From an uncultured Clostridia bacterium (GTDB taxonomy: Bacteria > Bacillota > Clostridia > Christensenellales > UBA1242): DNA of 35,362 nt. Below, piece by piece: positions 1 through 35,362 of this stretch (positions are counted from its first letter, which is position 1; each line of letters begins with the position of its first letter). The position numbers and the translations under genes are program-made. The notes beneath the pieces are model-generated. The model was not told where the DNA came from, searched no databases, and worked only from the letters and a program-made list of their open reading frames with translations. Location of the stretch: positions 1-35,362 of the forward strand of contig CALVJT010000050.1 of the NCBI GenBank assembly GCA_944332315.1, read 5' to 3'.

Positions 1-231
1 CCCTAGTCCAAGGGCAAATATACTTAGGCTTACGCACTTTTATAAAATAGAATATAAGTGCAAATATTAGCACTCACCTAAAGACCACGGGAGTGCTCCT
101 CAGCACCCCTTGAACCCGTGGTCAAAAACAACAAAAAAATGTTTTTGTGTACAAAACACAATAATATTTTGCTCTCTACTTTCGAAAAAATAAATTGGAA
201 ATTATATTGCGTTTTCTATTTGTGGTTTATC
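1..231 (-). repeat. ~230-bp structured intergenic element, copy 1
   Basis: Nearly the same sequence recurs at 8996-9221, with most differences in loops and in the AT-rich part. Read on plus it has a CCC/GGG hairpin (1-14), a GCACTT/AAGTGC hairpin, and a long hairpin with arms ACCACGGG and CCCGTGGT near 84-121 enclosing AGTGCTC/AGCACC. Short TTAGG and CCTAA arms could close a multi-branch fold, and GCACT/AGTGC segments could pair in alternative ways. This copy may continue left of the window. It lies downstream of the nifS-nifU operon. It could be a small RNA or a non-autonomous mobile element; the sequence does not decide which strand is used. Confidence 0.75.
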
Positions 232-235
232 AGTA

Positions 236-262
236 AAAAGCTTATTGAATAGCTTTTCTTTT
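236..262 (-). terminator. weak terminator after nifU-like gene
   Basis: An imperfect hairpin with arms AAAAGCT and AGCTTTT is followed on the minus strand by a T run. It sits directly after the stop of the NifU-like gene. Confidence 0.4.
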
Positions 263-269
263 TATTAAA

Positions 270-734
270 TTAATTATCGTAGTAATCGTCATCCAGCAAT
301 TCGGAATTTTCGTTTGCACTTTGCTGTTGTGCGCCCTGCTCTTTTAGCAGTTTGTTTTGTAGTTTGCGTAGCCTTTTTGCGTAGTCATCTATAGTATCAT
401 TTAGTGCATCGATGGCTAAAAATATTGAGTACATTCTTTCTTGCGGGATATCGTCAAACATATTTAGCACTCTTGCCTCATTTAGTTCCTCCGCCTCGAT
501 AATTGGCATACCTATTATCATTTGCGCTGTGGCATCTGCTACTGCAATTACTACTGGGGAGCCGAAAGCTTTGAACTTGGCTTCACAAATCACGGCATCC
601 TCGTTGACATTTATATAAAATTTAATCATTTCGTTGGTATTAGGGTCTTGCGCGGAACCCACACCATTTGCGCCCCTTATTATGCCGGCGTATTTGGGGC
701 TAATAAATCTTTCCATAATATCTTTGTTATACAT
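270..734 (-). CDS. IscU/NifU-like scaffold homologue lacking cluster cysteines
   Basis: The fold family is that of the Fe-S scaffold IscU/NifU, which builds clusters with sulfur from the partner desulfurase. The N-terminus (YNKDIMERFISPKYAG), the KFYINVN-to-AKFKAFG stretch and the C-terminal LAIDALNDTIDDY align with IscU. All three usual cysteine ligands are absent: the CGD position falls in a QDPNTNE stretch, FGC has become FGS (Ser59), and HCS has become MYS. The only cysteine is Cys50, not a ligand position. A Gln/Asp/Glu-rich tail follows residue ~120. The ATG at 734 is preferred over a TTG at 740 because it is correctly spaced from GGAG; it overlaps the end of nifS by 8 bases, so translation is probably coupled. 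It cannot hold a cluster in the normal way; a regulatory or desulfurase-binding role is inferred. Confidence 0.8.
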   Translation of the reverse strand: MYNKDIMERFISPKYAGIIRGANGVGSAQDPNTNEMIKFYINVNEDAVICEAKFKAFGSPVVIAVADATAQMIIGMPIIEAEELNEARVLNMFDDIPQERMYSIFLAIDALNDTIDDYAKRLRKLQNKLLKEQGAQQQSANENSELLDDDYYDN

Positions 735-1914
735 TATCAAATTCTCCTATACTAGCTTTTGTTAAAGGCGATATTGCGCGCAATTTTTTAACAATCACCT
801 CTAATTTTTCTACAACAAAGTCTATATCCTCTTTAGTAATGCTCTTTGAAATTGTAATGCGGATAGTGCCAGCGGCAAGCTCTGGGCTCAATTTTATTGC
901 TTTTAGCACATGTGATGGCTCTACTGCGCCTGTGCTACAAGCCGAACCCACTGATACGGCTATGCCTTCTAGGTCTAGCATCATCATAAGCGCTTCGGCC
1001 TCCACCATACCAAACGATAGGCAGATGCTGTTTGGCAGGCGCTGGAATTTGTGGCCGTTTAGTTTTACATAAGGTATAGTTTCCATAACCTTATCTACAA
1101 AATAATCTCGCATCCTGCGCAACTTTTGGCTGTTGATTATGATATCGCGACACGCTATTTCGCACGCTTTGCCCAAGCCAACTGCCCCTGGGACATTTAC
1201 TGTGCCACCGCGCAAACCGCGCTCCTGATGTCCGCCAAAAATAATTGGGCTTATGTTTACATTGTTTGCTATGTACAGGGCGCCTATGCCTTTTGGCCCA
1301 TTAATTTTGTGCCCCGAAAGCGTGAGCATATCTATGCCCATTTCCTTTACATTTATATTTACTGCGCCAATGGCTTGCGTTGCATCGGTATGGAAAATTA
1401 CCCCCCTTTCCTTAACCGTTTGCGCAATGGCTTTGATATTTTGTATGGTACCAATTTCGTTATTAGCGGACATTATGGAAACCATTAAGGTATCGTTATT
1501 TAAGTTGTGCAAAAGCTCGGCTATACTAACAAGGCCTTCGCTATCTACGGGCAGGTAGGTTACTTTATACCCCATAGATTCCAGTTGTTTGCAAGTTTCA
1601 AGCACGGATGGATGCTCGATTTGCGAGGTTATGATGTGCTTTTTATCGCTATTTTTATAAAAATTTGCAATGCCCAATAGCGCCCAGTTGTTCGATTCGG
1701 TGGCGCCACTTGTAAAATAAATTTCGTTGGGCTTTGCGCCTATTGCGTTTGCAATTCTTTCTCGCGCAGTATCTAGGGCATCATTTGCTTCGCGCCCAAA
1801 GGAGTGCAAAGATGATGAATTGCCGTACATATTGGTAAAGTATGGCATCATTTCGTTGAGAACTTCGCTAGAAACAAAGGTGCTAGCTGCGCTATCTAGA
1901 TAAATTCTATTCAT
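727..1914 (-). CDS. nifS: cysteine desulfurase, NifS/IscS class
   Basis: PLP-dependent enzyme that takes sulfur from cysteine as a persulfide for Fe-S clusters and thiolated cofactors. Visible: the class-V aminotransferase core, His101 in SQIEHPSV, PLP lysine Lys203 in SGHKINGPKG, the FGGHQERGLRGGTVN segment, and the catalytic loop SVGSACSTGA with Cys326. At 395 residues it has the usual length. It is first in a two-gene operon with the IscU-like gene, which overlaps its stop. A good promoter and AGGAGA site precede the ATG. The catalytic residues look intact, in contrast to the degenerate partner, so sulfur delivery is probably still its job. NifS and IscS cannot be told apart from sequence alone. 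Confidence 0.95.
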   Translation of the reverse strand: MNRIYLDSAASTFVSSEVLNEMMPYFTNMYGNSSSLHSFGREANDALDTARERIANAIGAKPNEIYFTSGATESNNWALLGIANFYKNSDKKHIITSQIEHPSVLETCKQLESMGYKVTYLPVDSEGLVSIAELLHNLNNDTLMVSIMSANNEIGTIQNIKAIAQTVKERGVIFHTDATQAIGAVNINVKEMGIDMLTLSGHKINGPKGIGALYIANNVNISPIIFGGHQERGLRGGTVNVPGAVGLGKACEIACRDIIINSQKLRRMRDYFVDKVMETIPYVKLNGHKFQRLPNSICLSFGMVEAEALMMMLDLEGIAVSVGSACSTGAVEPSHVLKAIKLSPELAAGTIRITISKSITKEDIDFVVEKLEVIVKKLRAISPLTKASIGEFDNV

Positions 1915-1935
1915 TATTTTCTCCTAATTACATTA

Positions 1936-1964
1936 ATTTTAGCACTTTAGTTGCAATTTGTCAA
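1936..1964 (-). promoter_or_regulatory. nifS-nifU promoter
   Basis: Consensus TTGACA (1959-1964), a 17-base spacer and TAAAAT (1936-1941), followed by AGGAGA and the nifS ATG. Confidence 0.8.
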
Positions 1965-2021
1965 TAGCAGGCGCTAAAATGTTAAAACTTGAACACTGTT
2001 AGCGGTTGTGACACTACAAAT

Positions 2022-3611
2022 TTACATCAATTTTTGAAACACTTTTGCCGCCGCCACGGCATCGTCCAGTGCGCGGTGCGCCGAAACAAGCTCGATGCCT
2101 AGGTGCGTTACCACGGTTTTTAGTTTGTAGTTTGGCAAGCCCTTTACCTTTTGCCTTGCTAGCAACAAGGTATCTACTTGCTCGTTATCAAAATTAAAGA
2201 GTATTGAGCGCCCGTATTTTTCTAGGAATTTTGCATCAAACTCTATGTTGTATGCCGAAAGCACGCATCCACGCGTAAATTTATAAAAATCTGCCAAAAC
2301 TAGTTCGTAGGATGGCGCGTTTGCTACCATCTCCTCGGTTATGTGCGTGAGTGCGGTGATTTCCTCTGGAATTGGCACAGGTGGCTTTACCAAAGTTTCG
2401 AAAGTTTCGGTTAGTTTGCCGTTGTGTATTTTTACGGCGCCCAATTCTAGTATGTACGAATCATCTACATTTAATCCTGTGGTTTCAAAGTCAAACACCA
2501 CTACATCGTGCGTTTGCAGATATTCCGATACAATCTCGGGCTCGGTATCTAGCAATGTCAACTGCGAAACTTCGATATACTCCTCGGGTTGCACAACTAG
2601 GTATTCATCAAATGGTTTGCGCCATTGAGTGTTATCTTGCGGTTTTTCGTTTAGTTTTACGCGGGCTATGGCGCTTATCTTAAACGAAAAGTTGCCGTTA
2701 TAACTTTCGTAATCGCCCATAATGGCAAGTTGGTCGCCCTCTTTTAGCTGTTGCACTGCTTCCATCGTGTTCTGGTTAGGAAAGTACACGCATCGCATTT
2801 TGCCCCAATAATCCTCTAGCATCAGCGAATACAGCACTCGCTCTTTGGTTTCGTCCTTTTTATCGGGATATCGCCTTTCGTTAAAGAACTTTAGCGTGCC
2901 GGCTATGATGTTTTTTTCGCTGGCGGTTTTTAGTTGGTCTAGGCGGATGGCATAATTTTCGGGTATCTCCCCCACCACGCTATCTAGAAGTTCAAAGCCG
3001 TAGTACTTATCCTCCTCGGGTATAGAAACATCGCGCAAGTAGTTTAGTTCCGTTTGCCTATTGTCGTTTATTTTTAGCACGGTGTTTAGGTCGGCTTCCT
3101 GCAAGGTTGGGTCCAAGGTTATAGATATATTGGCGCAAATTTTATCTTGCAGGTAGTCTATTAAATTATATAAAACATTGTTTTGTTCGAACACATCATA
3201 AAGCGATTTTGGAATTGTTAAGGTGATATTGTAGCAATTGTAATTTTCGTTTTGCTTGTTTTCTATTTGGTCGGGCTCTATTTGTTTTACCGAAATGTTT
3301 TCCTTTTTTATAAAGCTATCCACAAATTTTAGGTGCTCCTCAAAATAGCTTTGCAGAACATCCCATACAACTTCGGTATCCACATAACTTTTTTGGTATT
3401 TTATTGTGATATCGTATTTATTATCTACAAATTCTTTGGCAAGCGCCAAAACTTTATCTTTTTCCTCATCCGTCATTGAGCCAAATTTATCAGGAAAAAG
3501 CAAGTGCAATTCCACTTTTTTTATTTTTCTATCTTTAGGGTATAGGGCTTGTTTTATTTTAAGTTGCCCCAGTTTTTCATCTCTTGCTTTCAAAAAATCA
3601 ATAAAATTCAT
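2022..3611 (-). CDS. PolC-derived 3'-5' exonuclease, no polymerase domain
   Basis: The first ~370 residues match the start of Gram-positive PolC: the N-terminal domain, then an OB-fold region (about 225-330, SEKNIIAGTLKFFNERRYPD onward). The DEDDh exonuclease follows at once: DFETTGL (Asp374, Glu376), NIEFD near 455, and HRALDDA at the end (His512, Asp517). The protein stops there at 529 residues, whereas PolC is about 1,400. PHP, palm, fingers and DNA-binding parts are absent, and nothing downstream before nifS restores them. The PHP half that normally comes before the exonuclease is also gone, so this is a clean domain arrangement rather than a simple frameshift. RBS AAAGGAT precedes the ATG; it starts 21 bases after rseP. 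Inferred: a free proofreading subunit or a half of a split PolC. Confidence 0.85.
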   Translation of the reverse strand: MNFIDFLKARDEKLGQLKIKQALYPKDRKIKKVELHLLFPDKFGSMTDEEKDKVLALAKEFVDNKYDITIKYQKSYVDTEVVWDVLQSYFEEHLKFVDSFIKKENISVKQIEPDQIENKQNENYNCYNITLTIPKSLYDVFEQNNVLYNLIDYLQDKICANISITLDPTLQEADLNTVLKINDNRQTELNYLRDVSIPEEDKYYGFELLDSVVGEIPENYAIRLDQLKTASEKNIIAGTLKFFNERRYPDKKDETKERVLYSLMLEDYWGKMRCVYFPNQNTMEAVQQLKEGDQLAIMGDYESYNGNFSFKISAIARVKLNEKPQDNTQWRKPFDEYLVVQPEEYIEVSQLTLLDTEPEIVSEYLQTHDVVVFDFETTGLNVDDSYILELGAVKIHNGKLTETFETLVKPPVPIPEEITALTHITEEMVANAPSYELVLADFYKFTRGCVLSAYNIEFDAKFLEKYGRSILFNFDNEQVDTLLLARQKVKGLPNYKLKTVVTHLGIELVSAHRALDDAVAAAKVFQKLM

Positions 3612-3632
3612 TACTTTATCCTTTTATATGTA

Positions 3633-4691
3633 TCAAATTAAAAAATGTATTAAGTCTATAAGTACTACAAACACCAGCAGTACTATCAAGCCCCAAAAGT
3701 GTATGTACCCCTCTATTCTACGATTTATCGGTTTACCGCGTATCCACTCTATTGTTGTAAACACCATTCGCGCGCCATCTAGCGATGGAATTGGCAAGAT
3801 GTTGAACACCGCCAAGTTTACTGCTATAAACGGCAAAAATACAAACAAGTTGGCTATAGATTCCTCGGAGTACGATGCTATGGTTGTTATAGTGCTTATT
3901 GGCCCTGTTACGCCCGATAGTGATACTTGCCCTGTTATTAGCATAAACAGAAAATATATCACCTGCCAAGCCATTTCCAAAGTGACGGGCACTGCCCGCG
4001 CCATGGCTGTCCAGAGGCTTTGCGGGGTTGGAGCCACAGATATGCCAAGATTAAAGTATGTAGTGCCATCCTGCTCCACTGTTTCAATATTAAGGTAGGT
4101 TTGTATTTCCTGCCCATCGCGCTCGACCAATATTGGCACGCTTTGGCTATCTATATTTTCGGTTAATAAGGCATTAAAAGTATCCCCACCATAAAAATCT
4201 ATTTCTACGCCGTCAACTTGTGTAATGACATCGCCAACCTGCAAATGCGCGTTTATTCCGTTTGCATCAATTTCTGTTACCTTTGGGATATCGTAGCCAA
4301 ACGATACGAGCAGTATTATTGTAAATAAAATTGCCGATATAAAGTTAAATAGTACGCCCGAAAATTGCACTATCAGCCTTTGCCAAGGTGGCTTGGAATT
4401 AAAATCGCCTTCCTTTGTTTCGGCGCTATCCTCGCCGGCAAAAGCGCAGTATCCGCCTAACGGCAGTATTCGAATTGAAAAGACTTCGCCATTCTTTTTA
4501 GTTTTTTTATAGATTGCTTTGCCAAAGCCTATGCTAAATTCATCTATTTTGAACTTAAAAATTTTGCCAGCGGTATAGTGGCCAAGTTCATGGATTGTAA
4601 TCATTAATAGGAGTACGCACACCGCAAGCAATATGTAGCCTATATAGGTGAGAATATCCACAAATGATGTTGCTACCAGTTGAGTTAACAT
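3633..4691 (-). CDS. rseP: site-2 zinc metalloprotease RseP/RasP
   Basis: Membrane-embedded M50 protease that cuts substrates such as anti-sigma factors and signal-peptide remnants inside the membrane. The zinc motif ITIHELGHY (His34, Glu35, His38) lies in the first membrane segment; a PDZ-like region follows (about 165-230, HLQVGDVITQVDGVEI), and NILPIPSLDGARM gives the third zinc ligand region. 352 residues, several membrane spans. The ATG at 4691 is chosen for its AAGGAGG site. An upstream in-frame ATG at 4769 would add 26 residues, but those codons lie in repeat-derived DNA. It sits directly upstream of the PolC-like gene, as in Bacillota, though dxr and proS are missing on either side. 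Confidence 0.93.
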   Translation of the reverse strand: MLTQLVATSFVDILTYIGYILLAVCVLLLMITIHELGHYTAGKIFKFKIDEFSIGFGKAIYKKTKKNGEVFSIRILPLGGYCAFAGEDSAETKEGDFNSKPPWQRLIVQFSGVLFNFISAILFTIILLVSFGYDIPKVTEIDANGINAHLQVGDVITQVDGVEIDFYGGDTFNALLTENIDSQSVPILVERDGQEIQTYLNIETVEQDGTTYFNLGISVAPTPQSLWTAMARAVPVTLEMAWQVIYFLFMLITGQVSLSGVTGPISTITTIASYSEESIANLFVFLPFIAVNLAVFNILPIPSLDGARMVFTTIEWIRGKPINRRIEGYIHFWGLIVLLVFVVLIDLIHFLI

Positions 4692-4733
4692 ACTCCTCCT
4701 TAAGATTAAAATAGGTTTTTTATTAATGTAGGT

Positions 4734-4780
4734 ACTAACTTTTGCTAAGTTTTTTATACTCCCCCACAAATAATATTAAA
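4734..4780 (-). repeat. partial MITE-like repeat upstream of rseP
   Basis: On minus this reads like the left half of the ~100-bp family (AATATTATTTGTGGGGG, then CTTAGCAAAAGTTAG). It supplies a spurious in-frame start codon for rseP. Confidence 0.5.
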
Positions 4781-4798
4781 ACTAAAAAATAATTATAA

Positions 4799-4900
4799 GG
4801 TTCTATAATATTAGTGGAGGCTAACAAAATTTTAGCGGGAAAAGATTAGCAAAAGTTCGAATCTATAACTCACCATACCTTCCATTAATAACAAAGAACT
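4799..4900 (+). repeat. MITE-like ~100-bp repeat, copy A
   Basis: Left end GGTTCTATAATATTAGTGG; right end CCATTAATAACAAAGAAC, an imperfect inverted copy. The inner part holds the family signature GATTAGCAAAAGTTCGAA. It lies between cdsA and rseP, 15 bases from a hairpin terminator. Confidence 0.8.
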
Positions 4901-4915
4901 AAAACTAAAAATATA

Positions 4916-4935
4916 GGCGGAAAATACATTCCGCC
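4916..4935 (-). terminator. hairpin after cdsA
   Basis: Arms GGCGGAA and TTCCGCC with a six-base loop, followed on minus by a T-rich stretch. It probably ends or attenuates the uppS-cdsA transcript before rseP. Confidence 0.6.
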
Positions 4936-4987
4936 ATTGTTGTAGACGAGCCTAACACAGCGGTATTATTCCCCTATCTACCATTTA

Positions 4988-5923
4988 TCAAAAGAATATT
5001 ATAAAGAATACTAGCACTATTACAAGATTAAAGCATATGCCATTAAGCCTGTCCATAAAGCCCCCGTGCCCAGGGAATGTGCGCCCAAAGTCCTTTACAA
5101 ACGCCTTGCGTTTAAGGAAACTTGCAAAAAGGTCCCCCAAACTTGTTGCCACCGCGCCCAAAAAGCCAAAGAGTGCAAACTGCCATACACCCACATTTAC
5201 TGCGGTAAATACGGAGTTTGTGCTATCAAAAGCGGTAAATATCCAATAAAGTAGCATACTTGCAAGCGTACCCATAACAATTCCGCTAATAAAGCCGGAT
5301 ATTGTTTTGTTAGGGCTTATTAGTGGGCACAATTTTTTGCCCTTAAAAAGCATTCCGCCTAGCATTGCAAAAGTATCGGTTATCATTGAAATTATAAACA
5401 CCATTAGTATGGCAAAAAGTCCAAACACTTCATCCGTAGCCCCGCTATCTACAAGCCCTATTGTGTTTATGTGGTTTAGCATATACATAAGCCCTAGTAG
5501 CAGTGCTGGATATATTATTATATTCAATGTTGTAAGCGATTTATTCATTAAATATTCGCGCGGACTAGAAAATTTTGTTTCGTCATACACAATTTTTTTA
5601 CTAAAACAAAACGGCAAAATTAGTAGTACCAGCGAAACAGCTATTAGTAGCGTGAGTTCCAAAATTATCATTTGGTAAAACTCCAAACCTAAAAATTTGG
5701 ATATTAGCACTATAGCCAAAAATGCTACACAGTAGGCGTAGTTTATCCATTCAAAAGCGGTGTTGCCACGCCTTTTGAATACGCGCAACATTTCGTACAC
5801 CGATACAATTACTATTGCTAGCCAAAACGCATCAAAAACAATAGGTTCAAAGTACCTTATAAGTAGCACGCACACTAGCACGCCCAATATTAATGCCGAT
5901 GAATATATTCTATCTTTCATCAT
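4988..5923 (-). CDS. cdsA: phosphatidate cytidylyltransferase
   Basis: Makes CDP-diacylglycerol from phosphatidate and CTP, the entry to anionic phospholipids, in the membrane. Eight or so hydrophobic segments are visible, and the C-terminus carries the family signature (SFLKRKAFVKDFGRTFPGHG then GFMDRLNG) with the usual Lys-Asp and Asp-Arg. 311 residues, slightly long for the family. It starts 10 bases after uppS, so the two are co-transcribed, as in most Bacillota. Two adjacent ATG codons (5923 and 5920) are possible starts. The dxr gene often found next is not here; a terminator hairpin and repeats follow instead. Confidence 0.94.
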   Translation of the reverse strand: MMKDRIYSSALILGVLVCVLLIRYFEPIVFDAFWLAIVIVSVYEMLRVFKRRGNTAFEWINYAYCVAFLAIVLISKFLGLEFYQMIILELTLLIAVSLVLLILPFCFSKKIVYDETKFSSPREYLMNKSLTTLNIIIYPALLLGLMYMLNHINTIGLVDSGATDEVFGLFAILMVFIISMITDTFAMLGGMLFKGKKLCPLISPNKTISGFISGIVMGTLASMLLYWIFTAFDSTNSVFTAVNVGVWQFALFGFLGAVATSLGDLFASFLKRKAFVKDFGRTFPGHGGFMDRLNGICFNLVIVLVFFIIFF

Positions 5924-5933
5924 TTGTTGTTCC

Positions 5934-6656
5934 TCATTTTAATTGCCCAAATTTTCTATCGCGCTTTGCATACGATTTTAGCGCTTTGTTTAGATGTTTT
6001 GCTGTAAAATCTGGCCAATAAGTTTTAGTAAAATATAGTTCGGAATATGCCGATTGGTACAACATAAAGTTGCTAAGTCGCACATCTCCAGCTGTTCTTA
6101 TAATAAAATCGGGGTCTGGCAACCCGCCCGAGTATAGCGCGTTGCTTATATCTTGCTCGCTAGCTATTGTTTTGCCTTGCTTAATTAGCGTATTAAAGGC
6201 GTGCACGATATCATCACGCCCCCCATAGTTCATTGCAATATTAAGCACAAAGGCATCGCAATCTTTGGTTCTTTCCTCGGCCTTTAAGATTTCCTGCTCT
6301 AAATCTTTGGGCATCATACTCAAATCGCCCATAGTTCTAATTTTTATGTTTTTAGATTTTATCTCTTGCTCCTGCTGCTGTTGCCCTTTTTGATTTTGCT
6401 TTTTTATATACTCACGCAAAAGCCCGAATATGTAATCTATTTCCTCTTTAGGGCGCTTCCAATTTTCGGTGGAAAACGCAAAACAACTGACATATTTTAT
6501 TCCTAACGAAAAACAGTGCTCCACAATTTTTTCAAGCACTTCGGCGCCTTTTCTGTGCCCCATTTTTCTAGGAAGTCCGCGCTTGGTTGCCCAACGCCCG
6601 TTGCCATCCATAATAAAGGCTATGTGTATTGGTAATTTATCTAACTTTTTTTCCAT
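5934..6656 (-). CDS. uppS: undecaprenyl diphosphate synthase
   Basis: Cis-prenyltransferase that builds the C55 lipid carrier for cell-wall synthesis. The catalytic loop IMDGNGRWA holds Asp17; the diphosphate-binding segment GLPRKMGHRKGAE follows; and the C-terminal signature DFIIRTAGDVRLSNFMLYQ plus YSELYF is present (usually RTSG; here RTAG). A Gln-rich run (QQQQEQ) sits in a mid-protein loop. The ATG at 6656 fits the AAGGA site; the TTG at 6662 is too close to it. It is followed by cdsA. Confidence 0.95.
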   Translation of the reverse strand: MEKKLDKLPIHIAFIMDGNGRWATKRGLPRKMGHRKGAEVLEKIVEHCFSLGIKYVSCFAFSTENWKRPKEEIDYIFGLLREYIKKQNQKGQQQQEQEIKSKNIKIRTMGDLSMMPKDLEQEILKAEERTKDCDAFVLNIAMNYGGRDDIVHAFNTLIKQGKTIASEQDISNALYSGGLPDPDFIIRTAGDVRLSNFMLYQSAYSELYFTKTYWPDFTAKHLNKALKSYAKRDRKFGQLK

Positions 6657-6759
6657 TTTCAATCCTTTTTGCCATAAAATTAATGACAGTCCTACTATAG
6701 TTTACGCTGAATTTTGCAACTTGTTACCTTTAGTAAAGGATTGGTAATTTTATATAAAT

Positions 6760-7335
6760 TTATACTTCCATAAGCTCGTTTTCTTTATCTTTTGTCATAG
6801 CATCAATTTTGTTTGTTGCATTATCAAGCACTTTTTGAATCTCTTTTTCGGCAACCTCTAGTTCGTTTTCGGTGATTTTGCCATCCTTTTTGAGAGCCTT
6901 ATATTCATCTATACAATCACGGCGGACATTGCGCATAGCCACTTTTCTTTCCTCGCACATCTTTTTGACAGATTTTACAAGGTCTTTTCTGCGTTCCTCG
7001 GTTAAAATTGGCAGTGATAGACGAACTACTTTGCCGTCCTCGCTAGGGTTCAATCCTAGGTCGGAGGCCTGTATAGCCTTCATAATATCCTTTATTGCAT
7101 TGACATCCCACGGAGAGATGACAATTGTTCTTGGGTCTGGGCACATAATGTTTGCCATTTGGTTTACTGGCGTCATTGTGCCGTAGTACTCTACCATAAG
7201 CTTATCAAGCAAACGCGGATTTGCTCTACCCGCTCTTAATGAAGCCAAATCTCCGCTAAATGCAGATACTGCTTTATCCATTTGCTCTTGCATATCCTTT
7301 ATATAAACTTCGTTTTCTTGATTTTGAAATAACAT
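6760..7335 (-). CDS. frr: ribosome recycling factor
   Basis: Splits the post-termination ribosome together with EF-G. Family features: LRAGRANPRLLDKLMVEYYG, PWDVNAIKDIMKAIQ with SDLGLNPSEDGKVVRLSLP, and the helical LTEERRKDLVKSVKKMCEE region. 191 residues from the ATG at 7335, which has a strong AAAGGAG; an upstream ATG at 7356 lies ahead of that site and is rejected. It has its own promoter. Its usual upstream neighbour pyrH is absent. Confidence 0.96.
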   Translation of the reverse strand: MLFQNQENEVYIKDMQEQMDKAVSAFSGDLASLRAGRANPRLLDKLMVEYYGTMTPVNQMANIMCPDPRTIVISPWDVNAIKDIMKAIQASDLGLNPSEDGKVVRLSLPILTEERRKDLVKSVKKMCEERKVAMRNVRRDCIDEYKALKKDGKITENELEVAEKEIQKVLDNATNKIDAMTKDKENELMEV

Positions 7336-7386
7336 ATTATTCTCCTTTATAAACATCCCCTTTTATAGGAGATATCTTTGCATTAA

Positions 7387-7415
7387 ATTATACTAGAAAA
7401 AATTAAAAAATGCAA
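7387..7415 (-). promoter_or_regulatory. frr promoter
   Basis: TTGCAT (7410-7415), 17 bases, TATAAT (7387-7392). The short leader can form an ATCTCC/GGGGAT hairpin ahead of the ribosome site. Confidence 0.7.
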
Positions 7416-7571
7416 CTGATTATATACTGTACTGTATTATAACGGTCTAATTAATTATAAAGTTGCTAATTTTAGAGTGCAAGCCAAGTGCCACTAAATT
7501 TGTGCGAACGCTCAAAATTACAACAATTGAATTTATTAAATAAAATTACAGCCTATGCAAAATGTTAAGGT

Positions 7572-7841
7572 TTATTGTTCTATTTTGGTAGCTTTTTGCT
7601 TTGCTTCAGCATCAACTGCGTTTTGCTTTTTAAGTTCTGTTTTTTGTTCGTTTGCATCAACACTGTTTTGCTCGGTTGATTCAGTATTATTTTGCTTTGT
7701 TTCGGCAACTTTTTGCTCGTTTACATCAACATTGTGTTGCTCGTTTACATCAACATTGTTTTGTTCTATTTCGGTAGTTTTTTGCTCGGTTGGTTCGGCA
7801 CCGTTTTGCTCGGTGGGGTCAAATTCTTTTTGTTCGGTTAA
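7572..7841 (-). pseudogene. in-frame repetitive continuation of plsY after a TAA stop
   Basis: Directly after the plsY stop (7842-7844) the same frame stays open for 89 codons to a second TAA at 7572-7574. It encodes a hydrophilic tail built on repeated EQ units (TEQNGAEPTEQ, NVDVNEQ twice, VDANEQ). The last codons before the stop, NEQNDA, already belong to the same pattern. There is no ATG and no ribosome site, so it would be read only by readthrough or if the stop is a recent mutation or sequencing error. A 24-bp perfect-period DNA repeat lies at 7713-7760. Confidence 0.7.
7713..7760. repeat. 24-bp tandem repeat in plsY tail
   Basis: Two units with a 24-base period; on minus each encodes NVDVNEQ plus one residue. 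Such repeats change length by slippage. Confidence 0.8.
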
Positions 7842-8756
7842 TTATGCATCGTTTTGTTCATTTACTTTGCCTGCTTGCAATTTTATTAAAGTGCTATCCA
7901 ATACTTTACCCTTTTTATCTAGTTTGCATAGGGCGTTTATGCTTTTATCCTCTAAGATTATTTTCAAAGCAAGGTCTGTATCTTTAATGCGCAACTTTTC
8001 CAAAAGTATTTTTACGATAATTTCGTCATCCACTGGCATTTTGTTTAGGTGTTTTACTATTGCCTTTTTAATTTCACCGGCGGTTTTAGGGGGTTTTATA
8101 AAGTACTTTAGCAAATCCATTTTACTTTCTTGCCCACGATATAATCTTAAAATATTTCCACGATGTCCATAAAACAGCAACAAAAGTAGCAGTGCTAGCA
8201 CTATATACAGCCCCACATTGTTGCCTTGTGGCACGAATATCATTTGCAGTACTACTAGTGTTGTGATAAACAACATCGAAATTGCGCTCATATACTTTAG
8301 CGCAAGCATACACAAAAAGCAAATTATAAACACAATTATAGTTAGTATTGGTTGCGCCACCAAAAATACGCCAAACATTGTGGCTACGCCTTTGCCACCC
8401 TTAAACTTATATATTACCGGAAAGTTATGCCCCAAAACTGATGCAAATCCGCACAAAAACAGCGCAAAGTAGCTTTCGTTTGTGCCCATTAAAACTATAT
8501 GATGCTCAATACCCGTGTATCCGCCAAACGCAAACACGGCAACAATTGCAGGCACAATGCCTTTTAGGATATCTAGCAAAAATACTAGTATGCCCGCCTT
8601 GCCACCAAGCGTGCGCAGAGTGTTTGTAGCCCCTGGGTTGCCACTGCCTTGCTTTGTGATATCCACATTTTGCTTCCACGCAATAATTCTAGCAAAATTG
8701 ATATTACCTAATAAATACGAAAGTATTGCTATTGCAATTAATAATGTAACTACCAT
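7842..8756 (-). CDS. plsY: glycerol-3-phosphate acyltransferase PlsY, long C-terminal tail
   Basis: Transfers acyl groups from acyl-phosphate to glycerol-3-phosphate, the first step of phospholipid synthesis. The three conserved parts are present: SGNPGATNTLRTLGGKAG (about 38-55), GHNFPVIYKFKGGKGVAT, and FYGHRGNILRLYRGQE near 205, with membrane segments between. Normal PlsY ends about here (~200 residues). This one has ~90 more, first a charged helical stretch (PPKTAGEIKKAIVKHLNKMP) and then the start of an NEQ-rich repeat cut by TAA. It works upstream of CdsA, which is encoded nearby. It sits where pyrH would normally lie between tsf and frr, and has its own promoter. Confidence 0.92.
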   Translation of the reverse strand: MVVTLLIAIAILSYLLGNINFARIIAWKQNVDITKQGSGNPGATNTLRTLGGKAGILVFLLDILKGIVPAIVAVFAFGGYTGIEHHIVLMGTNESYFALFLCGFASVLGHNFPVIYKFKGGKGVATMFGVFLVAQPILTIIVFIICFLCMLALKYMSAISMLFITTLVVLQMIFVPQGNNVGLYIVLALLLLLLFYGHRGNILRLYRGQESKMDLLKYFIKPPKTAGEIKKAIVKHLNKMPVDDEIIVKILLEKLRIKDTDLALKIILEDKSINALCKLDKKGKVLDSTLIKLQAGKVNEQNDA

Positions 8757-8779
8757 TTGATGAACTCCAATATTTTATT

Positions 8780-8808
8780 ATTTTATCATATTTTTTTTAT
8801 TATATCAA
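8780..8808 (-). promoter_or_regulatory. plsY promoter
   Basis: TTGATA (8803-8808), 17 bases, TAAAAT (8780-8785), shortly before TTGGAG and the ATG. Confidence 0.65.
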
Positions 8809-8874
8809 CCAATTACTACCAAAATTATTATAAATTGAATGGCTTGCATAAATTTTTATAACTAAGATAAAAAG

Positions 8875-8925
8875 TCTTTACTAACTAAATGTTTAACTAA
8901 CCACCACGAATAACAGAAAAAAATA
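8875..8925 (-). repeat. partial MITE-like repeat
   Basis: On minus it reads GTTATTCGTGGTGGTTAG then TTAAACATTTAG, the left half of the ~100-bp family. It abuts the hairpin at 8922-8950. Confidence 0.5.
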
Positions 8926-8950
8926 CCTCAACAAAAGTTGAGATATTTTA
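8922..8950. terminator. hairpin terminator on the plsY side of the structured element
   Basis: Arms AATACCTCAAC and GTTGAGATATT around AAAA, with T-rich flanks on both strands. It nearly duplicates the hairpin at 9232-9256, so the 230-bp element is bracketed by two matching terminators. Confidence 0.7.
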
Positions 8951-8995
8951 GGCTGTAGACAAATTAAATACTAGGGGATATTCCATCCAATTGAG

Positions 8996-9221
8996 CCCTA
9001 GTCCAAGGGCAAATATACTTAGGCTTACGCACTTATATAAAATAGAATATAAGTGCAAATATTAGCACTCACCTAAAGACCACGGGAGTGCTCATCAGCA
9101 CCCCTTGCACCCGTGGTTAAAAAACAACAAAAAATGTTTTTGTGTACAAAACACAATAATATTTTGCTTTCGCAAAAAGTAAATTATAATTTATATTGCG
9201 TTTTCTATTTGTAGTTTATCT
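8996..9221 (-). repeat. ~230-bp structured intergenic element, copy 2
   Basis: Full second copy of the element at 1-231. Hairpins GCCCT/AGGGC, GCACTT/AAGTGC, and GACCACGGG with CCCGTGGT are conserved; inside the last one the changes are in loops (CTC to ATC, GAA to GCA). It lies downstream of tsf, like copy 1 downstream of nifU, and is flanked by terminators on both sides. No reading frame is conserved between the copies. A structured RNA or a non-autonomous element of the IS200/IS605-derived kind are the main options. Confidence 0.75.
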
Positions 9222-9231
9222 ACAATATAAA

Positions 9232-9256
9232 ATACCTCAACAAAAGTTGAGGTATT
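9232..9256. terminator. tsf terminator
   Basis: Arms AATACCTCA and TGAGGTATT with a seven-base loop and T-rich flank, 96 bases after the tsf stop. Confidence 0.7.
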
Positions 9257-9352
9257 ATATAAAGTATATTATATTTATTAGAGTTTTAGATTAATTTTTA
9301 GGTTTTATTTATAAATTTTAATCTAAAACATTTTGCATAAAAACTTTAATAA

Positions 9353-9973
9353 TTATTCGTTCCAATTTCTTTTTTCCATACCCTCGCCAACTTCAAAGAC
9401 AACGAATCTGCGGATAGCAATCTTTTCGCCTGTTTGCATTGTTGCCTCGTTTACAAGGTCGGTGATTGTGATATCTGGGTTGCGGACATATTGTTGGTCG
9501 TTTAGGCAAACTTCTTTATAGAATTTTTCGATTCTACCCTCAACAATTTTATCCAAAATTGCCTCTGGCTTGCCTTCCTCGCGCGCTTGTGCACGAGCTA
9601 TTTCCTTTTCCTTATCCAACACTTCCGCTGGAACATCCTCGCGGGTTAGGTACTGAGGTCTTGCGGCTGCAATGTGCATTGCAATGTTGTTTACAAGTTC
9701 AACAAACTTATCAGTTTTGCTGACAAAATCTGTTTCGCAGTTCACTTCCACCATAACGCAGATTTGGCCTTGATTCATATGGTTGTACATACCAACTCTG
9801 CCGTTAGATGCAATGCGGTCGCTCTTTTTAGCGGCTTTTGCCATACCTTTTTCGCGCAACCAATCTACTGCTTTATCAAAATCTCCATCACATTCTACAA
9901 GTGCTTTTTTGCACTCCATCATACCTGCATCTGTTTTTGCTCTTAATTTCGCTACATCTTGTGCTGAAATCAT
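9353..9973 (-). CDS. tsf: elongation factor Ts, short form
   Basis: Nucleotide exchange factor that releases GDP from EF-Tu. The start has the UBA-like domain and the signature [38 protein letters not shown]. The core carries [17 protein letters not shown]. At 206 residues it is of the short class (as in Thermus), without the second core repeat found in ~290-residue forms. RBS AGGAGA. It follows rpsB as usual, but with a 255-base gap holding a large inverted repeat. Confidence 0.95.
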
Positions 9974-10017
9974 AATTATTCTCCTAAATTTTTATTTTTT
10001 CCCTGCAAAAATTGTGC

Positions 10018-10057
10018 TTTTGCCACACAATATATGCATTTAGCACTTGTGGCAAAA
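10018..10057 (-). promoter_or_regulatory. inverted repeat in the tsf leader
   Basis: Ten-base arms TTTTGCCACA and TGTGGCAAAA around 20 bases. On minus, TTGCCA, 17 bases and TATTGT overlap it and could serve as a tsf promoter; the hairpin could also end or attenuate rpsB read-through. Confidence 0.45.
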
Positions 10058-10115
10058 ATAAATATGATTCTATAATAAATATTAAGGTATTGTTGTAGTT
10101 ATTATCATTTATATA

Positions 10116-10148
10116 AGTTTGCCCCAAAATTTACATAGAATCACAAAA
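10116..10148 (+). repeat. short ~34-bp dispersed repeat, copy 1
   Basis: AGTTTGCCCCAAAATTT then ACATAGAATCACAAAA; relatives at 11501-11534 and 21202-21235. Confidence 0.5.
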
Positions 10149-10228
10149 TAAATTGTAAATTATACTATTTTTACCCTGCACCTACAAAATACAAATTACT
10201 ATTTATATATGGATTTTGGCATTAAGAA

Positions 10229-11173
10229 TTACTTTTTCTGCTCGCTTTCGGCTACCTTTTCCTCGATAGTTTTTTCTTTAGGCTCCTCTGCTTTTTCTGC
10301 CTTTTCCTCTTTTACTTCGGCTTTCTTTTCCTTATTATCCTTTTTAGCAGGCTTTTTAGATTTCTTTTTAGCCTTTTTGTTTGCTGCGTCCTCGGCAAGT
10401 TCGCTTTCAACGGCAGCGGTGATATCGGCAGTTTCAAGCGCGCTCTTTAGGTCGATTTCCTCATCGTCAAAAGCGCTTCTATCAATTTCAATGCCCTCGC
10501 GTGCCTCGATTACCGCATCGGCAATAGAGCCTGCAATCAACTTGATTGCACGAATTGCATCATCGTTACCAGGGATGCAGATATCTACATCATCTGGGTC
10601 GCAGTTTGTATCAATAAGCCCGATTAAAGGCACATTCATAAGGTGCGCTTCTTTAATAGCAATAGCCTCTTTTTTAGAGTCTACAACAAAAATAACGCCC
10701 GGCATTGTTGTCATATCGCGGATACCGTTTAGGTTTTTAGCAAGTTTTTCGTGCTCTTGCTTTAATTTTAGAACTTCCTTTTTAGGCAACAAATCGAACT
10801 CGCCTGTCTTTTCCATTTGCTCAATCTTTTTCATTTTGTCAACGCTTGTGCGAATGGTCTTAAAGTTTGTAAGCGTTCCGCCAAGCCAACGGTTGTTGAT
10901 GTAGAACATTCCGCAACGCTTTGCTTCCTGCTCAATTGCCTCGCTAGCCTGCTTTTTGGTGCCGACAAACAAAACTGTCTTGCCCTCTTTTACAATTTCC
11001 TTTACAAAGTTATAAGCTTGCTCGGCAAGTTTTACAGTGTCCTCAAGGTTAATGATGTGGATATCATTTCTTGAGGTAAAGATATACTTTTTCATTTTAG
11101 GGTTCCATTTTCTTGTCTGATGCCCGAAGTGAACCCCAGCTTCAAGCAACTGTTTCATAGATATTATTGGCAT
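10229..11173 (-). CDS. rpsB: 30S ribosomal protein S2 with charged tail
   Basis: Small-subunit protein bridging head and body. Visible are [51 protein letters not shown] and [17 protein letters not shown], and [17 protein letters not shown]2 is normally 230-255 residues; here 314, with an extra Lys/Glu/Ala-rich tail from about 255 ([19 protein letters not shown]). Strong GAGGAGG site before the ATG. A folded leader and promoter precede it. The tail is low-complexity and likely disordered. Confidence 0.96.
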
Positions 11174-11200
11174 AACTTTATTTCCTCCTCGTTTTGCTTC

Positions 11201-11263
11201 CTCAAAGGTTAAAAACTCCGTAAAGAACCTAATTTAGGCACGACTTTACGAATGCTCTTTGAG
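11201..11263 (-). promoter_or_regulatory. rpsB 5' leader, candidate S2 autoregulatory RNA
   Basis: Three nested, collinear stems: CTCAAAG (11257-11263 on minus) with CTTTGAG (11201-11207); CGTAAAG with CTTTACG (11244-11250/11219-11225); and CCTAA/TTAGG at the tip. It lies between promoter and ribosome site. No downstream terminator is seen, so control would be at translation. Binding of S2 is inferred from position. Confidence 0.6.
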
Positions 11264-11269
11264 TGAATT

Positions 11270-11298
11270 ATATTATGAACGATAGTAGTTTATCACAA
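11270..11298 (-). promoter_or_regulatory. rpsB promoter
   Basis: TTGTGA (11293-11298), 17 bases, TAATAT (11270-11275); an overlapping TATAAT at 11267-11272 is an alternative -10. Confidence 0.55.
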
Positions 11299-11500
11299 AA
11301 CAAAAAAAAATGCAATAATTTTTATGCACTTTTCTTTAATATTGCATATTGCGTTAAATGTTGGGGTTTATTTTTTGAGGAATAAGTAAAACCCCAATTA
11401 CCCTCATCAACGCCCCTATATTGTTTAGAACCCAATTAATCCTATAATCAATATTGGGGTATTGATGTAATTTAATTAGATTTTGTCTATTAAGTATGTG

Positions 11501-11534
11501 AGTTTGCGCCAACATTTTGCATGTAATCACAAAA
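11501..11534 (+). repeat. short ~34-bp dispersed repeat, copy 2
   Basis: AGTTTGCGCCAACATTTTGC then ATGTAATCACAAAA; directly followed by MITE-like copy B. Confidence 0.5.
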
Positions 11535-11536
11535 AA

Positions 11537-11638
11537 GGTTCTATAATATTCGTGGGGGTTAGTTAAAAATTTAGCAGAAAAAGATTAGCAAAAGTTTGAA
11601 CTTATAACTTGCTATACCCCTTTTAATAATTAAGAACC
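11537..11638 (+). repeat. MITE-like ~100-bp repeat, copy B
   Basis: Left end GGTTCTATAATATTCGTGGG, right end TTTTAATAATTAAGAACC; inner signature TTTAGCAGAAAAAGATTAGC. It begins 3' of the rplS terminator, only five bases away. Confidence 0.85.
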
Positions 11639-11642
11639 AAAA

Positions 11643-11670
11643 CAAAAAAAAGAAGCTTTGGGGCTTCTTA
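11643..11670 (-). terminator. rplS terminator
   Basis: AAGAAGCC, short loop, GCTTCTT, then a long T run on minus, right after the rplS stop. Confidence 0.85.
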
Positions 11671-11673
11671 AAA

Positions 11674-12018
11674 TTACTGTACAACTGGTCTGATTTTTGC
11701 TTTTTTGCCAGTTAGACCGCGTATATAGTGCAACTTTGCTCTGCGCACTTTACCGTGCCTTACAACTTCCACTTTATCAATTCTTGGCGAGTGCACTGGG
11801 AATGTTCTTTCCACGCCTACGCCATAGGACATACGCCTTACTGTGAATGTTTCGCGCACACTGCCGTTCTTTTTAGCAATTACATCGCCTTCGAATACTT
11901 GTATACGCTCTTTATCGCCTTCGACAATTTTTACATACACTTTGACGGTATCGCCCACTTTGATTTCTGGAACATTAGCTTTTTGATACTCTTTTTCGAT
12001 AACATCAATAATGTTCAT
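11674..12018 (-). CDS. rplS: 50S ribosomal protein L19
   Basis: Large-subunit protein at the subunit interface. It matches the family throughout: [88 protein letters not shown]. 114 residues, normal length. Single-gene unit with its own promoter, leader and terminator. RBS AGGAGGT. Confidence 0.97.
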
Positions 12019-12103
12019 GACTTTTCACCTCCTACTTTATTAGCGTTCGTATAGAATAATATCACGCAAAATTCGCGCCTATAGAGGACCGCCCGAAGTC
12101 ATT
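12019..12103 (-). promoter_or_regulatory. rplS 5' leader, L19-leader-like
   Basis: About 85 bases between the predicted start site and the ATG. GACTT at its start can pair with AAGTC just before the ATG, closing a fold that includes the AGGAGGT site. L19 leaders are known upstream of rplS in Bacillota; membership here rests on position and this pairing only. Confidence 0.45.
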
Positions 12104-12109
12104 GCAAAT

Positions 12110-12138
12110 AGTATATCATATCCACATCATAAAATCAA
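12110..12138 (-). promoter_or_regulatory. rplS promoter
   Basis: TTGATT (12133-12138), 17 bases, TATACT (12110-12115). Confidence 0.75.
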
Positions 12139-12379
12139 GCATTTTAGCCAAATTTATTTGTTTATTTGGTTTGGTGGTATTGTAAGTTATAAAATGCTCT
12201 TTCTACCCTTACAAATATTATAAACTTTTATTTTATATTTTATAGTAAAGGGGCATATTATAAAAACAAACATTGCGCATATTAATTTTGTGTATATGTA
12301 GTTGATTAAGCAGTTGCCCACTATATTCCGCATAGAAACATATAGGTGCTCTACAAATTGGCGCGCGCCTAAAAAAGAA
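12139..12379. other. gene-free AT-rich stretch upstream of rplS
   Basis: No gene seen. A stretch near 12175-12240 (GGTGGTATTGTAAGTTATAA, CTTTCTACCCTTACAAATAT) resembles decayed MITE-like sequence. With the repeat, C-tract and terminator that follow, it fills the ~620 bases between rplS and the 617-residue gene. Confidence 0.4.
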
Positions 12380-12452
12380 TAAAGTTTTTATGATATTTGT
12401 GATAAATAAATATTTAATTAATATCTCACTATACTATCATTAATAATAAAGT
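12380..12452 (+). repeat. decayed MITE-like repeat
   Basis: The right end is kept: CTCACTATACTATCATTAAT then AATAAAGTCC; the left half is eroded. It stands next to a 13-base C tract and a terminator. Confidence 0.5.
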
Positions 12453-12465
12453 CCCCCCCCCCCCC
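12453..12465. repeat. 13-base C homopolymer
   Basis: Thirteen C in a row followed by eight A, in AT-rich DNA. It may be slippage-prone in the cell or an assembly artefact. No coding frame depends on it. Confidence 0.8.
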
Positions 12466-12468
12466 AAA

Positions 12469-12506
12469 AAAAACAAAAAGACAATGGCTTGTCTTTTTTG
12501 TTTTTA
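12469..12506 (-). terminator. terminator after the 617-residue gene
   Basis: Long arms AACAAAAAGACAA and TTGTCTTTTTTGTT around TGGC; a T run follows on minus. Confidence 0.75.
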
Positions 12507-12636
12507 ATCAAAAATTAATTTTAATCAATATGGATAATGATGCAGTTGGCTATTATTTAGCACTGCATACACCATCATATTGCATATAAACTATTTTATT
12601 CAAAAGTTTTATAATATTAATCAAACAGATACAAAA

Positions 12637-14490
12637 TTATTTTTCTGGTGCAGGTCTAGCGGTTCTATCGAACTGTTTAGACATAAATTCTTTATTAATC
12701 TCGCTAGTTGGTTTACCTTTAATTTCATGCTCTTCGGCAGTTGGAGTGTTGATGCTCAAGCTTGGCATACTTCTGAGTTCCTCGACCAATTCCTCTTTTG
12801 TAAATGTACCGTTGCCTGTCATTTCCTCAATCACTTTGATTATTTCCACTGTAGAACTTGGGCTAGTTTCATCGGTTTTGATGTAGTAGGTGCGGTGCAA
12901 CTCGAACATCTCTTTTAAGAATGCGCTGTGCATTTGTTTTTGGCTTTCCTCTAGTTCTTTTTCGCTCGTAACTTTGGTACTTAGGCCCGTGTTTACAGAA
13001 TAGGTGTTAAAACCTTCCTTTTTCCATGAGGTGATGCGGAAGCCACTACAATTTTTATTCTTGAAGTTTTCGGCGCCAAAGCTTTCGAGGTTACGCGTAT
13101 AGACATATGCTTTTTGCAAATCGTCAAATTCTTTATAGATAGATACATTTGGGCTATCCAAATCTAATTGCACATAGTATTTTGAATTTACGACAGTGCC
13201 ATCAATACTTTCCTTATCCAAATAGCGTTCGGCATTAGAAACAGATTTGTTAAAATCGGAGTAGGCATCTGCAATATTTTTCATTCTATCGGCATACTCT
13301 GGTTTTTCTTTTACTTCCTTATAGAACCCCTCGTAGTCACCCAAAGATACGCCTTTACGCACTGGCAAAGGCATTTTTTCGACGCTCTCATTTTGCAATT
13401 TATCTAAATATTTTTCCTTTGTCATTAAAGGTGAGCGGACAAAGCGAGGTTGCAGACTTTCCATAACATCCTTTTTAGGGTTATAGGCAACAAGTTCATC
13501 CTCGGTGTTGGCTGAACCAATACTTTCGGCAACTAGCCTTAGCCTTGCAAAGATGTTCATATCGCCGGTAGACCTTTCGACATATGCTGGCATACCGGTA
13601 GCCTCTGGGCTATCGTAAGAACTTTCGTACTCGTGCATAAAGTGCTTTGCATAAAATCTTTTTAGCGCCCCTTTAGATGCTCCGTAGGCATAGATACCTG
13701 TTCTACCTACAGCGCCAATACCCAAAGCGGTTGCTCCTGCCACCTTTTTAGCCCCGCGCACAGTTTTTTTCCTTGCACTGCGGTATGCCATATTATCCTT
13801 AAAATCTTGCACACTGGTGCCAACTTTACCCTCGATATTATGATAATCTACATAATCCTCGTGCAGTTCGTCATAAACTCTGCGGTATTTTTCGAACTTT
13901 TTCATACGGTGGTCGTATATTCTTGAGCCTGGGGCAGTAAAACGGCCTAAGCCAGTTTTAGCCTCTGCTTCGGCATACACTGCATCATCGGCATTAAGTT
14001 CGTGCTTTTCCACATCATATGTGGCATAAAGTTTTGCAGCAAGACGCTTAGTTTTTGTTGCGTACATATCGTGCACACGATTAAACTTTGCTAAGTTTTT
14101 ATCGCGCTTTTTGGTTAGGCTAGCGTATTTTCTATCGGAATAATCTTTATCCTCTAGTTTAGCTTGAATTTTTGCTGCTTTTTGTACACTGCGCTCTGCT
14201 TTATAGAGTTTATTATCTTTTCTTAACAAAGCGTACTGTGCGGCAAGCGGAACACTTGTTAAAACCGCGCCACTCACTAGTGTGGTACTTACGGATAGTA
14301 GCGTAAAGTATGTAGGTGCAGCAATCAACGGCCCTATTGCTGGCACTAGCATTGCTAGAGCACCACCTACGCCTGCTACGGCGCCCACTGTTATGTAGGA
14401 AGCTGTTCTCTTTTTAAGTGATAAATCGTTGCGTGCTGCTCTAAAATAATCTTTGTTTTCTCTTTCCACTATATAAGTTCTTAAATTCAT
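12637..14490 (-). CDS. unrecognised 617-residue membrane-anchored protein
   Basis: I do not recognise a family. The N-terminus is basic (about 1-30), then two adjacent hydrophobic segments (about 32-58 and 60-86, rich in Gly/Ala/Val). A long charged region rich in Lys, Arg, Tyr and Ala follows (about 90-245), likely helical or coiled. A short Gly/Ala segment (KKVAGATALGIGAVGRTGIY, ~250-270) could touch a membrane. The rest is soluble and mixed, ending in a Pro/Lys/Glu-rich tail. There are no obvious catalytic motifs, cysteine clusters or nucleotide-binding loops. RBS AAAGGGG and a near-consensus promoter suggest strong expression. Single-gene unit with its own terminator. A cytoplasmic scaffold tied to the membrane is one possibility only. 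Confidence 0.85.
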   Translation of the reverse strand: MNLRTYIVERENKDYFRAARNDLSLKKRTASYITVGAVAGVGGALAMLVPAIGPLIAAPTYFTLLSVSTTLVSGAVLTSVPLAAQYALLRKDNKLYKAERSVQKAAKIQAKLEDKDYSDRKYASLTKKRDKNLAKFNRVHDMYATKTKRLAAKLYATYDVEKHELNADDAVYAEAEAKTGLGRFTAPGSRIYDHRMKKFEKYRRVYDELHEDYVDYHNIEGKVGTSVQDFKDNMAYRSARKKTVRGAKKVAGATALGIGAVGRTGIYAYGASKGALKRFYAKHFMHEYESSYDSPEATGMPAYVERSTGDMNIFARLRLVAESIGSANTEDELVAYNPKKDVMESLQPRFVRSPLMTKEKYLDKLQNESVEKMPLPVRKGVSLGDYEGFYKEVKEKPEYADRMKNIADAYSDFNKSVSNAERYLDKESIDGTVVNSKYYVQLDLDSPNVSIYKEFDDLQKAYVYTRNLESFGAENFKNKNCSGFRITSWKKEGFNTYSVNTGLSTKVTSEKELEESQKQMHSAFLKEMFELHRTYYIKTDETSPSSTVEIIKVIEEMTGNGTFTKEELVEELRSMPSLSINTPTAEEHEIKGKPTSEINKEFMSKQFDRTARPAPEK

Positions 14491-14517
14491 AATAAAAACC
14501 CCTTTCTATTTGCCTAT

Positions 14518-14546
14518 AGTATATAATAATTTTATAAATTTGTCAA
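14518..14546 (-). promoter_or_regulatory. promoter of the 617-residue gene
   Basis: TTGACA (14541-14546), 17 bases, TATACT (14518-14523): one of the best promoters in the window. Confidence 0.8.
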
Positions 14547-14875
14547 TAGTGTATGGCAAATATTTATTGATAGATAATTTTGCTTTTACGATGAGTTCGA
14601 TATGCTAACTTAATTTATTTATAAAGGTATATTATTTTCTATATCATTATATATAATACGCAACTATTTGATATTTACAATATATGCTACTTTTTGATAT
14701 TACATATCTACAATGCGTGTTTATAAATACTATCTATTTTTTATACAAATTAAATTACTTTACATTTTTATTATTTATTTAATTTATGCTTAAAGCAGGC
14801 AAAATATACAATTATCTATAGTAAAATGTGATACTATTCGGTTACTCAAAAATTTAACGGCGTTTACAAATTTGC
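14547..14875. other. AT-rich divergent intergenic region
   Basis: No gene seen. It separates the divergent 617-residue gene and nifJ. Two loose direct repeats of TTTGATATTTACA type occur near 14666-14715; nothing else stands out. Confidence 0.5.
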
Positions 14876-14904
14876 TTGCTAAAATATTTACAAATGTATA
14901 TAAT
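14876..14904 (+). promoter_or_regulatory. nifJ promoter
   Basis: TTGCTA (14876-14881), 17 bases, TATAAT (14899-14904). The predicted start site is only ~11 bases before the ATG, with TTGAGG between, so the leader would be very short. Confidence 0.55.
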
Positions 14905-14921
14905 AATACTTGAGGCTTATT

Positions 14922-17900
14922 ATGAAAAATTTTGAACACACTACTTTAGATGGCAACACTGCCTGCGCTAGAATTGCTTATAAAGTGAGCGAGATAGCGC
15001 CTATTTACCCTATCACCCCATCTAGCACAATGGCGGAAATGTGCGATGTTTGGGCTAGCTCTGGGCAAAAGAACATTTTTGGGCAGACGATGCAGATTGT
15101 TGAGATGCAATCGGAAGGCGGGGCGGCGGGCGCACTGCACGGGGCTTTGCGCGGGGGCGCTTTAGCCACCACTTTTACTGCTAGCCAAGGGCTACTACTT
15201 ATGATACCCGATATGTACAAAATTGCGGGCGAACTTTTGCCGTGCGTTATACATGTATCGGCGCGCGCACTTGCTACGCACGCTTTATCCATTTTTGGCG
15301 ACCACTCGGATGTTATGGCTACGCGCGCAACAGGCTTTGCGATGCTATCCTCTACATCGGTGCAGGAGGCGCAAGATTTTAGTTTAATTGCTCACTCCTC
15401 TACCCTAAAGGCAAGCGTGCCGTTTTTGCACTTTTTTGATGGCTTTAGAACTAGCCACGAAGTTAATGAAATTGAGCTTTTATCTGATGAGGACATTGCA
15501 GAAATTATTGATTTAGATAAGGTAAACGAATTTAAGTTGCGCGCGCTACAGAACACGCAACCGCGCATGTATGGCACTTCGCAGAGCGCTGATGTTTACT
15601 TTGCTAATCGCGAAAAATGCAACTCCTTTTATGAAAAAATACCACATATTGTAGAGGGTGAATTTGAAAAACTCAAAAAATTGTGTGGCAGAGAGTATCA
15701 CATTTTCGACTATTTTGGCGCCAAAGATGCCGAATTTGTTGTGGTTTGTATGGGCAGTGGTTGCGCTGTTATAAAGGAAGTTTGCGAGCAGTTAAACGAG
15801 CTTGGCGCAAAGCTTGGCGTGCTTTTTGTGCGCCTTTATAGGCCATTTGATATGGAATATTTTATAAACGCTTTGCCTAAAACTGCTAGGCGCATTGCTG
15901 TGCTTGATAGGACAAAAGAAAGTGGCGCCACGGGCGAGCCGTTGTTTCAGGATGTATGCGTGGCGATAAATCAAAGCGGGCGTAACATTTCGGTTATAGG
16001 TGGGCGCTACGGTTTGGGCAGTTTTGAGTTTAATCCGGCAATGGCAAAGGCGGTTTATGATAATTTGCAAAGCGAGGCGCCAATAAATCATTTTACTGTT
16101 GGCATAAATGATGATGTAACACACCGCTCGCTAAAAATTTATGAGAATTTTAAGATTATAAACGACAATCACAAGTGCGTATTTTTTGGCATTGGTGGCG
16201 ATGGCACGATTAGCGCGAACAAAAACAGTGCCAAAATTATTGGCAATGCTGGCGGGCTGTATTCGCAGGCATATTTTGTTTACGATAGCAAAAAGAGCGG
16301 GAGTATGACTATAAGCCATCTACGATTTGGCAAAGAGCCTATCAACGAGCCTTATCAAATTGTGGATGCCGATTTTGTGGCGGTGCACAATTATAGTTTT
16401 GTTGCAAAGATAGATGTTTTGCAGTACCTAAAGCCTCAAGGCACGTTGCTACTCAACTGCCCTTTTGAAATAAACGAACTAGATAAATTTTTGCCACAAG
16501 ATTTTGTGCAAAACTTAAAGGAAAGGCAGGCAAAGCTGTACATTATAGATGCGCTAAAGGTGGCAAAGGGCCTTGGACTAAAAAACAAGATAAATGTTAT
16601 AATGCAGAGCGCGTTCTTTTACCTTACAAACATTTTGCCATACGATAAAGCAAAAGCAGAAATGGCTAAATATGTTGTAAAGAGCTATTCCAAATTTGGG
16701 CAAGATGTGGTTGATGCCAACATCAAAGCCATTGATTTTGGCGATAAAGTGATTGCGATTGATGTAGATAAACTTGTTGGCAAGGCGCAAAACGCCAAAA
16801 TTAGTGACATTAAGGACGAATTTTACAATAAAATTATGTTGCCTATTGAAAAGTTGCGCGGGCAGTACATCTCGGTTTCGGCATTTTCGGCGGATGGCAA
16901 CATACCAACTGGTACATCGCAGTACGAAAAGCGCGGAATTGCCACAGATTTGCCTAAATGGCACCCCGAAAACTGCATTCAATGCAACCTATGCTCGCTT
17001 GTTTGTCCGCACGCTGCTATTAGGGCAAAGGAAACCGCTGATGATGCTGGTGCGCAGAGCGCTGACACTATGGTAAAGGGGCGCGGAAAGTTTTGCATTG
17101 GTGTGAGCCCGCTAGATTGCACGGGTTGCGGAAACTGCGCTAATGTGTGCCCTGCTAGGCAAAAGGCCATTACTATGGAGTCTGCCGAGGATATACTGGA
17201 TGCCACTTTGGAAAACTACCAAAAGTTTAATAAAATAAAATCACTGCCAAACACAAACAAATATCTACTAAAAAATTCGCAGTTCGAAAAGCCTTTGCTT
17301 GAGTTTAGCGGGGCGTGCGCGGGGTGCGGGCAGACATCTTATGTAAAACTACTTACGCAACTGTGCGGAGAAAGTTTACTTATTGCTAACGCCACGGGTT
17401 GTTCAAGCATTTGGGGCGGTTCCTACCCTTCTTGCCCATACACAAAAAGCGAGGACGGGCTTGGCGTTGCGTGGGCGAACAGTTTGTTTGAGGACAATGC
17501 GGAGTACGGGCTTGGCATTCGACTTGCTACCGAAATTAGGCGCGAAAGGCTAAAAGTTGTTTGGGGCAAGATTGCTGAATCGCACGAAAACTTTAAGCAA
17601 CTTTACAATAAATGGCTAGAAAATATTGATAATTTTGAAGTTTGCAAGCAAGTTTACTTTGATTTGCTAGAGGCGCTAAAGAACAAACACAAATGCAAGA
17701 ATACGCGTCAGTTGATTGCATTACTAGATGTTGTTATGCCTAAAAATGTGTGGATAGTTGGTGGTGATGGCTGGGCCTACGATATTGGCTACGGCGGGCT
17801 GGACCATGTGCTTGCAAGTGGCAAAAATGTAAATGTGCTTGTGCTTGACACCGAGGTTTACTCCAACACTGGCGGGCAGGCATCTAAGGCTACGCCTTAT

Positions 17901-18461
17901 GGGGCGATTGCAAAGTTTGCACAAAGCGGTAAAAAGACGCAGAAAAAGGACTTAGCTGGTATGGCTATGCAGTACGATGATGTTTATGTGGCTAAAGTTT
18001 GTTTGGGGGCAAACCCTAATCAGACGCTCACTGCTTTTAAGGAGGCTATGGAGCACAACGGACCTAGCATTATAATTGCGTACGCGCCTTGCGTTTCGCA
18101 GGGTATTGATATGTCTAAGACGCCTTTGATTGAAAAGATGGCTGTTCAAAGCGGATACTTTACCTTATTGAGGCGCAAACCAATTGTGGAAAAGAGTGCT
18201 ATTCAATGCGCGGAAGAGCGCTTAAAACAAAACAATGCTATGCAGGCAACTAGCACAACCACAATTAGCAACTCTAACCAAAATAGTGCTGATTTAGGTA
18301 AAGGGGAAGCAAATGTAGATAACCCACAAAATGCTACAAACGCGGAAAAGACAAAATATCAAGGCGGAGTTTCGGGCGAACTTATTATTGATAGTGGCAC
18401 CCCTACTGTGCCTTTGGAGGAATTCCTAAAATTGCAAAACAGATTTAAGAACATCAAATAA
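14922..18461 (+). CDS. nifJ: pyruvate:ferredoxin (flavodoxin) oxidoreductase
   Basis: Oxidises pyruvate to acetyl-CoA and CO2 and passes electrons to ferredoxin, the key step of fermentative anaerobes. Single-chain form with all domains: the N-terminal pyruvate part (AYKVSEIAPIYPITPSSTMA), two ferredoxin clusters (CIQCNLCSLVCP near 685, CTGCGNCANVCP near 732), the proximal-cluster cysteines (CAGCGQ near 800) and the thiamine-diphosphate motif GGDGWAYDIGYGG near 948. The ATG at 14922 fits GAGG; a TTG at 14910 is too early. 1,179 residues. Odd point: a low-complexity Asn/Ser/Thr/Gln stretch (about 1100-1140) is inserted before the normal C-terminal end. It is one of only two plus-strand transcription units here. 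Confidence 0.97.
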   Translation: MKNFEHTTLDGNTACARIAYKVSEIAPIYPITPSSTMAEMCDVWASSGQKNIFGQTMQIVEMQSEGGAAGALHGALRGGALATTFTASQGLLLMIPDMYKIAGELLPCVIHVSARALATHALSIFGDHSDVMATRATGFAMLSSTSVQEAQDFSLIAHSSTLKASVPFLHFFDGFRTSHEVNEIELLSDEDIAEIIDLDKVNEFKLRALQNTQPRMYGTSQSADVYFANREKCNSFYEKIPHIVEGEFEKLKKLCGREYHIFDYFGAKDAEFVVVCMGSGCAVIKEVCEQLNELGAKLGVLFVRLYRPFDMEYFINALPKTARRIAVLDRTKESGATGEPLFQDVCVAINQSGRNISVIGGRYGLGSFEFNPAMAKAVYDNLQSEAPINHFTVGINDDVTHRSLKIYENFKIINDNHKCVFFGIGGDGTISANKNSAKIIGNAGGLYSQAYFVYDSKKSGSMTISHLRFGKEPINEPYQIVDADFVAVHNYSFVAKIDVLQYLKPQGTLLLNCPFEINELDKFLPQDFVQNLKERQAKLYIIDALKVAKGLGLKNKINVIMQSAFFYLTNILPYDKAKAEMAKYVVKSYSKFGQDVVDANIKAIDFGDKVIAIDVDKLVGKAQNAKISDIKDEFYNKIMLPIEKLRGQYISVSAFSADGNIPTGTSQYEKRGIATDLPKWHPENCIQCNLCSLVCPHAAIRAKETADDAGAQSADTMVKGRGKFCIGVSPLDCTGCGNCANVCPARQKAITMESAEDILDATLENYQKFNKIKSLPNTNKYLLKNSQFEKPLLEFSGACAGCGQTSYVKLLTQLCGESLLIANATGCSSIWGGSYPSCPYTKSEDGLGVAWANSLFEDNAEYGLGIRLATEIRRERLKVVWGKIAESHENFKQLYNKWLENIDNFEVCKQVYFDLLEALKNKHKCKNTRQLIALLDVVMPKNVWIVGGDGWAYDIGYGGLDHVLASGKNVNVLVLDTEVYSNTGGQASKATPYGAIAKFAQSGKKTQKKDLAGMAMQYDDVYVAKVCLGANPNQTLTAFKEAMEHNGPSIIIAYAPCVSQGIDMSKTPLIEKMAVQSGYFTLLRRKPIVEKSAIQCAEERLKQNNAMQATSTTTISNSNQNSADLGKGEANVDNPQNATNAEKTKYQGGVSGELIIDSGTPTVPLEEFLKLQNRFKNIK

Positions 18462-18478
18462 ATTATTTACTATTTTAC

Positions 18479-18513
18479 AAAAATCCTTACACTCTCGTGT
18501 AAGGATTTTTTTA
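18479..18513 (+). terminator. nifJ terminator
   Basis: AAAATCCTTACAC, TCTC loop, GTGTAAGGATTTTTTT, 18 bases after the stop. Confidence 0.9.
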
Positions 18514-18581
18514 TATTTATGTTTTTTTATGAGGTATTAAATTCATTGTTTTATTGTGTGTATTTTTTATATACCACTCCA

Positions 18582-18649
18582 CCACTTGTACAAAGGCGTG
18601 ATGACGCACTCCCGTAGTGCTATGTTGCTTTGTAGTATACCAATTGTGG
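18582..18649. repeat. nested hairpin between convergent nifJ and cysS
   Basis: CCACTTG pairs with CAA-TTGTGG, TACAAAG (18589-18595) with CTTTGTA (18628-18634), and GCACT with AGTGC around CCCGT (18606-18620). The tip matches the core shared with the 230-bp element and the 94-bp tandem repeat. It lies just downstream of cysS and may end that transcript or be a decayed element. Confidence 0.55.
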
Positions 18650-18665
18650 CGTACCATCCCGCAAG

Positions 18666-20084
18666 TTAAATTTTGCCGTATTCTTTTAGATGTATGCAGG
18701 AGCCGTTTTTATTATCCTCGATAACAAAGCCCATACTTTCAATTTTATCGCGAATTTCATCGGCAAGTTGATAGTTCTTTTCTTTGCGCGCTTGTTCTCT
18801 ATCGCGGAGCAAGAGTCTTGCATTTTGCTTTTCAAGTTGACTTATGCCTTGATAGTCCTCTAGTTCATTTAATCTATAATCGGCGTTTTCTAGGTCTAGC
18901 CCCAACACTTTATCAAACTTGATAATTGTTGCCAATTTATCCTCGGGCTTTTCCTTGCTATTAAGCAAATCCCAAAGTGATGTTATTGCAAGCGATGTAT
19001 TTAGGTCGTCATCCAGTGCATCGCGAAAGGTGTTTAGGTACTTATCAACAATTTGTCCGCCCACATTATTCACTATTGCGCTTACGGCTTTCCAAATTTT
19101 TACAAGTTCGTTTTGTGCGTTGTGGATATTCTCCCAAGTAAAGTTAAACGATTTTTTATAATCACCCTTTAACAGCATATATCTTAAGGCTAATGGGTGG
19201 TACCCTTTGTTTTTTAGGTCATCCAAAGTGTAGCCGTTGCCCAAAGATTTTGACATTTTGGTGCCATCTACCATCAGGTGCCCACTATGTAGCCAATAGT
19301 TTACAAACTTTTTGCCTGTGGCGCCCTCGCTTTGCGCTATTTCGTTGGTGTGGTGTATTTTTATGTGCTCCACTCCGCCGGTGTGGATATCCACTTGTTC
19401 GCCTAGATAATGCAAACACATTGCACTGCACTCTATGTGCCAACCTGGGTAGCCTACGCCCCAAGGGCTATCCCACTTCATAATATGGTCGGGCTTATTT
19501 AGTATCCAAAGGGCAAAGTCCCAAGGGTTGCGCCTTTCGTCATCTACCTCCACCCTTGCGCCTGCTTTTTGATTTTCTAAATCTAGGTTGGCAAATTCGG
19601 CGTACTTTGCAAATTTGGATGTATCAAACTGCAAACCCACTTTTGTTTTGTAGACATATCCGTTTGCTTCTAGGCGCTTTATAAGTTCTATCATATGGTC
19701 GACATTTTCGGTGGCGCGCGCTATGATGCTGGGCATTGAGATGTTCATTTCGCTTAAATTTTCAAAAAACATTTTTTCGTACTTGCGCGCTATATCCCAA
19801 GGGGTCAAATTTTCCTGCTTGGCGCGGACTTCCATTTTATCATCGGCGTCATCGGCATCGTTTAGGTTGTGCCCCACATCTGTTACATTCATAACCTGCT
19901 TTACTCTGTAGCCTAAGTCGCGCAGATATCTAACTAGGGTATCGCTCATAAGGTACGCTTTTAGGTGCCCTATGTGCGGGTGCGAATACACTGTCATACC
20001 GCAGGAGTACACTGTAACTTCGTTTGGATGTATTGGCTTAAAAACTTCGTTTTGTTTGGTTGCTGTGTTATATAATTTTAACAT
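18666..20084 (-). CDS. cysS: cysteinyl-tRNA synthetase
   Basis: Class I enzyme that charges tRNA-Cys. The HIGH motif is HPHIGH (35-40); KMSKS is in DGTKMSKSLGNGYT. Zinc ligands: Cys28 in YSCGMTVY, the cysteine in HIECSAMCLHYLGE, and His in HHTNEIAQSE. 472 residues, normal length. RBS AAAGGA before the ATG. No T-box motifs are visible upstream, though T-boxes are common before this gene in Bacillota. It converges with nifJ. Confidence 0.97.
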   Translation of the reverse strand: MLKLYNTATKQNEVFKPIHPNEVTVYSCGMTVYSHPHIGHLKAYLMSDTLVRYLRDLGYRVKQVMNVTDVGHNLNDADDADDKMEVRAKQENLTPWDIARKYEKMFFENLSEMNISMPSIIARATENVDHMIELIKRLEANGYVYKTKVGLQFDTSKFAKYAEFANLDLENQKAGARVEVDDERRNPWDFALWILNKPDHIMKWDSPWGVGYPGWHIECSAMCLHYLGEQVDIHTGGVEHIKIHHTNEIAQSEGATGKKFVNYWLHSGHLMVDGTKMSKSLGNGYTLDDLKNKGYHPLALRYMLLKGDYKKSFNFTWENIHNAQNELVKIWKAVSAIVNNVGGQIVDKYLNTFRDALDDDLNTSLAITSLWDLLNSKEKPEDKLATIIKFDKVLGLDLENADYRLNELEDYQGISQLEKQNARLLLRDREQARKEKNYQLADEIRDKIESMGFVIEDNKNGSCIHLKEYGKI

Positions 20085-20211
20085 TTTTATTCCTTTATAA
20101 CTTATACTTTATTTATTAAATTAATTATGCTTTTATTTAATCAAATATAATTTTCGCCCTTATAATTTTAATTTTGTTTCCTTATAAATTATTTTATTAA
20201 TTTTAACAATT

Positions 20212-20263
20212 TATTATATTATAAAATAATGATAAATTATTATATTATAAAATAATGATAAAC
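20212..20263. repeat. 26-bp AT-rich tandem repeat
   Basis: Two units of TATTATATTATAAAATAATG plus ATAAAT, in the cysS leader region. Confidence 0.7.
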
Positions 20264-20274
20264 TTAACGATAAT

Positions 20275-20303
20275 ATTATAGCACAATTTTATAAAAAAGA
20301 AAA
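20275..20303 (-). promoter_or_regulatory. possible cysS promoter
   Basis: TGCTATAAT, an extended -10, at 20275-20283, with a weak -35 TTTTCT at 17 bases. Confidence 0.35.
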
Positions 20304-20433
20304 TTAAATTGTATAAAATAGTGCCCCTATGTTCAAATTGCGTGCATTTGATTACGCCAAAGATGATGTAAAACTTTGAAAGCCAAGCTGTATTTAATGT
20401 AAATTTACCCAAAATGAGTGCTTAATGGTAGAA

Positions 20434-20493
20434 TAGTATTAGATTCGAATTTTTGCTAAGCTCTTTCTGCCACATATTTAACTCCCCCCCCAC
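20434..20493 (-). repeat. decayed MITE-like repeat
   Basis: On minus: GTGGGGGGGGAGTTAAATA, then GGCAGAAAGAGCTTAGC and AAAAATTCGAATCTAATAC, as in the family interior. It contains a short C homopolymer (minus: G run). Confidence 0.5.
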
Positions 20494-20573
20494 CAAAAAA
20501 AAATATAACAGTTAAAAGGGTTTAATTATTATATGTGTTTGATAAATAATATTTGTGATAAAAATAAAAAAAC

Positions 20574-20673
20574 AGTTTTTTATTATTAATGGGGGTATAG
20601 CAAGTTATAAGTTCAGACCTTTGTTAAACTTTTTCTACTAAATATTTAACTACCCCACGAATATTATGGAACC
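20574..20673 (-). repeat. MITE-like ~100-bp repeat, copy C
   Basis: On minus: GGTTCCATAATATTCGTGGG to CCCCCATTAATAATAAAAAA, with the interior TTTAGTAGAAAAAGTTTAAC. It lies seven bases past the 3' end of the RNase P RNA. Confidence 0.85.
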
Positions 20674-20680
20674 AAAAAAT

Positions 20681-21043
20681 ACTTATATTTGATTTTTTAG
20701 GTTAGACTGTAAGCCGAGTTCTGTCGAGAGTGACCATCTATCTAGACTTGCCGTCACCGACAAGTTCAAGCGGCGTAGTTCGAAAGTCGGACGGACAGCC
20801 CTTTTTGACTTTCTGCCTTGCATCAGGTGGGGTTTACAGAATGCTTTAGTCGCCAAAAGCACTGGTGAGCTCTTACCTCGCCTTTCCACCCTTACCACAA
20901 AGTGGCGGTATATCTCTGTTGCACTTTCCTTAGAGTTGCCTCCACAAGCCGTTAGCTTGCACCTTGTCCTGCGATGCTCGGACTTTCCTAATTGCTATTA
21001 CACAATTCGGTCACTTATCTAGCCTAAAAAATCAAATATAAGT
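20681..21043 (-). ncRNA. rnpB: RNase P RNA
   Basis: Catalytic RNA of RNase P, which matures tRNA 5' ends. Universal segments on minus: GGAAAGTCCGAGCATCGCAG near the 5' end, AACGGCTTGTGGAGGCAA, GTGCAACAGAGATATACCGC, AGGGTGGAAAGGCGAGGTAA, and the 3' ACAGAACTCGGCTTACAG. It looks like the ancestral (A) type. Unusually, 21 bases at each end (20681-20701 and 21023-21043) are perfectly complementary, giving a very long P1 helix; a T run follows, so the helix can also serve as terminator. Mature ends may be shorter. Confidence 0.95.
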
Positions 21044-21050
21044 GTAGTTT

Positions 21051-21079
21051 ATTATATCAGATTATAAAAATAAAATCAA
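21051..21079 (-). promoter_or_regulatory. rnpB promoter
   Basis: TTGATT (21074-21079), 17 bases, TATAAT (21051-21056); the predicted start falls at the outer end of P1. Confidence 0.8.
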
Positions 21080-21737
21080 TAATATGCCAACATTTTTTTA
21101 TACCTCAATTGCAACAAATGATATAAAATCAAAAACTGTATAATAAAATTTAGGTTTTAGCCGTTAAATGCGCTTTTAATTTCCAACTTAGCCTTTAACT
21201 AAGTTTTGCCCCAAAATGTTGCATAGAATTTGTTTTTATAAGAACAAAAAGGTTATATAACAATACTTGTGGTTGATGTAGTTGATTTAAGAAACCACGC
21301 CCCATATAAAAAAAACAAAAAACACATTTTGTTTTTTATTTAGTGTATCTTTTATTTGCTTAGATTTTCCGAACCCCAGCTATGATGTTGAGTTATTTAG
21401 ATTCTAATTCATAACAATCTTTTAATTCATTATATTTAATATTTTCGGCACAAGTTTCGGCAACATTATTTATTAGTTTGTTGTTGTTTGAAATTTGATT
21501 TGCATTAACCAAGGTTGCGAATACTCCCAAATAGCTTTATAAAAATTTATTTTATTGCCCCTTATTTGGCACACACAACAACTTTATAGTGCTGTACACG
21601 CAATTATATATGCAACATTTGGCATCTAAAAATGTATTAAATTGCATCACATAATTTATAATATTGTCAATATTTTTAATAATAAAATATTTTTTACACA
21701 AGATATTGTTGATTAAAAATATTTGTGGAGGCAATAA
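21080..21737. other. gene-poor region between rnpB and mazF unit
   Basis: No convincing gene. It contains a short dispersed repeat (21202-21235), MITE-like traces near 21246-21300, an AAAAACAAAA/TTTTGTTTTT hairpin (~21311-21336), and on minus an open stretch of ~46 codons ending at 21393 (LVNANQISNNNKLINNVAE), which could be a gene remnant. Confidence 0.4.
21202..21235 (+). repeat. short ~34-bp dispersed repeat, copy 3
   Basis: AGTTTTGCCCCAAAATGTTG then CATAGAATTTG; matches the copies at 10116 and 11501. Confidence 0.5.
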
Positions 21738-21911
21738 TTGAATATAGGCAACAAAAAAGATAAAACTTGTAACAAAATTACAAAAGATTTGCATAAAATG
21801 GAAAAGGTAATGAAAAAACTAGACTTTGATTTTTTGCAGGTTGATACAATTTGCGTTGATGTTGAAAATGAAAGTTTAGAACTATATTTGTTGTACCTAA
21901 AAGGAGATTAG
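21738..21911 (+). CDS. 57-codon gene before mazF, candidate antitoxin
   Basis: Starts with TTG behind TGGAGG and ends three bases before the mazF ATG, in the same frame (TAG TGG ATG). The product has a basic, Lys-rich first half and an acidic second half (DFLQVDTICVDVENESLEL). The mazF ribosome site AAAGGAG lies in its last codons, so translation is likely coupled. It does not resemble the ribbon-helix-helix or AbrB-type partners of MazF that I know. An antitoxin role is inferred from position alone; an ATG at codon 21 is an alternative start giving 37 residues. Confidence 0.6.
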   Translation: MNIGNKKDKTCNKITKDLHKMEKVMKKLDFDFLQVDTICVDVENESLELYLLYLKGD

Positions 21912-21914
21912 TGG

Positions 21915-22262
21915 ATGACAGTAAGGCGCGGTGAAATTTATTATGCCGATTTAAGCCCCGTTGTGGGTAGCGAGCAAGGTGGCGTTCGCCCTGTGCTGAT
22001 TTTGCAAAACGATATAGGCAACAAGTATGCGCCCACTGTGATTGTGGCTGCCATTACTAGCCAACTTACAAAGGCTAAATTGCCTACGCACATCGAATTG
22101 CCTTGCCAAAACTACGGCCTTACTAAAGATTCCATTATACTTTGCGAGCAGATTCGCACGCTAGATAAACGGCGTTTGGGTGAATGTTTGGGCATACTAC
22201 CAAAATCTATGATGAAAGATATTGATTACGCCCTTTCGTTAAGTTTGGGCATAAACTCCTAA
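21915..22262 (+). CDS. mazF: MazF/EndoA-type mRNA interferase
   Basis: Sequence-specific endoribonuclease toxin. It closely follows Bacillus Endo[76 protein letters not shown]. The catalytic Arg25 (GGVRP) and Thr48 (AAITSQ) are present, so it is probably active. 115 residues, full length. It is cotranscribed with the preceding 57-codon gene and ends at a good terminator. Both genes are on the plus strand amid minus-strand neighbours. Confidence 0.96.
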
Positions 22263-22363
22263 ATACGGCACAACTACATATATTCCCATTACTATGGAAG
22301 TGCGCGTAAGGTTATTGAGTGTAGTGATAAACAAATAATTTAGCACACAATAAAATAAAATAA

Positions 22364-22394
22364 AAACTGCAAGAAAAGAGCTTGCAGTTTTTTA
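22364..22394 (+). terminator. mazF terminator
   Basis: AAAACTGCAAG, loop AAAAGAG, CTTGCAGTTTTTT. The next bases are the GGTTCT end of a MITE-like repeat. Confidence 0.9.
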
Positions 22395-22463
22395 GGTTCT
22401 ATAATATTATGCGGTTAATTAGCAGAAAGAGCTTAGCAAAAACAACTCTTTAACCCCCGAACC
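22395..22463 (+). repeat. short MITE-like repeat, copy F (69 bp)
   Basis: Ends GGTTCTATAATATTATGCGG and TTTAACCCCCGAACC; interior TTAGCAGAAAGAGCTTAGC. It looks like an internally deleted form abutting the mazF terminator. Confidence 0.7.
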
Positions 22464-22561
22464 ATTTTTTATAAAAAATATTTAACAAAATATCTATTGG
22501 TCTCAAATACTTTTTATAAGTGATTTCTTTACTCACTTATACTTTTACATAAATTTAAGAA

Positions 22562-23386
22562 TTATAGAGTTGGCACTTGCTGATTGTTTATTCTTGGCGC
22601 GCTTATTTTTATTAAAACTTTACTTGGGGCGGGCACAATTTCTTTGCTAAAATAATTATTAAGATAGTAAAACAAATCGGTTTGTTCAAAATTATTAAAT
22701 TTTGATTTATTCATAGGTATGCCTGCAACTAATGCTTTTTGGCAGACTGCTATGTTTGTTTTTTTATCTACAAGCCACTTTATAGGCTCTACTTTTACAA
22801 AATAATCTTGCCCATCCACAACTAAAACATCACCTAAATTTACTGTGCTAGAGTTTGCTCTATTATAAAGGTGTGCTGTTACTTTGATAAACTTATTTCC
22901 ATTGTACTCTAACTCGGGCAACTCTTGGGGCTCAAATGCGCGCTCGCCCGCTTTTGCCCCGTTTATTGTGTAAAATTTACCCGTATAGTTTGCTAAATTT
23001 ATGTCTATATTCTGCAAATTTACAATTGTTTGCGGATATTCGCCTGCAATACACACAAAACACTTATCGTTTTCGCCTACAATTTTGCAAGTATGAAAAA
23101 GTTTTTGCAGTTCGCTAAACTCCATTGCTGGCCTTATGGACATATATCTTGCGCGCATAGGGCTTATTCCCATACCCTCGTTATGATATACTGCTGTAAC
23201 AAATACTTGATTGTAGGTAGATGACCACCACATTGTTGTAAAATTGCTATCATCTTTATTAAAATTTCCGCCCAAAAGCACTGCAAAATCGGTTGGTTGA
23301 CACTTTTTATCGGCTTTTAGCATTGGCAACTCTGCTTTTATGGATGTATCCCAAATTTCATCCTCGGTCAATAATCTTATACTCAT
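22562..23386 (-). CDS. hypothetical protein with DUF6273-like segments
   Basis: 274 residues, no signal peptide or membrane span. The N-terminal half has a WWSSTYNQVFVTAV stretch followed by MRARYMSIRPAMEF; this W-W ... R-P-A pattern is typical of C-type-lectin/FGE-like folds such as DUF6273. The C-terminal half has FVKVEPIKWLVDKKTNIAV and FNNFEQTDLFYYLNNYFS, which resemble the 'PIKW-V' and 'S-I-R-WLN' parts of the same group, in the opposite order. Function unknown; such domains occur in surface, phage-tail and sensor proteins. It has a good promoter, with a 94-bp tandem repeat just upstream. Family assignment is tentative. Confidence 0.7.
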   Translation of the reverse strand: MSIRLLTEDEIWDTSIKAELPMLKADKKCQPTDFAVLLGGNFNKDDSNFTTMWWSSTYNQVFVTAVYHNEGMGISPMRARYMSIRPAMEFSELQKLFHTCKIVGENDKCFVCIAGEYPQTIVNLQNIDINLANYTGKFYTINGAKAGERAFEPQELPELEYNGNKFIKVTAHLYNRANSSTVNLGDVLVVDGQDYFVKVEPIKWLVDKKTNIAVCQKALVAGIPMNKSKFNNFEQTDLFYYLNNYFSKEIVPAPSKVLIKISAPRINNQQVPTL

Positions 23387-23404
23387 TTGTGTACCTCTTG
23401 CTTA

Positions 23405-23433
23405 ATGATATCACATTTTTTGCAAAATTGCAA
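23405..23433 (-). promoter_or_regulatory. promoter of the DUF6273-like gene
   Basis: TTGCAA (23428-23433), 17 bases, TATCAT (23405-23410), before AAGAGG and the ATG. Confidence 0.65.
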
Positions 23434-23448
23434 TACAAAACGCAAAGT

Positions 23449-23660
23449 GTGGTGGCACACTGCCATGGTCTTAGTTAGTACTAGGCAAACTATTGTATAT
23501 CTATATACTTTGTACTAAGCCAACTTCCGTACTTTCTATATTGCGGTGGCGCACTGCCGTGGTCTTAGTTAGTACTAAGCAAATTATGCCTCATTAATAA
23601 ACTTTGTACTAAGCCAACTTCCGTATTTTCTATAGTGTGGTGGCGCACTGCCGTGGTTGT
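23449..23660. repeat. 94-bp tandem repeat, 2.3 units
   Basis: GGTGGC starts at 23451, 23545 and 23639, an exact 94-base period. Units share GGCGCACTGCCGTGGTCTTA, GTTAGTACTA and CTTTGTACTAAGCC; a middle stretch of about 20 bases varies. Each unit holds the near-palindrome CTTAGTTAGTACTAAG and the GCACT-CCGT core. It stands 16 bases upstream of a -35 box. Confidence 0.85.
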
Positions 23661-23753
23661 TTTTTTACTAATCGAAATTTGAGCAATAAACACAATTTGT
23701 ATAAAGCCTTGCGTTCTACTTTTTTAGAGGCACGCAAATCCCTAAAACAACAT

Positions 23754-23788
23754 AAAAGCACCTAAAGAGTTGCCTCTTTGGTGCTTAA
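23754..23788 (-). terminator. terminator of the surface-protein/VirB4 operon
   Basis: AAGCACC-AAAGAG, loop, CTCTTT-AGGTGCTTTT on minus, about 150 bases past the VirB4 stop. Confidence 0.85.
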
Positions 23789-23801
23789 AAATATCTTTAT
23801 T

Positions 23802-23903
23802 GGTTCTATAATATTACTTGGGTGTTAGCAAAAATTTAGCAAAAAGAGTTTAGTATAAGTTTGAATCTATAACTCACTATACCCCCATTAATAATAAAGA
23901 ATC
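23802..23903 (+). repeat. MITE-like ~100-bp repeat, copy D
   Basis: GGTTCTATAATATTACTTGG to CCCCCATTAATAATAAAGAA; interior TTTAGCAAAAAGAGTTTAG. It lies between the VirB4 stop and its terminator. Confidence 0.85.
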
Positions 23904-23937
23904 TTATTATTTATGATGGCATTGTAAACACACAAAA

Positions 23938-26637
23938 CTATTTGCGGACATTGCTGAATATTTCCTGCACTGTGCGCAGAGGTGAAATTTTTAGTGTGGT
24001 ACGCGCAAGCGGACCAGAGATAAAGAAGCATTCACCTATATTTGCAGTTACTATACTATCTTGCTCATCCTCATTAATCTCGCCGGCGTTCCTATACAAT
24101 GCAACAAGGTCGGAGATATCGTTAGGTGCAAGGCTAAATATCATAGAATACTGCGATGCGTTGATAACTGCGGTTGATTGACGCGCAATTTCGGGCGAGC
24201 CGACAAAGTCCTTTATGTTTTGCGTGATGATGATTTGCATACCACCGTACTTTCTAATTCTCTTTGCCATTTGCGCCATAAAGTCTAGCGCCATAGGATA
24301 TTTAGGGTTAATAAATGTATGCGCCTCGTCGACTGCAATTACTATTTTACGGTTGCTATCGTTTAGAGTGTTGAAATCTTTGTTACGGATAATCTCGTTT
24401 TCTAGGTACTTAAACACCAGCAACATTTGTGCGTTTGTTGTTATGGTGTTTCGGTTAGAAATGAGTGATAGGAACGAGAATGTTACAAAGTTTTCGGCTG
24501 TTTCGATAGATGTTGGGCCGTTCCACAGTTTACTATTACGCCCACCGGTTGCGAATTTTTTTACATAGTTTTCGATTATTTGCAAGTTGTGCTTTTGATA
24601 CTCATCAGTTTCGGTATCTATCCTTTCTAGCACAAGTTTATAAAGGTCATCGAAAATAGGAAAATCCTCGGGCTTTAGTTTGGAAACATCCGTGCGCATT
24701 GTAATGCCCTTTGTTGCGTAGGTATCGGCAACAAGCGAGTTTAGCAACTCAAAGGCATCGCTTGGCATACCCTCCATAATTATACGGAAAAATTGCTCCA
24801 AAAATTGTAGGTGCAAGGCGTAGGAATCACCTTCGGCACGCTTCTTTTCGGCGCGCTGAGCCATTTCCTCCTCGGTCAAATCCTCGTACTTATCGCCATA
24901 TTCATCCTCATCCTCCTCTAGTGAGGCGTTGATATGGAATGGGTTTAGTATACCCGAACGACTGGAGCCGACATCAATAAGCTTACCTTTTAGATTTTTA
25001 ACCAAAGGTGCGTACTCATCCTCGGGGTCGAGGATAAATATACGCGCGTTATCGGCCGCAAGATTTGTCAAGAGCGTTTTAGTTGCAAATGACTTACCCG
25101 AACCTGACTTACCTACAACCATAACATTACTGTTTACGCGGACACTATCGCGCTTATAAAAATCTACAAACACTGGCAAGGAATTGTAGCCTAGGTAGAA
25201 CCCGCCCTCGTCCTGAAGTGCGTTGCTGATGAATGGGAACATACCTGCAATAGATGCAGTTTGAATACCACGCATTGCATCTTTTACATTATCTATTCTT
25301 GAGATATTGTTGCTGACAAATTCATCCACTTGCCTACCAAACATTTCGTTGTACTTAAAGCCGTTTTGTTTTAGTAGGGCTCTAACTTCCTTTTTAGCAT
25401 TTTCCTCGCAGACGATATGGATATTTACATTATATAAATCCTCGTTAGCGTTTTTGATATCGGTTAAAAGTTGGTGCAGTGTTTCGATATGCGTTTGATA
25501 TTCAATTTGCTTTGAACTACGCAAGGAGTACTGCGATTGCGATTCCATTTCGATAAGGGCACGGTCGATTTGCTTTTCGGCTTGGAACCTTGGTATTGGT
25601 TTTATGTTTACAACCACTTTTGTTCTATCTAGGTTAAAGAACGGATAACCCCAACCGTTTTCAACCGTGATAGGATAATCGGTTATAACAAAACTGCGAT
25701 ATTCGGTGCCATCGATTTTAGTTTTAGCCATTTTGAACTCGACAACATCGGGTGTAGCCCACTGTACTTGTTCTGCCAAAGGCACTACATCCACATCGCG
25801 CTGGTCAAAATCTTTACCGTAGTTAGCTTTTAGGAATACGGCAAGTTCCTCCTCCTGTAGCAAATGGCTAGACATTGGCGTTGCGCTTTGCCTTAGGCTT
25901 GACATCATACCATCTACTGTGATATCAAGCTGTTCTCTATCTTTATCGTAAACAACTAAATAGTAGGCATCCTTAAAAATTCTATCCGCAGTGTTAATGG
26001 TGCGCAGATAATCTAGGCGCGCTTCGAAAATTTCTGAGCGCACTTCGACTTCCTCGGCGGACATTTCGCCCTCGCTTTGCAGTTCCATAAGGCTATCGTA
26101 CTTGCGTTCCTCGGATTGCATATACCTATCAAACACCATTGCTTTGTTAATTTTTACAATGCTTGCTTGCTGGCTTTGTTGCAGACGCTTGAGCGCATCC
26201 CCTACGGTATTTATTAGCATATTTTGCTTATAATCGTTAAGCATAAAGAACTCTACGGGCTCAATTTCGATTACTTGCGCAAAATACTCGCGCTGATAGC
26301 TTATAAAGCGCCCTTCTACTATGGCATCGTACGGGATGAGTTCCGACATAGGCGTATGCTTTTTTTGCATATGTTTGCTATACTTTTTCTTGAAAGCCAA
26401 AAAGCGGAACAGCAAGCCTATACTTACATATAGGCGCACGCCATCTGCAACTGGTATCCAAAAACTGATGCACACTGCAAGCCACGCGACTGCTATATAC
26501 CAATTATATGGCAGGTTGCTTTGCGCAAACAAAATGAACCCTGCTATTGCTATTACTGCCAAAATAAGGTCACCGAGCGTCACGTTCTTAAAGAACTGCA
26601 TCTTTACTTTGGTTTTTCTTGGAATAAATCTTTGCAT
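23938..26637 (-). CDS. PrgI-like/VirB4 fusion, type IV secretion ATPase
   Basis: VirB4-family ATPases power assembly and transport in conjugation and type IV secretion. A basic start is followed by two membrane segments (about 22-40 and 45-78), like PrgI proteins encoded before virB4 in Gram-positive elements; here they are fused. A VirB4 N-terminal domain follows (about 95-480), then the motor domain: Walker A GKSGSGKSFATK near 509-520, DPEDEYAPLVKNLKG, Walker B IAVDEAHTFINP near 768, and IIITQNIKDFVGSPEIARQS. An acidic insert (EEDEDEYGDKYEDLTEEE) near 575 is unusual. 899 residues. It begins 29 bases after the Ig-like surface protein gene, so the two form an operon. No relaxase, VirD4, VirB6 or cell-wall hydrolase lies in the window. 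Confidence 0.9.
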   Translation of the reverse strand: MQRFIPRKTKVKMQFFKNVTLGDLILAVIAIAGFILFAQSNLPYNWYIAVAWLAVCISFWIPVADGVRLYVSIGLLFRFLAFKKKYSKHMQKKHTPMSELIPYDAIVEGRFISYQREYFAQVIEIEPVEFFMLNDYKQNMLINTVGDALKRLQQSQQASIVKINKAMVFDRYMQSEERKYDSLMELQSEGEMSAEEVEVRSEIFEARLDYLRTINTADRIFKDAYYLVVYDKDREQLDITVDGMMSSLRQSATPMSSHLLQEEELAVFLKANYGKDFDQRDVDVVPLAEQVQWATPDVVEFKMAKTKIDGTEYRSFVITDYPITVENGWGYPFFNLDRTKVVVNIKPIPRFQAEKQIDRALIEMESQSQYSLRSSKQIEYQTHIETLHQLLTDIKNANEDLYNVNIHIVCEENAKKEVRALLKQNGFKYNEMFGRQVDEFVSNNISRIDNVKDAMRGIQTASIAGMFPFISNALQDEGGFYLGYNSLPVFVDFYKRDSVRVNSNVMVVGKSGSGKSFATKTLLTNLAADNARIFILDPEDEYAPLVKNLKGKLIDVGSSRSGILNPFHINASLEEDEDEYGDKYEDLTEEEMAQRAEKKRAEGDSYALHLQFLEQFFRIIMEGMPSDAFELLNSLVADTYATKGITMRTDVSKLKPEDFPIFDDLYKLVLERIDTETDEYQKHNLQIIENYVKKFATGGRNSKLWNGPTSIETAENFVTFSFLSLISNRNTITTNAQMLLVFKYLENEIIRNKDFNTLNDSNRKIVIAVDEAHTFINPKYPMALDFMAQMAKRIRKYGGMQIIITQNIKDFVGSPEIARQSTAVINASQYSMIFSLAPNDISDLVALYRNAGEINEDEQDSIVTANIGECFFISGPLARTTLKISPLRTVQEIFSNVRK

Positions 26638-26666
26638 ATTTTTCCTTTGCTCCTAATGCTAGATTA

Positions 26667-29600
26667 TTAGATAAAGTTGATTATATATTGTTGCCTTATA
26701 TTTAAGCCATCGCTGGTTGTGAGCACAACATTTATATGTGCCTCGACAGTATCAAGCGGTTGCCCCGAGAATGTTAAAACTTGCACTCCGTTGCTTTCGG
26801 TTAAACGCACTTGATTTGCAGATTCGCTTGCAACCTCGTAGCTTAAAAATGCAGAGGTATTTGATACATTTATATCTGAACCTGTAGAACTTGCGTTTCT
26901 AAATACCAATGAGAACAGAGAATTTTCTCGCAAATTATAGCCTCCGCCCTGCGCATCGATATTTAGCGAATCTACTGATGCGGTGGTTGAATACTCGCCA
27001 TCATCGTTAGCCTTCCACTGTATGCTGTTGCTTGCAACGCTTGTTAAATTACCTTTAATGCAAATTCTATCTGTGATAGGATTTGTGGCGTTTTGATAGG
27101 TTGCGGTTAGCACGATGTACGCCTCTTGGTCTAGTTCGTGAATTTGAATTCTATATACATTTTGGTTATCGACTGTAGCAGAAATTACGCTTGCTACATT
27201 CGACCTTGCGCCCTGTGCATCCACTACGCTATAGTTATAGGATGTATTTGATATTGTAAGAGCAGTTGGTAGCAAGTAGTCCTCGCCTTCCACCAAATCT
27301 TGTAGCACTTGCACTGTGCCCGCTTCAAATGTAGGTTGAAGCAACAAAATTTCGGTTAACACGCCAGAGGTGCTGACTGTGCCCCAATTTGATGTTATTC
27401 CTGTTACTTCGTTTACGCCATTTTGCATTTCGTAGGTGTAGTTGAGTTGTCCAGCAATTTCGTAGTAATCGATGTCATTTACTGTATCGGTAGGCGCTGT
27501 GTTTACATTTAGGCTTATGCTTTCTATAGGCACCTCGATTATATATAGGTGCAAGGTAAACACAGTTTCGTACCCATCACTAGATACATTAAAGTTGCCG
27601 GTGTAGTACTCTATTCTTATGTCTCTAGAGATGTACTCGCTTATATTGTAGGTATGGACATCCAAATTCAAATAGTAGTTTTGGGCATTATTGCCTAGGT
27701 CCTGCTCCTCTAAAGTTGCGCTAACTGTATCGGTATCGTTATTCACCACTCTTAGCCAAGTGCCACTTTCGGAACTGTTGTTGAACGCATCGAACAGCGC
27801 TCCGCTAGAGTTTGCAAACAGTGAAATTTGATGCCTTGATACACTGCTTACTGCTAGTATTTTAGAGTTTGTACCGTTTTGTGTGCTACCTATTAGCTCG
27901 GTTTGCCCTGTGCTTTCGATATTTATATAAGTTTCGAGGTTAGTCATTTGCTCGGTCACTCTAAATGTGACTTCATCACTGCTAGCAATAGCCACAAATG
28001 TTGGCACATTGGTGGTTATAACATCGCCGTTTTCATCTAACACATTGCCCGAACTATCAAAGCGCATAACATCGCCGTTTTGGTCTATAGGGTTGCCGTG
28101 CATATCGGTTTTTACAACATAGGCGCGTAGCAGAATGTTTCCGCGGGCAAGCGCTTGCACCACGCTTGGGTCACGCAGATTTAGTCCGCGTCCGCGTACC
28201 TCTCTGCCAAAGCCCGAAAAATAGGTGGAGCCCAATTGTATTATTTCCTCGCCCTGCTCGTTTGTATATCTACCCTCGGAGTACTGCGAGTTGTTGTGAT
28301 AGGTGCCTTTTGCAAACACTTTTACCAAAAAGTACGAGGTTTGATTGCCACCATCGGTGGCTACAATTTCGACATTTTCAGTCCAATCCCAAGTATTGTT
28401 TACCGAAGTTATAACATCACCGTTTTTGGTTATGCTCATCTCTACCAAATCGTTGTGCGACATATTAGGGTTTGTTTTGCTTGTGCCTTCAAACTCTAAG
28501 CTCTCGATATCGTTGCGCAGTATCAAAAAGTTATTTAGTTCGGCGGATACATTAGGGTATGATGCCAATGTTACATACACCACAAGCCCTTGCATTGGCT
28601 CCTGCTCTACTGTAAACTCCCACTCGTTTGTATCGTAGTTTTTACTGATTATTAAGCCTTTAGAATCTGTTGTAAGGACGATTTGATTAAGTAGATTTGC
28701 AAAATATTCGTCATTGCCGTTGGAGGCGCTCATTGTTATTCCTAGTTCCTCGGCAGTAAATGAAGTGGTTTGGAATAGTGGCAACTCGATTGAGCGATTA
28801 TCTACATCGATAGCATCAAGCGTTATTTCCTCTACCTTAATTACAAAACTTTTGGTTATGTAGCGCCCTTGCAAAAGCTCTGGCGGAATGTAGCCTATAT
28901 CATCCCACTCTGGTATGCCTGATTGGTAGTTATTGATAAAATCGATATCGTCATAAGTGCGCAGGCACCTTGCGTACACAGTAACTTCGCCAGGATTTTG
29001 CGCAACAATTTCTCCAGTTTGAGAAATACTTATAACATTACTAGGGGAAGTTGCATCTAAATAATACTCCACTACTTTAGAGTTGCGCCTAAAATTATTA
29101 AATTCAGATTTTTGGTCTATATGGCTAGGGTCTTGTGAATTCGTAGGCAAAAACTGCGTGCTAATGTGTCCAATTTCATCCTCGTACAGCATAAATTTAG
29201 AAACTTCGTTTTCAACCACGGTTGACATATCGCTACTAGTTATTGCAAGGTCGGTTACAGGTATATCCACAAACACTACAAGCGGTCTGGACATATAAAG
29301 CCCTTCATCGTTCTGCACATTTATATAGCAGTACCCGCCCCTATTTACTCCATTATCATCTTTAGTGACAATTATTTGGATAGGTTCGCCGATATTGCCC
29401 TCTGATTGCACAGTGGCAACACTTGGGTCGGATGAAGTTAGGTAGATTTTTGTTTCGGTGACTGGATTTTCATCGATAACATTGCCATCCTCATCGGTAA
29501 TTGGGGTTGTGCTACCGCGCACTACAAAAGTGGAATCTACCGCAATATTGGGGTTATCACTTTCGTAAATGCCGTTTATGCGCAAAACTGGATAGCCGTT

Positions 29601-29783
29601 TATAATTTCGATATTTTCATTTTCGTTTACATCGTCTATATATAAATCCTCGGCATAGACAGTTTTGGGTGTGTAGTACCCTAGGGCAAAAGCCATTATT
29701 ATTGATATCCATATAATTGCTATTGCTGCACAAAAGCAGTATGCAACAACTGTCATTGCACTTAGTAATGTTGACTTTTTCAT
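26667..29783 (-). CDS. large anchored surface protein with BIG2/Ig-like domains
   Basis: 1,038 residues. The N-terminus has a short basic start and one hydrophobic segment (about 8-36), a signal anchor that would leave the rest outside. The remainder is Ser/Thr/Asn/Val-rich beta-sheet sequence. Bacterial Ig-like (BIG2) signatures are visible: SSDPSVATVQSEGNIG near 113-128 and ISISQTGEIVAQNPGEVTVY near 250; weaker repeats continue to the end. There is no LPXTG sorting signal or C-terminal membrane span. It is the first gene of the operon with the VirB4-type ATPase, under a strong promoter. An adhesion or envelope-spanning role alongside the ATPase is inferred; no precise family is recognised. 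Confidence 0.88.
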   Translation of the reverse strand: MKKSTLLSAMTVVAYCFCAAIAIIWISIIMAFALGYYTPKTVYAEDLYIDDVNENENIEIINGYPVLRINGIYESDNPNIAVDSTFVVRGSTTPITDEDGNVIDENPVTETKIYLTSSDPSVATVQSEGNIGEPIQIIVTKDDNGVNRGGYCYINVQNDEGLYMSRPLVVFVDIPVTDLAITSSDMSTVVENEVSKFMLYEDEIGHISTQFLPTNSQDPSHIDQKSEFNNFRRNSKVVEYYLDATSPSNVISISQTGEIVAQNPGEVTVYARCLRTYDDIDFINNYQSGIPEWDDIGYIPPELLQGRYITKSFVIKVEEITLDAIDVDNRSIELPLFQTTSFTAEELGITMSASNGNDEYFANLLNQIVLTTDSKGLIISKNYDTNEWEFTVEQEPMQGLVVYVTLASYPNVSAELNNFLILRNDIESLEFEGTSKTNPNMSHNDLVEMSITKNGDVITSVNNTWDWTENVEIVATDGGNQTSYFLVKVFAKGTYHNNSQYSEGRYTNEQGEEIIQLGSTYFSGFGREVRGRGLNLRDPSVVQALARGNILLRAYVVKTDMHGNPIDQNGDVMRFDSSGNVLDENGDVITTNVPTFVAIASSDEVTFRVTEQMTNLETYINIESTGQTELIGSTQNGTNSKILAVSSVSRHQISLFANSSGALFDAFNNSSESGTWLRVVNNDTDTVSATLEEQDLGNNAQNYYLNLDVHTYNISEYISRDIRIEYYTGNFNVSSDGYETVFTLHLYIIEVPIESISLNVNTAPTDTVNDIDYYEIAGQLNYTYEMQNGVNEVTGITSNWGTVSTSGVLTEILLLQPTFEAGTVQVLQDLVEGEDYLLPTALTISNTSYNYSVVDAQGARSNVASVISATVDNQNVYRIQIHELDQEAYIVLTATYQNATNPITDRICIKGNLTSVASNSIQWKANDDGEYSTTASVDSLNIDAQGGGYNLRENSLFSLVFRNASSTGSDINVSNTSAFLSYEVASESANQVRLTESNGVQVLTFSGQPLDTVEAHINVVLTTSDGLNIRQQYIINFI

Positions 29784-29845
29784 CTTATCCCCTTTTTGCG
29801 TATAGTATTTGCAAAAAATTTCTTTTATTTACAAAATTCAACATA

Positions 29846-29874
29846 ATTATACCAATATTAACATTTTAAGTCAA
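29846..29874 (-). promoter_or_regulatory. promoter of the surface-protein/VirB4 operon
   Basis: TTGACT (29869-29874), 17 bases, TATAAT (29846-29851). Confidence 0.8.
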
Positions 29875-30052
29875 ACAATTTATGTGTTTTATGATGAATT
29901 ATAGCCGATTTTCTATTATATCATTCTTTATGGAATTTTCCATCTTTTTATCTAGAGGATTAAAATAAAAAAGCTAAACAGCATTGCATAGTTTAAGCGT
30001 TGGTAACTCAACTCTTATTTAGCAAAAAAATTCCTTATTACTAAATTTTTTC

Positions 30053-30090
30053 GGTTCTATAATATTCGTGGGGGGTAGCCAAAATTAAAA
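30053..30090 (+). repeat. truncated MITE-like repeat, copy E
   Basis: The left end is intact (GGTTCTATAATATTCGTGGG, then GGGTAGCCAAAATT); the right end is missing. It lies about 50 bases from the ppa terminator. The rest of 29,875-30,138 shows no gene. Confidence 0.6.
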
Positions 30091-30137
30091 TTAGAAATAA
30101 AATTTAATACATGATTATAAAATTTTATTCAGTAAAC

Positions 30138-30166
30138 AAAAAAATTCCCGTGCCGAGAATTTTTTA
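30138..30166 (-). terminator. ppa terminator
   Basis: AAAAAATTC and GAATTTTTT arms around CCGTGCCGA-like loop bases, with flanking T runs, about 70 bases after the ppa stop. Confidence 0.75.
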
Positions 30167-30238
30167 TTTTTATTTTATTTATTTGTTGCATTTTTATTTT
30201 TGCTTATGCAATTATAGAACTTTTATAATGTCTAAAAT

Positions 30239-30769
30239 TTATTTGTTATACTTTTCGTTATATCTAGCAATTGCTTCTTTTATAATTTTTTTAGCATCGT
30301 TTTCATCGCCAATACTTGTAATTTCGCAGTGTTTATTATCAAGGTCCTTGTACCTTTGAAAGAAGTGTACCATTTCGTCATAGACATGCTTTGGTAGGTC
30401 GTCCTTTTTAGTCATATGATTATAAAATTTATCTTTTTTAGGTACGGCGATAATTTTCTCATCATTTTCGCCCGAATCTACCATATTTAGCACTGCTATT
30501 GGTGTGCAATTTACTAGGCTCATACTTTGGATATTTTCCGAGCAGATAACAAGCACATCTAGTGGGTCGCCATCCTCGCTTAGTGTGCGCGGTATAAAGC
30601 CGTAGTTTGCTGGATACATCATAGAGGCTGACATAACTCTATCTAGCGCTAACATACCAGTTTCTTTATCAAGTTCGTATTTTGCTTTACTGCCTTTTGA
30701 AATTTCTATAACCGCAGTAAACTCATCCTCTTTTACTCTATCTTCACTTAAATCGTGCCAAATGTTCAT
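30239..30769 (-). CDS. ppa: inorganic pyrophosphatase, family I
   Basis: Soluble enzyme that splits pyrophosphate and drives biosynthetic reactions. The family I metal-binding signature DGDPLDVLV is present (Asp66, Asp68, Asp71), as are SKAKYELDKETGML, DRVMSASMMYPANYGFIPRT, and the later IIAVPKKDKFYNH and HFFQRYKDLD. 176 residues, normal. RBS AGGAG. Single-gene unit with its own terminator. Many clostridia use family II enzymes or membrane pumps instead; here the soluble family I form is clear. Confidence 0.96.
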   Translation of the reverse strand: MNIWHDLSEDRVKEDEFTAVIEISKGSKAKYELDKETGMLALDRVMSASMMYPANYGFIPRTLSEDGDPLDVLVICSENIQSMSLVNCTPIAVLNMVDSGENDEKIIAVPKKDKFYNHMTKKDDLPKHVYDEMVHFFQRYKDLDNKHCEITSIGDENDAKKIIKEAIARYNEKYNK

Positions 30770-30782
30770 AATAATCTCCTAA

Positions 30783-30811
30783 ATTATAAATAGTTTATGA
30801 TTTAGGGGCAA
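30783..30811 (-). promoter_or_regulatory. possible ppa promoter
   Basis: TTGCCC (30806-30811), 17 bases, TATAAT (30783-30788). The spacing would put the start site inside the ribosome site, which weakens the call. Confidence 0.35.
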
Positions 30812-30851
30812 TAGAAATACTTTTTAGCATTCTTTTGCCCCGAATTTTTTT

Positions 30852-30917
30852 GTTCCTTATTATTAATGTGGAAGTGACTTTGCTAAGCAAATTAACCTCC
30901 ACAAATATTATAAAGCC
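30852..30917 (-). repeat. short MITE-like repeat, copy G (66 bp)
   Basis: On minus: GGCTTTATAATATTTGTGGA to CCACATTAATAATAAGGAAC, with TTTGCTTAGCAAAG inside. It starts seven bases after the stop of the NYN gene and may itself fold as that operon's 3' hairpin. Confidence 0.65.
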
Positions 30918-30923
30918 ATTTTA

Positions 30924-31604
30924 TTAAAAAGTAGATTTTAATATTTCCAAAATATTTTGCAAGTTTTCGAAAATATCTCTTTCCTCGGCATCCTCACTCT
31001 TAGCGCCCTGTCCTTCGCTTTCAAGTTCGTTAATAGCCTGTTCAACTTCCTTAATCAATTTATCGCGTTCTTTTTTATCGACATTATCCTCCATAGCCAT
31101 TGCGGCGGTTCTTTCGGAGAATTGACGCAACTTGTTGCCTATTTCCTTCTTTTTCTTTTGCTTTGCATCTACTTCGGTAGAAAGCAGAATTTTTTCGTTA
31201 AACATATGCCCATTTACTTCGCTAGTAAAGTTCATAATTTCAAGCAGATACTTTCCGCTCAACCTTAAAGTTGCTAGTAGTGGAACGATATCGCCTTTAC
31301 CTGCCACAATACAAAATGTGTTTATATTAGGTTCGGTATAATTAATTGTCAAAGCATCCACAATCTGCCTTAAATCTAGCTGGCTCTTGTTCCTTTTACG
31401 AAAGCGCATTGTGGTGCAAGTGCTAATGCCGTAGTACGATATTATATCGTGCCAATTGGTGTGCTTGCGCTCGTTGTAGCCGTACAGCTTTATGTAGTCT
31501 AGACTGCCGAATTTTTTTAGGACATTCAAAATTTCGTTAAAATTATCGAGCGAAACATCTACATTATCAACATCAATCAAAAGTGCTATGTGCTTTTCTT
31601 CCAT
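30924..31604 (-). CDS. NYN (PIN-like) domain protein, putative RNase
   Basis: The first ~140 residues form a NYN/LabA-like (DUF88) domain: ALLIDVDNVDVSLDNF (Asp11, Asn14), DLRQIVDALTINY, and FCIVAGKGDIVPLLATLRLS, where the usual GDSDF-type motif reads GKGD. Members are metal-dependent nucleases of the PIN fold, mostly acting on RNA. The C-terminal third (about 145-226) is a Lys/Glu-rich coiled region. It is last in the recN-ogg operon: its ATG lies one base past the previous stop, and its AAGGAGA site is inside the previous gene. The link with DNA repair genes is notable; substrate unknown. Confidence 0.85.
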   Translation of the reverse strand: MEEKHIALLIDVDNVDVSLDNFNEILNVLKKFGSLDYIKLYGYNERKHTNWHDIISYYGISTCTTMRFRKRNKSQLDLRQIVDALTINYTEPNINTFCIVAGKGDIVPLLATLRLSGKYLLEIMNFTSEVNGHMFNEKILLSTEVDAKQKKKKEIGNKLRQFSERTAAMAMEDNVDKKERDKLIKEVEQAINELESEGQGAKSEDAEERDIFENLQNILEILKSTF

Positions 31605-31605
31605 A

Positions 31606-32439
31606 TTAAGTTCTCCTTAAATTGCGTTTATAATAGAACAAATATTGTTGAGCGTAACCCGCCAGACTCCCAAACCTTTTTACCATTGCCTCCGATTTTT
31701 TGTTGCGTGCAATGTGTAGGTCAAAGAACTCCTCGCACACCCTATCCATCCACACATCCACCGGAAAGACATCCACCTTGTTTAGCCCAAAAAGCAAAAT
31801 GCATTCCGCCACTTTGTTGCCTACGCCTTTTAGCGATAGCAAGGTTTTATATGCTTGTTGCGTGGTTTGATTGGAAAGTTCATACAAGTAGTTTTGGTTT
31901 AGTTGCTTTATAGTTGCGTGCAAATACTCTGCCCGATACCCTGCGCCAAACTTTGCAAATTCCTGCACGCTGATGGCTTTTAGTGCCTCGAGCGTAGGAA
32001 AGGCAAAGTATCCGCCCATATTTTTGCCATAATTTGCGCAAATATTTTCTATAATTTTTTTTATTCTTGTTATATTGTTGTTTGCGCTAATTATAAAACT
32101 TATGAGCGTTTCGAGAAGGTTTTGCTTTGCAATTCTAATGCCGTACCCATAATCTACCGCTAATTTTAGTATAGGAGTCTTAATAAGTTCCGCTTTTATT
32201 ATAGCATAATCGTTATTCAAATCAAAGTAATTTGCATAGTAATTTGGGTTTTTACTTTCAATAACTACACTTTTATTATCATTTTTGTGCACTATAGCCT
32301 CTAAATCGGTAGAGATAACTACATAATGCGTGCCTTTATCCTCGTAGCGGAACATTTGCCCACATTCGCATATGTGCTTTATATTAAAGTCCACTGGGTT
32401 TGGTATAATTATATTGCCATTTTGTATATAGTACTCCAC
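31606..32439 (-). CDS. ogg: 8-oxoguanine DNA glycosylase, OGG1-type
   Basis: Removes 8-oxoguanine from DNA and cuts the strand. An OGG N-terminal domain (to about 95) precedes the HhH-GPD core: LLETLISFIISANNNITRIK, the hairpin SLKGVGNKVAECILLFGLNK with the catalytic Lys of the VGxKVA motif, and the catalytic Asp in VFPVDVWMDRV. The GTG at 32439 is preferred: it follows the recN stop by one base and has GAGG at good spacing; an ATG at 32490 would overlap recN by 50 bases. 277 residues from the GTG. Middle gene of the recN-ogg-NYN operon. Confidence 0.9.
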   Translation of the reverse strand: MEYYIQNGNIIIPNPVDFNIKHICECGQMFRYEDKGTHYVVISTDLEAIVHKNDNKSVVIESKNPNYYANYFDLNNDYAIIKAELIKTPILKLAVDYGYGIRIAKQNLLETLISFIISANNNITRIKKIIENICANYGKNMGGYFAFPTLEALKAISVQEFAKFGAGYRAEYLHATIKQLNQNYLYELSNQTTQQAYKTLLSLKGVGNKVAECILLFGLNKVDVFPVDVWMDRVCEEFFDLHIARNKKSEAMVKRFGSLAGYAQQYLFYYKRNLRRT

Positions 32440-32440
32440 T

Positions 32441-34123
32441 TTAAGCCTCGTTTTTTGCTTTATTTGCCCAATCTTGCATTTCTTTTGCAAACACTAGCGA
32501 ATGCTCGCCTATATTTTCGCCTCCAGATAGGCGCGCAATCTCTTTTAGGGCTTGCTGGGCATCTAGTTGCTCGATTCGGCTGTAGGTTTTGCCATCCTTT
32601 TCAAACTTTTCTATTCTAAACACAAAATCTGCCATAGCCACAATTTGCGGTAGGTGCGATATGGTTATAACTTGGCAATCTTTTGATATTTTGCTCAACT
32701 TTATTGCTATAACTTGCCCAATGTGCCCGCTTATGCCGGCATCAATTTCATCGTAAATTTGCGTGCCGATGTTGCTGATTTTGGCAAGCGAACTTTTTAG
32801 CGCCAGCATAAAGCGCGAGAGTTCGCCCCCACTTATAATTTTGTTCAAGTTTTTTACTGGCTCGCCTAGGTTTGCCGAAAACATAAACTCTACCTTATCT
32901 GCCCCGCTGGCGCTAAACTCGCAAGGCTCGAATTGTACCACAAACTGCGATTTGCCCATACCCAAATCTTTGAGTTGCGATAGTATTTCGTTTTGCAGTT
33001 GCTCGGCGTACTTTTTGCGCGTTTTTGAAAGGCTTTCCGATAAATTTTGTAAATTTTGCGTTGTTTTTTCGATTTTTTGATTTAATTCTTGCAAAAGCTC
33101 GGCAGAATTTTGTAGGTTTGAGAGTTCCTCCTCTGCCTTTTGCTTTGCCTCTAATACCTCTAAAATAGTGTTGCCATACTTCTTTTTTAGCATTTTTATG
33201 CTATCTAGCCTGCTATCCACCTCGTTGAACTCGCGCTCATCGTATTCGCAACTGTTTAGGGCGCTTGTAATTTCGGATATAATATCATCTAGTTCTGCCT
33301 CTAGCGAATAGAGCCTTTCGGTGAGCGGTTGCATTGCGGGGTTTATATCTGCTATCGACTGCAGTTTGTTGCGTGCGGTGCCTATGCCTAGGCGCGCGCT
33401 GTACTCCTCGCCATCCAAAGCCGATTTGGCAACGCCGTATGCCTCTGCCAATTTTTCGGCGTTTACCATTATGGACTTTTGCGCTTGCAGTTGCTCATCC
33501 TCGCCAAGTTGAGGGTTTACTAAATTAATTTCGTTTATCTCGTACTGCAAAAAATCGATTTTGTTCATACGCTCGCGCTCATCCCCGCCGAGTGCTTTGA
33601 TTTGCGCTTTTAGGCTCAATAGCTCATCGTAAACAGCTTTATATTCGTCAAATTTTTGGCTTATCTCCTGCCCGCCATAATCATCTAGCACCTGCAAGTG
33701 CTTGCGCTCATCAAGCAAATTAGTGTGCTCAAACTGGCCATATACATCTATTAAATTTGTAGTCAGCTTTTTTAGCATAGATAAAGAAACGCTTGTTCCG
33801 TTTACCTTAATTTCGCTTTTGCCATCCACAAACATTTTGCGCACAACAATTATGCTTTCCTCGGGCTCGACATCTAGTTCCTGCAACAGTTGCGAGAGCT
33901 TTTCATCCAAATCTACCTCAAACACAGCGGTGACTTTTGCGTAGTCTGCGCCGTTCCTTATCAGCGATTTATCCGCTCTAGAGCCCAGCGCAAAGCAAAG
34001 GGCGTTTATTATTATGCTTTTGCCGGCGCCAGTTTCGCCACTAAGCACATTTAAGCCCTTGTAGAACTCTATGTACTGCTCCTCGATTAGTGCAATATTT
34101 TCCACTTTTAACGATTTTAACAT
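32441..34123 (-). CDS. recN: DNA repair protein RecN
   Basis: SMC-like ATPase acting early in double-strand break repair. Walker A GETGAGKS (30-37) in FYKGLNVLSGETGAGKSIII, a long central coiled coil, the ABC signature KIISGGELSRFMLALK, Walker B in TQIYDEIDAGISGH and the H-loop ITISHLPQIVAMAD. 560 residues, normal. It heads a tight three-gene repair operon with its own promoter. Confidence 0.97.
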   Translation of the reverse strand: MLKSLKVENIALIEEQYIEFYKGLNVLSGETGAGKSIIINALCFALGSRADKSLIRNGADYAKVTAVFEVDLDEKLSQLLQELDVEPEESIIVVRKMFVDGKSEIKVNGTSVSLSMLKKLTTNLIDVYGQFEHTNLLDERKHLQVLDDYGGQEISQKFDEYKAVYDELLSLKAQIKALGGDERERMNKIDFLQYEINEINLVNPQLGEDEQLQAQKSIMVNAEKLAEAYGVAKSALDGEEYSARLGIGTARNKLQSIADINPAMQPLTERLYSLEAELDDIISEITSALNSCEYDEREFNEVDSRLDSIKMLKKKYGNTILEVLEAKQKAEEELSNLQNSAELLQELNQKIEKTTQNLQNLSESLSKTRKKYAEQLQNEILSQLKDLGMGKSQFVVQFEPCEFSASGADKVEFMFSANLGEPVKNLNKIISGGELSRFMLALKSSLAKISNIGTQIYDEIDAGISGHIGQVIAIKLSKISKDCQVITISHLPQIVAMADFVFRIEKFEKDGKTYSRIEQLDAQQALKEIARLSGGENIGEHSLVFAKEMQDWANKAKNEA

Positions 34124-34156
34124 TTGTGTACCCCAAATAGAAAGTTTGTTTTAATA

Positions 34157-34185
34157 AGTATATCACAAACTAAAAAAATAGGCAA
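34157..34185 (-). promoter_or_regulatory. recN operon promoter
   Basis: TTGCCT (34180-34185), 17 bases, TATACT (34157-34162). No clear LexA-type box was seen. Confidence 0.65.
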
Positions 34186-34368
34186 CTTTATTTAGTTACC
34201 TATTGTAGCGCACAAATAATTTCTAGCTAATATTCATCTTTTAGAACAAAAGCTTCACCCAAATTGCTGGCATTGGCGCTTAGCCTTTGACCAAATTAGT
34301 GCTGCGCAGAAGTTTTGTACCGAATTTAGCAAACTTAAATGTGTATTTCTCTCCGTATTATAAAAATT

Positions 34369-35362
34369 TTATATAATTATGCCTACATTTATGTTTGGCA
34401 CGCTTATTGAATAATCAATTTGTGTTGTTTTTATTTCGTTTAAGTAAACTTTGCGCCCATTTTGCGTTGTGTTAGTTGTGCTTGCCGATACATTGCCATA
34501 GTAGTTTAACACAAATTGTACATACACCAAGCTTACATCGGGTTCTAGTACTAATGTTGTGGCTATTGTTTGCGCATTCGGCAATATTTGTTGCACTAAT
34601 TTATTATCGGCAAAGATATATATCATATAGTTTTGGTTATTGTAGTTTGTACAGTTTAGAGTTAAATCTAGATTAACTCCTTCTACCCAATTGGCTTTAA
34701 GAAAAATGCCATATTGTATATCACTACCCATAGAGGCAAGTTGGTCATCTAAACCTACTGTATCTGAAACCCATCCAATAACTCCTTCAATATAAAGAAC
34801 ATTTGTTAAAGCAATAGATAAGTTTACCATTGGTATCAAATCAAAATCTTTTATTCGATTAGCACTACCAACGATTGCTAATTGCTCATTTATATAGTCT
34901 ACTATTGGTTGTAAATTAAAATCGCCACTATGCCACCCACTTTCTATTGCATAAAAATATTGATAATTACTATCATAACCAGTAGAACTGCTTGGCGAAC
35001 ACTGAGTTTTAACAATTGTACCTGACTTTTCAGTTTTATCACTAGCATCTGTTGAACTATTATATTGATAATAACTTATTGGAATAGACAACTCCACACC
35101 ACTTAAGGCTTGCATATTTTCGCCTAAATCAAATAGTACTCCATGGGTGGCACCAACTTCACCGACGCCCTCAACAATATCCAAAGGCTTATTTTGATAA
35201 TTTGGCAACAACACTGTAAACACCATTAAATATATCACAAAAAGCCACGATAGTATTAGTACCGCAGTTATTAGTGGGCTGTGCTTTGTTTGCGATTTTG
35301 CATAGTTTGTATTATTTAGTTTTATATCAAATTTTGTGTTCCTTTTTATTGGGTTAGAACTA
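34369..35362 (-). CDS. partial membrane-anchored extracytoplasmic protein
   Basis: The frame is open to the right edge, so the true start lies outside. A GTG at 35238 falls inside the hydrophobic segment (SPLITAVLILSWLFVIYLMV) and is unlikely to be the start. Before the segment comes a polar, Lys-containing stretch (KLNNTNYAKSQTKHS), so this is a cytoplasmic tail and single membrane anchor. The ~285 residues outside are Asn/Thr/Ser/Ile-rich with beta-type patterns, two helical stretches (QPIVDYINEQLAIVG) and no recognised motif. Its style resembles the 1,038-residue surface protein. Family unknown. Confidence 0.8.
   Translation of the reverse strand, partial: SSNPIKRNTKFDIKLNNTNYAKSQTKHSPLITAVLILSWLFVIYLMVFTVLLPNYQNKPLDIVEGVGEVGATHGVLFDLGENMQALSGVELSIPISYYQYNSSTDASDKTEKSGTIVKTQCSPSSSTGYDSNYQYFYAIESGWHSGDFNLQPIVDYINEQLAIVGSANRIKDFDLIPMVNLSIALTNVLYIEGVIGWVSDTVGLDDQLASMGSDIQYGIFLKANWVEGVNLDLTLNCTNYNNQNYMIYIFADNKLVQQILPNAQTIATTLVLEPDVSLVYVQFVLNYYGNVSASTTNTTQNGRKVYLNEIKTTQIDYSISVPNINVGIII

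Follow-up and report, generated by a model that had tools for sequence, protein, structure and literature searches.

A polymerase-less PolC protein with an intact exonuclease, a candidate partner of DnaE in an order of gut Clostridia

What is left of a replicative polymerase gene when the polymerase itself is gone, and what might the remainder do? The question is raised by the gene at the polC position in the window, the whole 35,362-nucleotide stretch of DNA from an uncultured Clostridia bacterium that was analysed here. The original prediction had been that this gene ends after an intact DEDDh exonuclease and lacks the PHP, palm and finger domains, and this was confirmed: none of the three is found by Pfam in the 529-aa open reading frame, whose product we call PolCx (Table 1). 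The PolC polymerase core of palm and fingers is absent both from this frame and from the genome outside DnaE. The arrangement of a PHP domain with an inserted exonuclease is not encountered in PolCx, where a linker precedes the exonuclease and nothing follows it.

Table 1. Features of the polymerase-less PolC gene and its upstream neighbour in the window
Feature	Position	Strand	Basis or remarks
Polymerase-less PolC gene (PolCx)	2022..3611	minus	529 aa; ATG start at the 3611 end, stop codon 2022-2024
N-terminal region, residues 1-198, two KH-like units	3018..3611	minus	homologous to the PolC N-terminal domain (hhalign)
OB fold, residues 199-320	2652..3017	minus	Pfam PF01336 and structure match to 9qpc
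Linker, residues 321-366, replacing the first part of the PHP domain	2514..2651	minus	alignment and model
Putative beta-clamp-binding motif QLTLL, residues 350-354	2550..2564	minus	conservation among homologues
DEDDh 3'-5' exonuclease domain, residues 367-529 (protein end)	2025..2513	minus	RNase_T (PF00929) 5e-37 over residues 371-525; D374, E376, D459, H512, D517; PDB 2p1j, 8h2f, 9qrn, 2gui
rseP (M50 protease), next gene upstream of the polC position	3633..4769	minus	PF02163

The descent of PolCx from PolC is evident in each of its parts, to differing degrees. An AlphaFold2 model based on 61 homologues has a mean pLDDT of 90, and its best Foldseek match is the PolC of E. faecium (9qpc), over model residues 209-529; this whole-model search carries little information on the N-terminal region. 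That the family N-terminal region is kept, as originally predicted, is true, yet the relationship is remote: the Pfam PolC N-terminal model NII matches only one of 61 homologues (E 0.001), and residues 12-171 align with the PolC N-terminal alignment with an hhalign probability of 96.4 (E 1.3e-9). The AlphaFold2 model of this region (pLDDT 89.6) has a NusA2 structure as its best fold match, a weak one (E 8.6e-4); a search with this region alone gave only weak matches of KH type, and none of the 50 matches listed was a PolC or a tau domain V structure. The title of a reference in PMC3919608 and the legend of a figure in PMC12926913 suggest a relationship of the PolC N-terminal pair to tau domain V, and the domain is not resolved in recent PolC cryo-EM structures, according to the available part of PMC12592400. 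The OB fold was recognized as tRNA_anti-codon at residues 260-315 with a score below the gathering threshold (E 2e-4), and was detected by Pfam in 48 of the 61 homologues.

Within the window's genus the exonuclease is the best preserved part. Its nearest family by sequence is PolC (NF001688, 152 bits, where the cut-off for a whole PolC is 873), and its nearest solved relative by sequence is the Thermotoga PolC exonuclease 2p1j. The retention of Asp374, Glu376, His512 and Asp517 that had been read from the sequence was borne out, with D459 as the fifth catalytic residue. All 65 aligned homologues have D374, E376 and D459, and 64 have H512 and D517, the single gap belonging to a protein truncated by a contig end. 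The final helix of the exonuclease occupies residues 514-528 of the model, and there the protein stops. Within the window's genus, amino acid change in the exonuclease is approximately nine times slower than in the N-terminal part (dN 0.019 versus 0.166, window versus locus L010); dN alone is quoted, dN/dS being uninformative with synonymous sites saturated in all comparisons with the window. Twelve of the 13 invariant columns in a 61-row alignment lie within the exonuclease, the exception being G238. One homologue, locus L096 of genome G077, has an exonuclease without the first catalytic residues, its D.E motif having been replaced.

Between the OB fold and the exonuclease, PolC has the first part of its PHP domain (KRVELHLHT...), whereas PolCx has a linker of approximately 45 residues. 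The join after the OB fold had been described as clean, but there is more to it than that: the PHP stretch ahead of the exonuclease (~80-100 residues) has been lost, and a linker with a conserved motif stands in its place. The linker follows the pattern Y-x-x-[VI]-x-P ... Q-x-x-L-F with variable intervening residues, and is almost devoid of secondary structure in the model (residues 321-362). Among 65 homologues Y337 is conserved in 61, P342 in 63 and Q350 in 64, and position 354 is occupied by F in 52 and by L in 11; the variants in the window's genus are QLTLL, QMTLL, QMSLL, QLSLL and QTSLL. The strict form Q..[LIM]F was found in 51 of 69 linkers but in only 7 (0.14%) of 5184 length-matched control windows taken from the same proteins, and a relaxed form in 63 of 69 as against 343 of 5184. 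In these counts L065 and L096, which lack 'ETTG', were scored as misses, and L035 is truncated by a contig end. The motif was found before or within the first PHP part in none of 49 intact PolCs, and in the last 25 residues of 36 of 50. Q-x-x-L-F is a known form of the beta-clamp-binding motif, and we infer that in PolCx it is a putative docking tag. The DnaE proteins of these genomes carry Q-x-[SDT]-[LMI]-F in 54 of 59 cases. In E. coli, according to the available text of PMC4703070, epsilon and alpha each occupy one clamp pocket through such motifs so that both pockets are filled, QLSLPL (epsilon) and QLDLF (alpha) having been used there as strengthened versions.

The original prediction offered two partners for a free-standing exonuclease, a DnaE-type polymerase and a separately encoded C-terminal half of PolC, and the genome (a 1.33 Mb assembly in 77 contigs, 98% complete) was searched for both. 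One palm and one finger match were found genome-wide, and both belong to the DnaE frame of 1452 aa on contig C70; of three PHP matches, one lies in this frame and the others in two shorter ones (559 and 271 aa). No PolC half was found, and DnaE is the single C-family polymerase in the genome of the window. The genome is therefore in the DnaE-only state, with one DnaE-type polymerase and no PolC polymerase. A separately encoded PolC half is refuted as the partner both here and in the relatives that carry the polymerase-less form: it occurs in 19 of 99 genomes, and the two forms occur together in none. RNase_T was found in PolCx and in one other match, and since the latter is weak and partial (E 1.7e-5, positions 75-163 of 164), PolCx is the main DnaQ-fold exonuclease of the genome. 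The PHP site of DnaE, HHDHEHCDH, is complete in 59 of 59 genomes, with or without an exonuclease form. The genome's own DnaE (L002 654-1400, contig C70) has an N-terminal extension of approximately 240 residues before the PHP domain, partly rich in T, Q, A and N, and the DnaE frames of the same genus are likewise long (1311 and 1346 aa). The G+C content of 0.45-0.52 over most of the dnaE gene, against 0.28-0.47 in the window, raised the possibility that contig C70 is contamination; this was rejected because the DnaE pairs with that of the same-genus genome G002 at short branches.

PolCx is not peculiar to one genome. The polymerase-less form, about 500-550 aa, is encoded by 70 of 99 genomes with the window's own included, 52 of the 59 from the window's family and 18 of the 40 from the order's other families; it was read in detail for 69 of the 70, the locus of G094 being left out. 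Neither form is present in five genomes, G043, G047 (77% complete), and the order members G074, G087 and G096. Another five (G048, G006, G017, G009 and G046, loci L074-L078, all of family f1) encode at the polC locus only N-terminal and OB proteins of 214-338 aa, lacking the linker motif and the exonuclease; they form one clade in the DnaE tree (100), and RNase_T was not found in four of them and gave only a weak match in G006. Among the matches listed from a class sample of 391 genomes, those covering most of the model in frames of 500-600 aa (15) came from the same order only, and the others were exonuclease-only, nearly all in frames of at least 1300 aa. In a phylum sample of 299 genomes at a threshold of 1e-80, the window's own genome was the only match. 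Among the named loci with the polymerase-less form are one in a metagenome-assembled genome called Candidatus Coproplasma stercoripullorum (L133) and a large number from uncultured Clostridia, and the Q-x-x-L-F motif is visible in most of them. A number of the Clostridia carrying the form are from animal guts, judging by isolate names.

Intact PolC and the polymerase-less form share the neighborhood rseP-[ispG]-polC-rimP-nusA in the examples that were checked. Both come after rseP, directly or across a gap of ~1 kb, the gap gene being ispG (GcpE) in L048 with the polymerase-less form and in L079 with intact PolC; rimP and nusA lie downstream of the polymerase-less form in L040, L045 and L058 (Pfam) and of intact PolC in L079 (read by eye). 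In the window, IscU-like and NifS-like genes (270-1914, minus strand) follow polC in place of the rimP and nusA of the f1 loci L040, L045 and L058; a NifS gene is near in all five loci of the window's genus (L009-L013), and these neighbors are a local rearrangement. Elsewhere in the window, all on the minus strand, are a gene for a VirB4-like conjugation ATPase (23938-26637) closest to the Mbov_0397 family of ICE conjugal transfer ATPases, an adjoining 1038-aa open reading frame with no Pfam match (26667-29783), the two probably being part of a conjugative element, and a 617-aa open reading frame with no Pfam match (12637-14490).

In a protein tree, 65 polymerase-less and 27 intact PolC rows are split by one branch (SH-aLRT 100), so that a single change is needed. 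The tree, which leaves out L017, L028, L069, L080, L096 and 22 of 49 intact PolCs (mostly from Lachnospiraceae), is unrooted, and one origin therefore means one side of one branch. In a DnaE tree of 59 genomes (59 of 61 proteins, without G074 and G084, DnaE having been taken from 60 relatives), 14 PolC genomes and one with neither form make up one side of a branch supported at 100. One split followed by vertical descent would be the simplest reading of these trees. G096 falls within the PolC side of the DnaE tree, and PolC was therefore lost more than once.

We propose a hypothetical model in which PolCx, a 3'-5' exonuclease of PolC origin, sits next to DnaE on the clamp in an epsilon-like role, a reading that we consider somewhat probable. 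The polC gene of some ancestral member of this order of gut Clostridia would have lost both PHP parts, the palm, the fingers and the tail. What remained, a protein of N-terminal region, OB fold and exonuclease with a clamp-binding motif between the latter two, would have stayed at its old locus. Of the two pockets of the dimeric beta clamp, Q-x-x-L-F may dock in one and the QxSLF of DnaE in the other; the exonuclease could then remove misincorporated 3' ends made by DnaE, which would make it a PolC-derived counterpart of E. coli epsilon, and the KH-like and OB parts may provide another point of attachment, to the replisome or to single-stranded DNA. The components of this model differ in standing. 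The free-standing exonuclease is well supported, by its occurrence in 70 of the 99 genomes, its single protein clade, its intact catalytic residues and its slow change. DnaE as the partner polymerase is supported by exclusion, and to that extent the originally predicted proofreader acting in trans stands; clamp binding, the sharing of the clamp with DnaE and proofreading in trans itself are what we infer from sequence. Several observations count against an epsilon-like proofreader. E. coli epsilon holds on to DnaE with a C-terminal tail that PolCx does not have; the complete PHP site of DnaE means that the cells may already have a proofreader; and the loss of catalytic residues in L096 does not suit a simple proofreader story. 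The five genomes with only N-terminal and OB proteins, together with the five with neither form, indicate that the exonuclease is not indispensable and that the N-terminal part serves a separate function.

The most probable alternative is a clamp-bound repair nuclease behind the fork. Its task would be to trim 3' ends during mismatch repair, gap repair or Okazaki processing, and proofreading would fall to the PHP domain of DnaE. Clamp motifs are frequent in repair proteins, so the motif in PolCx would equally suit such a nuclease and in this respect weighs against a proofreader; the PHP site that is intact whether or not an exonuclease is encoded, and the loss of the exonuclease in some lineages, point in the same direction. 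We nevertheless find this reading unlikely, though by no means negligible, given the descent of PolCx from the replicative polymerase's own proofreader, retained at its locus, and a sequence that has no tie to repair partners. It is improbable, to a greater degree, that the main retained function lies in the N-terminal and OB parts, as a replisome adaptor or single-strand binder with the exonuclease a losable passenger: the f1 clade that keeps just these parts is what such a function would lead one to expect, but within the window's genus no other part is as conserved as the exonuclease, which also holds nearly all of the invariant columns.

The two remaining readings carry very little weight. 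The fold matches of the exonuclease domain include RNase T chains, which would be in keeping with a DEDDh exonuclease that processes RNA as RNase T does, yet the nearest sequences are PolC exonucleases, an OB fold and a PolC N-terminal region are attached, and the clamp motif is present, so we regard this as very improbable. Decay, misassembly or frameshift of an ordinary polC has hardly any probability left. A full polC elsewhere in the genome was sought and not found, nor is there a PolC half; intact polC does exist at the same locus in relatives, as decay might predict, but all of these relatives belong to other families within the order. The recurrence of the architecture in 70 of 99 genomes, a single clade with a long internal history, and an exonuclease conserved while synonymous change is saturated in effect refute it.

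The clamp-tethered partner of DnaE that we favor has partial parallels in known systems. PolC itself (NF001688/TIGR01405; B. subtilis, E. faecium 9qpc) shares with PolCx the KH-like pair, the OB fold, the DEDDh exonuclease and the gene neighborhood; PolCx lacks the PHP domain, palm, fingers and C-terminal tail, comprises about 505-548 aa instead of about 1400, and carries its clamp-type motif between the OB fold and the exonuclease rather than at the C-terminus. E. coli DnaQ/epsilon is likewise a separate DEDDh exonuclease with a clamp-type motif beside the catalytic domain, in a cell where DnaE is the only C-family polymerase. The motif of PolCx is however N-terminal of the catalytic domain, that of epsilon C-terminal (available text of PMC4703070), and PolCx has a large KH-like/OB front, PolC descent and no C-terminal tail or helix for binding the DnaE PHP domain. 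In the PolC without exonuclease that the accessible part of Timinskas 2013 (PMC3919608) places almost exclusively in Clostridia and Negativicutes, exonuclease and polymerase have also parted, but through the reverse loss. The exonuclease-DnaE1 fusion of Bacteroidetes, described in the same part of that source, brings a DnaQ-type proofreader to DnaE1 by another route, in one chain and with no PolC parts.

We found no description of such polymerase-less PolC proteins in the literature searched, and the available portions of PMC3919608 and PMC12926913 contain no mention of them. As far as those portions go, the 2013 survey demanded an intact polymerase core and reported that some Clostridia have a single DnaE1; a 2026 survey (PMC12926913) gives three proofreaders for Clostridia in PolC plus DnaE1 systems, and catalogues polymerases, separate exonucleases being assigned only if they are close to known DnaQ or on the strength of complex models. 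With such criteria, a remnant of the PolCx kind would by our reasoning be passed over.

The order offers a natural experiment, in which intact PolC, the polymerase-less form, an exonuclease-less form and full loss are found side by side. It addresses the question of how bacteria move between two-polymerase (PolC plus DnaE) and one-polymerase systems, and bears on the source of proofreading in a DnaE-only clostridial replisome and on the role of the PolC N-terminal region, which here survives without any polymerase. It is possible, and we put this forward tentatively, that the N-terminal, OB and exonuclease parts of PolC acquired a clamp tag and, in many families of the order, took over as the permanent proofreader of the DnaE replisome, an epsilon reached by a non-DnaQ route, with one offshoot having dropped the exonuclease and kept the KH-like/OB part as a replisome adaptor. 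The loss of the PolC polymerase half and the retention of a DNA-trimming protein in a large group of uncultured gut bacteria suggests a proofreader carved from an old polymerase.

What the first reader, a model, noticed from the sequence alone, without database searches (positions are those of the whole stretch)
23938..29783. Two-gene operon: Ig-like surface protein plus PrgI-VirB4 fusion ATPase
A 1,038-residue anchored BIG2-type protein and a VirB4 ATPase carrying its own PrgI-like membrane segments share a strong promoter and a terminator. There is no relaxase, coupling protein or integrase nearby, and the neighbours are housekeeping genes. This suggests a chromosomal secretion or adhesion machine derived from conjugation parts rather than an integrated element.
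Basis: partly seen in the sequence, partly recalled or inferred. Interest (0 to 1): 0.7.

Follow-up and report, generated by a model that had tools for sequence, protein, structure and literature searches.

The report
Resident T4SS in tiny-genome gut bacteria
The two genes belong to a type IV secretion machine that an entire family of uncultured, genome-reduced gut bacteria inherits like a core gene but without the DNA-nicking enzyme needed for plasmid-style transfer, so it probably serves contact with neighbouring cells rather than spreading a mobile element.

Summary
In detail: a 1,038-aa Ig-like secreted or anchored protein and an 899-aa VirB4 ATPase form a two-gene operon with a good promoter and a hairpin terminator. 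The pair is not a stand-alone machine. The same genome carries the VirD4 coupling protein, a VirB6-like channel protein and a lipoprotein at other chromosomal sites (nrdR, leuS). The pilin gene falls in an assembly gap here but is present in same-genus genomes. VirB4 occurs in 262 of 271 genomes and 42 of 42 genera of the family (one member is Ca. Caccopulliclostridium, GTDB family UBA1242). VirB4 and VirD4 follow the RpoB tree. No relaxase was found in the genus with two relaxase models, and none near the resident loci elsewhere; separate ICE copies of the same T4SS type occur in a few members and branch outside the resident clade. So a mycoplasma-ICE-type conjugation machine was apparently domesticated once, at the base of a reduced-genome, reportedly partner-dependent Bacillota family. 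This parallels the relaxase-poor T4SS of Patescibacteria, and no paper in the held library reports it. Delivery of protein into, or exchange with, a neighbouring cell is inferred. The Ig-like partner was found only in the window's genus.

The parts
26667..29783 (-). Large Ig-like extracellular protein (1,038 aa), one N-terminal TM or signal; first gene of the operon
   Evidence: ORF; orthologues in 5/5 genus genomes, 49-66% identical, always just upstream of virB4; Big_2 in 3/5 orthologues; all-beta model, Ig/cadherin-like matches, low confidence; not found beside virB4 in other genera
23938..26637 (-). virB4: T4SS ATPase of the mycoplasma-ICE (Mbov_0397) type
   Evidence: NF045975 572 bits over 9-894; P-loop PF19044; 262/271 family genomes; pN 0.05-0.09 with synonymous sites saturated
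26353..26637 (-). N-terminal two-TM segment (residues 1-95), VirB3/PrgI-like by topology
   Evidence: TMs near residues 19 and 46; PF12666 on the G006 orthologue E 9e-5, below cut-off, and no separate PrgI in 24/24 family genomes; hhalign weak
25090..25113 (-). Walker A of VirB4 (GKSGSGKS, residues 509-516)
   Evidence: G509, G512, G514, K515, S516 invariant in 27 relatives
24325..24330 (-). Walker B acidic pair DE (residues 770-771)
   Evidence: E771 invariant, D770 nearly invariant
29846..29874 (-). Promoter-like site TTGACT-17-TATAAT with TG
   Evidence: 11 of 12 matches, best in the region
29789..29797 (-). Ribosome-binding-like AAAAAGGGG before the Ig-like gene
   Evidence: sequence read
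26643..26648 (-). Ribosome-binding-like AAAGGA before virB4, inside the 29-nt gap
   Evidence: sequence read
23756..23786 (-). Intrinsic terminator hairpin about 150 nt after virB4
   Evidence: fold -17.6 kcal/mol, z -4.6, 3' arm ends in TTTTA
30239..30769 (-). Upstream flank: inorganic pyrophosphatase (ppa), chromosomal housekeeping
   Evidence: PF00719 3e-59; same neighbour in G001, G003, G004
22562..23386 (-). Downstream ORF of unknown function (274 aa), separated from virB4 by the terminator and hairpin repeats
   Evidence: no Pfam/NCBIfam match; homologue only in G001

Best explanation
Shown: virB4 of the window is one part of a resident type IV secretion system kept by nearly the whole family. 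Its other parts (VirD4, VirB6-like protein, a lipoprotein; the T4SS_pilin in same-genus genomes) lie at one or two other chromosomal sites. It descends from an ICE-type mycoplasma-like conjugation module and has been inherited vertically since the family's ancestor, without a linked relaxase or integrase. Inferred mechanism: VirB4 powers assembly of a VirB3/VirB6-type membrane channel and a pilin structure; VirD4 still selects substrates, but in the absence of a relaxase these are most likely proteins passed to a cell in contact, or molecules exchanged with it. Surface lipoproteins and, in the window's genus, the co-transcribed Ig-like protein would make or stabilise contact. This would suit a bacterium that cannot make most of its own metabolites.
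For: VirB4 in 262/271 family genomes, 184/190 of good quality, 42/42 genera; VirB6 24/24, VirD4 24/24, pilin 23/24. VirB4 recovers 12 of 13 strongly supported RpoB splits, VirD4 10 of 13; 1,000 relabellings never shared more than 3 splits, Mantel p<=0.0005. Resident clade 100/99, nested in a ladder of ICE-borne relatives. No MobL relaxase in 18/24 family genomes incl. all 5 of the genus; none over the PF03432 cut-off in 24; no MobL or matching integrase within the flanks of 80 named virB4 loci. ICE copies with integrase exist separately in G015 (also MobL) and G007. Component identities: NF045973, NF045848/NF045889, NF045849 all over cut-off. VirB4 under strong purifying selection. Lipoprotein just before virB6 in about 21 of 27 loci. 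UBA1242 predicted partner-dependent (PMC12306168).
Against: No substrate, effector or contact phenotype is shown; the partner-cell function rests on analogy. Relaxases of the MOB_V, Q, T and C classes were not searched, so conjugation by an unlinked relaxase is not excluded. Six of 24 family genomes do hold a MobL relaxase on other elements, which the resident machine could mobilise in trans. No VirB1 hydrolase or VirB8 was identified. Own pilin gene not seen (assembly gap). MAGs may be misbinned, though the congruent trees speak against it.
Confidence: 0.62

Rival explanations
1. A resident conjugation helper: the machine is kept because it transfers DNA (chromosomal fragments or small mobilisable elements that bring their own relaxase), as in mycoplasma chromosomal transfer.
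For: All parts match mycoplasma ICE or conjugation families; VirD4 is retained in 24/24; MobL elements occur in 6/24 family genomes.
Against: 18/24 family genomes incl. the whole window genus have no MobL relaxase and none passes the PF03432 cut-off; a helper that benefits others would not be expected to be kept in 97% of genomes of a family with reduced genomes.
Confidence: 0.17
2. DNA or nutrient uptake: the machine imports DNA or other molecules from neighbours, as the Helicobacter ComB T4SS or archaeal Ced do for DNA, feeding a nucleotide-auxotrophic cell.
For: UBA1242 lack nucleotide and most other biosynthesis and standard transporters (PMC12306168); the Patescibacteria T4SS has been suggested as an uptake conduit (PMC12857230).
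Against: ComB-type uptake lacks VirD4 (own knowledge) whereas VirD4 is in 24/24 genomes here; com genes were not examined.
Confidence: 0.14
3. An ordinary recent ICE or a decaying ICE remnant in this genome.
For: VirB4 belongs to an ICE-named family; genuine ICE copies exist in G015 and G007.
Against: Family-wide presence, RpoB-congruent trees, purifying selection, housekeeping flanks conserved in the genus, no integrase or relaxase near 80 homologous loci, no convincing flanking att-like pair.
Confidence: 0.03
4. The Ig-like protein and VirB4 are neighbours by operon reshuffling, and the Ig-like protein is an unrelated S-layer protein or adhesin (this can be true alongside the best explanation of VirB4).
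For: The pairing is restricted to one genus; elsewhere VirB6 or other genes precede virB4; the Ig-like protein evolves much faster than VirB4.
Against: Pair kept in 5/5 genus genomes with gaps of at most 38 nt, one promoter and one terminator; the VirB6-linked lipoprotein evolves equally fast.
Confidence: 0.4

Closest known systems
Mycoplasma/Spiroplasma ICE T4SS (Mbov_0395 pilin-like, Mbov_0396 TM, Mbov_0397 VirB4, VirD4; ICEA of M. agalactiae)
   Same: All component families match, same order pilin - VirB6 - VirB4; an essential surface lipoprotein in ICEA, CDS14 (PMC6030558); no VirB1 or VirB8 recognised in mycoplasma ICEs (PMC12857230)
   Different: Here resident, family-wide, vertically inherited, split over chromosomal sites, no linked transposase/integrase or relaxase
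T4SS of Patescibacteria (Saccharibacteria, Southlakia epibionticum)
   Same: Lineage-wide chromosomal T4SS of monoderm (MPF-FATA) origin, mostly without relaxase, with T4SS_pilin, VirD4 often away from virB4, in reduced-genome bacteria (PMC12102498); essential for epibiotic growth in one species (PMC12857230)
   Different: Different phylum; VirB4 here matches the mycoplasma-ICE subfamily and has an N-terminal TM pair (a possible VirB3 fusion, which that study did not find in Patescibacteria); function here untested; no joint tree made
Rickettsiales rvh T4SS
   Same: Conserved, dispersed T4SS in reduced genomes (abstract of PMC2653234; dispersal stated in PMC12102498)
   Different: Gram-negative envelope parts and intracellular eukaryotic hosts (own knowledge)
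ICE copies in the same family (G015:C7; G007:C28)
   Same: Same T4SS component families, 45-47% VirB4 identity to the window's
   Different: Linked integrase (both) and MobL relaxase (G015); sister to each other and outside the resident clade
Streptococcus suis 89K T4SS
   Same: Reported Gram-positive protein-secreting T4SS (PMC12857230)
   Different: Pathogenicity island with VirB1/VirB8, not lineage-wide

Membership tests
Mbov_0397-type (mycoplasma ICE) T4SS machinery | VirB4 of NF045975 | tested here: inconclusive
   572.5 bits full length, cut-off 590: just below; G007 ICE copy 572.2
Mbov_0397-type (mycoplasma ICE) T4SS machinery | VirB6-like protein of NF045848/NF045889 | tested here: met
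   137 and 91 bits, cut-offs 90 and 70
Mbov_0397-type (mycoplasma ICE) T4SS machinery | Pilin-like NF045849 / PF18895 | tested here: met
   same-genus G004 protein 45 bits (cut-off 40) and PF18895 28.6 (cut-off 26.6); own copy not found, contigs end at that place
Mbov_0397-type (mycoplasma ICE) T4SS machinery | VirD4 coupling protein | tested here: met
   NF045973 284 bits, cut-off 250; PF02534 1.7e-48
Integrative and conjugative element | Relaxase linked to the T4SS | tested here: not met
   no MobL in the genus, none near resident loci; PF03432 none over cut-off in the family; other MOB classes not searched
Integrative and conjugative element | Integrase and att repeats flanking | tested here: not met
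   window flanks are housekeeping genes; no integrase like the family's ICE ones in 80 loci; only short or intergenic repeats
Integrative and conjugative element | Patchy distribution, trees unlike the host's | tested here: not met
   262/271 genomes; RpoB-congruent
Patescibacteria-type domesticated T4SS (as a kind, not as a clade) | Lineage-wide, chromosomal, mostly relaxase-free, pilin present | tested here: met
Patescibacteria-type domesticated T4SS (as a kind, not as a clade) | Essential for growth on another bacterium | not testable with these tools
   uncultured organisms
Effector-translocating T4SS | Identified protein substrates | not tested
   large soluble ORFs next to virB4 in several genera are candidates only
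PrgI-VirB4 (VirB3-VirB4) fusion | PrgI domain PF12666 over cut-off in the N-terminus | tested here: inconclusive
   only the G006 orthologue, 22.7 bits (cut-off 27); window protein no hit; hhalign E 0.02, probability 2%
BIG2 surface proteins | Big_2 PF02368 | tested here: inconclusive
   3 of 5 orthologues, best 8.4e-5, window copy none

The most novel reading that the evidence does not exclude
UBA1242 are bacteria that live on other cells, and this T4SS is their indispensable contact and exchange organelle: a second, independent domestication of a monoderm conjugation machine for an epibiotic life, in Bacillota, with genus-specific Ig-like proteins or lipoproteins as adhesins that choose the partner.
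Probability: 0.33. Interest if true: 0.92.

Novelty: new variant of a known kind. Interest (0 to 1): 0.74.

Why it matters
A 2025 review calls it a long-standing question whether Gram-positive T4SSs have become dedicated effector translocators, and names Patescibacteria as the newcomer whose T4SS is essential for its bearer (PMC12857230). Here a second, unrelated, reduced-genome lineage, common in animal guts, appears to keep a relaxase-less monoderm T4SS as a core gene set. That gives the 'partner-dependent' prediction for UBA1242 (PMC12306168) a concrete candidate machine, makes the convergence testable by comparison, and supplies natural controls: true ICE copies of the same T4SS type in the same family.

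Tried and rejected
The second AAA_10 hit in the genome (C21) is FtsK, not a second VirB4. The 791-aa ORF beside virB6 looked T4SS-linked but is LeuRS. A structure model of the lipoprotein upstream of virB6 failed (pLDDT 35), so a VirB8-like fold could not be tested. The Ig-like model is weak (pLDDT 53) and its PDB matches have whole-chain TM-scores near 0.1; used only as 'all-beta, tandem domains'. dN/dS ratios could mostly not be computed because synonymous sites are saturated. The VirB6 tree is long-branched and only partly congruent (6 of 12 strong RpoB splits). Plasmid and phage collections gave only distant VirB4s (<60% identity), best full-length ones from Spiroplasma at about 26%.
Full report
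WHAT IS IN THE WINDOW. The contig (G000:C50, 35,362 nt, identical with the window) carries a two-gene operon on the minus strand: an Ig-like protein of 1,038 aa (26667-29783) followed after 29 nt by virB4, 899 aa (23938-26637). The best promoter-like site of the region (TTGACT-17-TATAAT, TG) lies about 63 nt before the first gene and a strong hairpin terminator about 150 nt after virB4 (z -4.6). The flanks are ppa and an NYN-domain gene, then, by reading of the sequence, a DNA glycosylase and recN on one side, a MazF-like gene and cysS on the other. In same-genus genomes the same neighbours recur.

WHAT VIRB4 IS. NCBIfam places it next to the mycoplasma ICE ATPase family Mbov_0397 (572 bits over residues 9-894; cut-off 590). 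The catalytic motifs are invariant among 27 relatives. Two TM segments precede the ATPase. I looked for PrgI there: the window protein has no PF12666 hit, the G006 orthologue has one below cut-off (E 9e-5), no separate PrgI was found in any of 24 family genomes while order-level ICEs of another type have one, and a profile comparison is weak. A VirB3-like fusion is therefore plausible by topology and by the absence of a separate gene, not proven.

THE REST OF THE MACHINE IS ELSEWHERE IN THE GENOME. A VirD4 coupling protein lies at C73 beside nrdR; a VirB6-like protein with about 8 TMs and an upstream lipoprotein lie at C17 beside leuS. In the same-genus genome G002 these are one locus, leuS - virB6 - lipoprotein - pilin | virD4 - nrdR-like gene (L168); in the window's genome both contigs end between lipoprotein and virD4, which would explain the missing pilin. 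NCBIfam names these parts with mycoplasma ICE families or CD1115 VirD4, over cut-off. Pfam T4SS_pilin is over cut-off for the G004 pilin. In many other genera all parts are together: virD4 divergent from pilin - lipoprotein - virB6 - virB4. A lipobox protein precedes virB6 in 19 of 27 loci by a strict pattern and in 2 more by eye.

IT IS A CORE, VERTICALLY INHERITED SYSTEM. Among 24 family genomes VirB4, VirB6 and VirD4 were found in all and the pilin in 23. In the wider family search VirB4 was found in 262 of 271 genomes, 184 of 190 of good quality, and in all 42 genera. VirB4 reproduces 12 of 13 strongly supported RpoB splits and VirD4 10 of 13; 1,000 random relabellings never shared more than 3 splits; distance correlations, one genome per genus, are 0.81 and 0.90. 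Within the genus synonymous sites are saturated while VirB4 non-synonymous difference is 5-9%.

IT IS NOT A MOBILE ELEMENT NOW. PF03432 relaxase: none over cut-off in 24 family genomes. The ICE relatives use MobL (PF18555); a MobL profile finds none in the window's genus and none in 18 of 24 family genomes; the other six carry it on other contigs or, in G013, 94 kb from virB4. In 80 named loci with up to 10 kb on each side no MobL and no integrase of the ICE type was seen. True ICEs of the same T4SS type do exist in the family: G015:C7 (MobL, integrase, VirD4, pilin, VirB6, VirB4) and G007:C28 (integrase, pilin, VirB6, VirB4; contig starts inside the element). They are each other's sister although their hosts are not, and stand outside the resident clade. 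In a tree with order-level ICEs and Spiroplasma/Mycoplasma the resident copies form one clade (100/99) at the tip of a ladder of ICE-borne lineages. Simplest reading: one domestication at the base of the family.

WHO CARRIES IT. UBA1242 genomes are reduced, lack amino-acid, nucleotide and lipid synthesis and standard transporters, and are predicted to be obligate symbionts or parasites (PMC12306168); that paper, which I read in full, does not mention a T4SS. Searches for UBA1242, Christensenellales or Onthoplasma with T4SS found no report in the held library; subscription papers and preprints are not held.

THE IG-LIKE PROTEIN. It is found beside virB4 in 5 of 5 genus genomes with gaps of at most 38 nt and in no other surveyed virB4 locus. 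Big_2 is detected in 3 of 5 orthologues; the model is weak but all-beta with tandem Ig/cadherin-like matches. It evolves as fast as the virB6-linked lipoprotein and much faster than virB4, as expected of a surface part. Its role as an adhesin or channel extension is inference from co-transcription.

MECHANISM. Shown: parts list, conservation of the ATPase motifs, dispersal, vertical descent, lack of linked relaxase. Inferred: VirB4 with its TM pair and VirB6 form the membrane channel, the pilin a surface structure, VirD4 selects substrate; without relaxase, protein or metabolite exchange with a contacted cell is the likeliest use. VirD4 retention argues for export rather than ComB-like uptake. 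Rivals are DNA mobilisation in trans and uptake. The nearest published parallel is Patescibacteria: T4SS of monoderm origin, mostly relaxase-free, essential for epibiotic growth in one species (PMC12102498, PMC12857230). In mycoplasma ICE a surface lipoprotein is essential and can act from the neighbouring cell (PMC6030558), which suits the conserved lipoprotein here.

LIMITS. The genomes are metagenome-assembled; other MOB classes, com genes and hydrolases were not searched; only one marker (RpoB) was used for the species tree; no tree with Patescibacteria sequences was made; the function is untested.

Noticed in passing
L231 (G006:C17) 1065-3179: Three ORFs beside ribosomal protein genes, each with two fused T4SS_pilin-like units: a pilin array, reminiscent of the six pilin genes of Saccharibacteria; G009 and G017 also have several pilin hits.
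   Followed up: partly
L167 3401-5464; L168 15004-19041; L169 17039-19999; L173 3-2150: Giant secreted protein beside nrdR/virD4 in the window's genus; the G002 copy has a papain-like protease domain and an MBG domain. Unrelated or distant giant proteins (1,700-2,000 aa) also stand next to virD4 in G015, G022, G007, G021.
   Followed up: partly
window 23448-23655: Two 94-nt tandem intergenic repeats with small hairpins (GTGGCGCACTGCC) plus a third partial copy, between virB4 and the next gene.
   Followed up: no
window 22389-22426, 23796-23833, 30047-30084: Intergenic repeat around GGTTCTATAATATT with copies on both sides of the operon; looks like a dispersed repeat rather than an att site.
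   Followed up: no
window 12637-14490: 617-aa protein of no known family with a hydrophobic N-terminal part, next to the pyruvate:ferredoxin oxidoreductase gene; homologue in G001 at the matching place.
   Followed up: no
L043, L039, L044, L045, L047, L048 downstream of virB4: Large soluble proteins (600-1,700 aa) without detectable relatives in the other loci directly follow virB4, then in several genera a conserved 76-84 aa protein (c5); candidate substrates and partner.
   Followed up: partly
window 34369-35361: End of a further, probably secreted protein at the window edge, no Pfam match over cut-off.
   Followed up: no
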